DNA of 64,000 nt, from the NCBI GenBank assembly GCA_021773645.1, contig JAJFJU010000015.1, forward strand, positions 186,001 to 250,000, read 5' to 3'. The position numbers and the translations under genes are program-made. The notes beneath the pieces are model-generated. The model had not been told where the DNA came from, searched no databases, and saw nothing but the letters and a program-made list of their open reading frames with translations. Below, one piece after another: positions 1-64,000 of the stretch. This DNA comes from Gammaproteobacteria bacterium (lineage in GTDB: Bacteria > Pseudomonadota > Gammaproteobacteria > HK1). Numbering within the stretch: position 1 is the first letter of the stretch; each line of letters opens with the position of its first letter.

Positions 1-1
1 T

Positions 2-769
2 CGCCACCGCATCCTTGGCATAAAAACCAATCTGCAGGCGCAACTTATCTTCATCGATACGCCGGGGATCCACGGTGGCCATCAGCGTGCCATTAACCGC
101 TATATGAATCGGGCGGCCATAGGCGGCATTGCCGAGGCGGATGTGGTGTGTTTTCTCATCGATGCCCACGGTTGGACGGATGACGATGAGGTGGTATTGC
201 GACAACTCCGGGATATCGATACCCCGGTGATCGTGGTGCTTAACAAGATCGATCGATTAGCTGATCGCAAGCGCTTATTGCCGCTGCTACAGCATCTCTC
301 CGAGACCGTGAAGTTTGTTGAGGCGGTGCCTGTTTCAGCACGCCGGGGCGATAGCGTTGATCGGCTGGAGGAATTGTTGATTGAGCATCTGCCACGTGGT
401 GAGGCAATCTTTCCCGAGGAGCAGATCACCGATCGAAATTTACGTTTTTTGGCCGCTGAATTTGTCCGAGAGCAATTGATTGTCCGTCTGGGCGATGAGT
501 TGCCTTATCGCCTTGGGGTGGAAATCCAGCATTTTGAGGAAAGCGTTAAGTTGGCCACCATTGATGCCGTGATTTGGGTGGAAAACAAGGGCCACAAACA
601 CATCATCATCGGCAGCAAGGGCGAGCTGCTCAAGCGGGTAGGGAGTGCCGCCCGGCAGGAGATGGAGGCGATGTTCGATATCAAGGTGATGCTCAAGCTG
701 TGGGTCAAGGTGCGCTCGGGCTGGTCCGATGATACTAAGGCTTTGCAACAGTTAGGCTACCACGACTAA
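2..769 (+). CDS. era: GTPase Era, 3' part (5' end outside window)
   Basis: Era is a Ras-like GTPase with a KH domain. It binds the 3' end of 16S rRNA and helps mature the 30S subunit. The reading frame is open from base 2, so the start, Walker A/G1 and G2 lie before the window. The G3 motif DTPG is at about 56-67 and the G4 motif NKID at about 242-253. A C-terminal KH domain carries the GSKG loop in IIIGSKGELLKRVG. The apparent ATG at 104 lies after G3 and cannot be the true start. recO follows after 9 bp, as in the common rnc-era-recO-pdxJ order. Identity is secure. Confidence 0.97.
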   Translation, partial: RHRILGIKTNLQAQLIFIDTPGIHGGHQRAINRYMNRAAIGGIAEADVVCFLIDAHGWTDDDEVVLRQLRDIDTPVIVVLNKIDRLADRKRLLPLLQHLSETVKFVEAVPVSARRGDSVDRLEELLIEHLPRGEAIFPEEQITDRNLRFLAAEFVREQLIVRLGDELPYRLGVEIQHFEESVKLATIDAVIWVENKGHKHIIIGSKGELLKRVGSAARQEMEAMFDIKVMLKLWVKVRSGWSDDTKALQQLGYHD

Positions 770-778
770 GGCATTCCA

Positions 779-1495
779 ATGGTGATGGAATTAGAGCCTG
801 GTTATCTGCTCCATCGACGACGTTATCGCGAGAGTAGCTTATTGCTGGAGATTTTCACCCCCCAGTACGGACGCATGGGCCTAGTAGCCCGCGGTGCTGC
901 TGGTGGGAGGCGACCTTTAAGTGGGGTGTTGCAGGCTTTTCAACCGCTACTATTTAGTTGGCGTGGGCGCGGTGAACTGAAAACTCTGGGCACGGTAGAA
1001 AGTGCTGGCCCGGCCAATTTTCGTGAGGGTGATGCCTTGTTTGGGGGATTCTACCTCAACGAGCTACTGCTGCGCCTGCTGCTCCGTGACGATCCCCATC
1101 CTGAGCTTTATAGCGCCTATAGTGAGGCACTACAGGGGCTGGCTGAGGCGGGAACCATTGAGGTCACGCTACGCATTTTTGAAAAGCGTTTGCTTTGGGC
1201 CATAGGCTATGCACTGGTACTCGATCGTGATGTGGACACTAACAACGATATTATCCCCACCGAGGCTTATCACTTTCATCCACAACAAGGCCCGTCGCTT
1301 GCCACACGGCTAGTTGGTGCGGGCATGACAGTTTCCGGGGCTACTTTGCTGGCCCTTGCCCGTGAACATTTTGACCAAAACAAAGAACTGCAGGAGGCGA
1401 AACAACTGATGCGTGGTGTACTGCAATTTCATCTTGGTGATAAACCCTTGGCTAGCCGTAAGGCTTATCTGCGTCCCGCGGGGAGTCTTTCATGA
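779..1495 (+). CDS. recO: DNA repair protein RecO
   Basis: RecO acts with RecR to load RecA on SSB-coated single-stranded DNA in the RecF recombination pathway, and it anneals complementary strands. At 238 aa it matches the usual gammaproteobacterial length (about 240). The N-terminal OB-fold has the family pattern [20 protein letters not shown], then [11 protein letters not shown]. There is no obvious zinc-binding cysteine cluster, as is normal for this branch. It starts 9 bp after era and its stop overlaps the pdxJ start (ATGA), so the genes are probably translationally coupled. No clear Shine-Dalgarno precedes ATG 779; ATG 785 is an alternative two codons later. Confidence 0.95.
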
Positions 1496-2229
1496 GGCCT
1501 TTACTGGGGGTGAATATTGACCACGTGGCAACCCTGCGCCAAGCTCGGGGGACCCGTTATCCGGATCCGGTACAAGCAGCGATGGTGGCGGAAGAGGCCG
1601 GTGCCGAAGCGATTACCGTGCACCTCAGGGAAGATCGGCGACATATCCAGGAACGGGATCTCTGGATCCTTCGTGATACCTTACTGACCCGCATGAATCT
1701 TGAGTTGGCGGTTACCGACGAAATGGTAGCCATTGCTGAAAAAATTTCCCCCGCGGATTGTTGCCTGGTACCCGAGCGTCGGCAGGAATTAACCACCGAG
1801 GGTGGACTAGATGTGGTCGGACAGCCTGCGCGAATCAGTGCAGCATGTCAGCGTCTCAAAGAGGCGGGTGTTCGTGTCTCCCTGTTCATCGATCCGGACC
1901 CTGCCCAACTTGAGGCCGCCGCCAAGGCGGGTGCCCCGGTGGTGGAGCTACATACCGGAAGCTATGCCGATGCACCGGATGGGATGCAAACCGAGCACGA
2001 ATTTCAGCGTGTGCGCGAGGCAGCACGAGTAGGGAAGGGACTTGGCCTCATAGTCAACGGTGGCCACGGACTTAATTATCAGAATGTTCAGCCGGTGGCG
2101 GCGATGGCTGAAATTGAAGAGTTAAATATTGGCCACGCGATTATTGCCCGCGCTATTTTCAGTGGTTTGGGGCCGGCAGTTCGGGAAATGAAGCAGCTAC
2201 TAGCAGCTGCTAACAAGTCTTCAATATAG
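1492..2229 (+). CDS. pdxJ: Pyridoxine 5'-phosphate synthase
   Basis: PdxJ condenses 1-deoxy-D-xylulose 5-phosphate with 3-amino-2-oxopropyl phosphate to form pyridoxine 5'-phosphate, the last ring-forming step of DXP-dependent vitamin B6 synthesis. The 245-aa TIM barrel has the typical [14 protein letters not shown] start, the HLREDRRHI segment with a catalytic histidine, VELHTGSYA, and the phosphate-binding [11 protein letters not shown] loop near the C-terminus. The start codon overlaps the recO stop by 4 bp, so it is probably co-translated with recO. A perfect 12-bp stem follows the stop at 2250-2275. Confidence 0.97.
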
Positions 2230-2249
2230 CCAAAAGAATACGAATTTCG

Positions 2250-2275
2250 CATCTGAATACCTCGGTATTCAGATG
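2250..2275. terminator. Perfect palindrome/hairpin after pdxJ
   Basis: Arms CATCTGAATACC and GGTATTCAGATG pair perfectly over 12 bp around a TC centre, 20 bp after the pdxJ stop. The following bases are GCAATAAAAT and lack a clean U tract, so this may be a weak terminator, an mRNA-stabilising hairpin or a protein-binding palindrome between pdxJ and glgP. Confidence 0.5.
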
Positions 2276-2309
2276 GCAATAAAATCATTTATTAGGAGTA
2301 GAGCACCTC

Positions 2310-4946
2310 ATGCAGCAACGTCGTGAATATTTTTTGGACGTCTATCCGAGCATTCCCGTGGAACTGGAGCGTCTGGAGGAACTGGCGAACAATCTTTGGT
2401 ACAGCTGGGACCGTCCCACCCGCGTGCTGTTTGCCACCCTGGATCAGAAACTATGGCAGCGCACCGGCAATAACCCAAAGCGGCTGCTACGTCGGGTTAA
2501 TCAGGATATTCTGAGCCAGGCGGCCAAGGACCCCATTTTTCTCGCCCGCTACAAACGGGCACTCTATGCCTATGATGCTTATCACGAACATCGGCGTCAG
2601 GCACAGGAGGTCCAGCCCCTGGGGGATAATGAACTCATCGGCTATTTCTGTATGGAGTACGGTTTTCACCAGAGCCTGCCCATCTACTCGGGTGGCCTGG
2701 GAATTCTCGCTGGACACCACTGCAAGGAGGCCAGCGATATGCGCCTGCCCTTCGTGGCGGTGGGATTGCTCTATCGCGCTGGCTATTTCACCCAGCAACT
2801 GGATGCCGACGGCAATCAGATCGTTACCCACCTTGAGTCAGAGATCGAAAACTTGCCCATTGCCCCGGCTCTCAATCGGGACGGAGAGGAAGTGCGGGTA
2901 GAGGTAACCTTTCCCGATCGGATCGTGACGGCCCGGGTTTGGGTGGCGCTGGCGGGTCACGTCAAGGTCTATCTACTGGATACCGATACCGAGGAAAACA
3001 ATGCCGAGGATCGGAAAATCACCTACCAGCTATACGGTGGTGACCGCGAAACCCGTATTCGTCAGGAGTTGGTTCTGGGTATCGGTGGCGTCAAGGCCCT
3101 GCGTGCTCTGGATATTGCACCGACCGTCTGGCATATGAATGAGGGCCATCCCGCCTTCCAGATCCTTGAACGTATGCGCGAATATACCGAGCAGGGAGCG
3201 CACCATAGCGCGGCCCTGGAAGCGGTGGCATCCAATACCGTATTTACCACCCATACCCCGGTGCCGGCGGGTCACGATCACTTTGCCGCACAGACAGTCA
3301 GCCATTATCTACACTCGATGCTGGCTCCGTTGGGTATGAACGAAAATGAATTACTGGCGCTAGGCTGTGAACATGAGGGCAGTGATTTCAACATGACCAA
3401 TCTGGCCATTCACGGCTCACGCCACCATAACGGGGTCAGCCGTCTACATGGCGCGGTTTCCGCCAACATCTGCCGTCAAGCCTGGCCGCAGGTGCCGCCG
3501 GAAGAAAACCCTATGGGTTATGTGACCAACGGCGTACACGTGCCCACGGTATTGGCTGAGGACTGGTCCGATTTATTTGACCGCTTCGTCGGCTCCGATT
3601 GGCGCCATCATCAGTGTGATGCCGAGTATTGGCAGCGTATAGACGAAATTCCGGACCACCTGTTCTGGAGCGTACGTCAGTCTATCAAATCACGCATGCT
3701 CGCCTCGATTCGCAATTTGCTGCAGGAACAGCATATGCGTAATCAGATGAGCGAGGTGATGTTTGACCGTATGGTCCGCCACATCAATCCCGATGATCCG
3801 AGCGTGTTGACCATTGGCTTTGCGCGGCGTTTTGCCACCTACAAGCGCGCGGATCTATTGTTCCATGACCTCGGCTGGTTACGGGAAATTCTTGGCAACG
3901 AGGACCGCCCAGTGGTGTTCCTTTTTGCTGGCAAGGCCCATCCAGCGGATGGGCCTGGACAGGACATGCTGCGTCGGGTGAGCGAAATTTCGAAAATGCG
4001 CGAGTTCGTTGGCAAGGTGCTGCTGGTGGAGGGCTACGATCTGGGTATGGCGCGACGTCTATTGGCGGGTGTCGACGTTTGGCTCAATAATCCTATCTAT
4101 ACCATGGAGGCGAGTGGCACCTCAGGGATGAAAGCGGCGGTCAATGGCACTATCAATCTGAGTGCCCCCGATGGTTGGTGGGCGGAAGGTTTCGAGGGTG
4201 ATAACGGTTGGGCTATCCGTCCCTCGCCCCATGGTGAAGATGTGGCGAAGCGGGATATGGAGGATGCACAAACCCTCTACACCATCCTCCAGGATGAGGT
4301 AATCCCGCGCTATTACGATCAAGGTAAGCAGGGCCATTCACCCGATTGGGTTAAGACCTCCAAGCGTTCTATCGCAACGGTTCTTCCTGGCTTTAATTTC
4401 TCGCGCACCCTGGGTGACTATATCAGTCAGCTCTACGCCCCAGCGGCCGTAGCTGGCCAGCATCTTAATGGCATAGACTCGGCTAATGCGACTGTATTGG
4501 CCTCCTGGAAGGACAAAGTTCGCAAGGCCTGGTCAGAGGTTCATCTTCATCGGCTAGACCAGCCGGTTTCATCTCTTTCCTTCGGGGATTCGATTCGCAT
4601 AGAGGCGTCGGTAAACCTCAACGGCCTCAAGCCCGAAGACGTGCTGGTAGAGTTTCTTATTTCCCGCCGTCACAAGCAGCGGGAGAGCGTGGTGGAGGGG
4701 GTGGTGAAGCCCTCGGAATCTTGGTATTCCACCCTGAGGCGCGCTAGTGTGGGGGATGAAATTCCACGCATACGCGGCTATTTTGAGGCTGATGGTACGG
4801 TCCCGGACAGCGGGGAACAACGCTTCTTCTTCGATCTTAAGCCGGAGTGGTGCGGACACGTAAATTACCAAATCCGGGTGTTTCCCCACCATGAATCTCT
4901 CTCCCATCCCTTTGAGATGGGGCTAATGAAGTGGCTGTGCAATTGA
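2310..4946 (+). CDS. glgP: Alpha-glucan (glycogen) phosphorylase, GT35, DUF3417 type
   Basis: Phosphorolyses alpha-1,4-glucan ends to glucose 1-phosphate, using pyridoxal phosphate. The 878-aa protein begins with the DUF3417 region (LANNLWYSWDRPTRVLFATL) that marks the non-animal-type phosphorylases. The catalytic GT35 domain contains GGLGILAGHH, the CMEYGFHQSLPIYSGG region and the PLP site EASGTSGMKAAVNG, where the Schiff-base lysine is about residue 608. A beta-sandwich-like C-terminal tail (about 750-878) follows. A Shine-Dalgarno AGGAG lies at about 2294, well placed for ATG 2310. It opens the glycogen block, but an unrelated membrane protein and purU separate it from glgA. Its PLP cofactor depends on the pathway of the pdxJ product just upstream. 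Confidence 0.95.
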   Translation: MQQRREYFLDVYPSIPVELERLEELANNLWYSWDRPTRVLFATLDQKLWQRTGNNPKRLLRRVNQDILSQAAKDPIFLARYKRALYAYDAYHEHRRQAQEVQPLGDNELIGYFCMEYGFHQSLPIYSGGLGILAGHHCKEASDMRLPFVAVGLLYRAGYFTQQLDADGNQIVTHLESEIENLPIAPALNRDGEEVRVEVTFPDRIVTARVWVALAGHVKVYLLDTDTEENNAEDRKITYQLYGGDRETRIRQELVLGIGGVKALRALDIAPTVWHMNEGHPAFQILERMREYTEQGAHHSAALEAVASNTVFTTHTPVPAGHDHFAAQTVSHYLHSMLAPLGMNENELLALGCEHEGSDFNMTNLAIHGSRHHNGVSRLHGAVSANICRQAWPQVPPEENPMGYVTNGVHVPTVLAEDWSDLFDRFVGSDWRHHQCDAEYWQRIDEIPDHLFWSVRQSIKSRMLASIRNLLQEQHMRNQMSEVMFDRMVRHINPDDPSVLTIGFARRFATYKRADLLFHDLGWLREILGNEDRPVVFLFAGKAHPADGPGQDMLRRVSEISKMREFVGKVLLVEGYDLGMARRLLAGVDVWLNNPIYTMEASGTSGMKAAVNGTINLSAPDGWWAEGFEGDNGWAIRPSPHGEDVAKRDMEDAQTLYTILQDEVIPRYYDQGKQGHSPDWVKTSKRSIATVLPGFNFSRTLGDYISQLYAPAAVAGQHLNGIDSANATVLASWKDKVRKAWSEVHLHRLDQPVSSLSFGDSIRIEASVNLNGLKPEDVLVEFLISRRHKQRESVVEGVVKPSESWYSTLRRASVGDEIPRIRGYFEADGTVPDSGEQRFFFDLKPEWCGHVNYQIRVFPHHESLSHPFEMGLMKWLCN

Positions 4947-4956
4947 TGGCATAAAT

Positions 4957-4986
4957 TGTAGGGGCGAATAATTATTCGCCCCTACA
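4957..4986. repeat. 30-bp perfect palindrome, copy 1 of a small repeat family
   Basis: The arm TGTAGGGGCGAATAA is followed directly by its exact reverse complement. It lies between glgP and the YdjM-like gene. A one-mismatch relative (GGGGTGAAT/ATTCACCCC arms) is found at 6968-6989. Both sit at gene ends, so the family may act as an intergenic palindromic repeat or terminator-like hairpin. Confidence 0.75.
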
Positions 4987-5003
4987 GCCTTCGTTAACAC
5001 AAT

Positions 5004-5993
5004 ATGGACCCCTTATCCCAAGCGGTACTCGGTGCCAGCCTGCCGCAGGCCTTGGCCCGGGATCGCCGGCTACAGCGATGGGCTTTTGTGATCGGCTTGC
5101 TATCGGGTATGGCTGCTGATCTCGATGTGCTGATTCGCTCATCCAGCGATCCTCTGCTGTTTCTGGAATACCATCGGCAATTCACTCACTCTTTATTCTT
5201 TATCCCCTTTGGCGGCTTGGTTTGCACCTTGTTGCTCTACCCTCTGGTACGACGCAAACTCGAATTTCGCCGTGTCTATATCTTCGCCACCCTGGGTTAC
5301 GCGACCCATGGACTACTGGACGGCTGTACCTCCTACGGCACCCAATTGCTCTGGCCATTCACTGATACGCGATTTGCCTGGAACAATATTTCCATCGTTG
5401 ACCCCTTGTTCACCCTGCCGGTGCTGGCCTTGGTTATCTCGGCCTTTATCCGCAAAAATTCTGTTTATGCCCGTATCGCCTTCGTATTTGCCATTAGCTA
5501 TCTGGGTTTTGGGGTGGTGCAGCGTGAGCGGGCAGAAGCAGTAGCCTGGGATACAGCCCGGGCGCGAGGGCATCAGCCGCAACGTTTGACCGTTAAACCC
5601 ACCTTTGGGAATTTGATCCTGTGGAAGCTGATTTATGAATATGAAGGGCGTTATTTCATTGATGCGGCTAGGGTCGGTATAGCCAGTCGGCATATTGAAG
5701 GCATCTCCATTGCCAAACTTGCCATTTCACGGGATCTGCCCGGGATAAAAACTGGCTCAGTTCAATCGCAGGATATAGAACGCTTTCGCTGGTTTTCTGA
5801 TGATTACCTGGCGCTCATGCCCGAGAAGGAAAATATTGTCGTCGATGTACGCTATTCCTTGCTTCCCCACCGGCTTAGCCCGTTATGGGGGATTGAACTG
5901 AATCCCTATACACCGCAAAAACACGCCAATTTTATTAATCTGCGAGATTTGAACGCAACACACCGCAGAGAATTTCTACAAATGCTTTTTTGA
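5004..5993 (+). CDS. Membrane-bound metal-dependent hydrolase, YdjM/DUF457 family
   Basis: A 329-aa inner-membrane protein of the family annotated as membrane-bound metal-dependent hydrolase (E. coli YdjM is the LexA-regulated relative). It has the family opening MDPLSQAVLGASL, then GMAADLDVLI and EYHRQFTHSLFF, where conserved Asp and His residues form the presumed metal site. GYATHGLLDGCTSYGTQL follows. Several hydrophobic spans lie in residues 30-180, and the C-terminal 150 residues look soluble. Substrate and reaction are not known. It stands alone between two intergenic palindromes and has no clear operon partner. Confidence 0.85.
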   Translation: MDPLSQAVLGASLPQALARDRRLQRWAFVIGLLSGMAADLDVLIRSSSDPLLFLEYHRQFTHSLFFIPFGGLVCTLLLYPLVRRKLEFRRVYIFATLGYATHGLLDGCTSYGTQLLWPFTDTRFAWNNISIVDPLFTLPVLALVISAFIRKNSVYARIAFVFAISYLGFGVVQRERAEAVAWDTARARGHQPQRLTVKPTFGNLILWKLIYEYEGRYFIDAARVGIASRHIEGISIAKLAISRDLPGIKTGSVQSQDIERFRWFSDDYLALMPEKENIVVDVRYSLLPHRLSPLWGIELNPYTPQKHANFINLRDLNATHRREFLQMLF

Positions 5994-6077
5994 CCGGCAT
6001 TCATAAAGCCTCTCGCCGTATAATCAGCGCCGATTAAATACACTCTCCCCCGTGTGGGGATCTCAAGGTAATGAACG

Positions 6078-6956
6078 ATGGACCCTTCGACGCTGGCTAC
6101 CCTATTAATTTCATGTGCCGATCGTCGTGGCTTGGTAGCGGGATTGGCGCAGGTGCTGTCTGGACATGGCGCCAATATTCTGGACTCAGATCAGCACACC
6201 GATCGCGATGCAGCACAGTTTTTTCAACGCATCGTGTTTGATGTAGCTGAACTCAATACCGATCGGGGTACCCTGGAAAGGGCCATCGCCGAGGTCGCCA
6301 AGCGTTTCTCAATGAGCTATCAACTGGCCTACCGACAAGGGGTTGATGGCCAGTCGAACAAAAAGCGCATGGCTATCTTCGTATCGAAATATGACCATTG
6401 TCTTTATGACCTGTTACTCCGCCATCAGATGGGTGAACTGGATTGCGAACTCGTACTGATTATCAGTAATCATCCTGATCTTGAGAAAGTGGCGCGGCAA
6501 TTCGAGGTGCCCTTTAAGTTGCAGCCTATGGGCAAGGATAATAAGCCGGAGGCAGAGCAGCGTGAATTAGAGTTGCTACAGGAATTTCGTATCGATGTGG
6601 TGGTGTTAGCCCGCTATATGCAGATACTCAGCAATGATTTTCTACGTGCCTTTAGCGGTGACATCATCAATATTCATCATTCATTTTTGCCCGCATTCAT
6701 CGGCGGTCGGCCCTATCATCAGGCCCATGAACGTGGAGTAAAGCTGATCGGCGCCACGGCGCACTACGCCACGGCTAATCTGGATGAGGGACCGATCATA
6801 GAGCAAGATGTGGTGCGCTGCTCGCATCGGGATGAGGTGACGGATCTGATCCGCAAGGGGCGTGATCTGGAGAAGCTCGTACTCGCCCGTGCCGTACGCA
6901 GTCATCTTGATGACCGGGTGCTGCGCTATGGCAGCAAGACCGTGGTATTTGACTGA
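6078..6956 (+). CDS. purU: Formyltetrahydrofolate deformylase
   Basis: Hydrolyses 10-formyl-tetrahydrofolate to formate and tetrahydrofolate. This balances one-carbon pools and supplies formate for PurT. The 292-aa protein has an N-terminal ACT domain (about 1-85, LLISCADRRGLVAGLAQVL) and a formyltransferase-fold C-terminal domain with NIHHSFLPAFIGG and HYATANLDEGPIIEQDV, which include the catalytic Asn, His and Asp. Length and order match E. coli PurU. An AAGGT precedes the ATG at a reasonable distance. It converges on glgA across a palindromic hairpin. Confidence 0.95.
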   Translation: MDPSTLATLLISCADRRGLVAGLAQVLSGHGANILDSDQHTDRDAAQFFQRIVFDVAELNTDRGTLERAIAEVAKRFSMSYQLAYRQGVDGQSNKKRMAIFVSKYDHCLYDLLLRHQMGELDCELVLIISNHPDLEKVARQFEVPFKLQPMGKDNKPEAEQRELELLQEFRIDVVVLARYMQILSNDFLRAFSGDIINIHHSFLPAFIGGRPYHQAHERGVKLIGATAHYATANLDEGPIIEQDVVRCSHRDEVTDLIRKGRDLEKLVLARAVRSHLDDRVLRYGSKTVVFD

Positions 6957-6967
6957 TTGACAATATC

Positions 6968-6989
6968 GGGGTGAATGATTATTCACCCC
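6968..6989. repeat. Palindromic hairpin between purU and glgA, copy 2 of repeat
   Basis: Arms GGGGTGAAT and ATTCACCCC flank a short centre and differ by one base from a full palindrome. The sequence resembles the palindrome at 4957-4986 (C/G replaced by T/A in the arm). It lies between two convergent genes and could terminate both transcripts. Confidence 0.65.
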
Positions 6990-7002
6990 TACCGTGCATC
7001 CT

Positions 7003-8463
7003 CTACGCCAGCAGCTCGCGATACATCGCCACATAGCGTTTGGCGCTCTGTTCCCAGCCAAAATCCCGGGCCATAGCCTGCTTTTGTATCCCTCGCCAAA
7101 CTCGCGGATGAGCATACAGGGCCAGCGCGCGCTCCAGGCACTCACTTAATGCTGTGGCACTGGCATCCTTGAAAACGAAGCCGGTGGCGGTGCCGTCGTG
7201 CAGGGCCTCGGGGGTGGCATCGACTACGGTATCGGCCAGCCCTCCGGTATGGCGTACCAGCGGCAGGGTGCCATAGCGCATGCTGTACATCTGATTGAGT
7301 CCACAGGGTTCATAGCGCGAAGGCATAAGAAAAATGTCGGCGCCCGCTTCGATCTGGTGGGCAAGAGGTTCGTTATAACCCAGCGTCAAGCTGAAACGAT
7401 CGGGCATGCTGGCAGCCAGTGCCGTCAGTTGTTTCTCGATGGTTTTATCACCACCGCCGAGCAGCACTAATTGAAAGGATGCCTGCTTAAGCGCCTTCAT
7501 CATGCCGGGAATGAGATCAGCCCCTTTTTGGTCGGTCAATCGTGCAACGACACCCACTAAGGCCGTTTTTGGATCGTCCTTTAGCCCCAACTGTTTACGC
7601 AAGGCACTACGGTTTTTCGTTTTTCCCGCCAATCGGGCGGCACTGTAGCGGTGCTTAAGGTGGGTATCCTTGGCCGGGTTCCATACCTCGGTGTCGATAC
7701 CGTTAAGGATGCCGGTTAGATCTGCTTGCCGGTCGTGTAACAGGCCGTGGAAACCCGCTCCCAGTTCAGATTGCTGAATCTCTTGGGCGTAGCCAGGGCT
7801 CACGGTGCTGATGTGATCGGCGTAAAAGAGGCCCGCCTTCAAATAAGAGATGTACTGGTAGAACTCGAGCCCATGCATTTGGTAGCTATGCCACGGTAAC
7901 TCCAGCTCCCCCATCAAATGAGGTGGAAAGGTACCGGGAAAGGCTAGGTTGTGAATACTGATGACACTTTTGGCGCGTCGACCCGGGTCAAAGGCCAGAT
8001 AAGCTGCGGCTAATCCTGTTTGCCAATCATTGAGGTGCAGTATGTCGGGACACCAGCGTAATGGAGTGGCATCGCTAGCAAGGCGAGCGGCCATACGCGC
8101 CAACACCGCAAAGCGCTGGGCATTATCGGGCCAGTCCTTGCCATTCGCCCCTTGGTAGGGATTACCCTCGCGGCTATAAAGAGAGGGGCTTTCTATCACG
8201 TAAACCGGAATACCGCTATCCGGCATCTTTCCTGAAAGCAGATGGACTGGTTCCTGAGATTCAAGCACGGTGATGTCACGCCGTACCCGGCGCAAGTGCA
8301 GGGCGTCGAGCACCTGCGGATAACCGGGCAGTAAGATGCGGGCATCGACCCCCTGACTGGCGAGGGCCGGGGGCAGGGCACCGCCTACATCACCTAAGCC
8401 GCCGGTTTTGATCAACGGATGGGCTTCAGGGGTGGCAAATAACAGGCGGATCTTGCGCGCCAT
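7003..8463 (-). CDS. glgA: Glycogen synthase (ADP-glucose), GT5
   Basis: Transfers glucose from ADP-glucose to the non-reducing end of alpha-1,4-glucan. The 486-aa protein has the GT5 N-terminal domain with the ADP-glucose-binding KTGGLGDV loop at residues 19-26. The C-terminal Rossmann domain carries ARLTDQKGADLI and MPSRYEPCGLNQMYSMRYGT, including the conserved catalytic Glu region. Length is typical (about 480). It lies 156 bp downstream of glgB on the same strand, so the two probably share a transcript. The ATG at 8463 is the first in frame with the family N-terminus MARKIRLLFATPEAHP. Confidence 0.96.
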   Translation of the reverse strand: MARKIRLLFATPEAHPLIKTGGLGDVGGALPPALASQGVDARILLPGYPQVLDALHLRRVRRDITVLESQEPVHLLSGKMPDSGIPVYVIESPSLYSREGNPYQGANGKDWPDNAQRFAVLARMAARLASDATPLRWCPDILHLNDWQTGLAAAYLAFDPGRRAKSVISIHNLAFPGTFPPHLMGELELPWHSYQMHGLEFYQYISYLKAGLFYADHISTVSPGYAQEIQQSELGAGFHGLLHDRQADLTGILNGIDTEVWNPAKDTHLKHRYSAARLAGKTKNRSALRKQLGLKDDPKTALVGVVARLTDQKGADLIPGMMKALKQASFQLVLLGGGDKTIEKQLTALAASMPDRFSLTLGYNEPLAHQIEAGADIFLMPSRYEPCGLNQMYSMRYGTLPLVRHTGGLADTVVDATPEALHDGTATGFVFKDASATALSECLERALALYAHPRVWRGIQKQAMARDFGWEQSAKRYVAMYRELLA

Positions 8464-8619
8464 GGTTCTATCCTTTGTTAGGGAAGCTTTGATTTATTCT
8501 GGGCGAAGTAGATTGTGATACGAAATATTCAGCTTTAAGGCGCTGATCGCACGTAGTCGTTGTTCTATTGCGAAGATCAGCAACGAAAAAGATGGACATT
8601 TTGGACGCAAGATACGAGT

Positions 8620-10818
8620 TCACGAATAGAGCAGAGCTTCCTTAGGGGTGAGGGTGAGTACCAGTCCACCCAGGGGCGGCAGGCTCATGAGCAGGGAATC
8701 GGGACGGCCCATCCAGGAGATGCCATCAGTGTGTAGCAGGCCACCATTGCCAACCTCGCTGCCACCGTAATAGGCGGAGTCCGAGTTAAATATCTCCCGG
8801 TAGGCACCGGATTCAGGCACGCCTATACGGTAGCCATGGCGCGGCACCGGGGTGAAATTCAATATCACAATGGAATATTGATCCTCGGAACGCCGCAGCC
8901 AGCTGACTATGGACTGTGAGGCGTCGTGGCAGTCAATCCACTCAAAGCCATCGGCATCGAAATCACGGGCATGCAGCGATGGCCGCTCTCGATACAATCC
9001 GTTGAGATCAGAGATTAGCGTCTGCAGACCCGCGTGTAGCGGATGGGCCATGAGCTCCCAGTCCAGCGCCTCTTTGTGATTCCATTCCTTCCATTGGCCA
9101 AATTCACTGCCCATAAACAGCAGTTTTTTGCCAGGATAAGTCCACATGTAGGTATAGAGCAGGCGTAGATTGGCGTGCCGCTGCCAATCATCCCCGGGCA
9201 TCTTAGTGAGCATCGAGCCTTTGCCGTGCACCACCTCATCGTGGGAGAAGGGGAGTACAAAATTTTCCGTAAAGGCGTAAAGCAGGCCGAAGGTGAGGTG
9301 ATCGTGGTGGTAACTGCGGTGTACTGGCTCGTTTTGCAGATAGGCGAGACTGTCATGCATCCAGCCCATATTCCATTTCATGCTAAAACCAAGCCCTCCC
9401 AGCCAAGTAGGGCGGGTCACTTGTGGCCAGGCGGTGGATTCCTCGGCGATCATCACACTACCCGGATGCTGCTCGTGGGTGACGCTGTTGAGCTCACGCA
9501 GGAAATCGATGGCCTCAAGATTCTCATTGCCGCCATAACGATTGGGTAGCCAATCTCCTGCTTCACGCGAGTAGTCGAGGTAAATCATAGAGGCCACGGC
9601 ATCCACCCGCAGGCCATCAATATGGAATTCTTCCAGCCAATAGATGGCGCTGGATAGCAGAAAGTTTTTCACCTCTTTGCGACCATAGTTGAAAATCAAC
9701 GTGCCCCAGTCGCGGTGTTCGCCTAGACGCGGATCCTCGTGTTCATACAAAGCGCTGCCATCATATTGAGCAAGTGCATGTCTGTCTTTGGGGAAATGTG
9801 CGGGTGCCCAGTCGAGAATCACCCCAAGACCGGCACAGTGGCATTGATCCACAAAGAAGCGGAAATCATCGGGGCTACCAAAGCGGCTGCTGGGTGCGTA
9901 ATAACCAGTGGTCTGATAACCCCAGGAATCATCCAACGGATGCTCGGTGATAGGTAATAATTCGATGTGGGTGAAGTTCAGCCCACAGACGTAAGGAATT
10001 AGTTGTTCAGCTAGCTCGCGGTAATTGAGATAGCCACCATCTGCATCGAGCCGCCAGGAACCGAGATGCAATTCGTAGACCGACATGGGGCGTTTAAGCC
10101 ACTCTTCTTCGGCCCGCGCTGTTATCCATGCGTCATCCTGCCAGCGGTGCCGGGGCACTTCTGCGACCAGCGCAGCCGTCTTCGGCCTTAACTCGAAGAA
10201 GTTTCCATAAGGATCTGTTTTTTCTATTATATCTCCGCTGCTTGAACTGCGGATCTCAAATTTATAGTGATCCCCAGGGCAGAGTCCTGGCAGGAATAAT
10301 TCCCACACCCCGCTGGCACCGCGGGCACGCATGGGATGGATGCGCCCATCCCAGTTGTTGAAATTGCCAATGACGCTGACGCGTTCGGCATTGGGAGCCC
10401 AAGTGGCAAATAACACGCCCTCAATACCGTCACTGCTGTGCGGATGGGCACCGAGAAAACGATAGGCGTGCCAGTGGCTTCCTTCGGCATAAAGATGCAG
10501 GTCAAAATCCTCAATTTGAGGGGGAAAGCAATAGGGGTCGTAATAGCTGAATATCTGACCATCACCTAGTTGAAAGCTGAGCTGGTAACGCTCTGGAAGA
10601 GCTGTCGTTTTTCCCTTCCATTCAAAAAAATCGGTATCACCAAGGCGTTGCAGGGATTCCCCATTTTCCAGAGTAATAGCGGCCACCGCCGGCCGGTATA
10701 CTCGGACCAACACGTCTTTTCCTGTCGGGTGGAGTCCAAGTACATTGAAAGGATCATGGTGACGGCCCTCAGCGATGCGCTGCAGGGAGGCGGGGCTGTG
10801 AGGGGCTTTTCTAGGCAC
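8620..10818 (-). CDS. glgB: 1,4-alpha-glucan branching enzyme, GH13
   Basis: Introduces alpha-1,6 branches into glycogen. The 732-aa protein has two N-terminal beta-sandwich (CBM48-type) regions (about 1-230) and a GH13 barrel. Catalytic-site motifs are [10 protein letters not shown] (nucleophile Asp), [10 protein letters not shown] (acid/base Glu) and [12 protein letters not shown] (transition-state Asp). Length matches GlgB of gammaproteobacteria (about 730). The start is GTG at 10818 (MPRKAPH). It precedes glgA on the minus strand and diverges from glgC across 280 bp, so the synthesis genes may be co-regulated from that intergenic region. Confidence 0.96.
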
Positions 10819-11098
10819 GTAAGACCTTGTTTTTTAGCAGCGTATACATAGCGGAGATGCTAACATATCGACCCAGAACGAGAGTCGATAAATCATCCCC
10901 CTTAAAGGACTCTAACGGCAATAACATCACCATTTCGAGAGCCGATGCAACCCGCCTGGCGGCGTTGCTCATCGGTTGAATAGAGTGGCTATTCGTCCTC
11001 CTCGCGCCTTGCCAGTCGGGCACCTCGATATCTGGAAATGGCAACGTTATTACCGTTCGAGACCTAAGCAATGGAATGGCGTCGGGTAACCGAGGCCG
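10819..11098. other. Divergent glgB/glgC intergenic region, no recognised gene
   Basis: These 280 bp separate divergent glgB and glgC and should hold both promoters. One frame on the minus strand stays open for about 100 codons across it and ends inside glgB. I recognise no family in that translation and it has no convincing ribosome site, so I do not call it a gene. No strong hairpin or operator was evident. Confidence 0.4.
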
Positions 11099-12379
11099 AT
11101 GTTGGCTATGAAAGAATATCACTCCCCCCGTTTTGTCAGCCGCATTACTCAGGAAACACTGGCGCTGGTGCTAGCCGGTGGACGTGGTGCTCGACTCAAA
11201 CAACTGACCAACTGGCGTACTAAACCAGCGGTTAGTTTTGGTGGAAAATTCCGCATTATCGATTTTTCCCTTTCTAATTGCGTTAATTCAGGGATCCGCC
11301 GTATCGCGGTGCTGACCCAGTACAAATCTCATTCCCTAATTCGCCATCTGCAGCGCGGTTGGAGTTTTCTGCGTGCAGAGCTGGATGAATTCGTGGAGAT
11401 CTTCCCCGCCTCGCAACGGTTAGAAAGCCACTGGTATCAGGGTACTGCCGATGCGGTCTACCAGAATCTCGATATCCTCAGAAACCTCGATCCTAAATAT
11501 GTACTAATCCTTGCCGGCGATCATGTTTACAAGATGGATTACGGTCCCATGTTGGCCTTTCATGTGGAGAGCGGGGCGGATATGACCATTGCTTGCATGG
11601 AGGTGCCCATTGATGAGGCGCGAGCCTTTGGGGTGATGGGGGTGGATGACGAGCATCGCATTAGCAGTTTCAGCGAGAAACCGGACAATCCCGCACCGGT
11701 ACCCGGAAAAACCGATGTTGCCCTGGCCTCTATGGGGATCTACGTCTTCAACACAGATTTTCTCTACGAGCAGCTCATCAAGGATGCCGATATGCCGCGT
11801 TCCAGTCGCGACTTTGGTAAGGACATCATCCCCTCGGTAATCGAAAAATATCGGGTTATGGCCTATCCCTTTCAGGGGGTGCGCCCGAACCGCCCAGCCT
11901 ATTGGCGGGACGTGGGTACCGTGGATGCCTTCTGGGAGGCCAATATGGAACTGGTCACTATCACCCCAGTGCTTAATCTCTACGATACTGAATGGCCCAT
12001 CTGGACCTACCAGCAGCAGTTACCGCCGGCTAAGTTCATCTTCGACGAGGACGAAGGACGCCGCGGTATGGCAGTCGATTCCATGGTCTCTGGAGGTTGT
12101 CTCATCTCTGGCGCAAAGATTTGTCGCAGCCTGTTGTCTTCCCAAGTGGAAGTGCATTCCTATTCATCGGTGACCGATACCGTCGTGCTACCCGGTGTCA
12201 CTATTGGTTCCCGTTGCCGGATCAACAAAGCTGTGATTGATCGTGGTTGTGATATTCCCACCGGAACGGTTATTGGCGAGGACCCGGAGGAGGATGCTGC
12301 CCGTTTTTACCGGACTGAAAACGGCGTGGTGCTGGTAACCCCGGAAATGCTTGGGCAGGAGACCCACTTTGTCCGCTGA
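11099..12379 (+). CDS. glgC: Glucose-1-phosphate adenylyltransferase
   Basis: Makes ADP-glucose from glucose 1-phosphate and ATP, the committed and usually allosteric step of glycogen synthesis. The 426-aa protein has the nucleotidyltransferase signature [13 protein letters not shown], the substrate-site [21 protein letters not shown], and [18 protein letters not shown] left-handed beta-helix C-terminal domain is expected from the [16 protein letters not shown] repeats. GAGG lies just before ATG 11099; ATG 11108 is an alternative. Its 3' end overlaps the next gene, making it first in a glgC-GH57-malQ-pgi operon. Confidence 0.96.
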
Positions 12380-14075
12380 TAATCGTCTTAAAGTTGTCCT
12401 GTGCTGGCATATGCATCAACCGGAATATCGTGATCTCATCAGTGGCGAATATCAGTTGCCTTGGGTTTATCTGCACACTATCAAGGATTACGTGGATATG
12501 GTGGCGCATATCGAGGCCAATCCCGAGGCCCGGGCGGTGGTCAATTTTGCCCCCGTGTTACTGGACCAGATAGCCGATTACGCCACTCAGGTCAGTCAGT
12601 TTCTTCATAACGGTAATGCCATTCGTGACCCGCTGCTGGCGGCGCTGAATACCCCGGCGCTCCCGGTGGATCGGGAGCACCGCTTATTTCTCATCAAGTC
12701 CTGCCTGCGGGCCAATGAAGAACGCCTAATCCAGCGCTTTCCCGCCTATCAGCGGTTGGTAGATATGGCCTCGTGGTTGATGAAAAACCCTGAGCATATC
12801 GATTATATGGATGAGCAATATCTTGCTGATCTGCTGGTTTGGTATCACCTGGCGTGGCTAGGAGAAACCGTACGCCGTACGGATCAACGGGCCAAGTTAC
12901 TGACCAAGAAGGGACGTATTTTTAGTCTGCGCGATCGCCAGGAATTATTGGAACTCATCGGTGAGTTGCTCTGCGGGTTAATAGAACGCTATCGCAAGAT
13001 GCAGGAAGCCGGGCGTATTGAGCTTTCCATTACCCCCTATGCCCATCCCATCATGCCGTTGATGCAGGATTTCAAGAGTGCCCGGGAGGCCCTGCCCGAT
13101 AGCCCGTTGCCATTGGCCGAGGCCTGCCCCGAGGGCAATGAACGGGTGGCCTGGCACCTGGTGGAGGCCAAAAAGAGCTTTAAGCACTATTTTGACCGCG
13201 CGCCAACCGGTTGCTGGCCATCGGAAGGCGGGGTGAGTGTCGATACCCTTAAACTGATTGAAGAGCACGGCTTTAGCTGGGCTGCGACTGGGGAAGCGGT
13301 GCTACATAACAGCCTCCGGGACTCGGGTATCGAAGGTGCCGATTGGGCGGATCATCTGCACCGTCCCTGTAAGCCCGCTGAGGGTGGGGTGCCGTGCTTC
13401 TTTCGCTCTGATCATCTCTCCGATCTTATCGGTTTCAAGTTTTCCACCTGGCATGCCGACGATGCCGTGGGCAACTTAGTGGAGCAGCTAGAAAATCTGG
13501 CGGCGGAATGTGATCAGCCCGGGGAGCGCGTGGTTTCTATCATCATGGATGGGGAAAATGCCTGGGAGTATTACCCGGAGAATGGCTTTTACTTCCTTGA
13601 TGCCTTGTATCGCCGTTTGGGCTCTCATCCCGATCTGGAGCTGACCACCTTCTCGGGCTGTCTCGAAGGGAAGATGCCCGTCATGCCGCTGAAAAAATTA
13701 GTCGCCGGTAGCTGGGTCTATGGCAGCTTTTCCACCTGGATCGGTGATCAGGACAAGAATCGTGGCTGGGACATGCTGGCCGAGGCGGAGATCGCCTTTG
13801 CCCACGCGGAAAAGGCTGGGAAATTATCAAATAAGGATATCGAGGCCGCACGCTGGCAATTGGCGGCCTGTGAGGGCTCGGACTGGTTCTGGTGGTTTGG
13901 TGATTACAATCCCGCGGAATCGGTGCGTGATTTTGACCATCTCTATCGCCTGCATCTGGGCAATCTCTACCACTTGCTACGTGTCGACCGGCCGGAATAT
14001 CTCTCCCATGCCTTCAGTCATGGCGGCGGTGAACCTGCCTCCGGCGGCACCATGCGCCGGGGAACAGAAGAATAA
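12369..14075 (+). CDS. Glycoside hydrolase family 57 alpha-glucan enzyme
   Basis: A GH57 enzyme acting on alpha-glucans, probably an amylase or 4-alpha-glucanotransferase-type activity; the exact specificity cannot be read from sequence. The GH57 conserved regions appear in order: [34 protein letters not shown] (nucleophile Glu), [12 protein letters not shown] (acid/base Asp) and [21 protein letters not shown] chose the TTG at 12369 because AGGAG lies 7 nt upstream; an in-frame TTG at 12351 would lengthen it by 6 residues. With this start it is 568 aa and overlaps glgC by 11 bp. malQ follows 34 bp later. Confidence 0.88.
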
Positions 14076-14109
14076 TTTCACCTGCTGAAAGCCGGTTTAA
14101 GGAACCTTA

Positions 14110-15585
14110 ATGACCACCAGGACGGTATTGGACCAGCGCCGCGCTGGTGTACTTTTGCATCCCACCTCTCTGCCGGGCCCCTATGAGCTGGGGGATATTG
14201 GCGAGAGTGCCTTTCATTTTGCCGGCTTTCTGCGCGACTGTGGCTTCAGCGTCTGGCAGACCTTGCCCCTAGGGCCACCGTGCAGTCATCTCTCGCCCTA
14301 CAAATGCAAATCTGCCCATGCTGGCAACCCTGCGCTGATTAGCCTGCAGGCACTGGCAGATGATGGCCTGCTGGAATCCAGTCAACTAAAACAGGGAAAG
14401 AAAGCCCACAGTACCTTTCGTCGGCAATTGCTGGATAGTGCCGGGCAGAATTTTCGTGCCCATGCGGGAGCCGAAGAGAGGGCCGCACTGGAGACTTTTG
14501 AAGCCGAAAATAGTCTCTGGCTGAATGATTTTGCCTCCTATACCGCTCTCCAACATGCGCATAAATCCAAAGCCTGGTGGCAATGGCCTGCTGCGCTACG
14601 TGATCGCAAGCCCAGTGCCCTGAGTAAGGCCCAGAAAGAACTTAGTGAGGAGATTGCTAGCCAGCGTTTTCAGCAATTCATCTTCTTTCAGCAGTGGTTA
14701 CGGCTGAAGGCCCACGTTAATCAGATGGGGATCCAGTTATTCGGTGATATGCCTTTGTTTGTCGCTGAGGATAGCGCCGAGGTGTGGGCCGGTCGCCATC
14801 AGTTTCGTATTGACCGGCGAGGCCGTCTGGAAGTGGTGGCCGGTGTGCCGCCGGATTATTTTTCCGCGGACGGCCAGCGCTGGGGCAATCCCCATTATCA
14901 CTGGCCGCATATGGAGGCCGAGGGCTTTCGCTGGTGGATCGAGCGCATGCGCACCCAGCTCAAGTTATTCGACCTGGTGCGTATCGATCATTTCCGTGGT
15001 CTGGAGGCGCAGTGGGAAATCCCTGCGGGCGCCAAGACTGCGCGTGAAGGGGAATGGGTAAAAGGTAGGGGAGAGGCCCTGCTTAGTGCCCTGCAAGCAC
15101 ATTTTCCTCAGCTGCCCCTGGTGGCGGAGGACCTGGGCCACATTACTCCCGAGGTCCACGTCCTGCGTGAGAATTTTGGCCTGCCCGGTATGCAGGTATT
15201 ACAGTTCGCCTTTGACGGTCATCCGGAAAACCCTTACCTGCCGCACAATCACGAGCCTGATAGCGTGGTATACACTGGCACCCACGATAACAATACCAGT
15301 GCTGGCTGGTTTTCAGAGCAGGACAAAGCGGGCCGTGCAAGGGTTTGTGCGTACCTTGATGTAGCCCCGGAACAGATGCCAAAAGCGCTGGTTCGTACCG
15401 CTCTTTCTTCGGTATGTCGTTTGGCGATGATCCCCATGCAGGATCTACTGGAATTGGGGACGGAACACCGCATGAATGTTCCCGGCACCACCAAAGGCAA
15501 CTGGGCGTGGCGTTTTTCCTGGGATCAGGTTCCAGCAGAATTGGCTAAGCGCATGCATGGACTGATCAAGCTCTACGGACGCTAA
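14110..15585 (+). CDS. malQ: 4-alpha-glucanotransferase (amylomaltase), GH77
   Basis: Disproportionates maltooligosaccharides, moving glucan segments and releasing glucose. The 491-aa GH77 protein has the family start GVLLHPTSLPGPYELGDIG, VRIDHFRGLEAQWEIPAG with the catalytic nucleophile Asp, VAEDLGHITPEV with the acid/base Glu, and YTGTHDNNTSAGW. It is the short (about 500 aa) plant/Thermus-like type, not the long enteric form. AAGGA precedes the start. It sits between the GH57 gene and pgi in one operon, consistent with recycling short glucans left by GlgP and GH57. Confidence 0.95.
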   Translation: MTTRTVLDQRRAGVLLHPTSLPGPYELGDIGESAFHFAGFLRDCGFSVWQTLPLGPPCSHLSPYKCKSAHAGNPALISLQALADDGLLESSQLKQGKKAHSTFRRQLLDSAGQNFRAHAGAEERAALETFEAENSLWLNDFASYTALQHAHKSKAWWQWPAALRDRKPSALSKAQKELSEEIASQRFQQFIFFQQWLRLKAHVNQMGIQLFGDMPLFVAEDSAEVWAGRHQFRIDRRGRLEVVAGVPPDYFSADGQRWGNPHYHWPHMEAEGFRWWIERMRTQLKLFDLVRIDHFRGLEAQWEIPAGAKTAREGEWVKGRGEALLSALQAHFPQLPLVAEDLGHITPEVHVLRENFGLPGMQVLQFAFDGHPENPYLPHNHEPDSVVYTGTHDNNTSAGWFSEQDKAGRARVCAYLDVAPEQMPKALVRTALSSVCRLAMIPMQDLLELGTEHRMNVPGTTKGNWAWRFSWDQVPAELAKRMHGLIKLYGR

Positions 15586-15597
15586 AAGCTGACATAT

Positions 15598-17265
15598 ATG
15601 GATAAACACACACCACTGCCCACCAGCCTGCCAGCTTGGCTGAAGCTGAGTATTCACCAGAGCAAAATTGAAAGACTGCATATGCGGGATCTGTTTGCCG
15701 AGGATCCGGAGCGCTTTCAGCGTTTTTCCGTTGAGGCTTGTGGGTTGTTGCTGGATTACTCAAAAAATCGCATCGTCCCGGAAACCATGGAGCTGTTACT
15801 GGACCTTGCCCAGCAGGTGGAGTTGCCCTGCTGGATCGAGCGCATGTTTTCCGGCTCTCACATTAATAACACAGAGGATCGTGCCGCCCTGCATGTAGCC
15901 TTGCGTCATGGCGGTGAAGACGCTCTACCGGAGGGTGATAATGATGTCATGCCCGCGGTACGGCGGGTATTGGGGAAGATGGATCAGCTCACCGAGGCGG
16001 TGGAAAGTGGTGCCTGGCGCGGGCATACAGGCAAGCGAATCCGTACCATCATCAATATAGGCATTGGTGGCTCAGATCTGGGGCCGGCACTGGTGGTGGA
16101 GGCGCTCGAGCGCTTTCACCACGAGGGTATGCAGGCGCATTTTGTCTCAAATCTCGATTCCTCCCAACTCGACCTGGCACTTGCCCAGTCCGATCCTGAA
16201 AGCACCCTGTTTCTCATTATTTCCAAGAGCTTTACCACCCAGGAAACCATGTGCAATGCGGCCAGCGCGCAATCCTGGTTGATTCAGCATTTGGGTGATC
16301 CTGCCGCTGTTAGCTCACATTTTTTGGCGGTTACCTCGAAGCCGGAACTGGCGATGAAATTCGGTATTGGGCGTGAGAGTATCTTTGAAATGTGGGATTG
16401 GGTGGGTGGTCGCTATTCACTCTGGTCGGCAGTGGGCCTTTCCATCGCCCTGATGGTGGGGATGAAGCGTTTCCGCGAGCTGTTAGCCGGTGCTCATGAG
16501 ATGGATGTACATTTCCGTACTGCTCCGCTAGCTCAAAACTTGCCCGTTATTCTGGGGCTACTGGGGATCTGGTACCGTAATTTTTTCTCAGCTAGCAGTC
16601 ACGCCATCCTGCCCTACGACTATGCCTTGCGTACCTTGCCTCAGTGGGCCGAGCAGGTGGAAATGGAGAGCAACGGCAAGCGTGTGACCCGCAATGGCGA
16701 GACCGTTGATTACGCCACCTGCCCGGTTATTTGGGGGGCCTCTGGTAATAATGGCCAACATGCTTTTTTCCAACTGCTACATCAGGGCACGGATCTTATC
16801 CCTGCCGATTTTCTCGCTGCCATCCGCTGCCAGGAGGCCTGGCCCGGTCACGAGGCCGCGCTCATTGCCAATGCCTTGGCGCAAAGTCGCTCGCTAATGG
16901 CGGGGCGTACCGATGAGGAAATGCGTGAGGCACTGCAAGAAAGTGGCCTGGCAGGGGAGGCCTTGGAGGCAATGCTGCCATTTCGGGAATACCCCGGGAA
17001 CCAGCCTAGCAATACCATCCTCTACGAGCGCCTTAATCCTCGTGTACTCGGTACTATTCTCGCCCTCTATGAACATAAGGTCTTTGTTCAGGGCGTTTGT
17101 TGGGGAATTAATTCCTTCGATCAATGGGGCGTGGAGCTGGGCAAGCAGGTAGCCAAAGGCTTGTTGCGGGACATTCAAAGCAAGCAACCAAAACGGGTGC
17201 GTGACGGCTCCACTGTCGGACTCATGGCCTATGTGAAAAGCAAGTCAAGGTGGGGTGTAAAATAA
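15598..17265 (+). CDS. pgi: Glucose-6-phosphate isomerase
   Basis: Interconverts glucose 6-phosphate and fructose 6-phosphate, linking glycogen turnover with glycolysis and gluconeogenesis. The 555-aa protein has INIGIGGSDLGPALV, SKSFTTQET, the GASGNNGQHAFFQLLHQGT signature and WGINSFDQWGVELGKQVA, which contains the conserved Lys-bearing C-terminal motif. Length matches the long bacterial PGI (about 550). It starts 12 bp after malQ, so it is the last gene of the glgC operon, and it converges on the next gene with a 28-bp gap. Confidence 0.97.
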   Translation: MDKHTPLPTSLPAWLKLSIHQSKIERLHMRDLFAEDPERFQRFSVEACGLLLDYSKNRIVPETMELLLDLAQQVELPCWIERMFSGSHINNTEDRAALHVALRHGGEDALPEGDNDVMPAVRRVLGKMDQLTEAVESGAWRGHTGKRIRTIINIGIGGSDLGPALVVEALERFHHEGMQAHFVSNLDSSQLDLALAQSDPESTLFLIISKSFTTQETMCNAASAQSWLIQHLGDPAAVSSHFLAVTSKPELAMKFGIGRESIFEMWDWVGGRYSLWSAVGLSIALMVGMKRFRELLAGAHEMDVHFRTAPLAQNLPVILGLLGIWYRNFFSASSHAILPYDYALRTLPQWAEQVEMESNGKRVTRNGETVDYATCPVIWGASGNNGQHAFFQLLHQGTDLIPADFLAAIRCQEAWPGHEAALIANALAQSRSLMAGRTDEEMREALQESGLAGEALEAMLPFREYPGNQPSNTILYERLNPRVLGTILALYEHKVFVQGVCWGINSFDQWGVELGKQVAKGLLRDIQSKQPKRVRDGSTVGLMAYVKSKSRWGVK

Positions 17266-17293
17266 CTATAAAACAATGGTTTGAAGTTATTAT

Positions 17294-18145
17294 TTAACCC
17301 TTTATATTTCCATTTGTTCGTAATAATAACTGTCCATCCTGGCTCAGGTTATTGCGGTTGAGATTCTTCACGAAAGCAGGGAAATCCAGTGGGTATCCAC
17401 CCCGCAGCTCATGTGCCCGTTGTCGCAGTCCTTTTAGTGACAATTCTGGCGGTGGTTGCCTGAATGCGTAGACCACGATATTGGTGTAGTTTTCCAACGT
17501 TGCACACAGGCTGCCAGCGGAAAAGGCCCGGCGTATGGCCTGCAGGATGGTGGCAAAGTGTTCCGCATCCCGTACCAGCAGGTTGACGCACAACACCCCA
17601 TTCAGGCTCAGACGCTCCCGGCAGTGTTCAAAAAATTCGCTTTGTTCCATCCAGTCTGGAAGCTGTTTGCCATGAAAAACATCCACGAAGATGAGATCGG
17701 CCACCCCGTTTTCCGGGTCTGCAACCATTAGCCGTGCATCCGTTTGGTATATATGAAAAAGCGGGCTTTCCAGTGGTAAATAGAAGAAGCGTTGGGCCAG
17801 CCGAATAACTTCTCCGTGTAGTTCCACCCCGTCCACCCGGGTATCGGGCAGAAACTGCTGGATAAAGCGCACCAGCGCGCCGCCGCCCAGACCCAGTGAC
17901 CACACCCGCCGAGGCTCCGGCTGGAACAGTAGTGCGCACATCATGCGGCGGGTATAAGGAAGCACCAGTTGAGCCGGGTGTTCACGGCACACTGCACTTT
18001 GTACGATGGGGTTGCCGAACTGCAACCAGCGAAATTCTTCGTTTTCCAAAACCTCCAGCCGGTGCCCGGGGATCCCCAGCGCCCAGACGCTGCGCCCACC
18101 TTCCTTAGTGAAGGGGGTATTCAACCATTTATCGGGTGTTTTCAT
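17294..18145 (-). CDS. Spermidine-synthase-like methyltransferase-fold protein
   Basis: A 283-aa class I methyltransferase-fold protein of the spermine/spermidine synthase superfamily. It has the nucleotide-site glycine loop VWSLGLGGGALVRFIQQFLP, an acidic DGVELHGEVIRLA strand end, and DLIFVDVFHGKQLPDW where true spermidine synthases have a catalytic D-x-x-D-P segment. That segment is not preserved here, so polyamine synthesis is doubtful. The gene is not next to speD or other polyamine genes. It diverges from the thiolase gene across 157 bp. The substrate is unknown. Confidence 0.75.
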   Translation of the reverse strand: MKTPDKWLNTPFTKEGGRSVWALGIPGHRLEVLENEEFRWLQFGNPIVQSAVCREHPAQLVLPYTRRMMCALLFQPEPRRVWSLGLGGGALVRFIQQFLPDTRVDGVELHGEVIRLAQRFFYLPLESPLFHIYQTDARLMVADPENGVADLIFVDVFHGKQLPDWMEQSEFFEHCRERLSLNGVLCVNLLVRDAEHFATILQAIRRAFSAGSLCATLENYTNIVVYAFRQPPPELSLKGLRQRAHELRGGYPLDFPAFVKNLNRNNLSQDGQLLLRTNGNIKG

Positions 18146-18302
18146 GGCCGGGAATGCTTGCGGATAGTGGCGTCCGAGTAAAGCCCTATCCGAACCTTGT
18201 GTCCTCTATATGATCAAAGAAAAAACAGGGACATCGATTTCTGTTGCCGGTAATTCCACATAAGCTATATTCAACACACCGTTCGGGAAGGAAGCCATAA
18301 TC

Positions 18303-19439
18303 ATGAATAACGCCGTCATTGCCAGCTACGTCCGTTCCCCTTTTACCCCTGCGACCAAGGGCGATCTCGCCAGGGTGCGCGCCGATGAAATCACCGCTCA
18401 AGTACTGCGCGCGCTGGTGAAAAAGAGTGGCATAGATGCCGCTGACCTGGAAGCCCTGTACCTGGGATGCGCCTTTCCCGAGGGCGAGCAGGGGATGAAT
18501 CTCGCCCGGCTCATCGTTTTCCTGGCGGATCTGCCCCACTCCGTGGCCGGCGTTACGGTGAATCAGTTCTGTGGCTCCTCCATGCAGGCCATCCACATGG
18601 CGGCGGGGGCCATCGCCATAGGTGCTGGAGAGGCCTATCTGTGTGCCGGGGTGGAATCCATGAGCCGGGTACCGATGATGGGCTTTAACCCCATGCCGCA
18701 CCCGGGGTTGGCGAAAGACTATCCGCAGGCCTATGTGGATATGGGGGAAACGGCGGAGATTCTGGGTGAGCGCGAGGATATCTCTCGAGAGGCACAGGAG
18801 GTTTTTGCGGCATCGTCCCAGCAAAAGGCCGCTGCGGCCCAGAGCGCGGGCTATCTGGATGATGAAGTCGTGCCCATTGAAGGTCCTGGAGGGAGCGTCT
18901 CTGCTGATCAGTGTTTACGCCCGGAAACGACTCCCGAGGTACTCGCTGGCCTCAAACCCGCCTTTCGTAAGCAGGGCCGGGTCACTGCGGGCACTTCCTC
19001 ACCACTGACCGACGGGGCTGCTGCAGTGTTGGTATGCAGCGAAGATTACGCCAGCCGAAATGGGCTCAAGCCGTTAGCCCGTATCGTTGCGACCGCCGTG
19101 GCCGGCTGCGAGCCGGAGATCATGGGGATTGGCCCAGTCTGGGCGACTCGCAAGGCCCTCAAACGAGCCGGGCTGGAGGTGGCGGATATAGGCATATGGG
19201 AGCTGAATGAGGCCTTTTCCTCCCAGGCATTGGCCTGTATCAACACGCTCAAATTAGATGAATCCCGGGTGAATCTTGATGGTGGTGCCATCGCTCTGGG
19301 GCATCCATTGGGAGCCACTGGTGCACGCATTACCGGCAAGGTGGCGGCGCTGTTGCAGCGCGAAGGCAAGCGCTACGGGATAGCCACCCAGTGTATCGGT
19401 GGTGGTCAGGGCATCGCCACGGTGTTGGAGCGTTACTGA
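18303..19439 (+). CDS. fadA: Acetyl-CoA acyltransferase (3-ketoacyl-CoA thiolase)
   Basis: Cleaves 3-ketoacyl-CoA with CoA in the last step of beta-oxidation. The 378-aa protein has the nucleophile cysteine in VNQFCGSSMQAIHMA (about residue 90), the NEAFSSQALA loop, the GGAIALGHPLGATGARI signature with the catalytic His, and the C-terminal CIGGGQGIA with the second active-site Cys. AAGGAAG lies ideally before ATG 18303. The stop overlaps the start of the next gene by one base (TGATG), so the thiolase and multifunctional subunit are translationally coupled. The gene order resembles Bacillus fadN-fadA-fadE more than E. coli fadBA. Confidence 0.93.
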   Translation: MNNAVIASYVRSPFTPATKGDLARVRADEITAQVLRALVKKSGIDAADLEALYLGCAFPEGEQGMNLARLIVFLADLPHSVAGVTVNQFCGSSMQAIHMAAGAIAIGAGEAYLCAGVESMSRVPMMGFNPMPHPGLAKDYPQAYVDMGETAEILGEREDISREAQEVFAASSQQKAAAAQSAGYLDDEVVPIEGPGGSVSADQCLRPETTPEVLAGLKPAFRKQGRVTAGTSSPLTDGAAAVLVCSEDYASRNGLKPLARIVATAVAGCEPEIMGIGPVWATRKALKRAGLEVADIGIWELNEAFSSQALACINTLKLDESRVNLDGGAIALGHPLGATGARITGKVAALLQREGKRYGIATQCIGGGQGIATVLERY

Positions 19440-21751
19440 TGGCCATCCGCAAGGTAGGGGTGATCGGCGCCGGGGTGATGGGTGCTGGCATCGCCGCCCA
19501 GATTAGTAATGCAAGGATTCCGGTGGTGCTACTGGATCGGGCCGGGGAGAACGGCGGCCCGAACCTCGCCAAGCAAGCCATTGGCAAATTACTGAAAAGC
19601 AAACCGGCGGCCTTCATGTCCCGCCGCAACGCTCGCCTGATTACGCCTGGGGTGCTGGAACAGGAACTGGAATTACTGGCCGATGCCGACTGGATCATCG
19701 AGGCTGTGAGCGAAGATCTGGCGCTCAAGCATGCCATCTATCAGAAAATTGCCACTATCCGTAAACGCGGTGCCATGGTTTCTTCCAACACCTCCACCAT
19801 TCCGCTAAGGGCGCTGGTGAAGGGCTTACCTCGCTCCTTTCAACGCAACTTCCTGATCACCCATTTTTTCAATCCACCGCGCTATATGCGTCTGTTAGAG
19901 GTGGTTAGCAGCGAGAAAACCAGCATCCGAGGGCTCGAAGAAGTACTGCATTTTGCCGATCACGTTCTCGGCAAGGGGGTGGTGCGCTGCAAGGACACCC
20001 CGGGGTTTATCGCCAATCGTATCGGTGGTTTTTGGCTGCAATGTGCGCTGTTGGAGGCTTTGGAACTTGGGCTTACAGTCGAGGAGGCCGATGCGGTGTG
20101 TGGGCGTCCCATGGGTTTCCCCAAGACCGGCGTGTTTGGACTTATGGATCTTATAGGTCTGGACCTGATGCCGCACATCCTCGGTAGCCTGTGCTCCTTG
20201 TTGCCGCAAGAGGATGCACTGCATGCAATTAGCGATATTCCACCACTGCTCTCTGGCCTGATTGAGCGTGGCTATACCGGTCGCAAGGGCAAGGGTGGTT
20301 TTTATCGCCTGAATGTTTCTGCCAAGGGACGCCACAAGGAGGTGCTGGATCTGCAGGGAGGTGAGTATCGTCGCCCCGAGAAACCACGCCTGGAGAGCCT
20401 CGCGGCGGCAAAGTCAGGACTGCGGGCATTGCTGGAGCATCCGGATCGTGGTGGCCAGTATGCCTCCCGCGTACTGCTGCGCACCCTGGTGTATACCGCT
20501 AGCCTCGCCAGCGAGATCGCCGATGATATTGCCACTATCGATCAGGCTATGCGGCTTGGTTATAACTGGCGTTATGGCCCGTTTGAGTTGCTCGACCGCT
20601 TGGGTGCTAACTGGCTAATTGAGCGCTTGGAATCCGAGGGCATAGCAATTCCACCTGCGCTGAAAAAATCTGCAGAGGTCGGTGGTTTTTATAAGAAAAA
20701 AGGGGCAGGGCACCAGTATCTGGATGCCAACGGTCAGTATCAAAAAAGCACCCGTGCTTCCGGCATTTATACCCTCTCCGATGCAAAGCTTGGAGCCAAG
20801 CCAGTGGCCGTTAACGCTGGTGCCAAGCTGTGGGATATCGGCGATGGTGTCCTGTGTCTGGAGTTTTGCTCCAAGATGAACAGCCTGGATCCTGACATCC
20901 TTGGCATGCTGGTGCAGACCGTTGCCGATCTGCCCCGCAGCCATCAGGCCTTGGTGATCCACAATGAAGGCCCAAATTTCTCCGTGGGGGCTAATCTTGG
21001 TCTATTGCTATTTGCCAGCAATATTGCTGCCTGGTCTGAGGTGGAGGGTCTGGTGAAGGCGGGGCAAGATACTTATAGTGCGCTCAAATATGCGCCCTTC
21101 CCGGTGGTCGGCGCACCCGCTGGCATGGCGCTTGGAGGGGGATGTGAGCTGCTGCTGCACTGTGACGCCATCCAGGCCCACAGTGAAACCTATATGGGGC
21201 TGGTAGAAACCGGGGTGGGCTTGGTGCCAGCCTGGGGCGGCTGCAAGGAATTGCTCGGTCGCATGAGCCGTGACCCACGCCGTCCCCGAGGCCCGATGCC
21301 GCCAGTACAGGGTGCCTTCGAACCCATTGCCGAGGCGCGGGTGTCTACCTCTGCGGCGGAGGCCAGGGAGGGCGGTTTTCTGAGGCCGCATGACCGGATC
21401 AGCATGAATCCCGAACGTTTGTTAGCCGATGCTAAGGCCCTCGCTCTGTCCCTGGTGCCTAAATACAAGCCGCCGGAACTCTTTGTATTCCAGCTGCCCG
21501 GCCCATCGGGGCGAGCCGCGCTGGAGTTGGCCATTAACAGTTTTCATCGCCGTAGATTGGCCACCGAACACGATGTGCGGGTCGCGAGTAAGCTTGCTTG
21601 GGTATTGAGTGGTGGCGAGCAGGAAGGCCCCTGCACGGAGGCGCAACTGCTGGCCCTGGAGCGCAGCGCCTTTGTGGAACTGGCCCGCCATCCGGATACC
21701 ACCGCCCGGGTGGAATATATGCTGGAAAACGGCAAGCCTCTGCGTAACTAA
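19439..21751 (+). CDS. 3-hydroxyacyl-CoA dehydrogenase / enoyl-CoA hydratase fusion (FadN type)
   Basis: A bifunctional beta-oxidation enzyme. Starting at ATG 19439 it has 770 aa; a longer frame from 19391 would run into fadA and is unlikely. Order is reversed relative to E. coli FadB. The NAD-binding 3-hydroxyacyl-CoA dehydrogenase comes first (VGVIGAGVMGAGIAAQI, then the ITHFFNPPRYMRLLEVV active-site His region and KDTPGFIANRI). A second HCDH C-terminal segment follows (to about 480). The crotonase-fold hydratase domain is C-terminal (ALGGGCELLLHCDAIQAH and MGLVETGVGLVPAWGG, carrying the two expected Glu positions). This layout is that of FadN/YusL. It is coupled to the thiolase upstream and lies 11 bp before the acyl-CoA dehydrogenase. 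Confidence 0.9.
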   Translation: MAIRKVGVIGAGVMGAGIAAQISNARIPVVLLDRAGENGGPNLAKQAIGKLLKSKPAAFMSRRNARLITPGVLEQELELLADADWIIEAVSEDLALKHAIYQKIATIRKRGAMVSSNTSTIPLRALVKGLPRSFQRNFLITHFFNPPRYMRLLEVVSSEKTSIRGLEEVLHFADHVLGKGVVRCKDTPGFIANRIGGFWLQCALLEALELGLTVEEADAVCGRPMGFPKTGVFGLMDLIGLDLMPHILGSLCSLLPQEDALHAISDIPPLLSGLIERGYTGRKGKGGFYRLNVSAKGRHKEVLDLQGGEYRRPEKPRLESLAAAKSGLRALLEHPDRGGQYASRVLLRTLVYTASLASEIADDIATIDQAMRLGYNWRYGPFELLDRLGANWLIERLESEGIAIPPALKKSAEVGGFYKKKGAGHQYLDANGQYQKSTRASGIYTLSDAKLGAKPVAVNAGAKLWDIGDGVLCLEFCSKMNSLDPDILGMLVQTVADLPRSHQALVIHNEGPNFSVGANLGLLLFASNIAAWSEVEGLVKAGQDTYSALKYAPFPVVGAPAGMALGGGCELLLHCDAIQAHSETYMGLVETGVGLVPAWGGCKELLGRMSRDPRRPRGPMPPVQGAFEPIAEARVSTSAAEAREGGFLRPHDRISMNPERLLADAKALALSLVPKYKPPELFVFQLPGPSGRAALELAINSFHRRRLATEHDVRVASKLAWVLSGGEQEGPCTEAQLLALERSAFVELARHPDTTARVEYMLENGKPLRN

Positions 21752-21762
21752 GGACAAAGACC

Positions 21763-23547
21763 ATGGCCGATTACAAGGCATCGCTTACTGATATGCAGTA
21801 CCTGTTCCGGGAAATGCTGCCGTGGGAGACCTTGCGGGAACTCCCGGGCTATCAGGAACTGGATGCCGAGCTTGCGGATGCGGTGCTTGAGGAGGGGGCG
21901 CGCTTTTGCGAGGAGGTACTGGCTCCCATCAACCGTTCGGGTGACGAGGAAGGCTGTCGACTCGAAGATGGCCGGGTTCATACCCCCGGCGGATTTCCCG
22001 AGGCCTACCAACGCTATGTCGAGGGTGGTTGGCCGGCACTCAATTGCGACCCGGAACACGGTGGCCAAGGCCTGCCCAGAACCCTGAGCTTTTTGCTTGA
22101 AGAGATGGTCTGTGGTGCCAATCTTTCCTTTGGCATTTATCAACTGCTGACCCAGGGCGCTTATCACGCCATCAATATTCATGGTAGTGAGGTACTGAAA
22201 AGCACCTATCTGGAAGCTCTGGCTAGTGGTCGCTGGGCGGGCACCATGTGCCTTACGGAACCTCAGAGTGGCACTGACCTCGGGCTGCTGAGGAGCCGTG
22301 CAATACCGATGGAGGAGGGCGGCTATCGCCTCGCTGGCTCAAAGATATTTATCTCTGCCGGGGATCACGATCTCACCGAAAACATCATCCATCTGGTGCT
22401 TGCCCGTACCCCGGATGCACCCGCGGGAGTACGTGGGATCAGCCTGTTCGTGGTACCCGCACGACAATTGAACGAGGATGGCAGCCTGGGTAAGGACAAT
22501 GGTGTTTGTTGCTCCGCCCTTGAGCACAAGATGGGAATTCGTGCCTCCTCCACCTGTGTACTCAATTTTGAGGATGCTCGAGCCGAGTTGCTGGGCGAGC
22601 TGCATGGCGGCCTGCGCGGCATGTTCACCATGATGAATCTCGCGCGGTTGTCGGTGGGCGTGCAGGGAATTGGCATTGCCGGGGCGGCTTATCATGCTGC
22701 TGTAGCTTATGCGCGGGAGCGACTGCAGGGGCGGGATCTTCGCGGTGCGCGTTTTCCGGAACAGGCTGCCGATCCACTGATGGTGCATCCGGATATCCGC
22801 CGCATGCTGCTCACCATGCGCGCTTGGGCCGAGGGGGCTCGGGCATTGGCTCTGCGGGTAGCCACTGCATTGGACATATCCTTGGAACACCCCGATCCCG
22901 AATGCCGTCGGGACAACCATGAGTTTGTCTCCCTCATGACTCCCATCGTGAAGTCCCTGGGTACCGATATAGGCTTCGATGTGGCGAACCTAGCGGTGCA
23001 GACCTACGGTGGCCATGGCTATATTCGTGAGAATGGGGTGGAGCAGTACGTGAGGGATGCGCGTATTACCCAGATCTACGAGGGGGCCAATGGCATCCAG
23101 GCGCTGGATCTGGTGGGACGTAAACTCCCCGAGCGTACCGGCCGTAACCTGCGCCACTTCTTTCATCCGCTACAGGCTGATCTGGAATCGTGGCAGCAAC
23201 AGCCTGAGCTGCACCACCTGATCGAACCGCTGGGCAAGGCCTTTGGCCGTTTACAGCGAGCCACCGCACAACTGGCCCTGAAGGGATTGCAGGACCCGGT
23301 ACAGGCGGCGGCACCGGCCAGTGAGTACTTGCGCCTCTTTGGTCTCGTGGCCATTGGCCAGAGCTGGGCGCAGATGGCGGCGTCCTGTTTGCAACCAGAA
23401 TCCCGACCAAATCCTGCCTTTTGCCAGGCCAAACTCGATACCGCGCATTTCTACATGCGCCATATCCTGTCCCAAAGCAGTGGCCTGTTTGCCAGTATCA
23501 TGGCCGGTGCAGATGTTCTAGAGGCCTTTGACGAAGACGCTTTTTGA
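21763..23547 (+). CDS. Acyl-CoA dehydrogenase, long (about 600 aa) form
   Basis: FAD enzyme oxidising acyl-CoA to trans-2-enoyl-CoA, the first step of beta-oxidation. The 594-aa protein has the dehydrogenase N-terminal and middle domains (TMCLTEPQSGTDLGLLRS), a helical C-terminal domain with VQTYGGHGYIRENGVEQ and the RITQIYEGANGIQALDL segment containing the catalytic Glu, plus an extra roughly 130-residue C-terminal extension typical of the DmdC-like long family. AAGGA precedes ATG 21763. It ends the three-gene operon. Chain-length preference is not evident. Confidence 0.92.
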   Translation: MADYKASLTDMQYLFREMLPWETLRELPGYQELDAELADAVLEEGARFCEEVLAPINRSGDEEGCRLEDGRVHTPGGFPEAYQRYVEGGWPALNCDPEHGGQGLPRTLSFLLEEMVCGANLSFGIYQLLTQGAYHAINIHGSEVLKSTYLEALASGRWAGTMCLTEPQSGTDLGLLRSRAIPMEEGGYRLAGSKIFISAGDHDLTENIIHLVLARTPDAPAGVRGISLFVVPARQLNEDGSLGKDNGVCCSALEHKMGIRASSTCVLNFEDARAELLGELHGGLRGMFTMMNLARLSVGVQGIGIAGAAYHAAVAYARERLQGRDLRGARFPEQAADPLMVHPDIRRMLLTMRAWAEGARALALRVATALDISLEHPDPECRRDNHEFVSLMTPIVKSLGTDIGFDVANLAVQTYGGHGYIRENGVEQYVRDARITQIYEGANGIQALDLVGRKLPERTGRNLRHFFHPLQADLESWQQQPELHHLIEPLGKAFGRLQRATAQLALKGLQDPVQAAAPASEYLRLFGLVAIGQSWAQMAASCLQPESRPNPAFCQAKLDTAHFYMRHILSQSSGLFASIMAGADVLEAFDEDAF

Positions 23548-23663
23548 GCACTGGAGCGCAAACCAGAGCAGCTTTTCGCTAAAGATTTGCATGGAAACAC
23601 CGATGACTATTCCAGGTTCGGAAGTTCTTTCCGTCAACAGAGGTCTGGAATACCAACAAAGAT

Positions 23664-24074
23664 ATGGCCGTCATCTATGCTTTCCGGGAACGCCGTGCGC
23701 AGTTCCCCCGTATCAATCTGGAGCAGCCCGTTGCACTGGTTCATACCAACGCCACGGTTGCTACAGCGATTATCAGTAACATCTCCCCCGGAGGGATGCA
23801 GGTCTGCTGTGATCGCTATACCGCAGATTCCCTGCATGCCAGTAGCGAGCCATTGGGAAAACGTAAAGCGGTTTGCATTGATGCCCATTTCCTACTGCCA
23901 AGCCCCACCGGAACTCGCAAGATCGATGTGGAATGCCGGCTAGCCCACGTGGCGGAGATTTCAGAGCGGGAATATGCCCTTGGGCTGGAGTTTATTGAAT
24001 TCCAACACGGCGGGCGGGAGGAGTTGGAGGCATTTCTAGCCGAGGCGATTACCCTTAACCAAGGTATTGAATAG
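23664..24074 (+). CDS. PilZ-domain protein
   Basis: A small (136 aa) stand-alone PilZ protein, expected to bind cyclic di-GMP. The binding signature is visible as an RxxxR-like RERRAQFPRI near the N-terminus and the NISPGG motif about 28 residues later, matching the D/N-x-S-x-x-G half. It follows the acyl-CoA dehydrogenase after 116 bp and converges on the EamA genes. Its effector is unknown. An HD-GYP protein that could degrade c-di-GMP is encoded at 51593-52981. Confidence 0.82.
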   Translation: MAVIYAFRERRAQFPRINLEQPVALVHTNATVATAIISNISPGGMQVCCDRYTADSLHASSEPLGKRKAVCIDAHFLLPSPTGTRKIDVECRLAHVAEISEREYALGLEFIEFQHGGREELEAFLAEAITLNQGIE

Positions 24075-24090
24075 GTTTTTTCGCAGGCTG

Positions 24091-24969
24091 CTAGCGTCGA
24101 CGTAAGGCGCAATAGCCATAGAAAAACAACAGCGTTAGCAGCACCAGCGTGCCGCCGAACAGCGTTTCACGCACCGGTATTTCCCCAATGAGCAGCCATA
24201 CCCAAAAAGGTCCGAGTATGGTTTCCAATAACATGATCAAACTGACTTCAGCGGTTGGTAAATGGCGGGGAGCCACGCTAAGTAGGCCAAAGGCTAGCGG
24301 TAGCACCAGCAGGCCGGCAATTGCCACATAAATAATTTCTGTGCTGGCTACGGCCAAGGGTATCGCAAGGGGTAGGCAAACGATGGCTATGGCGTAGCCA
24401 CTGATCGCTAATGCCGGTAGCAGACTCTGTTGGCGTAAGGAGCGAGCTAGTACGAAATAGCCAGCCATGCAAACAGCACTTCCTACTCCGAGGAGATCAC
24501 CCGAAAATGTGCCACGGGAGAAACTGCCCGAAAAAATAACGCCTAGGCCGGCAAAGACCAGTACAGAAGCGATCCAGGTCCTCCGAGGAATCGCCTCACT
24601 TAGAAAGATCCGGCTAAGCCATGCGGAAAATAATGGGACAGCACTGATGATAATCAAAGTGTTAGCCACCGATGTCTGCGTGATGGAATGTAAAAATAAT
24701 ATGGTATTGCCAGAAAGCAGGGCCATTGCCAAGCCGCCACGCCAGCCCAGCGCCCGCATACTGGCAAATGGATTCCTTCTTTGTGCCAATACTAAATAGG
24801 CGCTGACTACCAGGCCCAGTAACAGGCTACGCCAAAATAACAGGGTCCAGGGGGCAACATTAACCAAGCGTATTAATAGTGCATCCGGGCTTAATATCAG
24901 CATCGCAAAAATAGTTAATACGATTCCCTGTGTGCGACTTGCCAAGCGTAGGGGAGATGTTTTTTTCAC
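24091..24969 (-). CDS. EamA/DMT-family transporter 1
   Basis: A 292-aa inner-membrane protein with about ten predicted hydrophobic spans in two EamA repeats, typical of drug/metabolite transporters that export metabolites such as amino acids. No substrate-specific motif is recognised. It overlaps the upstream EamA gene by 4 bp, so the two are co-translated and may form a heteromer or paired exporters. Confidence 0.85.
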   Translation of the reverse strand: MKKTSPLRLASRTQGIVLTIFAMLILSPDALLIRLVNVAPWTLLFWRSLLLGLVVSAYLVLAQRRNPFASMRALGWRGGLAMALLSGNTILFLHSITQTSVANTLIIISAVPLFSAWLSRIFLSEAIPRRTWIASVLVFAGLGVIFSGSFSRGTFSGDLLGVGSAVCMAGYFVLARSLRQQSLLPALAISGYAIAIVCLPLAIPLAVASTEIIYVAIAGLLVLPLAFGLLSVAPRHLPTAEVSLIMLLETILGPFWVWLLIGEIPVRETLFGGTLVLLTLLFFYGYCALRRR

Positions 24970-25847
24970 GTGCTCTCCCCCATTTTAAAGCGTTCGCGGT
25001 GCAACACATACAGGCCACTGGCAGCGATGATTGCCGCACCGCTCAGGGTGTAGATATCAGGAAATTCGCCAAAGATGGCATAGCCATAGCCAATGGCCCA
25101 CAGCAGACTGGTATAGCCGAAGGGTGCGATAGTGGTTGCAGGCGCACACTCGAATGCCTTGATCATAGAAAAATGGCCGGTGCTTCCAAGCAGGCCGATG
25201 AGGCCCATTAACAACCAGCCTTGGGCGTCAGGCATGGTCCAGAAAAAGGGGATAGCCAGGGTGGTTACCACTGTGCCTACGGAGGCAGTGTAGAACAGCG
25301 TGGTCAGGGGGGCCTCGGTGGTACTGAGTTTACGGGTAATGATCTGGTAGAGGGCATAAAAGAGCGCGGAAAGCAGGGGTAATAGAGCGGCCAATTGCAG
25401 CATCCCCAGGCCCGGCCGAATGATGATTAGGGCACCGAGAAAACCAGCAGCCACACTGAGCCAACGATGCCGGCCAACCCGTTCGCCGAGCAGTGGTACG
25501 GACAGGGCAATGAGGATTAGCGGGCTAGAGGCCATAATGGCGGTGGCATCCGCCAATGGGATGAAGCTTAAGGCAATGAAATAGACCAGAGTAATGGCCA
25601 GTAACAGTGATGAGCGCAACAATTGTAGCGGCAGGCGAGTGGTCCTTATCGCACTGGGCAAACGGTGTCCCAGCAGTGCCGCGATAAGAACGGCATGGAC
25701 CAGATAACGGGCCCAGGATACCTGCACTACAGAATAATCCCGGATAAGATATTTTGCCGTAGTATCCATGCTAACAAATAGCAGCATGGTGAGCAGCATC
25801 CAGCAGATGCCTCGCCCGGTTGAAGCGGAAGTGGGAGCCTGAATCAT
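24966..25847 (-). CDS. EamA/DMT-family transporter 2
   Basis: A 293-aa protein with ten hydrophobic spans and two EamA domains. The N-terminus reads GICWMLLTMLLFVSMDTTAK, as in the RhaT/YdcZ-like group. It is the first gene of a two-gene operon with the adjacent EamA gene (4-bp overlap). The two proteins are similar in size but their aligned residues look quite divergent, so this is not a recent duplication. Substrate unknown. Confidence 0.85.
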   Translation of the reverse strand: MIQAPTSASTGRGICWMLLTMLLFVSMDTTAKYLIRDYSVVQVSWARYLVHAVLIAALLGHRLPSAIRTTRLPLQLLRSSLLLAITLVYFIALSFIPLADATAIMASSPLILIALSVPLLGERVGRHRWLSVAAGFLGALIIIRPGLGMLQLAALLPLLSALFYALYQIITRKLSTTEAPLTTLFYTASVGTVVTTLAIPFFWTMPDAQGWLLMGLIGLLGSTGHFSMIKAFECAPATTIAPFGYTSLLWAIGYGYAIFGEFPDIYTLSGAAIIAASGLYVLHRERFKMGEST

Positions 25848-25890
25848 GAAGCGGATGTTTTAACCAAGTCTGTGTGGGGAAAGCCTAAAG

Positions 25891-26047
25891 AGTCTGTCGG
25901 ATTTAGAACGGCCCTACTGCGGAAAAGTCATCTTGGCCATATTTTCCGGTCCTTTTCGTCTAATAGAACGACTATTATCCTCAAACGACCGAAAAATCTG
26001 TCTCAAAATGGCTTCCCCTCGCTACGGACGTCTATATCCGACAGACT
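25891..26047. mobile_element. 157-bp fold-back MITE-like element
   Basis: Terminal arms AGTCTGTCGGAT and ATCCGACAGACT are perfect 12-bp inverted repeats. The two halves pair imperfectly along their whole length, toward a centre at TAATAGAACGACTATTA. The flanks read CCTAAAG on the left and CCTAAGG on the right, a possible 7-bp target duplication with one mismatch. It holds no ORF. This fits a non-autonomous miniature transposable element; the mobilising transposase is not in this window. Confidence 0.7.
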
Positions 26048-26146
26048 CCTAAGGCGCGAAATTATAGCCTGCCTACTCCTTAAACATCCGGGATACACTG
26101 AACAACCCAGCACATGGCCCGTGGCCTGTAAGGTACATAAAAAACG

Positions 26147-26923
26147 ATGGATATGAAGCTAAGCGAACTACTCCCGGGGCAGAGTGCACCGCATGTGGGT
26201 TCCAAGGGAAATGTACGCAGCTTTGAGCGTAATGAGTATGGGCGTGACTTCGTGGTGGGCGATATCCACGGCATGTTTCCTCATCTTGAGCGTCTATTGG
26301 ATAAGGCCGGCTTTGCCGAGGGACGCGATAGGCTGTTTTCTGTGGGCGACCTGGTGGATCGTGGACCACACTCAGCCATGGCGCTGGAATGGTTGGACTT
26401 CCCGTGGTTTTTTGCCTGCTGTGGCAATCACGAGCAATTTGTTATTGATTCGGAGATACCGGAACAGGCGGATCTGTGGGTCACCTACAATGGCGGTGGT
26501 TGGTGGCTGCGGCTCAGTGACGCAGAACAAATCAGCTTTCGTGAGCGCTTCAGGCAACTCCCTCTGGCGATGGAAATTGTGACCGGCAGTGGGCTAGTCG
26601 GGCTGGTGCATGCGGATGTGCCACCCATGATCCCCTGGGATCGCTATATGGATTTACTGCGTGCAGGCAATCAGGATGCCACTTACTACGCCATGTGGTC
26701 ACGCGATCGGGTCCAGGGGAAATCCAAGGGGACGGTGCAGGGTGGTGTTGCCCGGGTGTACTGTGGACACTCACCGGTGCGCCAGGCAGTAGCCTTTGAC
26801 AACGTCTATTTCATCGACACCGGCGCCGCCTATATTGGTGATGGCTACAAGGATGCCAAGCTGACGCTTATCGAGATACACCCGGAGGCACACCGGGTGT
26901 TCAGTATACGTACTGCTGATTAG
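26147..26923 (+). CDS. Metallophosphoesterase, PrpA/ApaH-like serine/threonine phosphatase family
   Basis: A 258-aa calcineurin-like phosphoesterase. The metal-binding motifs occur in order: VVGDIHGMFPHLERLL, SVGDLVDRGPHS, CGNHEQFV, a later GLVHADVPP, and the C-terminal YCGHSPV with the last His ligand. This set is shared by bacterial PPP-type phosphatases (PrpA/PrpB) and symmetric Ap4A hydrolases. The length is closer to the protein-phosphatase group. The gene is monocistronic just after the MITE-like element and converges on infA. Confidence 0.85.
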   Translation: MDMKLSELLPGQSAPHVGSKGNVRSFERNEYGRDFVVGDIHGMFPHLERLLDKAGFAEGRDRLFSVGDLVDRGPHSAMALEWLDFPWFFACCGNHEQFVIDSEIPEQADLWVTYNGGGWWLRLSDAEQISFRERFRQLPLAMEIVTGSGLVGLVHADVPPMIPWDRYMDLLRAGNQDATYYAMWSRDRVQGKSKGTVQGGVARVYCGHSPVRQAVAFDNVYFIDTGAAYIGDGYKDAKLTLIEIHPEAHRVFSIRTAD

Positions 26924-26970
26924 CGATTTAATGAAAAAGGTTCAGCCGTATGGTGCCGCATGAAGGTTTT

Positions 26971-27189
26971 TCAGCGACTACGGTAGGTGATGCGCCCCTT
27001 GCTGAGATCATAGGGGGTCAGTTGGACGGTGACCGCATCGCCGGTGAGGATGCGGATATAGTGCTTGCGCATTTTGCCCGAGATGTGTGCGGTCACGACA
27101 TGACCATTTTCCAGTTCCACGCGAAACATGGTGTTGGGTAGGGTGTCGATAACGACGCCCTCCATCTCGATATGATCTTCTTTAGGCAA
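26971..27189 (-). CDS. infA: Translation initiation factor IF-1
   Basis: IF-1 is a 72-residue OB-fold protein that binds the ribosomal A site during initiation. The sequence starts [19 protein letters not shown] and contains [20 protein letters not shown] and [11 protein letters not shown], matching IF-1 over its full length. It lies 14 bp after the bpt stop at the end of an aat-bpt-infA set, a classic gammaproteobacterial arrangement. Confidence 0.98.
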
Positions 27190-27203
27190 GTTATAGCGCT
27201 CTT

Positions 27204-27959
27204 TCAGGGTGATTCGGAAGGGGCGCTATTGTGCCTAATGCTTGCCCCTTTGGCAAAGCGGTCAAAGGGCTGCCAGCCCCCGTCTATATAACGCTGTTGA
27301 GGTAGAAATTCCGCCTTGTAGCGCATCTTCTGGCAGTCTCCAATCCAATAGCCCAAATAGAGCCAGGAGAATCCTTTTTTTCGGGCGGCTTCGATCTCCC
27401 AGAGTATGGCGTAGACACCGAGCCCGCGGGCGGCTGCCTCTGGCTCATAGTAGGTATATACGGCAGACAGGCTATTGGCCAACACATCGACCACGGCCAC
27501 CGCCATCAGGCGCTGGCCTAACCAAAACTCATAGCATAGTCCGGCTACCCCGGGGACAAGCAGAAACGCTTGGTAATCGGTGGCGGTGCCCCCATCCATA
27601 CCGCCATCTGCATGACGGCTGGCCAAATAGCGCTGATATAGCGCGAAGTGTTCGGCGTTGTAGGCGGAATCCCGGACCCGAACCACCAGATCCTGATTTC
27701 TTTTCCAGGTTCGGCGCTGGCTTCGATTTGGACTGAAATTTGCGACGGGCAGACGCACCGCAACACAGGCCTCGCACGCAGGGCATCGGGGGCGATAGAG
27801 GTGCTTGCCAGTGCGACGAAAGCCACGGGCCAGTAGCATCGCATAGAGATCCGGGTGTCGCGCTGCCTCACTATCGGCAAATAACACCCGTTCACAGTGC
27901 CCAGACAAATAGTCGCAGGGACGTTCGGGAGAAAGGTATAGAGGGAATTCAGATGACAT
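27204..27959 (-). CDS. bpt: Aspartate/glutamate leucyltransferase (Bpt/Ate)
   Basis: Transfers leucine from Leu-tRNA to proteins with N-terminal Asp or Glu, marking them for ClpS/ClpAP (bacterial N-degron pathway). I chose ATG 27959 ([18 protein letters not shown]) because GGGGAA lies just upstream and the family starts here. Frames running to 28085 would extend into aat. The 251-aa protein has the CDYLSGH and [16 protein letters not shown] cysteine-rich segment and the acetyltransferase-like fold with LYLGYWI. It overlaps aat by 11 bp and precedes infA. ClpA/ClpS are not in this window. Confidence 0.94.
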
Positions 27960-28650
27960 GCTGTTCCCCATCGGCCAAATCACCCGCTGGACCCACCCAT
28001 TGTTGAAGCAGGGCGATAAAGCGACTACGCGGAATCTGTACGGCGCCCAGGCGTTGTAGATGAGGATTGGAGACCTGGCAATCAATCAGCTGAAAATCCT
28101 GTTCACACAGATGTGCCAATACGACCTTTGAGGCATCGGTCTTGCGGCTAAACATAGATTCACCGAACAGCACTTGCCCGAGAATAACCCCATAGAGCCC
28201 GCCTGCTAATTCGTTTCCGGCCCAACATTCAAAGGAATGGGCGTAGCCCAGTTGATGCAGCTTTTCATAAGCTGTCATCATCTCTGTGGTAATCCATGTG
28301 TCATTTTCCACACCACGTGCGACGGCACAGCCGCGGATCACCGCTCTAAAATCTGCATTTTGAGTTATCTTGAAATGCCCTCGGCGCAGGGTGCGCCGCA
28401 GGCTGCGGGAGCGATGAAATTTCTCTGGGAAAATCACCGTGCGTGGATTGGGTGACCACCAGAGGATCGGTTGTTCCTCACCAAACCAGGGAAATATGCC
28501 TTGTCGATAGGCGTGGATAAGGCGCTGTGGGCTCAGATCACCGCCCACCGCCAATAAACCGTCCGGATCTTCCAATGCCTGTGCCACCGATGGAAAGCTC
28601 TCTGTCGGCGCATACGGGGCGATTAAGCGGGGCATGGGGGTCTCAGGCAT
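27949..28650 (-). CDS. aat: Leucyl/phenylalanyl-tRNA--protein transferase
   Basis: Adds Leu or Phe from aminoacyl-tRNA to proteins with N-terminal Arg or Lys, creating primary N-degrons. The protein has GLLAVGGDLSPQRLIHAYRQ, GIFPWF, ILWWSPNPRTVIFPE, WITTEMMTAYEKLH and the SMFSRKTDASKVVL active-site segment. ATG 28650 gives 233 aa and an 8-bp overlap with the upstream gene; ATGs at 28659 and 28668 are also possible. It is followed by bpt (11-bp overlap), so both N-degron transferases are co-expressed. Confidence 0.95.
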   Translation of the reverse strand: MPETPMPRLIAPYAPTESFPSVAQALEDPDGLLAVGGDLSPQRLIHAYRQGIFPWFGEEQPILWWSPNPRTVIFPEKFHRSRSLRRTLRRGHFKITQNADFRAVIRGCAVARGVENDTWITTEMMTAYEKLHQLGYAHSFECWAGNELAGGLYGVILGQVLFGESMFSRKTDASKVVLAHLCEQDFQLIDCQVSNPHLQRLGAVQIPRSRFIALLQQWVGPAGDLADGEQHVI

Positions 28651-29824
28651 GATGCGCATAACCCGCATGCTGGACTGACTCAGTATCCCTATAGGGCGAG
28701 TGCGTCATTAGCATGGCGATATGTTGTTTCACCACCAACTGCTCGTGGCCGAGAAACTCCTTCACCGCTGCGCGAAAATCTGGTCGGGCAATCCAGTGGG
28801 CTGAGTAGGTGGGGTAGGGTAGAAAGCCGCGATTGAGCTTGTGTTCGCCCTGGGCTCCGGCATCAAAGCGCAATAAACCATTGCGGATACAGTAATCGAT
28901 GGTTTGGTAGTAGCACAGTTCAAAGTGCAAATTAGGCACCTTTTCACGGCAGCCCCAGTGGCGGCCATAGAGGGTTTTGCCGCCGATGAAATTAAGGCAG
29001 CCAGCGACGTAACCCTGGTTATCGCGTGCCAGTACCAGTAACACCGAGTCGGCCAAGGTGCAGCCGATTTCCTTAAAAAAGCCCGGGGTCAGGCTGGCGA
29101 TCCCCGACTTGCGCTCGAAGGTGGAGCGATAAAATTGATGAAATATATTCCACAGGTTGTCGTCAATCTCCTTGCCACGATAGATCTCAAAACTAATGCC
29201 CGAGCGTTCGACGGAGTGGCGTTCCCTGCGGATTTGCTTGCGCCGCTTTGAGGAAAACCGGGCGAGAAAATCATCAAAAGTTTGATAGCCCTGATTGCAC
29301 CACTGAAATTGGTAGCCAGTGCGGTGCAGCAATCCTTGCTCCTCGAGAAAAACGGTGTCCCGCGGGTCCGTAAATAACCAGTGCAAAGAGGAAATAACGG
29401 GATCTGAGGCCTCGGCAAGGGCGGCACGAGTCAGCGCCGGGGCCACGTCTTGTAGCCGGATTTCCTCGGGATCATGCAATAAACGCGGGCCGGTGGCGGG
29501 GGTGTAGGGAATTGCCACCACCAGCTTGGGATAATAGTTGAGCCCGTGACTGTAATAGGCCTCTGCCCAACTCCAATCGAAGACAAACTCACCGTAGGAG
29601 TTGCTCTTTAGGTACATGGGGGCGGCCCCCACCAGCTTGTCGCCAGTATAAGCAAGCAGATGTCGCGGTCGCCAACCCGCTTCGTCTCCTACGCAACTAT
29701 GGCGTTCCAGCGCTAGCAGAAACTCATGGCGGGCAAAGGGGTAGGTCGCGGGACACAGACGATTCCAGTCACCGGCCGCAATTTCTTCGATATTTCCAAC
29801 CACGACATGCCGAAGTGCGTCCAT
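28643..29824 (-). CDS. COG3146-type GNAT-fold N-acyltransferase
   Basis: A protein of the DUF482/COG3146 family, predicted GNAT/FemAB-like acyltransferases of unknown substrate. The start at ATG 29824 (MDALRHVVVGNIEEI) gives 393 aa, normal for the family, and leaves 19 bp after trxB; longer frames to 29989 would overlap trxB. Recognisable segments are PATYPFARHEFLLALE, FDWSWAEAYYSHGLNYYPKL, FSSKRRKQIRRERHSV and LYGRHWGCREKVPNLHFE. It overlaps aat, so trxB-COG3146-aat-bpt-infA may form one transcript. Confidence 0.87.
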   Translation of the reverse strand: MDALRHVVVGNIEEIAAGDWNRLCPATYPFARHEFLLALERHSCVGDEAGWRPRHLLAYTGDKLVGAAPMYLKSNSYGEFVFDWSWAEAYYSHGLNYYPKLVVAIPYTPATGPRLLHDPEEIRLQDVAPALTRAALAEASDPVISSLHWLFTDPRDTVFLEEQGLLHRTGYQFQWCNQGYQTFDDFLARFSSKRRKQIRRERHSVERSGISFEIYRGKEIDDNLWNIFHQFYRSTFERKSGIASLTPGFFKEIGCTLADSVLLVLARDNQGYVAGCLNFIGGKTLYGRHWGCREKVPNLHFELCYYQTIDYCIRNGLLRFDAGAQGEHKLNRGFLPYPTYSAHWIARPDFRAAVKEFLGHEQLVVKQHIAMLMTHSPYRDTESVQHAGYAHHA

Positions 29825-29843
29825 GACTCCGGCTCGTAGTCCC

Positions 29844-30812
<969 letters not shown>

Positions 30813-30970
30813 TCATCCTCTTCTAAAGTCTGTCCCACGCACGAAGGCGTCTAAACGGAGTGTGATATTATCCCTCAATTGCGATGGATTGGGCACGGGT
30901 GATTGCTAAGCGAAGCATCTTTGCTTGGAAAATCACGTAGCAAGCACCTTTTGTCGCACCGGGAAGGTGG

Positions 30971-30999
30971 GAGACACATCCGGGTTAATTCCTTATAAT
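30971..30999 (+). promoter_or_regulatory. Candidate sigma-70 promoter upstream of ftsK
   Basis: GAGACA (30971-30976) is separated by 17 bp from a perfect TATAAT (30994-30999), 40 bp before the ftsK start. A second TATAAT occurs at 31022-31027 but lacks a good -35 at 17 bp. This is inference from sequence alone. Confidence 0.35.
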
Positions 31000-31039
31000 C
31001 TGGCACGTTAGCTAATATTCCTATAATACACATCAGCTT

Positions 31040-33346
31040 ATGGGCCAAGCCTATCCAAAAAAATCTAAAGCCGTTCTGATGGAGAGCGCCATGGGCAAGG
31101 GACTCCGTGAAGGCGGGCTTATATTATGCTCCGCCCTTGCGCTCTATCTATTGTTGGCGCTTGGCAGCTATCACTCCTCAGATCCCGGCTGGTCCTTTAG
31201 CGGTGAGGCTCGAGGCATTGCCAATCTAGGTGGCGTAGTGGGTGCCTGGATTGCCGATGTTCTGCTTTATCTTTGCGGCTATCTCTCCTATTTGTTTCCG
31301 TTAATGATTGGCTATAGCGGCTGGCTCTTTTTCCGGCAGCAAACGGGCTCTATCACGGATTTGAGTCGCGCCCATCTGCTTAGTCGAGCCGGTGGTTTCG
31401 CGCTCACCCTGGGTGCGGGTGCCGGCCTAGCCTCACTACATTTTGTCGCCCGCGGACCACTACCGCACGCTACTGGCGGCGTCCTTGGCAATACCGTAGG
31501 TCATGGCCTCATCCAGGTTTTTAGCATGCTGGGTGGCACGCTTTTTTTGCTGGCGCTGTTCCTTTCCGGCATTACGCTGTTCACCGGCTTGTCCTGGCTG
31601 GCGCTCATGGATGGCGTGGGCGGCATTACCCTGCGTTTGTTGAGTCGGAGTCTGCTGTTTCTGAAACACTGCCATGAATACCACGAGGCGTGGCAAAAAC
31701 GTCGGCAGCGCCAGCAAAGTGTGGTGGCCGAGAAAGTGCGTAGCCGGCGGCGGAAAAAGCCTCGTATTGAGCCCAGCATGCCCACTGTGGAACCCAGCTT
31801 GCGGGTGGCCAAGGAGCAGCAAGTCCCGCTATTTGAACCGCCAGCCGCCAGTTCTTTACCGCCACTTTCGATGCTTGACGCCCCACAGAAATCGGTCAAG
31901 GGCATGTCCAAGAGCGCCCTTGAGGCCCTGTCTCGTCAAGTGGAACTGAAGTTGCGAGACTTTGGCATTGAGGTGGAGGTGGTTGCGGTACATCCCGGCC
32001 CGGTCATTACTCGTTTTGAGCTCAATCTTGCGCCGGGAGTGAAGGTCAGCCGTATCAGCAATCTAGCCAAGGATCTCGCCCGTTCCTTGTCCACCACCAG
32101 TGTACGTATCGTTGACGTCATTCCCGGCAAGTCCGTGGTGGGGTTGGAAATTCCCAATGAGGAGCGGGAATTGGTTAGCCTTGGCGAAATCCTCAAATCC
32201 AACGAATTTGATGAAAGCCTATCGCCGCTGACTATAGCCCTGGGTAAAGATATCTCTGGTTATCCAGTGGTAGTTGACCTGGGGCGCATGCCTCATTTGC
32301 TGGTGGCAGGTACCACCGGATCGGGAAAATCCGTTGCCATCAATGCCATGGTACTTAGCCTGCTGTATAAGGCGACGGCTCAGAATGTCCGTCTGATCCT
32401 GGTGGACCCCAAGATGCTGGAGTTATCCGTTTACCAGGACATTCCGCACCTGTTGGCACCGGTGATTACTCAAATGAAAAATGCCGCCAATGCCCTACGT
32501 TGGTGTGTGGCAGAGATGGAGCGGCGCTATCAGCTGATGGCGGCACTAGGGGTGCGAAATCTCGCGGGTTATAACCGCAAACTCAAAGATGCCGAAAGTA
32601 AAGGGCAGCCTATCACTGACCCATTGTGTGATATTAAGTTGATAGAGGAAGGGGGGGAGGCTCCGTTGCTCAATTCCTTGCCTCACATTGTCGTCGTTAT
32701 CGATGAGTTGGCTGATCTGATGATGACCACGGGCAAGAAGGTGGAGGAACTTATCGCCCGCCTGGCCCAGAAAGCTCGGGCCGCCGGTATTCACCTGATT
32801 CTCGCCACCCAGCGCCCCTCGGTAGATGTCATTACCGGTCTCATCAAGGCCAATATTCCCACCCGTATCGCCTTCCAGGTCTCCTCACGTATCGATTCGC
32901 GCACCATTCTGGACCAGGGTGGTGCCGAGCAACTGCTAGGCCATGGCGATATGCTCTATTTGCCTCCAGGAACTAGTACCCCGACCCGGATTCACGGTGC
33001 CTTCGTGTCCGATCAGGAGGTCCACCGCGTGGTGGATAATCTGCGCGGACGGGAAGAGCCGGATTATGTGGATGAGGTGATTGAGGGGAAACATGCCTCA
33101 CTGCCAGAGGAAGGAGAGGGTGGTGCTGATAGCGAAGATGCCGAGAGCGATCCGCTTTACGACCAAGGGGTCCGTATTGTTACCGAGACCCGCCGGGCTT
33201 CTATTTCAGGGGTACAACGACGCCTGAAGGTGGGCTACAACCGTGCCGCCCGCATGATTGAACAGATGGAGCGGGTCGGTATCGTCAGTGCGCCACAAAG
33301 CAACGGCAACCGTGAAGTGTTGGTGCCCCCACCCCCGGAGTCCTGA
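31040..33346 (+). CDS. ftsK: DNA translocase FtsK
   Basis: Septum-anchored DNA pump that moves the terminus region and activates XerCD recombination at dif. The 768-aa protein has four to five N-terminal membrane spans (to about 195), a short linker and the RecA-like motor with Walker [11 protein letters not shown] (about residue 427) and Walker B-like [14 protein letters not shown]. The C-terminal winged-helix gamma domain ([20 protein letters not shown]) reads KOPS and contacts XerD. The linker is much shorter than in E. coli (1329 aa), as in many non-enterics. Its stop overlaps the lolA start. The candidate dif site lies 21 kb downstream at 54380-54407. Confidence 0.97.
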
Positions 33347-33990
33347 TGTTTTCAGTTCTTGTTAACAACTGCCGTCTGGGCTTGGCCCTAGCGGCCATGC
33401 TGCTTTCCGTTACTGTCCATGCCAGTGGCACGGCACAACTAAAGGAATTTCTGGCACAGACACATTCGCTACAGACCCACTTCCAGCAAACCCTTATCGA
33501 CGAAAGCCGTACCGTACGGGATCGTTCTGATGGCGTTTTCTACCTACAGCGCCCAGGGCGTTTTCGCTGGGATTACAGCGGTCCCGAGGGACAGCAGATC
33601 ATCGCCGATGGCGAGCGGGTGTGGCTGTATGACGTGGAGCTGGCGCAAGTAACGGTTAAACCCTTGAGCGAGGTGCTGGGTAGTTCTCCTGCGATGCTAC
33701 TGTCCACCGATGAGTCAGTGGAAAAGGCATTTGAGGTCAAAGAATTGGATGCGCGTGAGGGGGTGGAATGGGTAGAGCTTCAGCCCCGCGATAAACAGGA
33801 AAATGTATCCACGGTGCGGCTTGGCTTCAAAGACAGCCGGCTTCTAGGGATGGAATTCATCGATGGATTTGGCCAAATCACTACCTTTCGCTTCAGCGAT
33901 ATACGCACTAACCCTGAACTAAAGCCCGAGCGCTTTCGTTTTGTAGCGCCAGCGGGAGTAGATGTCATCGGCGATGGCATTTTGCAATGA
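33346..33990 (+). CDS. lolA: Outer-membrane lipoprotein carrier protein LolA
   Basis: Periplasmic chaperone that carries lipoproteins from the LolCDE complex to LolB. The 214-aa precursor has a signal peptide of about 26 residues ending SVTVHA, followed by the family pattern LKEFLAQTHSLQTHFQQTL and YLQRPGRFRWDYSGPEGQ. The start overlaps the ftsK stop (TGATG), and the stop overlaps rarA by 4 bp, so ftsK-lolA-rarA is a tightly coupled operon. Its partners lolC and lolD are encoded at 61-63 kb. Confidence 0.95.
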   Translation: MFSVLVNNCRLGLALAAMLLSVTVHASGTAQLKEFLAQTHSLQTHFQQTLIDESRTVRDRSDGVFYLQRPGRFRWDYSGPEGQQIIADGERVWLYDVELAQVTVKPLSEVLGSSPAMLLSTDESVEKAFEVKELDAREGVEWVELQPRDKQENVSTVRLGFKDSRLLGMEFIDGFGQITTFRFSDIRTNPELKPERFRFVAPAGVDVIGDGILQ

Positions 33991-35300
33991 GCGAGGAACC
34001 TCGCCGACCGCTGGCAGACAGCCTTCGCCCAAGAAACCTGGAGGAATTCTGTGGTCAGCGCCATCTGCTCGGGGAGGGTAAACCGCTGCGCCAAGCGGTG
34101 AACTCAGGCCAGATCCACTCGATGTTATTCTGGGGTCCGCCGGGCACCGGGAAGACCACTCTGGCACGTATCATTGCCTCCCAGGCCGGGGCGCAATTTA
34201 TCAGTATTTCCGCGGTGTTAGCCGGTGTTCGTGATATTCGTTCTGCAGTAGAGCAGGCTAAACAATTTCGGTCAGAACAGGGCGGCCAAACGATATTCTT
34301 TGTGGACGAGGCGCATCGCTTTAACAAGGCTCAGCAGGACGCCTTTTTGCCCTATGTGGAAGACGGCACCATTACCTTCATTGGTGCCACCACCGAAAAC
34401 CCCTCATTCGAAATCAACAATGCCTTGCTCTCACGCACCCGTGTTTACGTCCTCAAGGCCCTAGATGCTAGCGATATCCAACAGATTATTGACCGTGCCC
34501 TGTTGGAACCCGAGCGTGGGCTTGGGGGCAAAATCGTCATGGCAGATACACTGCGGCAACGTCTAGCTGAAGCCGCGGATGGCGATGCCCGCCGCGCTTT
34601 GAACTTGTTGGAGATCGCTGCAGCACTAGTCGGTGATGATGGCAGCCAAGCAGAGATTGATGCAGAGCTGTTGGAAGAAGTGCTGGCCGGTGGAATCGGC
34701 CTGCGCTTCGATAAGGGAGGCGACGCCTTTTACGACGAGATTTCCGCGTTGCATAAATCAGTACGTGGCTCTAATCCTGATGCCGCCCTGTATTGGCTTT
34801 CGCGTATGTTAGAGGGCGGCTGTCACCCGCCTTATCTCGCCCGTCGCCTGATACGCATGGCCTCGGAGGACATAGGTAATGCCGATCCGCGAGCCTTACA
34901 GATAGCGACACAGGCCGGCCAGGCCTTTGATCGTCTGGGGAGCCCGGAGGGTGATCTGGCACTGGCTCAGGCCGCGGTATATCTCGCCTGTGCGGCCAAG
35001 AGCGACGCGGTTTATCGTGCCTTCAAGGCCGCTCGCCAAGATGCGCGCCGGCTGGGTTCGCTGGAAGTCCCCAAGCACCTGCGCAATGCACCCACTAAAC
35101 TGATGCGCAATCTGGGTCATGGGGCCGATTATCGTCATGCTCACGATGAGCCCGAGGCCTATGCGGCGGGAGAGGATTACTTTCCCGAAGGGATAGGGAG
35201 AAAGCGCTATTACCAGCCGGTGAACCGCGGGCTGGAAATCCGTATCGGTGAAAAACTCAAGACTCTGCGCGACCTGGATCGCAGCCGGGGAAACCATTAA
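33987..35300 (+). CDS. rarA: Replication-associated recombination protein A (RarA/MgsA)
   Basis: AAA+ ATPase related to clamp loaders that acts at stalled forks and with SSB. The 437-aa protein has RPLADSLRPRNLEEFCGQ, Walker A FWGPPGTGKTTLARI, Walker B FFVDEAHRFNKAQQDAFLP, sensor 1 FIGATTENPSFEIN and the sensor-2 region DGDARRALNLLE. The tetramerisation C-terminal domain ends with GRKRYYQPVNRGLE. It overlaps lolA by 4 bp and precedes serS by 15 bp, a common gammaproteobacterial order. Confidence 0.97.
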   Translation: MSEEPRRPLADSLRPRNLEEFCGQRHLLGEGKPLRQAVNSGQIHSMLFWGPPGTGKTTLARIIASQAGAQFISISAVLAGVRDIRSAVEQAKQFRSEQGGQTIFFVDEAHRFNKAQQDAFLPYVEDGTITFIGATTENPSFEINNALLSRTRVYVLKALDASDIQQIIDRALLEPERGLGGKIVMADTLRQRLAEAADGDARRALNLLEIAAALVGDDGSQAEIDAELLEEVLAGGIGLRFDKGGDAFYDEISALHKSVRGSNPDAALYWLSRMLEGGCHPPYLARRLIRMASEDIGNADPRALQIATQAGQAFDRLGSPEGDLALAQAAVYLACAAKSDAVYRAFKAARQDARRLGSLEVPKHLRNAPTKLMRNLGHGADYRHAHDEPEAYAAGEDYFPEGIGRKRYYQPVNRGLEIRIGEKLKTLRDLDRSRGNH

Positions 35301-36599
<1,299 letters not shown>

Positions 36600-36784
36600 T
36601 TTTTAACGATCCAAGCTCTGGCTGTATTTGCTCGTTTAATACCGCTAAAATGGCTGGGAATAAAGATTGGGCTTTATCTAACCCTGTCTGTTAAGCATCT
36701 GTTATATAAAACCTTTACCAAAACGTCAGGCCGCTTGGATGCGCTGCAGATTATGCGCCCAGCTTCGCCGGGACTGGAGACTCT

Positions 36785-38203
36785 ATGTTTCGCAAGATCA
36801 TGATTGCCAATCGCGGCGAGATCGCGGTTCGCATCATCCGCGCATGCGCCGAAATGCGTATCCGTTCAGCCGCAATTTATTCAGAGGCCGATCGCCACTC
36901 CCTACACGTGAAAAAGGCGGATGAGAGCTATTGCCTAGGGCCGGAGCCGCTGGCGGGTTATCTGAATGTTCATCGCATCGTTAATCTGGCGGTGGAGACG
37001 GGCTGTGATGCGCTACATCCGGGCTATGGTTTTCTGTCCGAAAACGCCGGTTTGGCGGAAGCTTGTGAGCAGCGCGGGATTGCCTTTATCGGCCCGAGCG
37101 CTGCAGTCATTCAGCGTATGGGAAATAAAACCGAGGCCCGACACGCCATGATTGCGGCGGGTATTCCGGTTACCCCGGGCAGCGAAGGCAACCTCAGAGA
37201 TGTGGATGAAGCGCTGGAAATCGCCCAATCCATTGGTTATCCCATCATGCTGAAAGCCACCTCTGGTGGTGGCGGGCGCGGCATTCGCCGTTGTGATGAT
37301 GCTGAGGAACTCCGGAGCAACTACCCTCGGGTGATCTCCGAGGCCACCAAGGCCTTTGGTAGTGCCGATGTTTTTCTGGAAAAATGCATCGTCAATCCCA
37401 AGCACATTGAGGTACAGATTCTGGCGGATTCCCATGGCCATGTGATCCACCTGTTTGAGCGGGATTGTTCCATTCAGCGGCGCAATCAGAAACTCATTGA
37501 AATTGCACCTTCGCCGCAGCTCAATGAAACCCAGCGTCAACTCATCTGCAATTATGCGGTGAAGGCGTCCGCTGCCGTGGGCTATACCAATGCCGGCACG
37601 GTGGAGTTCCTGCTCACCGAGAGCGGCCGTACCTATTTCATGGAAATGAACACCCGGGTGCAGGTGGAACACACCATCTCGGAGCAAATTACCGGCGTGG
37701 ATATCGTGCGCGAGCAGATTCGCATCGCTGCGGGCAAGAAGCTGCGTTATCAGCAAGAGGATATCCAACGGCGTGGTTATGCCTTTCAGTTCCGTATCAA
37801 TGCCGAGGACCCACGCAACGATTTTCTGCCTAGCTTTGGCCGAATCACCCGCTACTACGCGCCGGGTGGGCCCGGGGTGCGCTCTGATACGGCCATTTAT
37901 ACCGGCTACACCATTCCACCGCACTATGACTCGATGATCGCCAAACTCATCGTTTGGGCGCTGGACTGGGAGGAATTGATTCATCGCTCCCGCCGTGCGC
38001 TCAACGATATGGAGGTTTGTGGTATCAAAACCACCATTCCGTACTATAAGGAAATCCTTAAATCCAAGCCCTTCCGTGAGCAGGATTTCAATACCAGTTT
38101 TGTCGAGACCCATAACGAGTTGGCGGACTACTCAGTCAAGCGTCGCAAAGAAGAGATAGCAACCGTTCTGGCCGCAGCCATCGCCGCCCACGCCGGGCTG
38201 TAA
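36785..38203 (+). CDS. Pyruvate carboxylase subunit A (biotin carboxylase, AccC-like)
   Basis: ATP-grasp biotin carboxylase that carboxylates biotin with bicarbonate. The 472-aa protein has IANRGEIAVRIIRACAEM, HPGYGFLSENAGLAEAC, the ATP-binding LKATSGGGGRGIRRCDD, FLEKCIVNPKHIEVQI, ERDCSIQRRNQKLIE and MEMNTRVQVEHTISEQITG. Sequence alone does not separate it from AccC. The gene 28 bp downstream encodes the matching carboxyltransferase plus biotin carrier, so a two-subunit pyruvate carboxylase (PycA) is most likely, as in several autotrophs, pseudomonads and methanogens. The start at ATG 36785 matches the family N-terminus MFRKIMIANRGEI. Confidence 0.9.
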   Translation: MFRKIMIANRGEIAVRIIRACAEMRIRSAAIYSEADRHSLHVKKADESYCLGPEPLAGYLNVHRIVNLAVETGCDALHPGYGFLSENAGLAEACEQRGIAFIGPSAAVIQRMGNKTEARHAMIAAGIPVTPGSEGNLRDVDEALEIAQSIGYPIMLKATSGGGGRGIRRCDDAEELRSNYPRVISEATKAFGSADVFLEKCIVNPKHIEVQILADSHGHVIHLFERDCSIQRRNQKLIEIAPSPQLNETQRQLICNYAVKASAAVGYTNAGTVEFLLTESGRTYFMEMNTRVQVEHTISEQITGVDIVREQIRIAAGKKLRYQQEDIQRRGYAFQFRINAEDPRNDFLPSFGRITRYYAPGGPGVRSDTAIYTGYTIPPHYDSMIAKLIVWALDWEELIHRSRRALNDMEVCGIKTTIPYYKEILKSKPFREQDFNTSFVETHNELADYSVKRRKEEIATVLAAAIAAHAGL

Positions 38204-38231
38204 ACTAACAAAACCTATTTAAGGCTCTATT

Positions 38232-40064
38232 ATGTCCAAGGTCTACATCACCGATACCATCCTTCGTGATGCTCATCAGTCCCTGATCGCCACTCGCATG
38301 CGCACTGAAGATATGCTGCCTATCTGCAGCAAGCTCGATGCCATCGGCTACTGGTCGCTGGAAGCATGGGGCGGTGCCACTTATGACACCTGCCTGCGTT
38401 TTTTGAAGGAAGATCCCTGGGAGCGTCTGCGCCAGCTGCACGAGGCCCTGCCCAACACACCATTGCAAATGTTGCTGCGGGGACAGAACCTGCTTGGCTA
38501 TCGCCACTACTCCGACGATGTGGTGCGCGCCTTCGTGCAACGGGCGGCGGAAAACGGCATGACGGTATTTCGCATCTTTGACGCACTGAACGATTTGCGC
38601 AATTTGCGGGTTTCCATCGAGGCCACTAAGGCGGCGGGCAAGCACGCTCAGGGTACGATTTGCTACACGGTTAGCCCAGTGCACGACCTCAAGGGCTTTG
38701 TGGCCATGGCGAAAGAATTGGAGGCTATGGATTGCGACAGTATTGCCATCAAGGATATGGCGGGATTGCTGACCCCGTCGGCCACCGCCGAACTGGTTAA
38801 GGCGCTAAAAGACACGGTGGACATTCCGCTCCATCTGCATTGTCATGCCACCGCTGGTCTGGCCGAGATGTGCCACCTGAAGGCGATAGAAAATGGCTGT
38901 CTGCATATAGACACTGCTATTTCTTCCTTAGCGGGTGGCACTAGCCATCCCCCCACCGAAAGCATGGTGGCGGCGCTGCGGGGAACCGATAACGACACTG
39001 GGCTCGACCTGGAAGCCATTCAGGAGATTGGCTTCTATTTCTACGATGTTCGCAAAAAATACCACCAGTTTGAAAGCGAATTCACCGGCGTCGATACCCG
39101 GGTGCAGATCAATCAGGTCCCGGGCGGCATGATCTCTAATCTCGCCAACCAGTTGCGGGATCAAGATGCTTTGTCCCGGATGACGGATGTACTGAATGAA
39201 ATACCCAAGGTGCGGGAGGACCTGGGATACCCACCACTGGTTACGCCCACCTCTCAGATCGTGGGTACCCAGGCCGTGCTCAATGTGCTGACCGGAACAC
39301 GCTATCAGACCATTACCAATGAGGTGAAACGCTATCTGCAGGGTGGCTACGGGAAGGCTCCGGCAGCCGTTAATGCATCGGTCCAGCAGCAGGCCGTAGG
39401 CAAGGAACCCGTGATTGAATGCCGGCCAGCAGATGAATTGGCTCCGGAAATGGATAAGTTGACCGCGGAGATCGGTGATCTGGCCAACAGCGCGGAAGAC
39501 GTGCTGAGCTATGCCATGTTCCCCGATGTCGGACGCCAGTTTCTTGAGGAGCGTGCAGCCGGAACACTACAGCCGGAGGTGCTCGAAGCCCCGAACAGTG
39601 GCGCGCCATCGTCAGATACTGCGCCCACCGAGTTCAACATTGATGTGCATGGTGAGACCTACCACATCAAGGTGACCGGTGCGGGCCACAAGCAGGAATC
39701 ACAGCGCCACTTCTATCTCAGCGTTGACGGCGTTCCCGAAGAGGCGGTAGTGGAAACCCTGGATGAGCTGGTACTTACTGGTGGGGCCCAGGGTGGGGTC
39801 AAATCGGCTATTGCCGGCAAGCGCCCCAAGGCAAGTCATGAAGGCCACGTAACCACCGCCATGCCGGGCAACATCATTGAGGTGTTGGTAAAGGAAGGCG
39901 ATACGGTCAAAGCGGGGCAAGCGGTGGTCATCACCGAGGCAATGAAGATGGAAACCGAGGTTCAGGCACCTCTGGCGGGCACGGTGATCGGCGTCTTTGT
40001 TAGCAAGGGCGATACCGTCAACCCGGATGAGGCATTGATCGAGATCGAAGCCGCAGCAGACTAG
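38232..40064 (+). CDS. Pyruvate carboxylase subunit B / oxaloacetate decarboxylase alpha-type protein
   Basis: The carboxyltransferase half of a split pyruvate carboxylase, 610 aa. An HMGL-like TIM barrel (TILRDAHQSLIATRMRTEDM, FRIFDALNDLRN, LHLHCHATAGLAEM with metal-binding His residues) is followed by a conserved carboxylase region (QVPGGMISNLANQLRDQ). A short Pro/Ala linker near residue 455 leads to a biotinyl domain with the biotinylated lysine in EAMKMETEVQAPL. No oadB/oadG sodium-pump genes are nearby, which argues against a decarboxylase pump. It lies 28 bp after subunit A and 8 bp before the carbonic anhydrase gene. Confidence 0.9.
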   Translation: MSKVYITDTILRDAHQSLIATRMRTEDMLPICSKLDAIGYWSLEAWGGATYDTCLRFLKEDPWERLRQLHEALPNTPLQMLLRGQNLLGYRHYSDDVVRAFVQRAAENGMTVFRIFDALNDLRNLRVSIEATKAAGKHAQGTICYTVSPVHDLKGFVAMAKELEAMDCDSIAIKDMAGLLTPSATAELVKALKDTVDIPLHLHCHATAGLAEMCHLKAIENGCLHIDTAISSLAGGTSHPPTESMVAALRGTDNDTGLDLEAIQEIGFYFYDVRKKYHQFESEFTGVDTRVQINQVPGGMISNLANQLRDQDALSRMTDVLNEIPKVREDLGYPPLVTPTSQIVGTQAVLNVLTGTRYQTITNEVKRYLQGGYGKAPAAVNASVQQQAVGKEPVIECRPADELAPEMDKLTAEIGDLANSAEDVLSYAMFPDVGRQFLEERAAGTLQPEVLEAPNSGAPSSDTAPTEFNIDVHGETYHIKVTGAGHKQESQRHFYLSVDGVPEEAVVETLDELVLTGGAQGGVKSAIAGKRPKASHEGHVTTAMPGNIIEVLVKEGDTVKAGQAVVITEAMKMETEVQAPLAGTVIGVFVSKGDTVNPDEALIEIEAAAD

Positions 40065-40072
40065 GTCGAGCT

Positions 40073-40699
40073 ATGACCGCGCGACTGCTAGAGGGATATC
40101 AACGTTTTCGCAGCGGTTATTTCCGTGAGAAACAGAGCTATTTAGGTACTTTGGCTGAGGGGCAGTATCCCAAGGTTGCCCTGATCAGCTGCTGTGATTC
40201 ACGCGTGGATCCAGGGATTCTGTTCGATGCCACGCCGGGAGATATCTTCGTGATCCGCAACGTCGCCAACCTGGTGCCGCCATGGGAACCAGATGGCCTC
40301 CACCATGGCACCAGCGCGGCACTGGAATTTGCTATCGCCGATCTAAAAGTAGAGCACTTGGTGGTACTGGGCCACGCCAACTGTGGTGGTATCCGGACGC
40401 TGATGGAGCAAGATCCAGATACGGAATCCGACAGCTTTATTGCGCGCTGGATGGATATCGCCGCTACGGCAAAGAAAGAAGTGCTGGCCCGCAGCGATAT
40501 TCATGGCATAGAGGAACAGTGTCACGCCTGTGAACAGGCCGCCGTGCGCATTTCTTTGCGTAACCTGATGAGTTTCCCGTGGATTCGTGCGGCTGTTAAG
40601 GCAGGACAATTAAGTCTGCACGGCTGGTATTACGATCTACGTGACGGCCTTATCCTGCAACTCGAAGACGGTATGGAACTGGGCCAAACCAACGATTAG
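40073..40699 (+). CDS. Beta-class carbonic anhydrase
   Basis: Interconverts CO2 and bicarbonate. The 208-aa protein has the zinc-site set Cys40-x-Asp42-x-Arg44 in ISCCDSRVDP and His101/Cys104 in VVLGHANCGGIRTL, typical of beta-CAs. It starts 8 bp after the pyruvate carboxylase B gene, so it is probably expressed with it and supplies the bicarbonate that the biotin carboxylase uses. A strong rho-independent terminator follows at 40745-40776. Confidence 0.95.
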   Translation: MTARLLEGYQRFRSGYFREKQSYLGTLAEGQYPKVALISCCDSRVDPGILFDATPGDIFVIRNVANLVPPWEPDGLHHGTSAALEFAIADLKVEHLVVLGHANCGGIRTLMEQDPDTESDSFIARWMDIAATAKKEVLARSDIHGIEEQCHACEQAAVRISLRNLMSFPWIRAAVKAGQLSLHGWYYDLRDGLILQLEDGMELGQTND

Positions 40700-40744
40700 C
40701 CATCAGGGATGGTGACCAGAAAACGACGCCAAAAACTGCAGACA

Positions 40745-40776
40745 TAAAAAACCCGGCTCTTAGGCCGGGTTTTTTA
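40745..40776. terminator. Rho-independent terminator between carbonic anhydrase and BI-1 genes
   Basis: AAAAAACCCGGCTC and GGCCGGGTTTTTT form a GC-rich stem flanked by an A tract and a T tract, so it can work in both directions. It lies between two convergent genes. Confidence 0.9.
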
Positions 40777-40791
40777 TGTGGCGAGAGGTGA

Positions 40792-41460
40792 TTAATCCTC
40801 GCCAGCAAAGACTCCTAGCAGATGAAGCAAGGAGGTGAACAGGTTGAAGATAATCACATACAGGCTAACGGTTGCCATGATGTAGTTGGTTTCGCCACCG
40901 TGAATCATCGCACTGGTCTGATAGAGAATCAGCCCAGACATCAGAAGGATAAAGATCGCTGATACCGCCAACGAAAGGGCAGGCACACTAAAAACCATAG
41001 CCCCAATCCCTGCTAGAAAGGCTACCAGGATGCCCACCATGAGGAAGCCACCCATGAAGCTGAAATCCTTCTGCGAGCTCAGCGCATAGCCGGATAGCCC
41101 CAAAAATATGATGCCGGTGCCGCCCATGGCCATCATCACCAACTGGCTGCCGTTACCAAAGGCCTGTACATAAAAGCTGAGGATGGGACCGAGGGTCAGG
41201 CCCATGAAGCCGGTGAGGGCAAACACGCAGACCAGGCCCATAGCGCTGTTACGAAGGCGCGTGGTCAGGAACAGCAAACCGAAATATCCCCCTAGAACAA
41301 TGAAGGGATGCATGGGCGGAAAACCCGCTGCCATGGAGATGCCTGCAGTCAGGGCGCTAAATAATAGCGTCATGGATAGCAGGGTATAGGTGTTACGAAT
41401 CAGTTTGCTGGTAGCCAAACTCGCGGCAGGGCGAGCAATAGCAGCACTATTGGGAAACAT
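40792..41460 (-). CDS. Bax inhibitor-1/YccA family membrane protein
   Basis: A 222-aa protein with seven predicted membrane spans, matching the BI-1/YccA/YbhL family. The family pattern includes the early KLIRNTYTLLSMTLLFSALT, GLTLGPILSFY and the C-terminal NLFTSLLHLLG. In E. coli YccA modulates FtsH-mediated membrane proteolysis; others are pH-sensitive calcium leak channels. A GGAGA ribosome site precedes the start on the minus strand. It is a single-gene unit converging on the carbonic anhydrase operon. Confidence 0.88.
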   Translation of the reverse strand: MFPNSAAIARPAASLATSKLIRNTYTLLSMTLLFSALTAGISMAAGFPPMHPFIVLGGYFGLLFLTTRLRNSAMGLVCVFALTGFMGLTLGPILSFYVQAFGNGSQLVMMAMGGTGIIFLGLSGYALSSQKDFSFMGGFLMVGILVAFLAGIGAMVFSVPALSLAVSAIFILLMSGLILYQTSAMIHGGETNYIMATVSLYVIIFNLFTSLLHLLGVFAGED

Positions 41461-41615
41461 GCGGGATTCTCCTGTAAAAAATCATCGTATTCTACGAGGC
41501 CATCTTACCCATGACACTCGCCTCGTCAACACCTTAGATGGGGCTAAACCCTCCAAGTTTCAAGCCGCATACGACTTTCTTATCCCCACCCCAATACGCT
41601 ATCCTTCGCCCCCCT

Positions 41616-41703
41616 GGAGAGGTGGCCGAGCGGTTTAAGGCGGTAGTCTTGAAAACTATTGAACCTAACGGTTCCGGGGGTTCGAATCCCTCCCTCTCCG
41701 CCA
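41616..41703 (+). tRNA. tRNA-Ser (anticodon UGA)
   Basis: An 88-nt class II tRNA with acceptor stem GGAGAGG paired to CCTCTCC, discriminator G and an encoded CCA (41701-41703). The D loop reads CCGAGCGGTTTAAGG, the anticodon TGA is at 41650-41652 in a seven-base loop, and a long variable arm (CCTAACGGTTCCGGG) precedes the GTTCGAATC T loop. Confidence 0.96.
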
Positions 41704-41723
41704 ATTATTTTTTCTATCAGCAG

Positions 41724-41831
41724 GGAGGGCTGAGAACCCCCACCGGGTTCGACAACTTCGCCAGGAGCGAATTTGGACGCCCTAGCCCCCCGCAGGGGTA
41801 GCGCACAGGGAAGTGCGCCATCAATCCCTCC
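41724..41831. ncRNA. Multi-branched structured element downstream of tRNA-Ser
   Basis: A 108-bp segment that folds as an outer stem GGAGGG/CCCTCC (41724-41729 with 41826-41831). It encloses four hairpins: GAACCC/GGGTTC (41734-41750), TTCGC/GCGAA (41757-41771), CCCC/GGGG (41788-41798) and GCGCAC/GTGCGC (41801-41818). The GGGTTCGA and ATCCCTCC pieces resemble the tRNA-Ser T arm and 3' end. It lies between tRNA-Ser and the convergent cyclophilin gene. It may be a structured RNA, a terminator-like processing signal or a tRNA-derived repeat. I cannot assign a family. Confidence 0.5.
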
Positions 41832-41833
41832 GC

Positions 41834-42442
41834 TTATTTAGCCCCCTCAACCACTCGTTCCACCGACTTGATTTCCACTGCAGTTTGCGGCACATCCTTT
41901 CCAAACGGCCCGCCTGAACCAGTCGGGACCTTGCGAATCCGATCCATTACCTCCAACCCCTCTACCACGCGTCCAAAGACGGTATAACCCCAACCTCGAG
42001 CGGTGGGGGCGGTGTGGTCGAGAAAACTGTTGTCCACGACATTGATAAAAAACTGGGCCGTGGCGGAATGGGGATTTCCAGTGCGGGCCATGGCGATACT
42101 TCCGCGCAAGTTTTTGAGGCCATTATTGGCTTCGTTACGAATCTCAGCGTGAGTGCTTTTGCGTTGATAGCCCTGGTCGAAACCACCACCCTGAATCATG
42201 AAGTTTCCGATTACCCTATGAAAAATGGTGCCGTTATAGAAACCCTCATCCACGTAACGAAGGAAGTTGGCGACCGTAATAGGGGCCTGTGTTTGATTGA
42301 GCTCTAGAACCATGTCCCCCAAGGAGGTGTTTATCTGTACGCGTGGAGCACTTCCACCACTTGCCTGTAGCGGTGCCGCGGCGAGCATGAACAAAGCACA
42401 CAGGGCAATGACAGGGGTTTTCCAAACGGATACGTTAAACAT
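41834..42442 (-). CDS. Periplasmic peptidyl-prolyl cis-trans isomerase, cyclophilin type
   Basis: A 202-aa cyclophilin with a signal peptide (about 1-28, ending PLQASGG). The catalytic core carries the Arg-containing FHRVIGNFMIQGGGF, IAMARTGNPHSATAQFFIN and the ending GYTVFGRVVEGLEVMDRI. Similar to PpiA of E. coli (190 aa), which assists folding of exported proteins in the periplasm. The gene is monocistronic. The region upstream (42443-42826) is shared with the divergent response regulator. Confidence 0.92.
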   Translation of the reverse strand: MFNVSVWKTPVIALCALFMLAAAPLQASGGSAPRVQINTSLGDMVLELNQTQAPITVANFLRYVDEGFYNGTIFHRVIGNFMIQGGGFDQGYQRKSTHAEIRNEANNGLKNLRGSIAMARTGNPHSATAQFFINVVDNSFLDHTAPTARGWGYTVFGRVVEGLEVMDRIRKVPTGSGGPFGKDVPQTAVEIKSVERVVEGAK

Positions 42443-42826
42443 GGATCTCTCTCCAATATAGGGGGTGCTAGTAAAGCGCGCATGTTAGCCATTCCAATAA
42501 TGAGCGCAAGTGTCACCGAATGCAGGCCATCCAAAATATCGTCATCAGCCTACATAAGATAGGTGTTTGGCCTACGCCGTTCCTCTAATTGTTCCATGAC
42601 GCGAATGGTGTCCCGACGCATAGAATTTGCTCAGTGCACATGGAAACCAGGGTAGGTCTTGGTGCACATGGATTTTTACTTTGTAGCCCATCCTTTAGTT
42701 CTATCTCCCAACAGTTTTGGCATGCCTAATTCTCGTGCCCTCGACTGAACTCTGGCATACACTTCCCCGCATCTCCCGTAGGCTGGATGAGAGCATAGAT
42801 AGAGGGCCACTCGCTGGAAATGAAAT
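42443..42826. other. 384-bp intergenic region between cyclophilin and uvrY-like genes
   Basis: Contains the promoters of two divergent genes. The only clear structure is an 11-bp direct repeat GTGCACATGGA at 42634-42644 and 42662-42672 (28-bp period), which contains the palindromic GTGCAC and could bind a regulator. No ORF, RNA gene or strong hairpin was recognised. Confidence 0.45.
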
Positions 42827-43459
42827 ATGCCGCGTATATTCCTAGTCGATGATCATGCTCTAGTACGCGCGGGTGTCCGGCGTTTGCTGGAAGACGCCGA
42901 CGATATGGAAATTATCGCTGAGGCGGCAAGTGGAGAAGAGGCGATCAATCTGAGCCGAAGCCTCGACTTTGACATCATGCTGATGGACATCAACATGCCG
43001 GGTTTCGGCGGCCTGGAGGCTAGCCGGAAACTGCTTAAGCTCAACCCCCATGCAAAAATTATCATCCTTAGTATGCATGTGGATGGGCCGATGCCAGGAA
43101 AACTTCTCGACATGGGGGTGAAGGGCTATCTCACTAAGGGCAGCAGCCGGGATGAAATGCTGCTGGCGCTGCGCGAGGTCTATGCTGGAAAACGCTATAT
43201 CTGTGCAGAAACCGCACAGCAAATGGTGCTTAATCGCCACGGCATGAGTGCCTCACCCTTTGCCGACTTATCGCCTCGGGAGATGGATATCGTGATTCTT
43301 TGCGCCAAAGGAATGCGCATCCAGGATATTGGGGAGCGCCTGTGTATTAGCCCCAAGACGGTCAGCACCTATCGCAGCCGGGTTTATGAAAAACTCGAAG
43401 TTAAGAATGATGTGGAGCTAACTCACCTAGCCATCTTGCATCAGCTCGTCGAACTGTAG
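42827..43459 (+). CDS. uvrY: LuxR-family response regulator, UvrY/GacA type
   Basis: A 210-aa NarL/FixJ-type response regulator. The receiver domain has the acidic pair D8/D9, the phospho-acceptor Asp54 in MLMDINMPG and the lysine in YLTKGSS. The C-terminal HTH reads LSPREMDIVILCAKGMRIQD and SPKTVSTYRSRVYEKL. Together with uvrC and pgsA downstream this is the classic uvrY/gacA-uvrC locus. The product would answer to a BarA/GacS kinase and drive CsrA-sequestering small RNAs. The kinase is not in the window. Confidence 0.92.
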   Translation: MPRIFLVDDHALVRAGVRRLLEDADDMEIIAEAASGEEAINLSRSLDFDIMLMDINMPGFGGLEASRKLLKLNPHAKIIILSMHVDGPMPGKLLDMGVKGYLTKGSSRDEMLLALREVYAGKRYICAETAQQMVLNRHGMSASPFADLSPREMDIVILCAKGMRIQDIGERLCISPKTVSTYRSRVYEKLEVKNDVELTHLAILHQLVEL

Positions 43460-43476
43460 GCTGTTAGAGGATATTC

Positions 43477-43497
43477 CGGGGCGGTATAGTTGCCCCG
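43477..43497 (+). promoter_or_regulatory. Hairpin abutting the uvrC start codon
   Basis: CGGGGC (43477-43482) and GCCCCG (43492-43497) form a perfect 6-bp stem with a 9-nt loop that ends one base before the uvrC ATG. No Shine-Dalgarno is visible, so translation initiation may be limited by this structure or may depend on coupling. Confidence 0.4.
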
Positions 43498-45351
43498 ATG
43501 CCCGCTGAAAAACCCACAACACCTCCCTTTGATGGCCAGCGCTTTCTACGCACCCTGACGGCTAAGCCCGGGGTCTATCGCATGCTGGATGAATCGGGGC
43601 AGATCCTCTACGTTGGCAAGGCAAAAAATCTCAAGAAGCGAGTTTCCAGCTACTTTCGTAAAAGTGAAACGCTCGCTCCAAAAACCCGGGCCTTGATGGT
43701 GGCCACACGGGCCATGGAAGTGTCCGTGACCCACACGGAAACCGAGGCCCTGCTACTGGAAAGCAACCTCATCAAGGAGTACCGCCCGCGTTTCAACATT
43801 CTGTTTCGTGATGACAAAAGCTTTCCCTTCATCTTTCTCTCCATCGAACAAGACTATCCCGGATTGGGCTTTCATCGCGGTGCGCGACGCAAGGCAGGGC
43901 GTTATTTTGGTCCCTTTCCCAGCTCCGCTGCAGTACGTGAAAGCCTCAGCCTGCTACAAAAGCTATTTCATGTTCGCCAGTGCGAGGATTCCTTTTTCCA
44001 GAATCGTTCACGTCCTTGTCTACAACACCAAATCAAGCGCTGCAGTGGGCCGTGTACTGGCGAAATCAGTGCATCCGCTTACCGTGAGGATGTTCGGCAT
44101 ACCCATATGTTTTTGGAGGGACGTAGCCAACGGGTGGGCAAGGAGTTGGTAGAACGTATGGAGAGTGCGGCCAACACACTCGACTTTGAACAGGCTGCAC
44201 GCTATCGGGATCAGATCGCCTGGCTTAAGCAGATCCAGGCCCGCCAGCATGTCAGTGGCATTCGCGGGGCCGGGGAGGTTGATGTGATAGCGGCCCACCG
44301 TGAACACGGTGCCGTGGTGGTAGAAGTTTGCTTCATCCGCAGAGGCGAGCGTCTTGGAAACAAGGCCTATTTTCCACGTCGCGCCGTTGAGGCCAGCGAG
44401 GCAGATTTGCTGCAAGCGTTTCTGCCTCAGTATTACCTCGCTAGTCGCCCAATCCCCCGTGAAATTCTGGTCAACAGTGATTTCCCTGGGCTTGAGGCGC
44501 TGGCCGAAATACTCAGCAAGCGTTGTAAACATCGGGTGAGAATTGCTTATCGGTTGCGTGGCGAAAGGGCGCGTTGGTTACAAATGGCCGAGGAGAATGC
44601 CCGCTTTGCCTTACGTCAGCATCTGGCTGGCAAGGAAAGCATTCAGCAACGCCTGGAGAAATTGCAAATTGCCCTGGGCTTGGAGGCCATGCCCGAGCGC
44701 CTCGAATGTTTTGATATTAGCCATACTCAAGGCGAGGCAACGGTAGCTTCCTGTGTGGTTTTTGGCAGTGACGGCGCGCGTAAAGAGGACTACCGGAAGT
44801 TTAATATCGACGGCATTACGCCCGGTGACGACTATGCCGCCATGCATCAGGCTCTAAGACGACGTTACGGCCGGATACAGCGGTCAGAAGAGGCACGTTT
44901 ACCTGATATTATTATCGTTGATGGGGGTAGGGGGCAGCTTAGCCAGGCACTGACAGTAATGGCGGAACTGGGCCTGCATGACGCGACCTTGTTAGGTATT
45001 ACTAAAGGGCTAGGCCGAAAGGCCAGCCTGGATTCACTTATCTTGCCGGGGGCCAAGGCCCCTCTTATACTGCCGCCTGAATCTGGGGCCTTGCATCTGG
45101 TACAGCAAATCCGCGACGAAGCACATCGCTTTGCCATCAGTGGGCACCGCGCACGGAGGGCCAAAAAGCGTATGCGCTCGGTACTGGAAGATATCCCCGG
45201 CGTTGGCAGCAAACGTCGCCAAAACCTGCTCCGTGCCTTTGGCGGCCTACAAGGTATCTCCGCTGCCGGCATTGAGGATCTCGCGGCGGTGGATGGCATC
45301 AGCACCCAATTGGCAGGCAGTATTTACGAGTATTTTCACGGTAACGAATGA
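43498..45351 (+). CDS. uvrC: UvrABC excinuclease subunit C
   Basis: Makes both incisions in nucleotide excision repair. The 617-aa protein has the GIY-YIG nuclease domain (KPGVYRMLDESGQILYVGKA, with SYFRKSETLAPKTRALM), a cysteine-containing region CLQHQIKRCSGPC, the UvrB-binding UVR motif near 205-240 (ESAANTLDFEQAARYRDQIA), an RNase H-like domain with CFDISHTQGE and IIVDGGRGQLSQA, and a C-terminal HhH pair (DIPGVGSKRRQNLLRAFGG). Length matches E. coli (610). The stop overlaps the pgsA start by 4 bp. Confidence 0.97.
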   Translation: MPAEKPTTPPFDGQRFLRTLTAKPGVYRMLDESGQILYVGKAKNLKKRVSSYFRKSETLAPKTRALMVATRAMEVSVTHTETEALLLESNLIKEYRPRFNILFRDDKSFPFIFLSIEQDYPGLGFHRGARRKAGRYFGPFPSSAAVRESLSLLQKLFHVRQCEDSFFQNRSRPCLQHQIKRCSGPCTGEISASAYREDVRHTHMFLEGRSQRVGKELVERMESAANTLDFEQAARYRDQIAWLKQIQARQHVSGIRGAGEVDVIAAHREHGAVVVEVCFIRRGERLGNKAYFPRRAVEASEADLLQAFLPQYYLASRPIPREILVNSDFPGLEALAEILSKRCKHRVRIAYRLRGERARWLQMAEENARFALRQHLAGKESIQQRLEKLQIALGLEAMPERLECFDISHTQGEATVASCVVFGSDGARKEDYRKFNIDGITPGDDYAAMHQALRRRYGRIQRSEEARLPDIIIVDGGRGQLSQALTVMAELGLHDATLLGITKGLGRKASLDSLILPGAKAPLILPPESGALHLVQQIRDEAHRFAISGHRARRAKKRMRSVLEDIPGVGSKRRQNLLRAFGGLQGISAAGIEDLAAVDGISTQLAGSIYEYFHGNE

Positions 45352-45908
45352 ATATCCCCAATACCCTTACCCTAATTCGCATCGCGCTCATTCCACTCTT
45401 TGTTGGTTTGTTCTATCTACCCCATAGCTGGGCAAATGCGGCAACTGCAGCGGTCTTTGGTATCGCCGCCCTGACCGATCTACTCGATGGCTATCTTGCC
45501 CGCCGTCTACACCAAACATCCGCTTTAGGCGCTTTCCTTGACCCTGTGGCCGATAAACTGATGGTCACCGTGGCCTTGGTGCTGCTCGTGCAAGCCCACC
45601 CCTTCTGGTGGATGGCACTGCCAGCAATCATTATTATCTGTCGTGAGATAGCGATCTCGGCCCTGCGCGAATGGATGGCTGAGTTGGGACAACGCACTCA
45701 AGTTGCTGTTGCCACCATTGGCAAGGTGAAAACCACCATGCAAATTTTGGCCTTGCTGCTATTGCTCTATCATGAGGCCGTGGGTGTCTTTCCCACCTAT
45801 GAAGTAGGCGTCACCCTGCTGTATCTCGCTGCTTTCCTTACCCTTTGGTCTATGGTGGTGTACTTGCATGCAGCCATCCCCTTTCTGCTGGCTCCCGATA
45901 AACGCTAA
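45348..45908 (+). CDS. pgsA: CDP-diacylglycerol--glycerol-3-phosphate 3-phosphatidyltransferase
   Basis: Makes phosphatidylglycerol phosphate, the precursor of phosphatidylglycerol and cardiolipin. The 186-aa membrane protein has the start MNIPNTLTLIRIALIPLFVG and the CDP-alcohol phosphotransferase motif D-G-x2-A-R-x8-G-x3-D-x3-D in LLDGYLARRLHQTSALGAF followed by LDPVADKLM. About five hydrophobic spans. It overlaps uvrC by 4 bp, and the tRNA cluster follows, as in E. coli. Confidence 0.96.
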   Translation: MNIPNTLTLIRIALIPLFVGLFYLPHSWANAATAAVFGIAALTDLLDGYLARRLHQTSALGAFLDPVADKLMVTVALVLLVQAHPFWWMALPAIIIICREIAISALREWMAELGQRTQVAVATIGKVKTTMQILALLLLLYHEAVGVFPTYEVGVTLLYLAAFLTLWSMVVYLHAAIPFLLAPDKR

Positions 45909-45967
45909 TAGATGAAATCGGCCCTTGACAGGCTGGGGTTCGCCGCTAGAATACAGCCCCCTGAAGT

Positions 45968-46043
<76 letters not shown>

Positions 46044-46055
46044 AATTTGAAGATC

Positions 46056-46092
46056 GGCCGGTATGGGGCAGTATGACCACCGGCCTTTTTTT
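46056..46092 (+). terminator. Rho-independent terminator between tRNA-Gly and tRNA-Cys
   Basis: GGCCGGT and ACCGGCC form a 7-bp stem with a 16-nt loop, followed by seven T residues. It separates tRNA-Gly from the next two tRNA genes, so these probably have their own promoter or are read through. Confidence 0.8.
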
Positions 46093-46125
46093 CGCGTGAA
46101 GCCTACAGGGCTTACGTGTTCTTCA

Positions 46126-46199
46126 GGCTGAGTGGCAGAGTGGTCATGCAGCGGCCTGCAAAGCCGTGTACGCCGGTTCGATTCCGGCCTCAGCCTCCA
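46126..46199 (+). tRNA. tRNA-Cys (anticodon GCA)
   Basis: A 74-nt tRNA: acceptor GGCTGAG with CTCAGCC, anticodon GCA at 46158-46160 within CGGCCTGCAAAGCCG, T arm CCGGTTCGATTCCGG, discriminator T and encoded CCA. Confidence 0.97.
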
Positions 46200-46233
46200 A
46201 TCATTACCCCTCTGAATTACCGCAGTACCCCAA

Positions 46234-46320
46234 GCCCGGGTGGCGGAACCGGTAGACGCAGCAGACTTAAAATCTGCCGACCGTAAGGTCGTGCCGGTTC
46301 GATTCCGGCCTCGGGCACCA
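46234..46320 (+). tRNA. tRNA-Leu (anticodon UAA)
   Basis: An 87-nt class II tRNA: acceptor GCCCGGG with the CTCGGGC end, anticodon TAA at 46268-46270 in GCAGACTTAAAATCTGC, long variable arm (CGACCGTAAGGTCG), T arm CCGGTTCGATTCCGG and encoded CCA. The 134 bp to apt hold no recognised gene. Confidence 0.97.
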
Positions 46321-46454
46321 ACAAAATCAATGGATTAAGGTGGTTGTTTCGACAATAGCCGGATTTTTATGAAACGCGCTGGGGCGGATATGGGGCGGGA
46401 TTTCTCAAAAAGAGATTAGCCAAGCACCTAGGGATTCCGCTAGGGAGAAGGTGG

Positions 46455-46970
46455 CTAATAATGAAGCAGGGAATGCACCCGATGACCAGCCAATTGCCCC
46501 CTGCCAGCCAGCTCATCGAGTTCGATAACGAAGGCGAGAGCCAATACCGAAGCGCCCAAGCGTTCCACCAGTTCGCAACTTGCCCTAGCGGTACCGCCAG
46601 TAGCGAGCAGATCATCTACTAACAAAACCTGCCCGCCATCTTCGATGGCATCCACATGCGCCTCCAGCGTTGCTGAGCCGTATTCCAGGTCGTAGCAGAC
46701 GCTATGGACGTCGTGAGGCAGCTTGCCCGGCTTGCGTAGTGGTACGAAGGGCACGCCCAGCTCCCAGGCCGCCAGACTACCGAAGATAAAGCCGCGAGCC
46801 TCCATCCCTGCCACCGCGCTAATGTCCTCATCAATGAAAGGGGCCAGCAAGTGGTAAATGGCCAGTTTGAGCACCCGCGGGTCGCCCACTAGGGGGGTGA
46901 TATCCCGAAATATGATGCCGGGTTTTGGAAAATCCGGGATGGCCCGGATTTTCTGCTCAAGTCGATGCAT
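46455..46970 (-). CDS. apt: Adenine phosphoribosyltransferase
   Basis: Salvages adenine to AMP with PRPP. The 171-aa protein has IRAIPDFPKPGIIFRDITPL, GMEARGFIFGSLAAWELGVP, PLRKPGKLPHDVHS and the PRPP-binding VLLVDDLLATGGTARA. Length is typical (about 170-180). Its stop lies close to the tRNA-Leu end, with which it is convergent. The hydratase gene is 101 bp upstream on the same strand. Confidence 0.96.
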   Translation of the reverse strand: MHRLEQKIRAIPDFPKPGIIFRDITPLVGDPRVLKLAIYHLLAPFIDEDISAVAGMEARGFIFGSLAAWELGVPFVPLRKPGKLPHDVHSVCYDLEYGSATLEAHVDAIEDGGQVLLVDDLLATGGTARASCELVERLGASVLALAFVIELDELAGRGQLAGHRVHSLLHY

Positions 46971-47071
46971 TAGCGGCTCCTTGTGCTCATGCCCTCATTA
47001 GTAAAGTGCGAGTGATTGCTTCGTCGCCGCCCGTTCCCGACGGTCTGGCAACATACATCCCATCCCTGGGG

Positions 47072-47833
47072 CTAAACTGTAAATTCCAGGCTAGCAGATT
47101 CCAGTCCCTCAAAAGATGCTATGGCCGTGTCTCCGGGCTGGGACGGATTCATACCTACATAGGAACCCGTGGTCACCACCTGGCCTGCTTTCAACATCAA
47201 TCCCCGGGCGGCACAATGATTGGCGGCCCAGACCAGCAGGCGTACGGGATCGCCGGCGTTGTTTCCCCCCACTCGCTCTGCAACTACCTTGCCGCCAATG
47301 CTGAGCTTGACCGGCAGCTGTGGAATATCTAGTCCCTGCCAGTCCGCAACAGCCGCACCGTAGACAAAGGTGCCATTACTATTGGTATCGGCCAGCTGTG
47401 AGAGCTTGTGGGCGGACATACCCTCGGTAAAGCGCGAGTCAGCAATCTCAATGGCAGGATGGGCGCCAGCTACCGCCGATAGCACGGCCTCACGGTCGTA
47501 TGGCGCGCCTTCTGGCGGCAGATCGCGAGCAAGGGTAAAGGCTACCTCGGCCTCGGTCTCCAGAAGATAAAAATCATTCGCCGGCAGTTTCGTGGGGCCG
47601 TTATGCACATAGCGGGCAAAAAGAGGCGCACAGATGGGTTCCGCGTCCGCTCCCGGGGCACCTATCTTCCAACCAGCAATAGCTCCTTCCAACGGCACCA
47701 TGGCGTCCTGAATTGCGTAGGCATCCTCAATACTCTCAGGGAGACAATCCCTGGGGAGCTCATCCACAAGCCAGTGTTCATGGCGCGCTGAGACCAATAG
47801 TTCTGCCGCCTTTATTGCTGCCTTTGCTTTCAC
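47072..47833 (-). CDS. 2-keto-4-pentenoate hydratase family protein
   Basis: A 253-aa member of the fumarylacetoacetate-hydrolase-like hydratase/decarboxylase family (MhpD, DmpE/H relatives). Visible family features are IEDAYAIQDAM, IAGWKIGA, the metal-binding ETEAEVAFTLARDLP, HPAIEIADSRF, GNNAGDPVRLLVWAANH and the GQVVTTGSYVGM end. No other aromatic meta-cleavage genes lie nearby, so the substrate is uncertain. It could act on another 2-keto acid. Confidence 0.85.
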   Translation of the reverse strand: MKAKAAIKAAELLVSARHEHWLVDELPRDCLPESIEDAYAIQDAMVPLEGAIAGWKIGAPGADAEPICAPLFARYVHNGPTKLPANDFYLLETEAEVAFTLARDLPPEGAPYDREAVLSAVAGAHPAIEIADSRFTEGMSAHKLSQLADTNSNGTFVYGAAVADWQGLDIPQLPVKLSIGGKVVAERVGGNNAGDPVRLLVWAANHCAARGLMLKAGQVVTTGSYVGMNPSQPGDTAIASFEGLESASLEFTV

Positions 47834-47927
47834 GATTTAATACTCCAGAAAAAGAGAGGGGAAGGATGGAGCTTAGTTGCTCAGAACGCTTCGGATTTTC
47901 CCATATACGAGCCGAGAATATCGGGGC

Positions 47928-49136
47928 TTATTTCGCTATTGCCAGCCTAGCACTGAGCCCACCGGCATTCCGTGGCAACCATAGCGCCAGCAGCGTTGCC
48001 GCCAGAGCCAGCGCGGCCAGGCTCGAAAATACCCAGTAGAAATTCCCGGTATGAGCTACAACCAGGGCCAAAAACTGTACAGCTACAGGGCCGGCACCAA
48101 AGGTCAGCACAAATTTCATACCAAAAGCTAAGCCCTGTCGGTGACTGGGGGCATAGCGTGCCAGCAACATATTTTCTACTGGCAATGCGCCCGCACCGAC
48201 CATCACCATCATTGCGGCTACAAGCATAAAGGGTAAACCGGCCAGTCCTGCTGCCAACCACAGCAGCGGCACCTGAGCTAGGTAAGTGCCCACGTAGACC
48301 CACTTCAGTGGAAACCGATCGGCCAAATAGCCCCCGATGAGTTGTGCGAAACCCGCGAGCGCATAGATCGTTGCCACCAGTGCACCAATACCAGAAACCC
48401 CCTCTCCAGCAATGCCTTCGTGACGTATCTCCAATACCTTGGGCAGCGCCCCTTGGATGGATTGGTATATAAGGCCGGCCGCAAACATGCTGAACAACAG
48501 GATGACAAAAACACGCAGTTGATCACGGCGACTGTGTTTCGGTTTTTCAACCGCAGCAACGCCATCATGCTGGAGTCTGCCAGCCCACAGGCAAACCAGC
48601 ATCACTATTCCCGTGGTCAATGAAACCAAGCCTGGAATGATAAAAGCTGCACGCCAACCTGAGAGATCGATCAGTGTGCCGGCAACCATGGCCGCCCCGG
48701 CAACACCTAATGAGCCAAAAATACCATTGAAGGCGAGCAGCTGCCCCTGTCGGCCTTCCCGTGCCACGCGTACCAGCCAGGGTATGCCCACCGGGTGATA
48801 GATGGCGGCAAATACCCCGATTCCGCCCAGGCTCAACATGAGCATACGTGGGCCATCGGCAAAGCCAGCGAACAGCGAAGAAGCGCCCAGCCCAAGAAAA
48901 AAGGCAATCATCATTATGGGGGCACCTACGCGGTCGCTGAGCCAACCAGCGGGCAGGGCCACTAGCCCAACCATCAATGCCCCGAGGGTCCATAACTCAA
49001 TGAGTTCGTGATAGGGCAGGGCCCAGACATCTTCAAGAGACAGAACGATGACAAAATAAAAGGCGGTAAACAGATGGACGTAGAAATGCCCGAGACAGGA
49101 AAAAACCAGTGATAGGCGCGAGCCGTTGTTGCTCAT
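47928..49136 (-). CDS. Major facilitator superfamily transporter
   Basis: A 402-aa protein with twelve predicted membrane spans and the MFS loop motif in LPAGWLSDRVGAP; a second copy-like GGYLADRFPLKW lies in the second half. No substrate is recognised. It lies 94 bp upstream of the hydratase gene on the same strand, so co-transcription with it is possible. Confidence 0.88.
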   Translation of the reverse strand: MSNNGSRLSLVFSCLGHFYVHLFTAFYFVIVLSLEDVWALPYHELIELWTLGALMVGLVALPAGWLSDRVGAPIMMIAFFLGLGASSLFAGFADGPRMLMLSLGGIGVFAAIYHPVGIPWLVRVAREGRQGQLLAFNGIFGSLGVAGAAMVAGTLIDLSGWRAAFIIPGLVSLTTGIVMLVCLWAGRLQHDGVAAVEKPKHSRRDQLRVFVILLFSMFAAGLIYQSIQGALPKVLEIRHEGIAGEGVSGIGALVATIYALAGFAQLIGGYLADRFPLKWVYVGTYLAQVPLLWLAAGLAGLPFMLVAAMMVMVGAGALPVENMLLARYAPSHRQGLAFGMKFVLTFGAGPVAVQFLALVVAHTGNFYWVFSSLAALALAATLLALWLPRNAGGLSARLAIAK

Positions 49137-49205
49137 GGGGGCTCCGGCATAAGGAACGGGCAGGGTGGTTATCTTAGCGCCGGTGCCAGGTCAGGGCCAT
49201 GCCCC

Positions 49206-50075
49206 TTATTCTTCACAGTACTTGGGCGGCTTCCATTCCTGGATCAACCGTTTGCCTGCTGAAATTTCTCCCGGGGTCATGGTGCTAGCCAATTCCTCCA
49301 GTTTTATTCCCAGCCAATGGATTTTCTGCTGCCTTTTGGTGGGAAGAGAGCGCCATCTGTTTAGCCAGGCAAGGGCTTTCTCCTCTTTTTGCAATGTCAC
49401 TCGTGCGATGCCGAGCCATTTATAGGCTTGAATCTCATCTGGATGGGTGCCCGCTCCATGTGTATAGGCTCTAGCCAGGTCATACTGCTCGTCAACACTT
49501 CCGCATACTGCGTCTTGCTCTATGCCTCTGAATTCTATGTTATACAGGCTACAGATAGCGCCCTTGGATGAGACCGGCACATAGTTGATCTCCGGTTCTA
49601 GAAATTGGGCCTTCTCAATCCACTTCTTTGCTGCCTCCGTATCTACTTGAGCCAAAACTGCTCTTGTCCCCCGACCTGAATGAAGCAAACCCCGTGACAC
49701 AGCCACCACAAGCAGCTCGCCAACACTGAAACCGGGTTGTAAGTACCCGGATATCACGTAATAGCTTTCTCCTTTTTCTGCATACAGGTCCACGCACCTC
49801 AGGCGTGACGGATGATAGGGCACATCAATCAAATGCTGGCCAGGCTCCAGTTCTACCCACGTGTACTCACCCATTCCCAGCACCGCTACTTTTTTCTCAC
49901 TCACATAGATATCGGGGTGGTAGGCCATGGCATCCGGTCGAAAAATATACAGCATCGCCCGCTCCGGGTTGCTGTTTTGGACTTCCTCGAATGCCGGTCC
50001 GATGGCACAACCGAGCAGAAGGAGAGAGCAGATAAGCAGGATCGAAAATCCTGATAGACGAGCCGAAAAGGCCAT
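49206..50075 (-). CDS. Predicted lipoprotein with DUF2846-like domain and Sel1-like C-terminus
   Basis: A 289-aa exported protein. A lipobox-like LLLLGC ends the N-terminal hydrophobic segment (Cys at about residue 23). Residues about 35-140 (AMLYIFRPDAM, GEYTWVELEPGQHLIDV, GESYYVISGYLQPGF) resemble the DUF2846 beta-sandwich found in small envelope lipoproteins. The C-terminal third has a Sel1/TPR-like YDLARAYTHGAGTHPDEIQ and a helical tail. Function unknown. It starts 3 bp after the next gene upstream, so it is the last gene of a three-gene minus-strand set of exported proteins (49206-51362). Confidence 0.6.
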   Translation of the reverse strand: MAFSARLSGFSILLICSLLLLGCAIGPAFEEVQNSNPERAMLYIFRPDAMAYHPDIYVSEKKVAVLGMGEYTWVELEPGQHLIDVPYHPSRLRCVDLYAEKGESYYVISGYLQPGFSVGELLVVAVSRGLLHSGRGTRAVLAQVDTEAAKKWIEKAQFLEPEINYVPVSSKGAICSLYNIEFRGIEQDAVCGSVDEQYDLARAYTHGAGTHPDEIQAYKWLGIARVTLQKEEKALAWLNRWRSLPTKRQQKIHWLGIKLEELASTMTPGEISAGKRLIQEWKPPKYCEE

Positions 50076-50078
50076 GAT

Positions 50079-50684
50079 TCAGGGCCTGCCGGACGCAACT
50101 ATGGCCTCGTATCCGAGGCTCTCCCACGCAGTAACAAATGCCTGGTAATCTATCATGCGCACGCCCTTTTCCGGATCGCCCAACATTAGTGCTCCGCTGA
50201 AATTATCCATGCCGATAATGGCAACTATGATTTTCCCCCACCAGGCATTCTGCTTCAGGCGCACGATAATCGGGCGGCCGGCATTGATTTCCCGGGCCAG
50301 AATGTCCCGGTTGGCCTTGATGACAAAGGCTTTCAAGCCGTGCTCCTGTAGGATCTCTCGTATTTCTTCCAAGGAGTAATCGTATATCCGGCGCCGTGGA
50401 TTGGAGGCCAGCATGAGTGTCACATTTTCCGGGGATTGCCCCCAATAGCGAAGTACCGCGGCGGCAACGGCTATCCCGGATTTTCGCCTTCCGGATTCGA
50501 AATCCCGTAGGAATACACGATATTTAAGGGCAGAGAAGTCTTTGCGAGAAGCTAAAAAGCTGGGGATCTCTTGGGCTGGCGGGGATGTTGGCTCCGCATT
50601 TTTCAGAAAAGGCAGATCATACTTCGCGCATCCTGGAAACAACGCGAATGAGGTCAACATGAAGAAGAGATAAAGCCATTTCAT
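50079..50684 (-). CDS. Predicted lipoprotein with degenerate C39-like (papain-fold) domain
   Basis: A 201-aa protein with an N-terminal signal ending LFPGC (lipobox-like Cys at about residue 19). The rest resembles the peptidase C39-like fold seen in bacteriocin-exporter leader peptidases: KSGIAVAAAVLRYWGQSPEN, EIREILQEHGLKAFVIKANR, GRPIIVRLKQNAWWGK and LMLGDPEKGVRMIDYQAF. The usual active-site Cys before the AAA helix is replaced (SGIAVAAA), and the usual His before the VxxxG strand is also absent. It is therefore probably a non-catalytic C39-like domain. It lies between two other exported-protein genes. Confidence 0.55.
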   Translation of the reverse strand: MKWLYLFFMLTSFALFPGCAKYDLPFLKNAEPTSPPAQEIPSFLASRKDFSALKYRVFLRDFESGRRKSGIAVAAAVLRYWGQSPENVTLMLASNPRRRIYDYSLEEIREILQEHGLKAFVIKANRDILAREINAGRPIIVRLKQNAWWGKIIVAIIGMDNFSGALMLGDPEKGVRMIDYQAFVTAWESLGYEAIVASGRP

Positions 50685-50729
50685 AAGAATTGCCCCCAGC
50701 CTGCTTCGTACATGGAATATCCAGAGTAC

Positions 50730-51362
50730 TCAGTAGCAGCAATAAGCGGATGGATTTGCCGTCCCAACAATGAGCAGCACCAAAAGAGCCAGCGCCATCA
50801 ACCCTCCAAGTAGCTGCATAGTCTCCTTAAAGTTATAGCCTTCATTTGCCACCTCAAAGGGATCTTCCCCGGTGCTCGGAGTTTCCGGGACTGTTCTCGT
50901 TGCGGGCGGGATTGTCTGCTCAGTTTCGGCAAGGTTTTGGATGATTTCCGCACCGGTCACCTTTTCATTCTCCACCTGAAACGGGCTAGCACTTGTATCG
51001 GAGCTTGCCAGCACTAGTAGCCCGGCCGCTTCGTACCGCTGGTCTGTATCCAAGGATTCATAGAGCTTGGTGTCAGCCTGACTAAAAGAAGTGCGGGGCA
51101 CTCCACGAATAAACGGGGCAGGTATTATTGTTTGAAATGGTTGCTCAGAAAGCTTGGCAGTAGGTGCCAAAGCAGGTGGTTCCACAATCTTTGGTTGTCG
51201 AACACCATCGAGGGATTGGTAGAACTGGGTGTCTACATAAGTAAAAGAGGTGCGGGGGATTTCGCCGGCCCAGCTTGGAGTAGACCAGGTGAACAGACGA
51301 AACAGCATAAGAGTGATGCAAATAAGTGCCGTGCCTGAACGCAGACGAAGGGAGATAAGCAT
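50730..51362 (-). CDS. Exported protein with internal PRTSF repeat and C-terminal membrane anchor
   Basis: A protein I do not recognise. The start at ATG 51362 is chosen for its strong TAGGAGGT ribosome site and gives 210 aa; a frame from 51413 is less likely. A signal peptide ends near TPSWAG (about residue 33). Two copies of a repeat follow: IPRTSFTYVDTQFYQSLDG and VPRTSFSQADTKLYESLDT. The middle is Pro/Thr rich. One hydrophobic span (GGLMALALLVLLIVG) lies close to the C-terminus NPSAYCCY. It is first in the three-gene cluster with the C39-like and DUF2846-like lipoproteins. Confidence 0.55.
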   Translation of the reverse strand: MLISLRLRSGTALICITLMLFRLFTWSTPSWAGEIPRTSFTYVDTQFYQSLDGVRQPKIVEPPALAPTAKLSEQPFQTIIPAPFIRGVPRTSFSQADTKLYESLDTDQRYEAAGLLVLASSDTSASPFQVENEKVTGAEIIQNLAETEQTIPPATRTVPETPSTGEDPFEVANEGYNFKETMQLLGGLMALALLVLLIVGTANPSAYCCY

Positions 51363-51592
51363 GGCGAACCTCCTACAGCAGGCACTACAGCAACCCCCAA
51401 CTTCAGCGTGCACCTGCTCTATATGCTAAGCATAGGACACGAGCCGCTACGATCAAGGAAAGTTCGAATGGAGAGAAAGATTCTAAGCAGGAAACTGCTT
51501 TAGGTCAGGGAATCAAGCAAACCAACAGCTAAAATACAATAAGTTATGTGGGTATCTTAATTATAAAAAATCACTTTTATGGCAGCTGAGGG

Positions 51593-52981
51593 CTAAAGGA
51601 TAAAGTGTCGCAAAACCACCTCGTTCATATCCTTTTCCACGCCCTCATCATCCCGGCCTGCATATTTCTCATAAAGCCCAGCAGCCACTTTCTGGAAGGT
51701 ATCGAGTAGCGCTGAGTCAAAGTGGTTTCCCCGCGATTCCTCCAGGATAGCCATGGTTTTTTCCAAGCTGAAGGCCTCTTTGTAAGGCCGCTGGGAGGTC
51801 AAGGCATCAAAGACATCAACAATTGCGAAAATTCGTGCAGAAAGCGGGATGGCATCGCCACTCAAACCTTGAGGGTAACCACTGCCATCGAACTTCTCGT
51901 GATGGCCATGCACCACAGCCACGGCATCCTGCAACCACGGAGAATTGGCCACAATATCAACCCCATGCTGAACATGGGTCTTCATAATCTCGAATTCCTC
52001 CGCATCCAGCTTGCCCGGCTTAAGCAAAATGAGGTCACTGATGCCAATTTTTCCCACATCATGGAGAAAGGCGCCCTTGATTAACGAACGGATGGCCGGG
52101 GTATCCAGTCCGACCAGCTCAGCGAGTTTTACCGAATACAGAACTACACGATAATTATGCTGATGGGTGTCGCTATCACGCTTGGCGATACTGCTACCTA
52201 ATACTTCCAGGCTGTGAAGATTTGCGGTTAGCAGCTCGTGGGAGGCGCGTAATATTCGGCGATGCATGCGGAGAATGAGTGGGAAAAGGAAAAAGGTGGT
52301 TACCAGCACGCTGATAATCACGAAAGCAACGATGGCAAACACGGATTTTTTTATCTCTGACACCATATTTGGGTCGGCGCGATAGATGCCTTCGAAATAG
52401 CCGATAAGCCGACCGTCCGGTGCTGACATAGGCAGTAGCACACGCATATAGACCTGCCCGTAAATGAGTAGCTTTTTGTATACAAACGACTTGTCATCGG
52501 GAAATGCATGTCTGTATTTATCAAAAATTGCACCAATGGCCGTAAGTCCAGAATGGGACAGTTCAGCGACCTTTTTACGATAAGGGCTATATATTTCCGA
52601 CAGAATGAAATGCCCGCCGACAAATGCCCGCCGACTGTCTATGAAAGTCCTTAGTTGCGACTCGATCAGTTGTTTGTCCGGCTGGGGTTTGCTCAGGGCA
52701 CCGGATACCAATGCCGCAATCAACACTGATTCGTGGCGAGCAGCCCCGACCAGCAATTCATCCATTTGCTCCAGTTGATAGAAAAATGCTGCACCACCAA
52801 GGCTTAAGGAAAGGAGAACCGCTGCAAGACCAAAGCGAATTAGCAGGGTTTTGCGCAGTTGAGAAATATCAGAAAAGGCGAATAACTGACGTACGCGCTG
52901 AATAAATCCGAGAGTAGGTGATTCAGAAAGGGGCGCGATCGAGAAAACTGAGTTCGGCTGCATGCTGGACCTTGAAATCAT
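51593..52981 (-). CDS. Membrane HD-GYP domain protein (putative c-di-GMP phosphodiesterase)
   Basis: A 462-aa signalling protein. An N-terminal membrane span (about 45-67) leads to an extracytoplasmic sensor region (about 70-195), followed by a second span (about 200-220) and a cytoplasmic HD-GYP domain. Visible catalytic motifs are FLHDVGKIGISD (HD plus K), HVQHGVDIV, VVHGHHEKFDGSGYPQGL (the HHE and GYP motifs) and FAIVDVFDALTSQRPYK. This supports c-di-GMP hydrolysis. A 7-bp inverted repeat lies upstream at 52991-53020. A PilZ c-di-GMP receptor gene is at 23664. Confidence 0.88.
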   Translation of the reverse strand: MISRSSMQPNSVFSIAPLSESPTLGFIQRVRQLFAFSDISQLRKTLLIRFGLAAVLLSLSLGGAAFFYQLEQMDELLVGAARHESVLIAALVSGALSKPQPDKQLIESQLRTFIDSRRAFVGGHFILSEIYSPYRKKVAELSHSGLTAIGAIFDKYRHAFPDDKSFVYKKLLIYGQVYMRVLLPMSAPDGRLIGYFEGIYRADPNMVSEIKKSVFAIVAFVIISVLVTTFFLFPLILRMHRRILRASHELLTANLHSLEVLGSSIAKRDSDTHQHNYRVVLYSVKLAELVGLDTPAIRSLIKGAFLHDVGKIGISDLILLKPGKLDAEEFEIMKTHVQHGVDIVANSPWLQDAVAVVHGHHEKFDGSGYPQGLSGDAIPLSARIFAIVDVFDALTSQRPYKEAFSLEKTMAILEESRGNHFDSALLDTFQKVAAGLYEKYAGRDDEGVEKDMNEVVLRHFIL

Positions 52982-52990
52982 GAGTGCGTT

Positions 52991-53020
52991 GTTACCGTGC
53001 GCTTCATAACTAACGGTAAC
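52991..53020. promoter_or_regulatory. Inverted repeat upstream of HD-GYP gene
   Basis: GTTACCG (52991-52997) and CGGTAAC (53014-53020) are perfect inverted arms separated by 16 bp, just upstream of the HD-GYP start codon. This is a plausible operator. It could alternatively belong to the decayed element to its right. Confidence 0.4.
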
Positions 53021-53024
53021 CCCA

Positions 53025-53129
53025 TTATCGGCAGGACGTATGTTTACTGTAGCTTCTCAGGTACTGGGTTGGCAGGGTGGGCAGATTGCCCAAGAAGCCG
53101 TCTCTTAGCATTTGGCTTGTGACGCTCAC
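53025..53129 (-). pseudogene. Truncated 5' copy of the dif-element regulator gene
   Basis: From a GTG at 53129 the frame reads SVTSQMLRDGFLGNLPTLP, nearly the same as the start of the intact gene at 54342 (SLTSQLLRDGFMGNLPTLP). It then diverges and stops after 34 codons. It is part of the 113-bp direct repeat and shows that a second element copy once lay here. Confidence 0.7.
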
Positions 53130-53183
53130 AGCACAACGCTTTCGGCCCGTTTCTGGCCGGTGCTGTAGTGCGCATAATGGATA
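53071..53183. repeat. 113-bp direct repeat, left copy (degenerate att)
   Basis: About 102 of 113 bases agree, by hand count, with 54284-54396. It ends with AGTGCGCATAA (53167-53177) and TGGATA (53178-53183), identical to the XerC arm and centre of the dif site at 54380. The next 11 bases (GTTTGGTCATA) match the XerD arm at only 5 positions. This looks like an element-derived attachment site. Confidence 0.8.
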
Positions 53184-53242
53184 GTTTGGTCATATTGCCC
53201 TCGGTTATAGCAAAAAAAGAGTGGGGGAGAACAAGGGATTAC

Positions 53243-53303
53243 CCCCGTGGGTCCACCGTCCGTCGTTCGCGATAGAGAGCGCGACGACCCGTGGACTACG
53301 GGG
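53243..53303. other. 61-bp branched hairpin inside the dif element
   Basis: Four successive stems pair across the segment: CCCCGT/ACGGGG, GTCCAC/GTGGAC, GTCGT/ACGAC and CGCG/CGCG, with small bulges and an ATAGAGAG loop. It lies between the 178-aa gene and the left att, where ssDNA phages carry packaging or second-strand-origin hairpins. Function is inferred. Confidence 0.6.
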
Positions 53304-53334
53304 ATAATCGAGAGAATTGAAGGGCTTAGGCCCA

Positions 53335-53871
53335 TTAAGTGCGCCCTCCCTTGCGCGGTGCGGTGCACCGAAAAAAATTATCCAAGGTGAGGTCTTCCCA
53401 CCCGCCGGGAATGCCGTCCATGGCCACCAGCACATCCCAGCGGTTTTCGTGAAAGTAGATGCTCTCCACCTTGCCGGTGGTGCCGACTGGGTAACAAGCA
53501 TCCCAAATCTTCACCACACGCACAGATTGCCCCGGCAGGGTGAGTAACAGGGCCGGGTCATGGCTTACCCTTGCCATCACCTCCAGCGGGTCAGAGACGT
53601 CAAACCAGCCAGTGCCGTCCACGAAATCAACGGAGCGGGTCGTGTTTTGTCTTCCATACGGCACCGGTAAACCCAGCTTTTTCAGGATGCCCAGATGCCG
53701 ATACCACGTCCCACGGCCGACGGTCAGACGTGCCGCCCTCCAGCCCTCAGCCTGAGCGATTGCCCACGTTCTGAAGGCTGACAAACCACCTGCCGGCGAT
53801 GCTGCAGCCGCCATGCATAAACGCCTGACAACGGCCTGTGGCGGTATCATTCCGATGGCTTCAGAAGGCAT
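53335..53871 (-). CDS. Dif-element protein of unknown function with HTH-like segment
   Basis: A 178-aa protein starting at ATG 53871, which has GGGGGG just upstream; a GTG at 53895 is possible but lies inside a palindrome. Residues about 45-70 (RLTVGRGTWYRHLGILKKLG) look like a helix-turn-helix and weakly recall the YRH segment at the C-terminus of filamentous-phage replication proteins (G2P/phage X family). The C-terminal part (VGTTGKVESIYFHENRWDVL) looks like a small beta-barrel. I cannot confirm a replication role. It is downstream of the regulator-like gene in the same orientation and upstream of a long hairpin. Confidence 0.5.
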   Translation of the reverse strand: MPSEAIGMIPPQAVVRRLCMAAAASPAGGLSAFRTWAIAQAEGWRAARLTVGRGTWYRHLGILKKLGLPVPYGRQNTTRSVDFVDGTGWFDVSDPLEVMARVSHDPALLLTLPGQSVRVVKIWDACYPVGTTGKVESIYFHENRWDVLVAMDGIPGGWEDLTLDNFFRCTAPRKGGRT

Positions 53872-53888
53872 AGCGATACCCCCCCGAT

Positions 53889-53931
53889 GTCTCACCTGTG
53901 AGACTAAGTGCCCGTATTACTGTATAGGGCA
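53889..53931. promoter_or_regulatory. Operator-like palindromes between the two dif-element genes
   Basis: GTCTCAC-CT-GTGAGAC (53889-53904) is a perfect 7-bp-arm palindrome. GTGCCC (53908-53913) and GGGCAC (53926-53931) form a second inverted repeat with 12-bp spacing. They lie just upstream of the 178-aa gene, where a phage-type repressor or promoter would act. Confidence 0.5.
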
Positions 53932-53943
53932 CATCCCACCAAT

Positions 53944-54342
53944 TCAGCTCAAACCGGCGCGCCGGGCTGCGCCCAGTGCGTCGGCCTGTCGCTCGCGGTC
54001 CTGACGCTGATAATGGCGCACCAATTCCCGCCAATACGGCAAGCCGTTGATATGCCCAGGTGCCAAGCCGTTGCGACTGACGCCAGGTGGAAACAAGAAA
54101 CCTTCGTGGATTTCCCAGCCTCGCCATTGTGGCCAAGGCAAAAAGCCTGCACGAATAGCCAACAGACGAATTGCGGTGGGATTGGCGGGCCGGTCGTGTA
54201 ACCAGCGCCGGTAGGTCTCTGGCGACACGAAACAGAAATGCGCCGCTTCTTGATTGCTGAACCCACAGAGCAGTTGCAGGCTCGGCAGGGTGGGCAGATT
54301 GCCCATAAAGCCATCTCGTAGCAGTTGGCTTGTAAGGCTCAC
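53944..54342 (-). CDS. Inovirus-associated DUF3653-like regulator
   Basis: A 132-aa protein starting at GTG 54342 (SLTSQLLRDGFMGNLPTLP). It has a HTH-like VSPETYRRWLHDRPANPTAI, then AIRAGFLPWPQWRGWEIHEG and PGHINGLPYWRELVRHYQRQ. This pattern (response to 'SPETWRRW', 'WRGW', 'G-L-YW') is what I recall for DUF3653 phage proteins, which often lie beside filamentous prophages in gammaproteobacteria. A truncated duplicate of its 5' end lies at 53025-53129. It is likely a DNA-binding regulator of the element; function inferred. Confidence 0.5.
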   Translation of the reverse strand: MSLTSQLLRDGFMGNLPTLPSLQLLCGFSNQEAAHFCFVSPETYRRWLHDRPANPTAIRLLAIRAGFLPWPQWRGWEIHEGFLFPPGVSRNGLAPGHINGLPYWRELVRHYQRQDRERQADALGAARRAGLS

Positions 54343-54396
54343 AGCACCACGCTTTCGGCCTCATTCTGGCCGGTGCTGTAGTGCGCATAATGGATA
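54284..54396. repeat. 113-bp direct repeat, right copy
   Basis: Right copy of the repeat at 53071-53183. It includes the first codons of the regulator gene, its upstream region and the XerC arm plus centre of dif. Eleven mismatches were counted by hand. Confidence 0.8.
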
Positions 54397-54407
54397 TTAT
54401 GTTAAAT
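54380..54407. other. dif: dif, chromosome dimer resolution site (XerC/XerD)
   Basis: XerC arm AGTGCGCATAA (54380-54390), centre TGGATA (54391-54396) and XerD arm TTATGTTAAAT (54397-54407). Compared with E. coli dif only the first base and one central base differ (26 of 28 identical). In Gammaproteobacteria this site is normally single-copy per chromosome and lies in the terminus. The XerD arm is perfect, unlike in the left copy, so this is the site most likely to work. Confidence 0.88.
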
Positions 54408-54538
54408 AGAGGTCGCTAAGTATAAATATGGCTGTAGAAAAACCAGCCCATGCCAATGAGTCTCTTTAATGGCTCTGTGTATGAGTCGTCACGTGCCTCG
54501 TTAGGAGCGCGCGTCACTACTGCTCGCTGAGCGGCTTA

Positions 54539-55018
54539 TCACGCAAGCGAATACCGTTTGCGGATTTCCATGAGTAGACCATCAGCCGCTGCCTGTACGA
54601 GGTCGAGCACATGGTCGAACCCATCCCTACCACCATAATAAGGATCTGGTACTTCCACCGTGGAGACCTCCGGTGCAAAATCCAGAAACAGAGACAATTT
54701 GCCCTCAAGTCCGGGCGGACAAAGAATTTCGAGACTGGCAAAATTATCGCGGTCCATGGCCAGCACGTAGTCAAAGTCCTTGAAATCCCGTGGCCTCACC
54801 TGACGGGCTCGTTGAGCACTAATATCAATGCCTCGGCCTGCAGCGGTGGTAATTCCACGTGGATCAGGGGGCTCACTAACATGGTAGGAATGCGTCGCCG
54901 CTGAGTCGATATCTATCGCATCGCTCAGACCATGCTTTTCAACCAAGTGCGAAAAACTTCCTTCTGCCAGCGGTGAGCGACAAATATTTCCCATACAAAC
55001 AAATAGCACCCTGATCAT
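54539..55018 (-). CDS. Low-molecular-weight protein-tyrosine phosphatase
   Basis: A 159-aa LMW-PTP. The P-loop CMGNICRSP gives Cys8-x5-Arg14, and the general-acid Asp lies in EVPDPYYGG near residue 124. In many gammaproteobacteria this gene follows kdsB in the comEC-exbBD-lpxK-kdsB-ptp-murB-rne cluster, and the same order is kept here as far as this gene. A region of 130 bp without a gene follows, then the dif site, in place of murB. Substrate unknown; relatives act on polysaccharide tyrosine kinases or stress proteins. Confidence 0.94.
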   Translation of the reverse strand: MIRVLFVCMGNICRSPLAEGSFSHLVEKHGLSDAIDIDSAATHSYHVSEPPDPRGITTAAGRGIDISAQRARQVRPRDFKDFDYVLAMDRDNFASLEILCPPGLEGKLSLFLDFAPEVSTVEVPDPYYGGRDGFDHVLDLVQAAADGLLMEIRKRYSLA

Positions 55019-55045
55019 TTTTTTACCTCGAAATCCTTAGTTGTT

Positions 55046-55813
55046 TCACAAAATCATTTTTTCCATCAAACACTTGACCCGTTCCAGATCCTCAGGTGTA
55101 TCAACCCCAGGACCAGGGTTTTCCAGTGCCTCTGCAACATGAATCCGGTAGCCGTGGTAAAGCACTCTTAATTGTTCGAGGGATTCTGCTTTTTCCAGCT
55201 TGCAGGGTGTGAGCTTTGGATAGTTAAGGAGAAAATCAGCGCGGTAGGAATAGATGCCAAGATGCCTTGAATAAGTTGAATTATCAGGTAGTTGACCCGG
55301 AGTTTTAAGAAATTCATCACGATCCCATGGCAGTGGTGCTCGGCTAAAGTAGAGGGCGTAACCTTGGCGGTCCAGCACCACCTTGACCACGTTTGGATCG
55401 AATAAATCCGTGGCTGATTCAATCGGCTCACACAGGGTGGCCATGGCTGCATCTTCATTGGCGGCCAGATTAGTCGCTACCTGTTCGATCAGGGCGGACG
55501 GCATCAGTGGTTCATCACCTTGAAGATTGACCACTACATGGTCGGTGGGCAACTGTCGACGTTCCACCACCTCTGCCGCTCGCTCGCTACCGGAGCGATG
55601 TTCTATAGAGGTGAGCATGACTTCGGCATCAAAGCCCCTGGCCGCATCGACGATGCGGGCATCATCGGTGGCAATGATCACATTGCTTGCTGCACTTTCG
55701 CAGGCGCGCTCATAGACGTGCTGCAACATCGGCTTGCCACAGATATCCAACAGGGGTTTCCCTGGCAGACGGGTGGAGGCGAAGCGAGCGGGAATGATGA
55801 CGGTGTAGCCCAT
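55046..55813 (-). CDS. kdsB: 3-deoxy-manno-octulosonate cytidylyltransferase
   Basis: Activates Kdo as CMP-Kdo for lipopolysaccharide inner core synthesis. The 255-aa protein has the nucleotide-binding start [44 protein letters not shown] and [11 protein letters not shown], with the C-terminal [13 protein letters not shown]. It starts one base after the lpxK stop on the same strand. The small ycaR (Trm112-like) gene that usually lies between lpxK and kdsB is absent here. Confidence 0.97.
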
Positions 55814-55814
55814 A

Positions 55815-56825
55815 TCAGGTGTTTTCCCCAGCAGTTTTCAAGCCCTTTCCACTTTGCTGCAGTAAACGTAGCAAACGCGTCTCAAACACAGGCTTTGGGG
55901 CCGTTTCTATGGATAGATACCAGTGCTCTGGAGCGGCAAAGAAAGTACATTTCACCGCATCTTTTTCGGTCATGATGACGGGGCGATCATCATCGAAGCT
56001 TATATCAGCGCGAACAAATGGATGATGATCAGGAAATGGATGTTCGATGGGTGTGAGGCCCAAGCGCCGCAGGGTATGAAAAAACTTCGCTGGATTACCG
56101 ATGCCAGCCACGGCATGAACTTCGTAATTGCTCAGGCTTTCTGGAGCTAGCACCCGGGATTTATCCGCCACCCCGTGGATGGCCCCAGGGATGGTTTGCA
56201 AGCCGAACTCCCCTCTTCCAGCCACCCCATTGACTACTAGCATATCGACGCTATTGAGCCGGGAGATGGGTTCTCTCAGTGGGCCAGCCGGCAGGCAGCG
56301 GCCGTTACCAAAGCGCCGCTCGCCATCGATAACCGCAATTTCCACATCCCTGGCAAGGGCCAAATGCTGCAAACCGTCATCGCTGATGATGATGTCGCAA
56401 TGTCCATATTCAAGGAGAGCCGCTGCCGCCTCCGCACGCTTTGGCCCGGCGGCCACCGGGCATCTACAGCGTTTTGCCAACAATACGGCTTCATCTCCCA
56501 CTGCCACTGGATCACTGTCGGGACGCACTTGCTGCGGCCAGCTATGTGCCTGGCCCCGATAACCACGGCAGATGACGCCAGGATGAAAACCCTGTTTTCG
56601 CAGGAAATCGGCCAGCCAGATAACCAGGGGTGTCTTGCCCGTGCCGCCTATGCTGATATTGCCTACCACTATAACGGGCACCGGGAGGCGGGTTATTTTG
56701 TACAAGCCAAGGCGGTAAATCGTCTCGCGGAGGAAAACGACTAACCGGAAAATGATGGCCAGCGGCAGTAACGGCAGCCCGAGGCGGGAATCCCCATACC
56801 AAATATCCTCAAGCCATTTGCCCAT
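55815..56825 (-). CDS. lpxK: Tetraacyldisaccharide 4'-kinase
   Basis: Phosphorylates the 4' position of the lipid A precursor disaccharide at the inner membrane. The 336-aa protein has an N-terminal hydrophobic helix and the Walker [20 protein letters not shown] (about 52-70), CRGYRG, the Walker B-like [16 protein letters not shown], and the C-terminal [11 protein letters not shown]. It lies 6 bp after exbD, part of the exbB-exbD-lpxK-kdsB-ptp operon. Confidence 0.96.
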
Positions 56826-56831
56826 AAAGCG

Positions 56832-57254
56832 TCAGGGCTTGCCTGCTTCTTCGAAACGGGTGGCAAAGGAGAGACGCACTAGGCCTAACTGGCTAGCGGC
56901 ATCCATCACGGTGATCACCGCCTGGTGGGGAGTATTGGCATCGGCGGTAACGATAATCGGTGGTGTTTCACCAGCGGCGGCGGCCCGCAAGGCACTCTTG
57001 AGGGTTTGCAGTTGGCGGTTTACCAAGGCTTTGCCATTCAGATAATAGGCCCCCTTGGCATCGATGGTCAGCGCAAGGTGTTTCTGTTGCTTGTTCTCCG
57101 GCTTGGCCGAGGCCTCGGGTAGGTCAATGGTCAGTTTTGCATCCTGACTAAAGGTGGTGGAGACCATAAAGAAAATCAGCAGCAAAAACACCACGTCGAT
57201 GAGTGGCGTGAGATTGACGTCCGGGCTTTCCTGGGTTGAGTGCCGTAGTTTCAT
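56832..57254 (-). CDS. exbD: ExbD/TolR-family biopolymer transport protein
   Basis: Proton-channel subunit that couples the proton motive force to TonB-type or Tol-type transport. The start at ATG 57254 (MKLRHSTQESPDVNLTP) leaves 10 bp after exbB and gives 140 aa. The single transmembrane helix carries the essential Asp in PLIDVVFLLLIFFMV; the periplasmic domain ends with MDAASQLGLVRLSFAT. Paired with the ExbB homologue. No tonB gene is present in this window. The locus is conserved next to lpxK in Pseudomonas. Confidence 0.92.
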   Translation of the reverse strand: MKLRHSTQESPDVNLTPLIDVVFLLLIFFMVSTTFSQDAKLTIDLPEASAKPENKQQKHLALTIDAKGAYYLNGKALVNRQLQTLKSALRAAAAGETPPIIVTADANTPHQAVITVMDAASQLGLVRLSFATRFEEAGKP

Positions 57255-57264
57255 TAGGGAGCCT

Positions 57265-57888
57265 CTAACCCATGTCTGCGCTAGAACGTTCACCGTGCAG
57301 CACTTCGAGCATTTTTAACACTTCCTGCTCCATGCTAATGACCAGCTCGTTAACGCGCCCACGGAAATAGCGATAAAACATTAGGCTGGGAATGGCCACC
57401 GAGATACCGGTGGCAGTGGTAATTAGTGCCTCGGAAATGCCTCCGGCGAGCACTGCCGGATCGCCAACACCCTGAGTGGTAATCACCGCAAAGACCTTGA
57501 TCATGCCGATGACAGTACCCAACAGCCCCAGCAATGGTGTAATGGAGGCAATGGTGCCTAGGGTGTTGAGATAGCGTTCCAGCTCATGAATCACATGCCG
57601 CCCCACGTCCTCAATTCCCTCCTTCATAACCTCTCGTTCACAGTCCCGGTTGGCCAGCCCTGCAGCTAGAATGCGCCCCAGCGGCGAGGCGGTGCGCACG
57701 CTGTGGATACGATCCTCATTTAATTCGCCCTTCTTGAGCCACTGCCAAACCTGTACCACTACGCCCTCCGGGCAGATACGCGTTCGTTGCAGTGTCCAGA
57801 AGCGCTCAGCGATGATGGCGAGCGCGGCAATTGAACAAAGAAATATAGGCAGCATCAGCCAGCCACCGGCTTTCACGAGTTCCAGCAC
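57265..57888 (-). CDS. exbB: ExbB/TolQ/MotA-family proton channel protein
   Basis: Partner of ExbD. I chose the GTG at 57888 because GAGAGG lies about 8-10 nt upstream and the family N-terminus (VLELVKAGGWLMLPIFLCSI) begins there; an ATG-like extension to 57942 is less likely. The 207-aa protein has three membrane spans, with the conserved TGISVAIPSLMFYRYF segment and the GGISEALITTATG loop. It lies downstream of comEC on the same strand. Confidence 0.92.
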   Translation of the reverse strand: MLELVKAGGWLMLPIFLCSIAALAIIAERFWTLQRTRICPEGVVVQVWQWLKKGELNEDRIHSVRTASPLGRILAAGLANRDCEREVMKEGIEDVGRHVIHELERYLNTLGTIASITPLLGLLGTVIGMIKVFAVITTQGVGDPAVLAGGISEALITTATGISVAIPSLMFYRYFRGRVNELVISMEQEVLKMLEVLHGERSSADMG

Positions 57889-58027
57889 AGGGTGATTCCT
57901 CTCTAGAGAGTCAGGTAGCAGGTACCAGACATATGGCCCCACAAACGGGTGCTAAATGTAGCAGACCTGTATGGCCGTGGAAAAGCGGTTGATTGCCGCA
58001 GTCAGAGCGTATCCGGACAAAATACTT

Positions 58028-60325
58028 TCACGGTACAAAATTCCAGAAATGCCTTGCTTGGTCGCGATGAGGTGTGAATGGACTACTGCCATCAGTATTG
58101 GCATAGAAGCTGATGCTGCCATCCCGATCGGTACGATACATTTCACTTCCCAACACTCGGTAGCGATCGACGACGCGCTTATGAGGAAAGCGAAAGCGGT
58201 TTCGGTAGGCCACGGAGAACAGTACCGTGCGGGGATGCACTGCCTTAATAAAAGCCTCAGTGGAGGAAGTCTTACTACCGTGGTGAGCGGCAACCAGCAC
58301 ATCAATGGGAGCTAGACTGGAAACGGCATTCAGCAGCTTTAATTCCGCAGACTTTTCAATGTCTCCAGGCAATAATACGCTGCCACTAGGCGTTGATATA
58401 TAGAGCACGCAGGAACGATCATTGCCACGGAAGGGGCTTTCCACCACCGGGCTCAGGATGCGAAAGTCGACGCCATCCCAGCGCCAGCGCTGACCTGCCT
58501 CACACGCAGTGGCCCCGGGAAAGCGTTTCGGCTCGGAGCTAGCAAGGTGTTTAATGTGGATACCACGGCGCAGGCTTTTTAGCCCCCCAGCGTGATCACG
58601 ATCCCCATGGCTCAAAATCAGGCGGTCCACTTGCTGCCACCCGCGACTGCGCAGAAAAGGCAGCAACACCGCCCGTCCTGCATCAAAATTGGCCGAGTAG
58701 GCCGGGCCGGTGTCGTAAATCAATACACGGTGGTGAGTTTCCACCACGGCGGCCAGGCCTTGTCCCACATCCAGCAGGGTAAAGCGATAGCTCCCTACGG
58801 CGGGTCGTTCCGGGGCATGAAACAGCAGTGGCAACAGCCAGAATATCCCGCACCAGCGAGCGGGCACCCCTGCCGGCAACAGCATGATGGCAATGCCGAA
58901 GAAACTGACCACCACTGCCCACAACGGTGGTGTTCCGGCCAGGGCATGCAGTGGCTCCAGGGCAGCCAACATCTCCAGCGTGGGCCACAGTAGCGCCAAT
59001 GCTTGCTCTGCCAGCGCAAGCAGATCAGTGCCGATGGTTGGCAGCGGTAACAGCAATAGCGTGCCGATAAGCGTCAGAGGAACCACCAGCAGGCCCACCC
59101 AGGGCACGGCAATCAGATTGGCCAGCGGTGCCGCCAGTGCCTGTTGCTGAAAAAACATCAGGCTCAGCGGCAACAAGCCGATGACCACTACCGCTTGTAC
59201 CCTTCCCCACTTCCACCACAGGCCGGCTGGAGAGATCCGCGCCCCCATGGCGTAAAGAATCACGCTTACGGCGGTAAAAGAGAGCCAGAAACCTGCATTC
59301 AGAGCAGAAAATGGATCCAGTAACAGCACCACAAACAGGGCAGTTGATAGTGAGATGCTTGGCGGAATTCGGCGCGCGCAGAGTATCCCCAGCATGAAAA
59401 TCAGCACCATGAGCAACGCCCGTTGCGCCGGGATGGCAAAGCCGGAAAGCGCCGCGTAGATGGTGGCCGCCAAGATCGCCAAGATCGCAGCAAAGCGTGG
59501 CGCCGGTAACCGCAGCATCAGCCGACCGGAGGCACGCCACAGCATCCCGCCAACCACAAAGGCGAAAGCTGCCACCAGCCCGATATGCAGGCCGGATATC
59601 GCCATTAGATGGTTGGTGCCGGTGCGCCGCAGTGTTTCCCACTGATTGTTATCGAGCTCCTGGCGCATCCCTAGCGCCAAGCCCTTTAACATCCCTCGGA
59701 AGGGCGTATCCCCGATGGCCTTGTCAATGGCTGCGGCCAGCCGTGCGCGTGTGCGCGCCACTAACCAACCCTGGCTTAATCCAATGCGGCGATTATTAGC
59801 CTTGCCGCGCACGTAGCCAGTGGCCCCGACCCCTTGTCGAAACAGCCACCCCTCGTAATCAAAACCACCCGGGTTAGAAAAACCGTGGGGCCGTTTCAGG
59901 CGCACCGTCAGTTGCCAGCGCTCGCCTGGATGCAAGGTGGGTGGATATTGATACCAGCTTAATCGGAGCCGTTTAGGGCCAGACCAGGGAATGGGACTCG
60001 AATGCTCATCTATGACCCATTGAGCGGGCAGAAAATCGAAACGGATGCGGCGAGTATCACGTGTGGGAATAGAGGCCACGGTGCCGATGAGGCTAAGATC
60101 TTGCCCCTCCAGTGCTATTGGTAGTGCCGGATTGAGCGCCCATCCAGCACGTAGCAGTGCCCACAGAAAGCCGCAGATAAATAGCGCCGGTAATCGCCAC
60201 GGCCGGCCAAATAGTGCGAAAAAGGCAAACACGGGGAGGAATTGCGCCCAGGTCAGATTCGGCAGTTGCGCCAGATCTGCACAAAACAGGATTCCCAACA
60301 GTAGTGCGATCGTCCCTGAACGCAT
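58028..60325 (-). CDS. comEC: DNA internalization competence protein ComEC/Rec2
   Basis: Inner-membrane channel for single-stranded DNA uptake during natural transformation. The 765-aa protein has an N-terminal DUF4131-like region with membrane helices, the competence domain (about 200-490, including RRTGTNHLMAISGLHIGLVA) and a C-terminal metallo-beta-lactamase-like domain with LILSHGDRDHAGGLKSL and DVLVAAHHGSKTSS. Length is typical (about 750-800). It is first in the comEC-exbB-exbD-lpxK-kdsB-ptp order. Other competence genes are not in this window. Confidence 0.94.
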   Translation of the reverse strand: MRSGTIALLLGILFCADLAQLPNLTWAQFLPVFAFFALFGRPWRLPALFICGFLWALLRAGWALNPALPIALEGQDLSLIGTVASIPTRDTRRIRFDFLPAQWVIDEHSSPIPWSGPKRLRLSWYQYPPTLHPGERWQLTVRLKRPHGFSNPGGFDYEGWLFRQGVGATGYVRGKANNRRIGLSQGWLVARTRARLAAAIDKAIGDTPFRGMLKGLALGMRQELDNNQWETLRRTGTNHLMAISGLHIGLVAAFAFVVGGMLWRASGRLMLRLPAPRFAAILAILAATIYAALSGFAIPAQRALLMVLIFMLGILCARRIPPSISLSTALFVVLLLDPFSALNAGFWLSFTAVSVILYAMGARISPAGLWWKWGRVQAVVVIGLLPLSLMFFQQQALAAPLANLIAVPWVGLLVVPLTLIGTLLLLPLPTIGTDLLALAEQALALLWPTLEMLAALEPLHALAGTPPLWAVVVSFFGIAIMLLPAGVPARWCGIFWLLPLLFHAPERPAVGSYRFTLLDVGQGLAAVVETHHRVLIYDTGPAYSANFDAGRAVLLPFLRSRGWQQVDRLILSHGDRDHAGGLKSLRRGIHIKHLASSEPKRFPGATACEAGQRWRWDGVDFRILSPVVESPFRGNDRSCVLYISTPSGSVLLPGDIEKSAELKLLNAVSSLAPIDVLVAAHHGSKTSSTEAFIKAVHPRTVLFSVAYRNRFRFPHKRVVDRYRVLGSEMYRTDRDGSISFYANTDGSSPFTPHRDQARHFWNFVP

Positions 60326-60475
60326 GCAGCCTCCCCTCTGCCCAAGCCAATAAACTCTTCGGTCTTAGGTTATCCGCACAGCCTGCGAATTATCAAAGAT
60401 AATGTTCCCGCTGCCGATATCTGGGATAATCCCAAAATTACTTGCAACCATTATGATGAAGACCTGCTGCACACT

Positions 60476-60994
60476 ATGCCTCGTGCTTTTTTAAAGAGAC
60501 ACCTCCCCCATCCCAAACGCTTTCATAAACATCGGAAGCTACGGCTTTTTGGGGAAGCCTTGCACAATCCTAACCTTTGGCATCTGAATCGAAATTCGGT
60601 GGCCAATGGCATCGGGGTAGGCCTGTTCATTGCCTTTGTTCCGCTACCCTTGCAGATGTTACTGGCCGCTGCGATTTCCATTGCCATCGGCTGCAACTTG
60701 GCCATTGCCTTAGTAAGCGTCTGGATCAGCAATCCGCTTACTATGGCACCGCTGTTTTATGGGGCCTATCGGCTGGGTGCCTGGGTTCTGGATGTGCCTA
60801 TTACCGAATTGCATTTCGAGGCATCCCTGGATTGGTTGATGACCCAATTCGGGGCCGTGTGGGAGCCCTTTCTACTCGGATGTTTCTTGAGTGGCACGCT
60901 CGCGGCCCTGATAGGCAATGGGCTTGCTCGTCTAATCTGGCGTATTCATGTGGCAAGAAGCTGGCAGGCGCGCGCCGCCCGGCGCCGAAAATAG
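60476..60994 (+). CDS. DUF2062 membrane protein
   Basis: A 172-aa protein of the DUF2062 family with an N-terminal basic stretch (about 1-30), the core VANGIGVGLFIAFVPLPLQM, CNLAIALVSVWISNPLTMAP and about three hydrophobic spans. A Pseudomonas relative lies next to comEC and lolCD too, so the neighbourhood is conserved. Function unknown. It ends two bases before the lolD stop, converging on it with no terminator visible. Confidence 0.85.
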   Translation: MPRAFLKRHLPHPKRFHKHRKLRLFGEALHNPNLWHLNRNSVANGIGVGLFIAFVPLPLQMLLAAAISIAIGCNLAIALVSVWISNPLTMAPLFYGAYRLGAWVLDVPITELHFEASLDWLMTQFGAVWEPFLLGCFLSGTLAALIGNGLARLIWRIHVARSWQARAARRRK

Positions 60995-60996
60995 AT

Positions 60997-61689
60997 TTAA
61001 TCCGTACGCTGCTCGACGAGTACGCCGTCTTCAAGTAATAACACCCGGTCCATGCGCTGGGCCAGCGCCAAATCGTGGGTGACCACCACCAGACTGGTGC
61101 CTGACTCACGATTGAGTTCCAGCATTAGCTCATACACTTGCTCTGCGGTATCACGATCCAGATTTCCCGTAGGCTCATCGGCAAGCATGCAATCTGGTTT
61201 CGTCACTAAGGCACGGGCAATGGCTGCACGCTGACGCTCGCCACCCGAGAGTTCTCCTGGTTTGTGGCGCAATCGATCATCGAGCCCCACCCTCGCCAAT
61301 ATGTCGCTGGCCGTTGCCAGCGCTTGTGCCCCGCTCTGGCCACGGATAAACAACGGCATGGCGACGTTTTCCAGGGCGGTAAATTCAGGCAATAAGTGAT
61401 GAAACTGATAGACAAAACCCAGCGCATAGTTGCGTAGCTCACTACGCGCCTGCTCGCTCAGGGCATGAATGTCTGCATCCTTGACCTCTACTCGGCCAGC
61501 ATTGGGTTCATCCAGACCACCCAGTATATGAAGCAGGGTGCTTTTTCCTGAGCCAGAGGTGCCAACGATGGCGAGGCGCTCTCCTGTCTCCACCCGCAGA
61601 TCGACGCCGCGTAGTACCTCTACCCGTAAACCGCCTTCGGCGAAGATTTTGTGCACACCCTCGCAGGCAATGACTGTTGGATTACTCAT
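60997..61689 (-). CDS. lolD: Lipoprotein-releasing ABC transporter ATPase LolD
   Basis: ATPase of the LolCDE complex that extracts lipoproteins from the inner membrane and passes them to LolA. The 230-aa protein has Walker [21 protein letters not shown], signature [15 protein letters not shown], Walker [13 protein letters not shown] and the H-loop [14 protein letters not shown]. It overlaps the lolC-type gene by 8 bp on the same strand. LolA is encoded at 33346. Confidence 0.96.
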
Positions 61690-62929
61690 AGCGTAATGCC
61701 GTTGCCGGATGGGTGCGGGAGGCTCGCCAAGCGGGATAGAAGGTGGCGACTATGGTCATGAGAAAGGCAACGACCGCGATGATACTCACATCCTCCCAGC
61801 GCAGATCCGAAGGCACCTCGCTGATGTAATAGACATCAGCGGCCAGAAATTTAGTCTCAAATAAAGATTCTATAGCCGGCACGATAGTCTCCACATTGAG
61901 CGCTAACGCTATGCCACCGGCGATTCCCAGCAGGGTTCCGAACAGCCCAATCACCGTACCCTGAACGATGAAGATCCCCATCACCCGCCGTGGTGTAAGG
62001 CCTAAGGTGCGCAAAATGGCGATATCCGACTCCTTATCCACTACCACCATCATCAACGTAGCCACGATGTTAAAGGCGGCCACCGCCACGATGAGTGCGA
62101 GAATAATGAACATCACGGTTTTTTCGGTTTTGAGTGCACGAAAGAAATTGGCGTGCACCTGAGTCCAGTCACTGACCCATACAGCTCGACCGACGCTGCG
62201 TCCGAGATCCTGGCTTACCCGTGGCGCCTCCATGACCTTGTCCACGCGAATACGCAGACCACTGACGGTCTCACCAAAGCGAAACAGTTTGGCCGCATCC
62301 CGTAGGTGAACCAGGGCCAGCGCAGAATCATATTGAGCATGGCCGACACGGAAAATTCCCGCCACGGTAAAGCGTTTAAGACGCGGCAACACGCCTATAG
62401 GTGTGACATTGGGTTGCGGTGCCAGGGTCGTGAGCTTGTCCCCCACCCGCAGTCCCAGCACACGAGCGAGATCAGCCCCCACGATGATATTAAAGGCACC
62501 GGGCTGCAGGGCATCAATGCTGCCTTCTTCCATATAGGCCTGGATTTCCGAGACCGCCCCTTCTTGCCCGGGCAAGATGCCGCGTAGCACGGCACCACGC
62601 ACATAGCTGCCACGACTGAGCATGACTTCACCGCGCACGTAAGGCGCTACGCCGATGACCTGTGAATGTTCGCCGGCCAGACGGGCCAACTTGGGCCAGT
62701 CTGCCAGCCGCCCATTGACCCCCGAAATGGTGGCATGGGAGGCCATGCCGAGGATGCGTCCCCGCAACTCCTTTTCAAATCCATTCATCACCGATAGCAC
62801 GGTAATCAACGCAGTCACCCCAAGGGCGATGCCCGCCATAGAGCTAAAGCTGATGAAAGAAATGAAATGATTACGGCGCTTTGCGCGGGTGTAGCGCAGG
62901 CCAATATAGGCTTCAAGAGGTCGAAACAT
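61682..62929 (-). CDS. lolC: Lipoprotein-releasing ABC transporter permease LolC/LolE type
   Basis: A 415-aa inner-membrane permease with four spans (one near residues 25-45 and three in the last 150 residues), separated by a large periplasmic domain, the MacB-like LolCE layout. The start [20 protein letters not shown] and [16 protein letters not shown] are typical. Only one LolC/E-type permease gene lies here, so either a homodimer forms (LolF-like arrangement) or the second is elsewhere. Overlaps lolD by 8 bp. Confidence 0.92.
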
Positions 62930-63088
62930 GCTGTATTCCTGGCCTCGTTTAGTTTAAATATGTCATATGAATATAGGGGTTTATCAGTTTAATAACAATC
63001 TGTTACAGAACATATATAATGTTATTCATAGCTAAAGTGGTGGTGGTAATGAGGAGATTAGTAGGAAGGTCCATGGCCGCCACAGGCT

Positions 63089-63772
63089 CTATGCAGATCT
63101 CGGCACTTGGGCTACCTGATCACGCAGATAAACAGGTAAGGCCTCCTCCACCACTACCTCCAATCCTTGAGCGAAAAACTCCGTTCCCAGCAATACCACG
63201 TCCTGGGCATGGGGATATTCGTCAGGAAAACAGTCTCGCGGGCGACCACAAGCTCCGATCAACGCCGCTTCATAACTGCTCCAGCCACGCCCGGCCCCCA
63301 CCCATTCCTCTCCAGCTGGTAGGCTAACCGCCTCCGGAGAACTCAATTGATCCTGACCAAGGATCCGCATAATACCGTCTGTATCGGCCTCATAGACACC
63401 CCAGTAGACCTCGTCCATACGGGCATCCAGCGCAGCCAACACTCGCCTGTGTCCAGATGTTCGGAATATTCCCTGGGCCAAGGCTTGTAAAGAGGAGACT
63501 CGAGCAACCTTGAGCTCCAGTCCGAGAGCAAGCCCCTGAATGACCCCGGCCCCTATACGGATACCGGTAAAAGCCCCAGGCCCACAGCCAAAGGCCAGAC
63601 CATCCAGCGCGCTCGCCTTCAGTCCTGCTTCGGCCAGCACGGCTTCCACCATGGGCAAGATAAGCGCTGTATGTTGGCGTGGTGCCAATTGGTAATGCTC
63701 AGTAATCACTCCACCTATAGACAGCGCACAGGAACAGGCATCACTGGTGGTATCCAGGCCCAGTAGCTTCAT
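63089..63772 (-). CDS. tsaB: tRNA threonylcarbamoyladenosine biosynthesis protein TsaB
   Basis: Works with TsaD and TsaE to make t6A37 in ANN-decoding tRNAs. The 227-aa ASKHA-fold protein has the start MKLLGLDTTSDACSCALSIG, FGCGPGAFTGIRIGAGVIQG and the helical LALGLELKVARVSSLQALAQ. The length matches E. coli TsaB (231). It overlaps the helicase gene upstream by 4 bp, an arrangement also found in enterics (yoaA-tsaB). Confidence 0.94.
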   Translation of the reverse strand: MKLLGLDTTSDACSCALSIGGVITEHYQLAPRQHTALILPMVEAVLAEAGLKASALDGLAFGCGPGAFTGIRIGAGVIQGLALGLELKVARVSSLQALAQGIFRTSGHRRVLAALDARMDEVYWGVYEADTDGIMRILGQDQLSSPEAVSLPAGEEWVGAGRGWSSYEAALIGACGRPRDCFPDEYPHAQDVVLLGTEFFAQGLEVVVEEALPVYLRDQVAQVPRSA

Positions 63773-64000
63773 CCTGTAGGCTCCAGTTGCGCTCGCTCAT
63801 CCATGGCAGAAAAAAAATCAACGACTTCATCAACAACCCGTGTCCGTGGCATCGGCGGCAGGCTGTCCAGAAAGGCCCGCCCGTAGGCCTTGCCGGACAA
63901 ACGTGGGTCGCACAACATCAGCACGCCGTGATCTTCCCAGTCGCGAATCAATCTTCCAGCGCCTTGCTTAAGCGCGATCACCGCTTGGGGTAGCTGATAT
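63769..64000 (-). CDS. DinG/YoaA-type ATP-dependent helicase, C-terminal fragment (5' end outside window)
   Basis: The minus-strand frame is open to the window edge and reads YQLPQAVIALKQGAGRLIRD, the motif VI region of XPD-like DinG/YoaA helicases, then GVLMLCDPRLSGKAYGRAFL. Only the last 76 codons are present. The adjacent tsaB (4-bp overlap) supports YoaA over DinG itself, since yoaA is next to tsaB in E. coli. No start is called because upstream sequence is missing. Confidence 0.88.
   Translation of the reverse strand, partial: YQLPQAVIALKQGAGRLIRDWEDHGVLMLCDPRLSGKAYGRAFLDSLPPMPRTRVVDEVVDFFSAMDERAQLEPTG

Follow-up and report, generated by a model that had tools for sequence, protein, structure and literature searches.

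An element downstream of tRNA-Ser(UGA)

Within the window, that is, the whole stretch of 64,000 nucleotides analysed here, a tRNA-Ser(UGA) gene is followed after 18 nt by a multi-hairpin element on the same strand (Table 1). Beyond it lies a convergent ORF, which was read by eye as a cyclophilin gene. An earlier note on this DNA had described the element at 41724-41831 as an outer 6-bp stem around four hairpins, placed after tRNA-Ser and ahead of a convergent gene. The stem and the hairpins were all located in the sequence, and the placement is right. The echoes of the 3′ half of tRNA-Ser that it had mentioned proved to be a 9-nt direct copy and a 20-nt inverted copy with 85% identity. The 3′ strand of the outer stem P1 falls inside the direct-copy remnant, and the 3′ strand of H1 runs on as a T-arm-like sequence (GGGTTCGA). 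H4 is the most conserved hairpin of the family (CCCGNAGGG), and H3 is degenerate in the window copy.

When the element was folded as RNA, the plus strand gave a z-score of -2.1 (2 of 200 shuffles as good) and the minus strand -4.1 (0 of 200); thus, the minus strand of the window copy folds better than the plus strand. The outer 6-bp stem is missing from the minimum-energy fold of the plus strand and present in the centroid.

Table 1. Features of the tRNA-Ser(UGA) locus in the window
Feature	Position	Strand	Basis
tRNA-Ser(UGA), linked tRNA gene	41616-41703	+	ARAGORN, Rfam tRNA
Left arm, inverted copy of the tRNA-Ser T-arm/acceptor 3′ half (85% over 20 nt)	41722-41741 (versus 41676-41695)	+	Repeat search
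Outer stem P1, GGAGGG with CCCTCC	41724-41729 with 41826-41831	+	Inverted repeat
H1, GAACCC/GGGTTC, 5-nt loop ccacc	41734-41750 (strands 41734-41739/41745-41750)	+	Inverted repeat, family consensus
Body, 71-nt hairpin cluster	41753-41823	+	Limits by comparison with relatives; covariance-model match 41747-41821
H2, TTCGC/GCGAA, loop CAGGA	41757-41771 (strands 41757-41761/41767-41771)	+	Sequence, model alignment
H4, CCCC/GGGG, 3-nt loop GCA	41788-41798 (strands 41788-41791/41795-41798)	+	Sequence, family alignment
H5, GCGCAC/GTGCGC, loop AGGGAA containing GGA	41801-41818 (strands 41801-41806/41813-41818)	+	Inverted repeat
9-nt remnant of the tRNA-Ser 3′-end direct copy, AATCCCTCC	41823-41831 (source 41685-41693)	+	Repeat search
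Convergent neighbour ORF	41834-42442	-	ORF list

Relationship to the TLR/RtT family

Rfam RtT (RF00391) aligns with the window element over its full length (1-130) at 15.5 bits (E 0.81), which does not reach the gathering cut-off of 45 bits. Two relatives score higher with RtT: the orthologue after the same tRNA in the sister genome G015 (L002/L021) at 44.7 bits, and a copy after tRNA-Gln(CUG) in the own genome (L022) at 35.8 bits. A covariance model of the body was trained on nine sequences, all from other genomes and genera with the window's genus excluded. With this foreign model, the window copy scores 40.0 bits (E 8.7e-9), and the runner-up in the 64 kb has 9 bits. The scores of the relatives and the match of the foreign model assign the element to the RtT/TLR kin and establish its homology to RtT.

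TLRs, the tRNA-linked repeats of E. coli for which RtT is the Rfam family, are described in sections of PMC8144298 as known since 1978 and of no known function, with 22 members in ten loci; a claim of a role in the stringent response was retracted. According to the same sections, the last 18-19 bp of a TLR repeat those at the 3′ end of the tRNA or rRNA that precedes it. Parts of PMC4986893 place RtT also in Pasteurellaceae and report Northern signals of two RtT RNAs expressed beside tRNA genes in Actinobacillus, and a passage of PMC7657543 notes a tandem GA motif in RtT. Like TLRs, the window copy lies just downstream of a tRNA on the same strand and has a conserved body with covarying hairpins, as recognized by the foreign model. 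Of the copied tRNA end it keeps only 9 nt, whereas 17/18 positions agree in the orthologue (L021) and 18/18 in L022, the copy at tRNA-Gln in the window's own genome. Since the direct copy is mostly lost, the element was filed as a decayed relative of TLRs by descent and not as a complete TLR. Of the readings offered in the earlier note, the tRNA-derived repeat is right, with the inverted and direct copies both coming from the 3′ half of its own tRNA.

Other candidates were rejected. A chance structure is ruled out by the E value of the foreign model, and a plain terminator is made unlikely by the lack of a T run after the last hairpin of the window element. The matches of Rfam sX4 (37.9 bits) and of a plastid family (35.8 bits) at 41602-41733 mainly cover tRNA-Ser-like sequence, and SpF41, YrlA, permuted tmRNA, and PK-BYV gave weak matches only.

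Distribution of the family

The earlier note had proposed a search for homologues with covariance models and related genomes. Of 274 genomes sampled from the class, 51 have RtT-like matches at E≤0.001, a lower bound under strict filters that missed G016; 18 were above the Rfam cut-off. Among the control genomes, 1 of 14 had matches, namely E. coli. In the order of the window, represented by one family in the sample, 3/17 genomes and 1/8 genera have RtT matches, and the one genus is that of the window. Thus, the element was not simply inherited of old in this order, or it has been lost elsewhere in it. A pattern scan of named genomes gave at least 118 stretches, and the titles among the listed matches are gamma-proteobacterial except for four MAGs (Auribacterota, Muproteobacteria, Rhodospirillales, and Mariprofundus).

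Among the matches listed (81 loci, which are 80 of the at least 118 genome-scan loci plus L250), 76 of 91 have a tRNA on the same strand at most 329 bp upstream, a count that is not fully independent because the pattern contains five bases of the tRNA end. Seven of the remaining 15 lie within 300 nt of the start of the locus. In summary, RtT-like elements accompany a wide range of tRNA species across many families of the class, frequently with scores under the Rfam cut-off, and the annotation of tRNA flanks could therefore be revisited.

No phage record matched the element at the DNA level; plasmid records gave three weak partial matches, and scans of viral contigs with the family pattern gave one and zero matches. 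The lone viral-contig match (L250, 10100-10500) has at least two tandem TLR units and no tRNA, and is possibly bacterial sequence in a viral collection.

tRNA-derived arms of the relatives

The typical order in the relatives is a tRNA, often a terminator-like hairpin, an inverted copy of the 3′ half of that tRNA, GGTTCGAC, H2-H5, GAGT, and the tRNA 3′ end once more as a direct copy. Such units are short, at roughly 150-190 bp, and often follow one another in tandem, with a conserved body. By eye, many relatives have the terminator-like hairpin with a T run between the tRNA and the element. Direct copies were compared with the 3′ end of their own tRNA in 85 rows, chosen at an identity of at least 14/18; 55 have 18/18, 20 have 17/18, and 10 are lower, where the rows include spurious ones (tRNA-Thr of L040 and L044, the second of L029, and the fourth of L104) and one region counted twice (L030 and L055).

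The left arm was examined in 149 cases; the window copy is in neither this set nor that of the 85 rows. Its own tRNA gives a better fit than the other isotypes do on average in 140/149, and a score of 12 or more is reached in 110/149 versus 6/1490 shuffles. When only the acceptor side is used, 125/149 arms show the better fit to their own tRNA, and Ser and Arg are weak. By eye, the left arms at Ser and Arg track the T-arm and the variable region.

Turnover in the genus and in E. coli

Three sister genomes (G000, G015, and G016) were compared, and their loci were read by eye. The model scan counts 5, 15, and 6 bodies, respectively. At tRNA-Ser(UGA), the element is present in G000 and G015 and absent in G016, where sequence like the window's convergent gene follows the tRNA without an element (L130); the edges do not align cleanly with the loci that bear it. 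At tRNA-Gln, all three genomes have an element, into which a further body is nested in G015. Behind Arg(CCG) there is a tandem pair in G015, a degraded nested element in G000, and a remnant in G016. G000 lacks an element at Arg(ACG), where G015 and G016 have one each. It also has none at Ser(CGA), where the other two genomes carry an additional, broken tRNA copy with a body in its T-loop. Ser(GCU) has worn remnants in all three genomes, and no element was seen at Ser(GGA) in G000, G015, or G016. These differences from locus to locus indicate fast turnover.

Some neighbouring features were also seen. The worn remnants of all three genomes (L121, L122, and L123) lie between tRNA-Ser(GCU) and tRNA-Arg(ACG), beside csrA. 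By eye, a stretch near CCTTTacAATCAAcGG follows tRNA-Ser(UGA) and its TLR in G015 (L002, about 1630-1760) and tRNA-Ser(CGA) in G016 (L126); it is perhaps another tRNA-adjacent repeat of about 110 nt. In G015:C5 (L011/L263, 1501-1580), a TLR body ends right at the ATG of an ORF that looks phage-like by eye, and GGGAGG in the H5 loop of this body might act as the ribosome-binding site.

In E. coli, one strain with and one without the complete unit were compared at the tRNA-Pro gene between eptB and dppA (proK). The difference amounts to about 168 bp with GGTTCGA at the bounds, and 2684 of 5426 genomes contain 80% or more of the query from this locus. Since the two alleles differ by one whole tandem unit, they point to recombination between repeats and not to insertion. 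A 175-bp tandem-repeat change in rtT of Salmonella is reported in a part of PMC2658671. At the same E. coli locus (L304/L306), a REP-like palindrome was seen by eye just after the GGTTCGA of the last TLR unit; thus, a REP takes the place that the body has in complete units.

The body as a putative insert

As a decayed TLR relative, the window element is ordinary in kind. What is unusual is the body of TLRs, which has the look of a very small insert and is shared with REP-like palindromes. In the relatives, the body of 60-80 nt has the junctions of a precise insertion, placed at ..GA^A.. (in one case GA^G), which is a new observation from the junctions compared. The literature covered on rtT/TLRs, repeats downstream of tRNAs, palindromic elements, and RAYT/REPIN, mostly open-access, held no recognized TLR bodies in palindromes or nested in one another.

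Three settings were found. Firstly, a CGTC-type, REP-like palindrome is intact at 14 places in the three sister genomes (two mismatches allowed), and a body-bearing form of it has 20 matches in the same three; intact and interrupted forms occur in the same genome. The whole body is present in 16 of the 20, after GA in 15 of these 16 (after GGGA in 9 of the 15) and with ATCC next in 14, as counted by eye on oriented sequences (L291 from its other strand). The stems vary, and 4/20 are partial or different. In Thiohalobacter (L203), a body follows GGGA in a similar palindrome. The palindrome expression has no match in the window itself. Secondly, bodies interrupt T-loops. ARAGORN calls a tRNA across the junction after excision of the body in 11/244 distinct bodies, where 244 is a loose denominator that includes starts within H2 or the left arm, and the T-loop bodies of L012 and L016 were missed. 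By eye, a tRNA-Met copy also has its antisense T-loop occupied by a body in L266 and L269. Thirdly, a body can be nested in another element. The tRNA-Gln repeat of G000 has an empty site, TTTGGA^ACAATTTT, at which G015 holds 71 nt with a one-base ambiguity. L115 has a similar nest at GGA^GC, for which no empty partner was seen.

The explanation that I favour, with reasonable if not high confidence, is that the window element is a decayed TLR/RtT relative at tRNA-Ser(UGA), that the TLR body is a small mobile DNA, and that the window copy is probably passive. The body would be a small non-autonomous element entering hairpin-forming DNA at GA^A without target duplication. Lodged in a palindromic copy of a tRNA 3′ end, it would give rise to a TLR, because the real tRNA stays intact. 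Copies would later spread and vanish as tandem units via recombination between the repeats, as the two E. coli alleles suggest. The transcript of tRNA-Ser would at most include the window copy as its 3′ trailer; if the copy does act, it would most likely do so as an RNA made by read-through, with CsrA bound at the GGA loops, as sections of PMC8144298 report for RrB, a TLR of an E. coli rrn locus.

How might such a body move? A tentative proposal, plausible but short of an even chance, is that it is a miniature mobile element, about 60-80 nt long and kept as strict Watson-Crick hairpins, which an HUH-type (Y1/RAYT-like) enzyme inserts at GA^A in hairpin DNA that is single-stranded; its insertions would then account for all of TLRs, nests, interrupted T-loops, and CGTC REPs with a body. 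Y1 transposase genes have one match with an in-frame stop in G000, two in G015, and nine in G016. They occur in 41/51 RtT-positive versus 133/223 other genomes (Fisher p 0.006, which ignores relatedness and genome size). In the genomes examined, no enzyme was linked to the body. If true, mobility of this type would explain the origin of TLRs and tie them to the REP world.

A rather doubtful alternative is that the T-loop cases are deletions between GGTTCGA copies and that the palindrome case is one ancient fusion that spread with the palindrome. A TLR and its tRNA share GGTTCGA and AATCC, and recombination between them would give an identical junction; moreover, one unit with GGTTCGA at its bounds is what separates the two E. 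coli alleles. Deletions of this sort could account for the T-loop cases, and the palindrome-borne bodies may go back to one event followed by spread with the palindrome. However, this reading leaves unexplained the 71-nt nest of G015, whose site is empty in G000, the nest of L115, and the bodies in the antisense T-loop of tRNA-Met, all of which recombination between tRNA and TLR fails to explain.

Covariation and a possible role as RNA

The covariation check that the earlier note had called for gave a strong signal; as homologues were found too, the outcome that the note had named as its refutation, neither homologues nor covariation, did not occur. In 118 distinct bodies, 93.1% of the cells are paired, double changes occur in 20/22 pairs, and there are 584 double-change cells versus 150 in shuffles and far fewer in slid controls, in an alignment (A5) that was fitted to the model, made from 100 chosen loci, and contains the nine training sequences. 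On the other hand, G-U pairs are only weakly above A-C. The body helices have 56 GU and 29 AC among 2385 cells (35:23 minus one pair, p 0.15 against equality), whereas the acceptor and T stems of 232 tRNAs from the same loci have 75:6. The pairing statistics thus do not demonstrate selection at the RNA level, and because G-U is rare, palindromes kept as DNA, or relaxed copies, fit better than a strongly selected RNA. The plus strand folds better in 85/108 bodies and 57/82 longer units (156/232 for tRNAs). This bias, together with the conserved hairpin loops, fits an RNA role better than purely selfish DNA.

A small structured RNA had also been suggested for the window element, and this is possible by analogy, since members of the family are expressed in E. 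coli and Actinobacillus according to the sections of PMC8144298 and PMC4986893 used here. The specific form is that read-through from tRNA-Ser would yield a processed RNA whose GGA loops (CAGGA of H2 and AGGGAA of H5) bind CsrA and tie its activity to tRNA transcription, as reported for RrA, RrB, and RrF of E. coli; I regard this as unlikely. The covariation and the better-folded plus strand of the bodies speak for it. GGA lies in a hairpin loop in 62/108 bodies, twice or more in 41 and twice in the window body (a raw count with no null), and csrA is encoded in G000 (two matches), G015, and G016. The sections of PMC8144298 report that RrA, RrB, and RrF bind CsrA and Hfq, with CsrA binding of RrB seen in vitro; the Northern signals from Actinobacillus are also in favour. 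Against it stand the ratio of GU to AC, far from that of tRNA stems, and the better fold of the minus strand in the window element itself. Moreover, those sections of PMC8144298 give CsrA-binding scores under 0.01 for the other 19 E. coli TLRs, which belong to tRNA operons, and the decay of the window copy and the absence at tRNA-Ser(UGA) in G016 argue against an essential role. A contrast between csrA and GGA loops is unusable because csrA is nearly everywhere (46/52 genomes) and the six exceptions are all drafts of about 210 or more contigs.

It is still less probable that the element is a device for 3′ processing or termination, in which the hairpins, together with the copy of the tRNA 3′ end, would direct an RNase to its cleavage site or halt RNA polymerase. 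The copied end is the hallmark of TLRs, and RNase E was proposed to recognize it in RrB (PMC8144298, in part); candidate attenuators similar to rtT are described in a portion of PMC2965389, and the element does lie between the tRNA and a convergent gene. However, many relatives already carry the terminator-like hairpin with a T run upstream, and the window copy has no T run behind its last hairpin and has mostly lost the copied tRNA end.

In tRNA-borne integration sites, attachment blocks resemble direct tRNA 3′-end copies starting in the T-loop, and such copies of the family do look alike; nevertheless, an old attachment site, that is, what is left of one end of a larger element that integrated by way of the tRNA 3′ end, is very improbable, for the short, often tandem units with a conserved body are not the two ends of a large element, the phage and viral searches gave a single viral-contig pattern match, and nothing was found in favour of this suggestion of the earlier note.

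Comparison with known systems

The favoured reading, a decayed TLR relative with a putatively mobile body, can be set beside several known systems. CsrB/RsmZ-type RNAs also have GGA in hairpin loops, in genomes with csrA; the window body differs in having two sites only and in its linkage to a tRNA. Its GGA loops suggest a direct test of the CsrA link outside E. coli.

General features of IS200/IS605-type and REP/RAYT single-strand mobility were used for a further comparison. The body resembles these systems in its richness in hairpins, its near-fixed target, and its single orientation to the target (for RAYT, as given in parts of PMC3733652). No target duplication was seen beyond the one-base ambiguity at the one clean G000/G015 pair. 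The body, whose mobility is putative, differs in having no linked transposase and no identified guide motif.

The link between rtT and palindromic repeats is not new in itself. A passage of PMC2965389 ties rtT-like sequence to the interspersed BIME repeats of enterobacteria as candidate attenuators; these differ in being sited upstream of genes, and the passage gives no insertion junctions. The palindrome of the genus, GTCATTCCCGCG..GCGGGAATCCA, fits the CGTC-tagged REPs in its CGTC stem, AT pairs, and CCA tail, as described in sections of PMC3733652, which also equate Neisseria dRS3 with CGTC-1. In the genus palindromes, the foot of the stem is where the body is inserted, and those sections of PMC3733652 have no such insert.

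The closest system is that of the E. coli TLRs (rtT of tyrT and rrA/rrB/rrF; RF00391). The window copy is like them in its position directly after a tRNA, in the GGAUGAGAACC..GGUUCGA core, and in the hairpins with GCCCGNAGGGC, and its relatives share the copied tRNA 3′ end and the tandem units. The window copy differs in its score below the Rfam cut-off, its 9-nt 3′ copy, its degenerate H3, and its two GGA loops, and the relatives differ in that they also sit in palindromes and inside other bodies. The comparison offers a concrete, testable origin of TLRs, in which a small hairpin insert with a near-fixed target would have entered copies of tRNA ends and REP-like palindromes alike.
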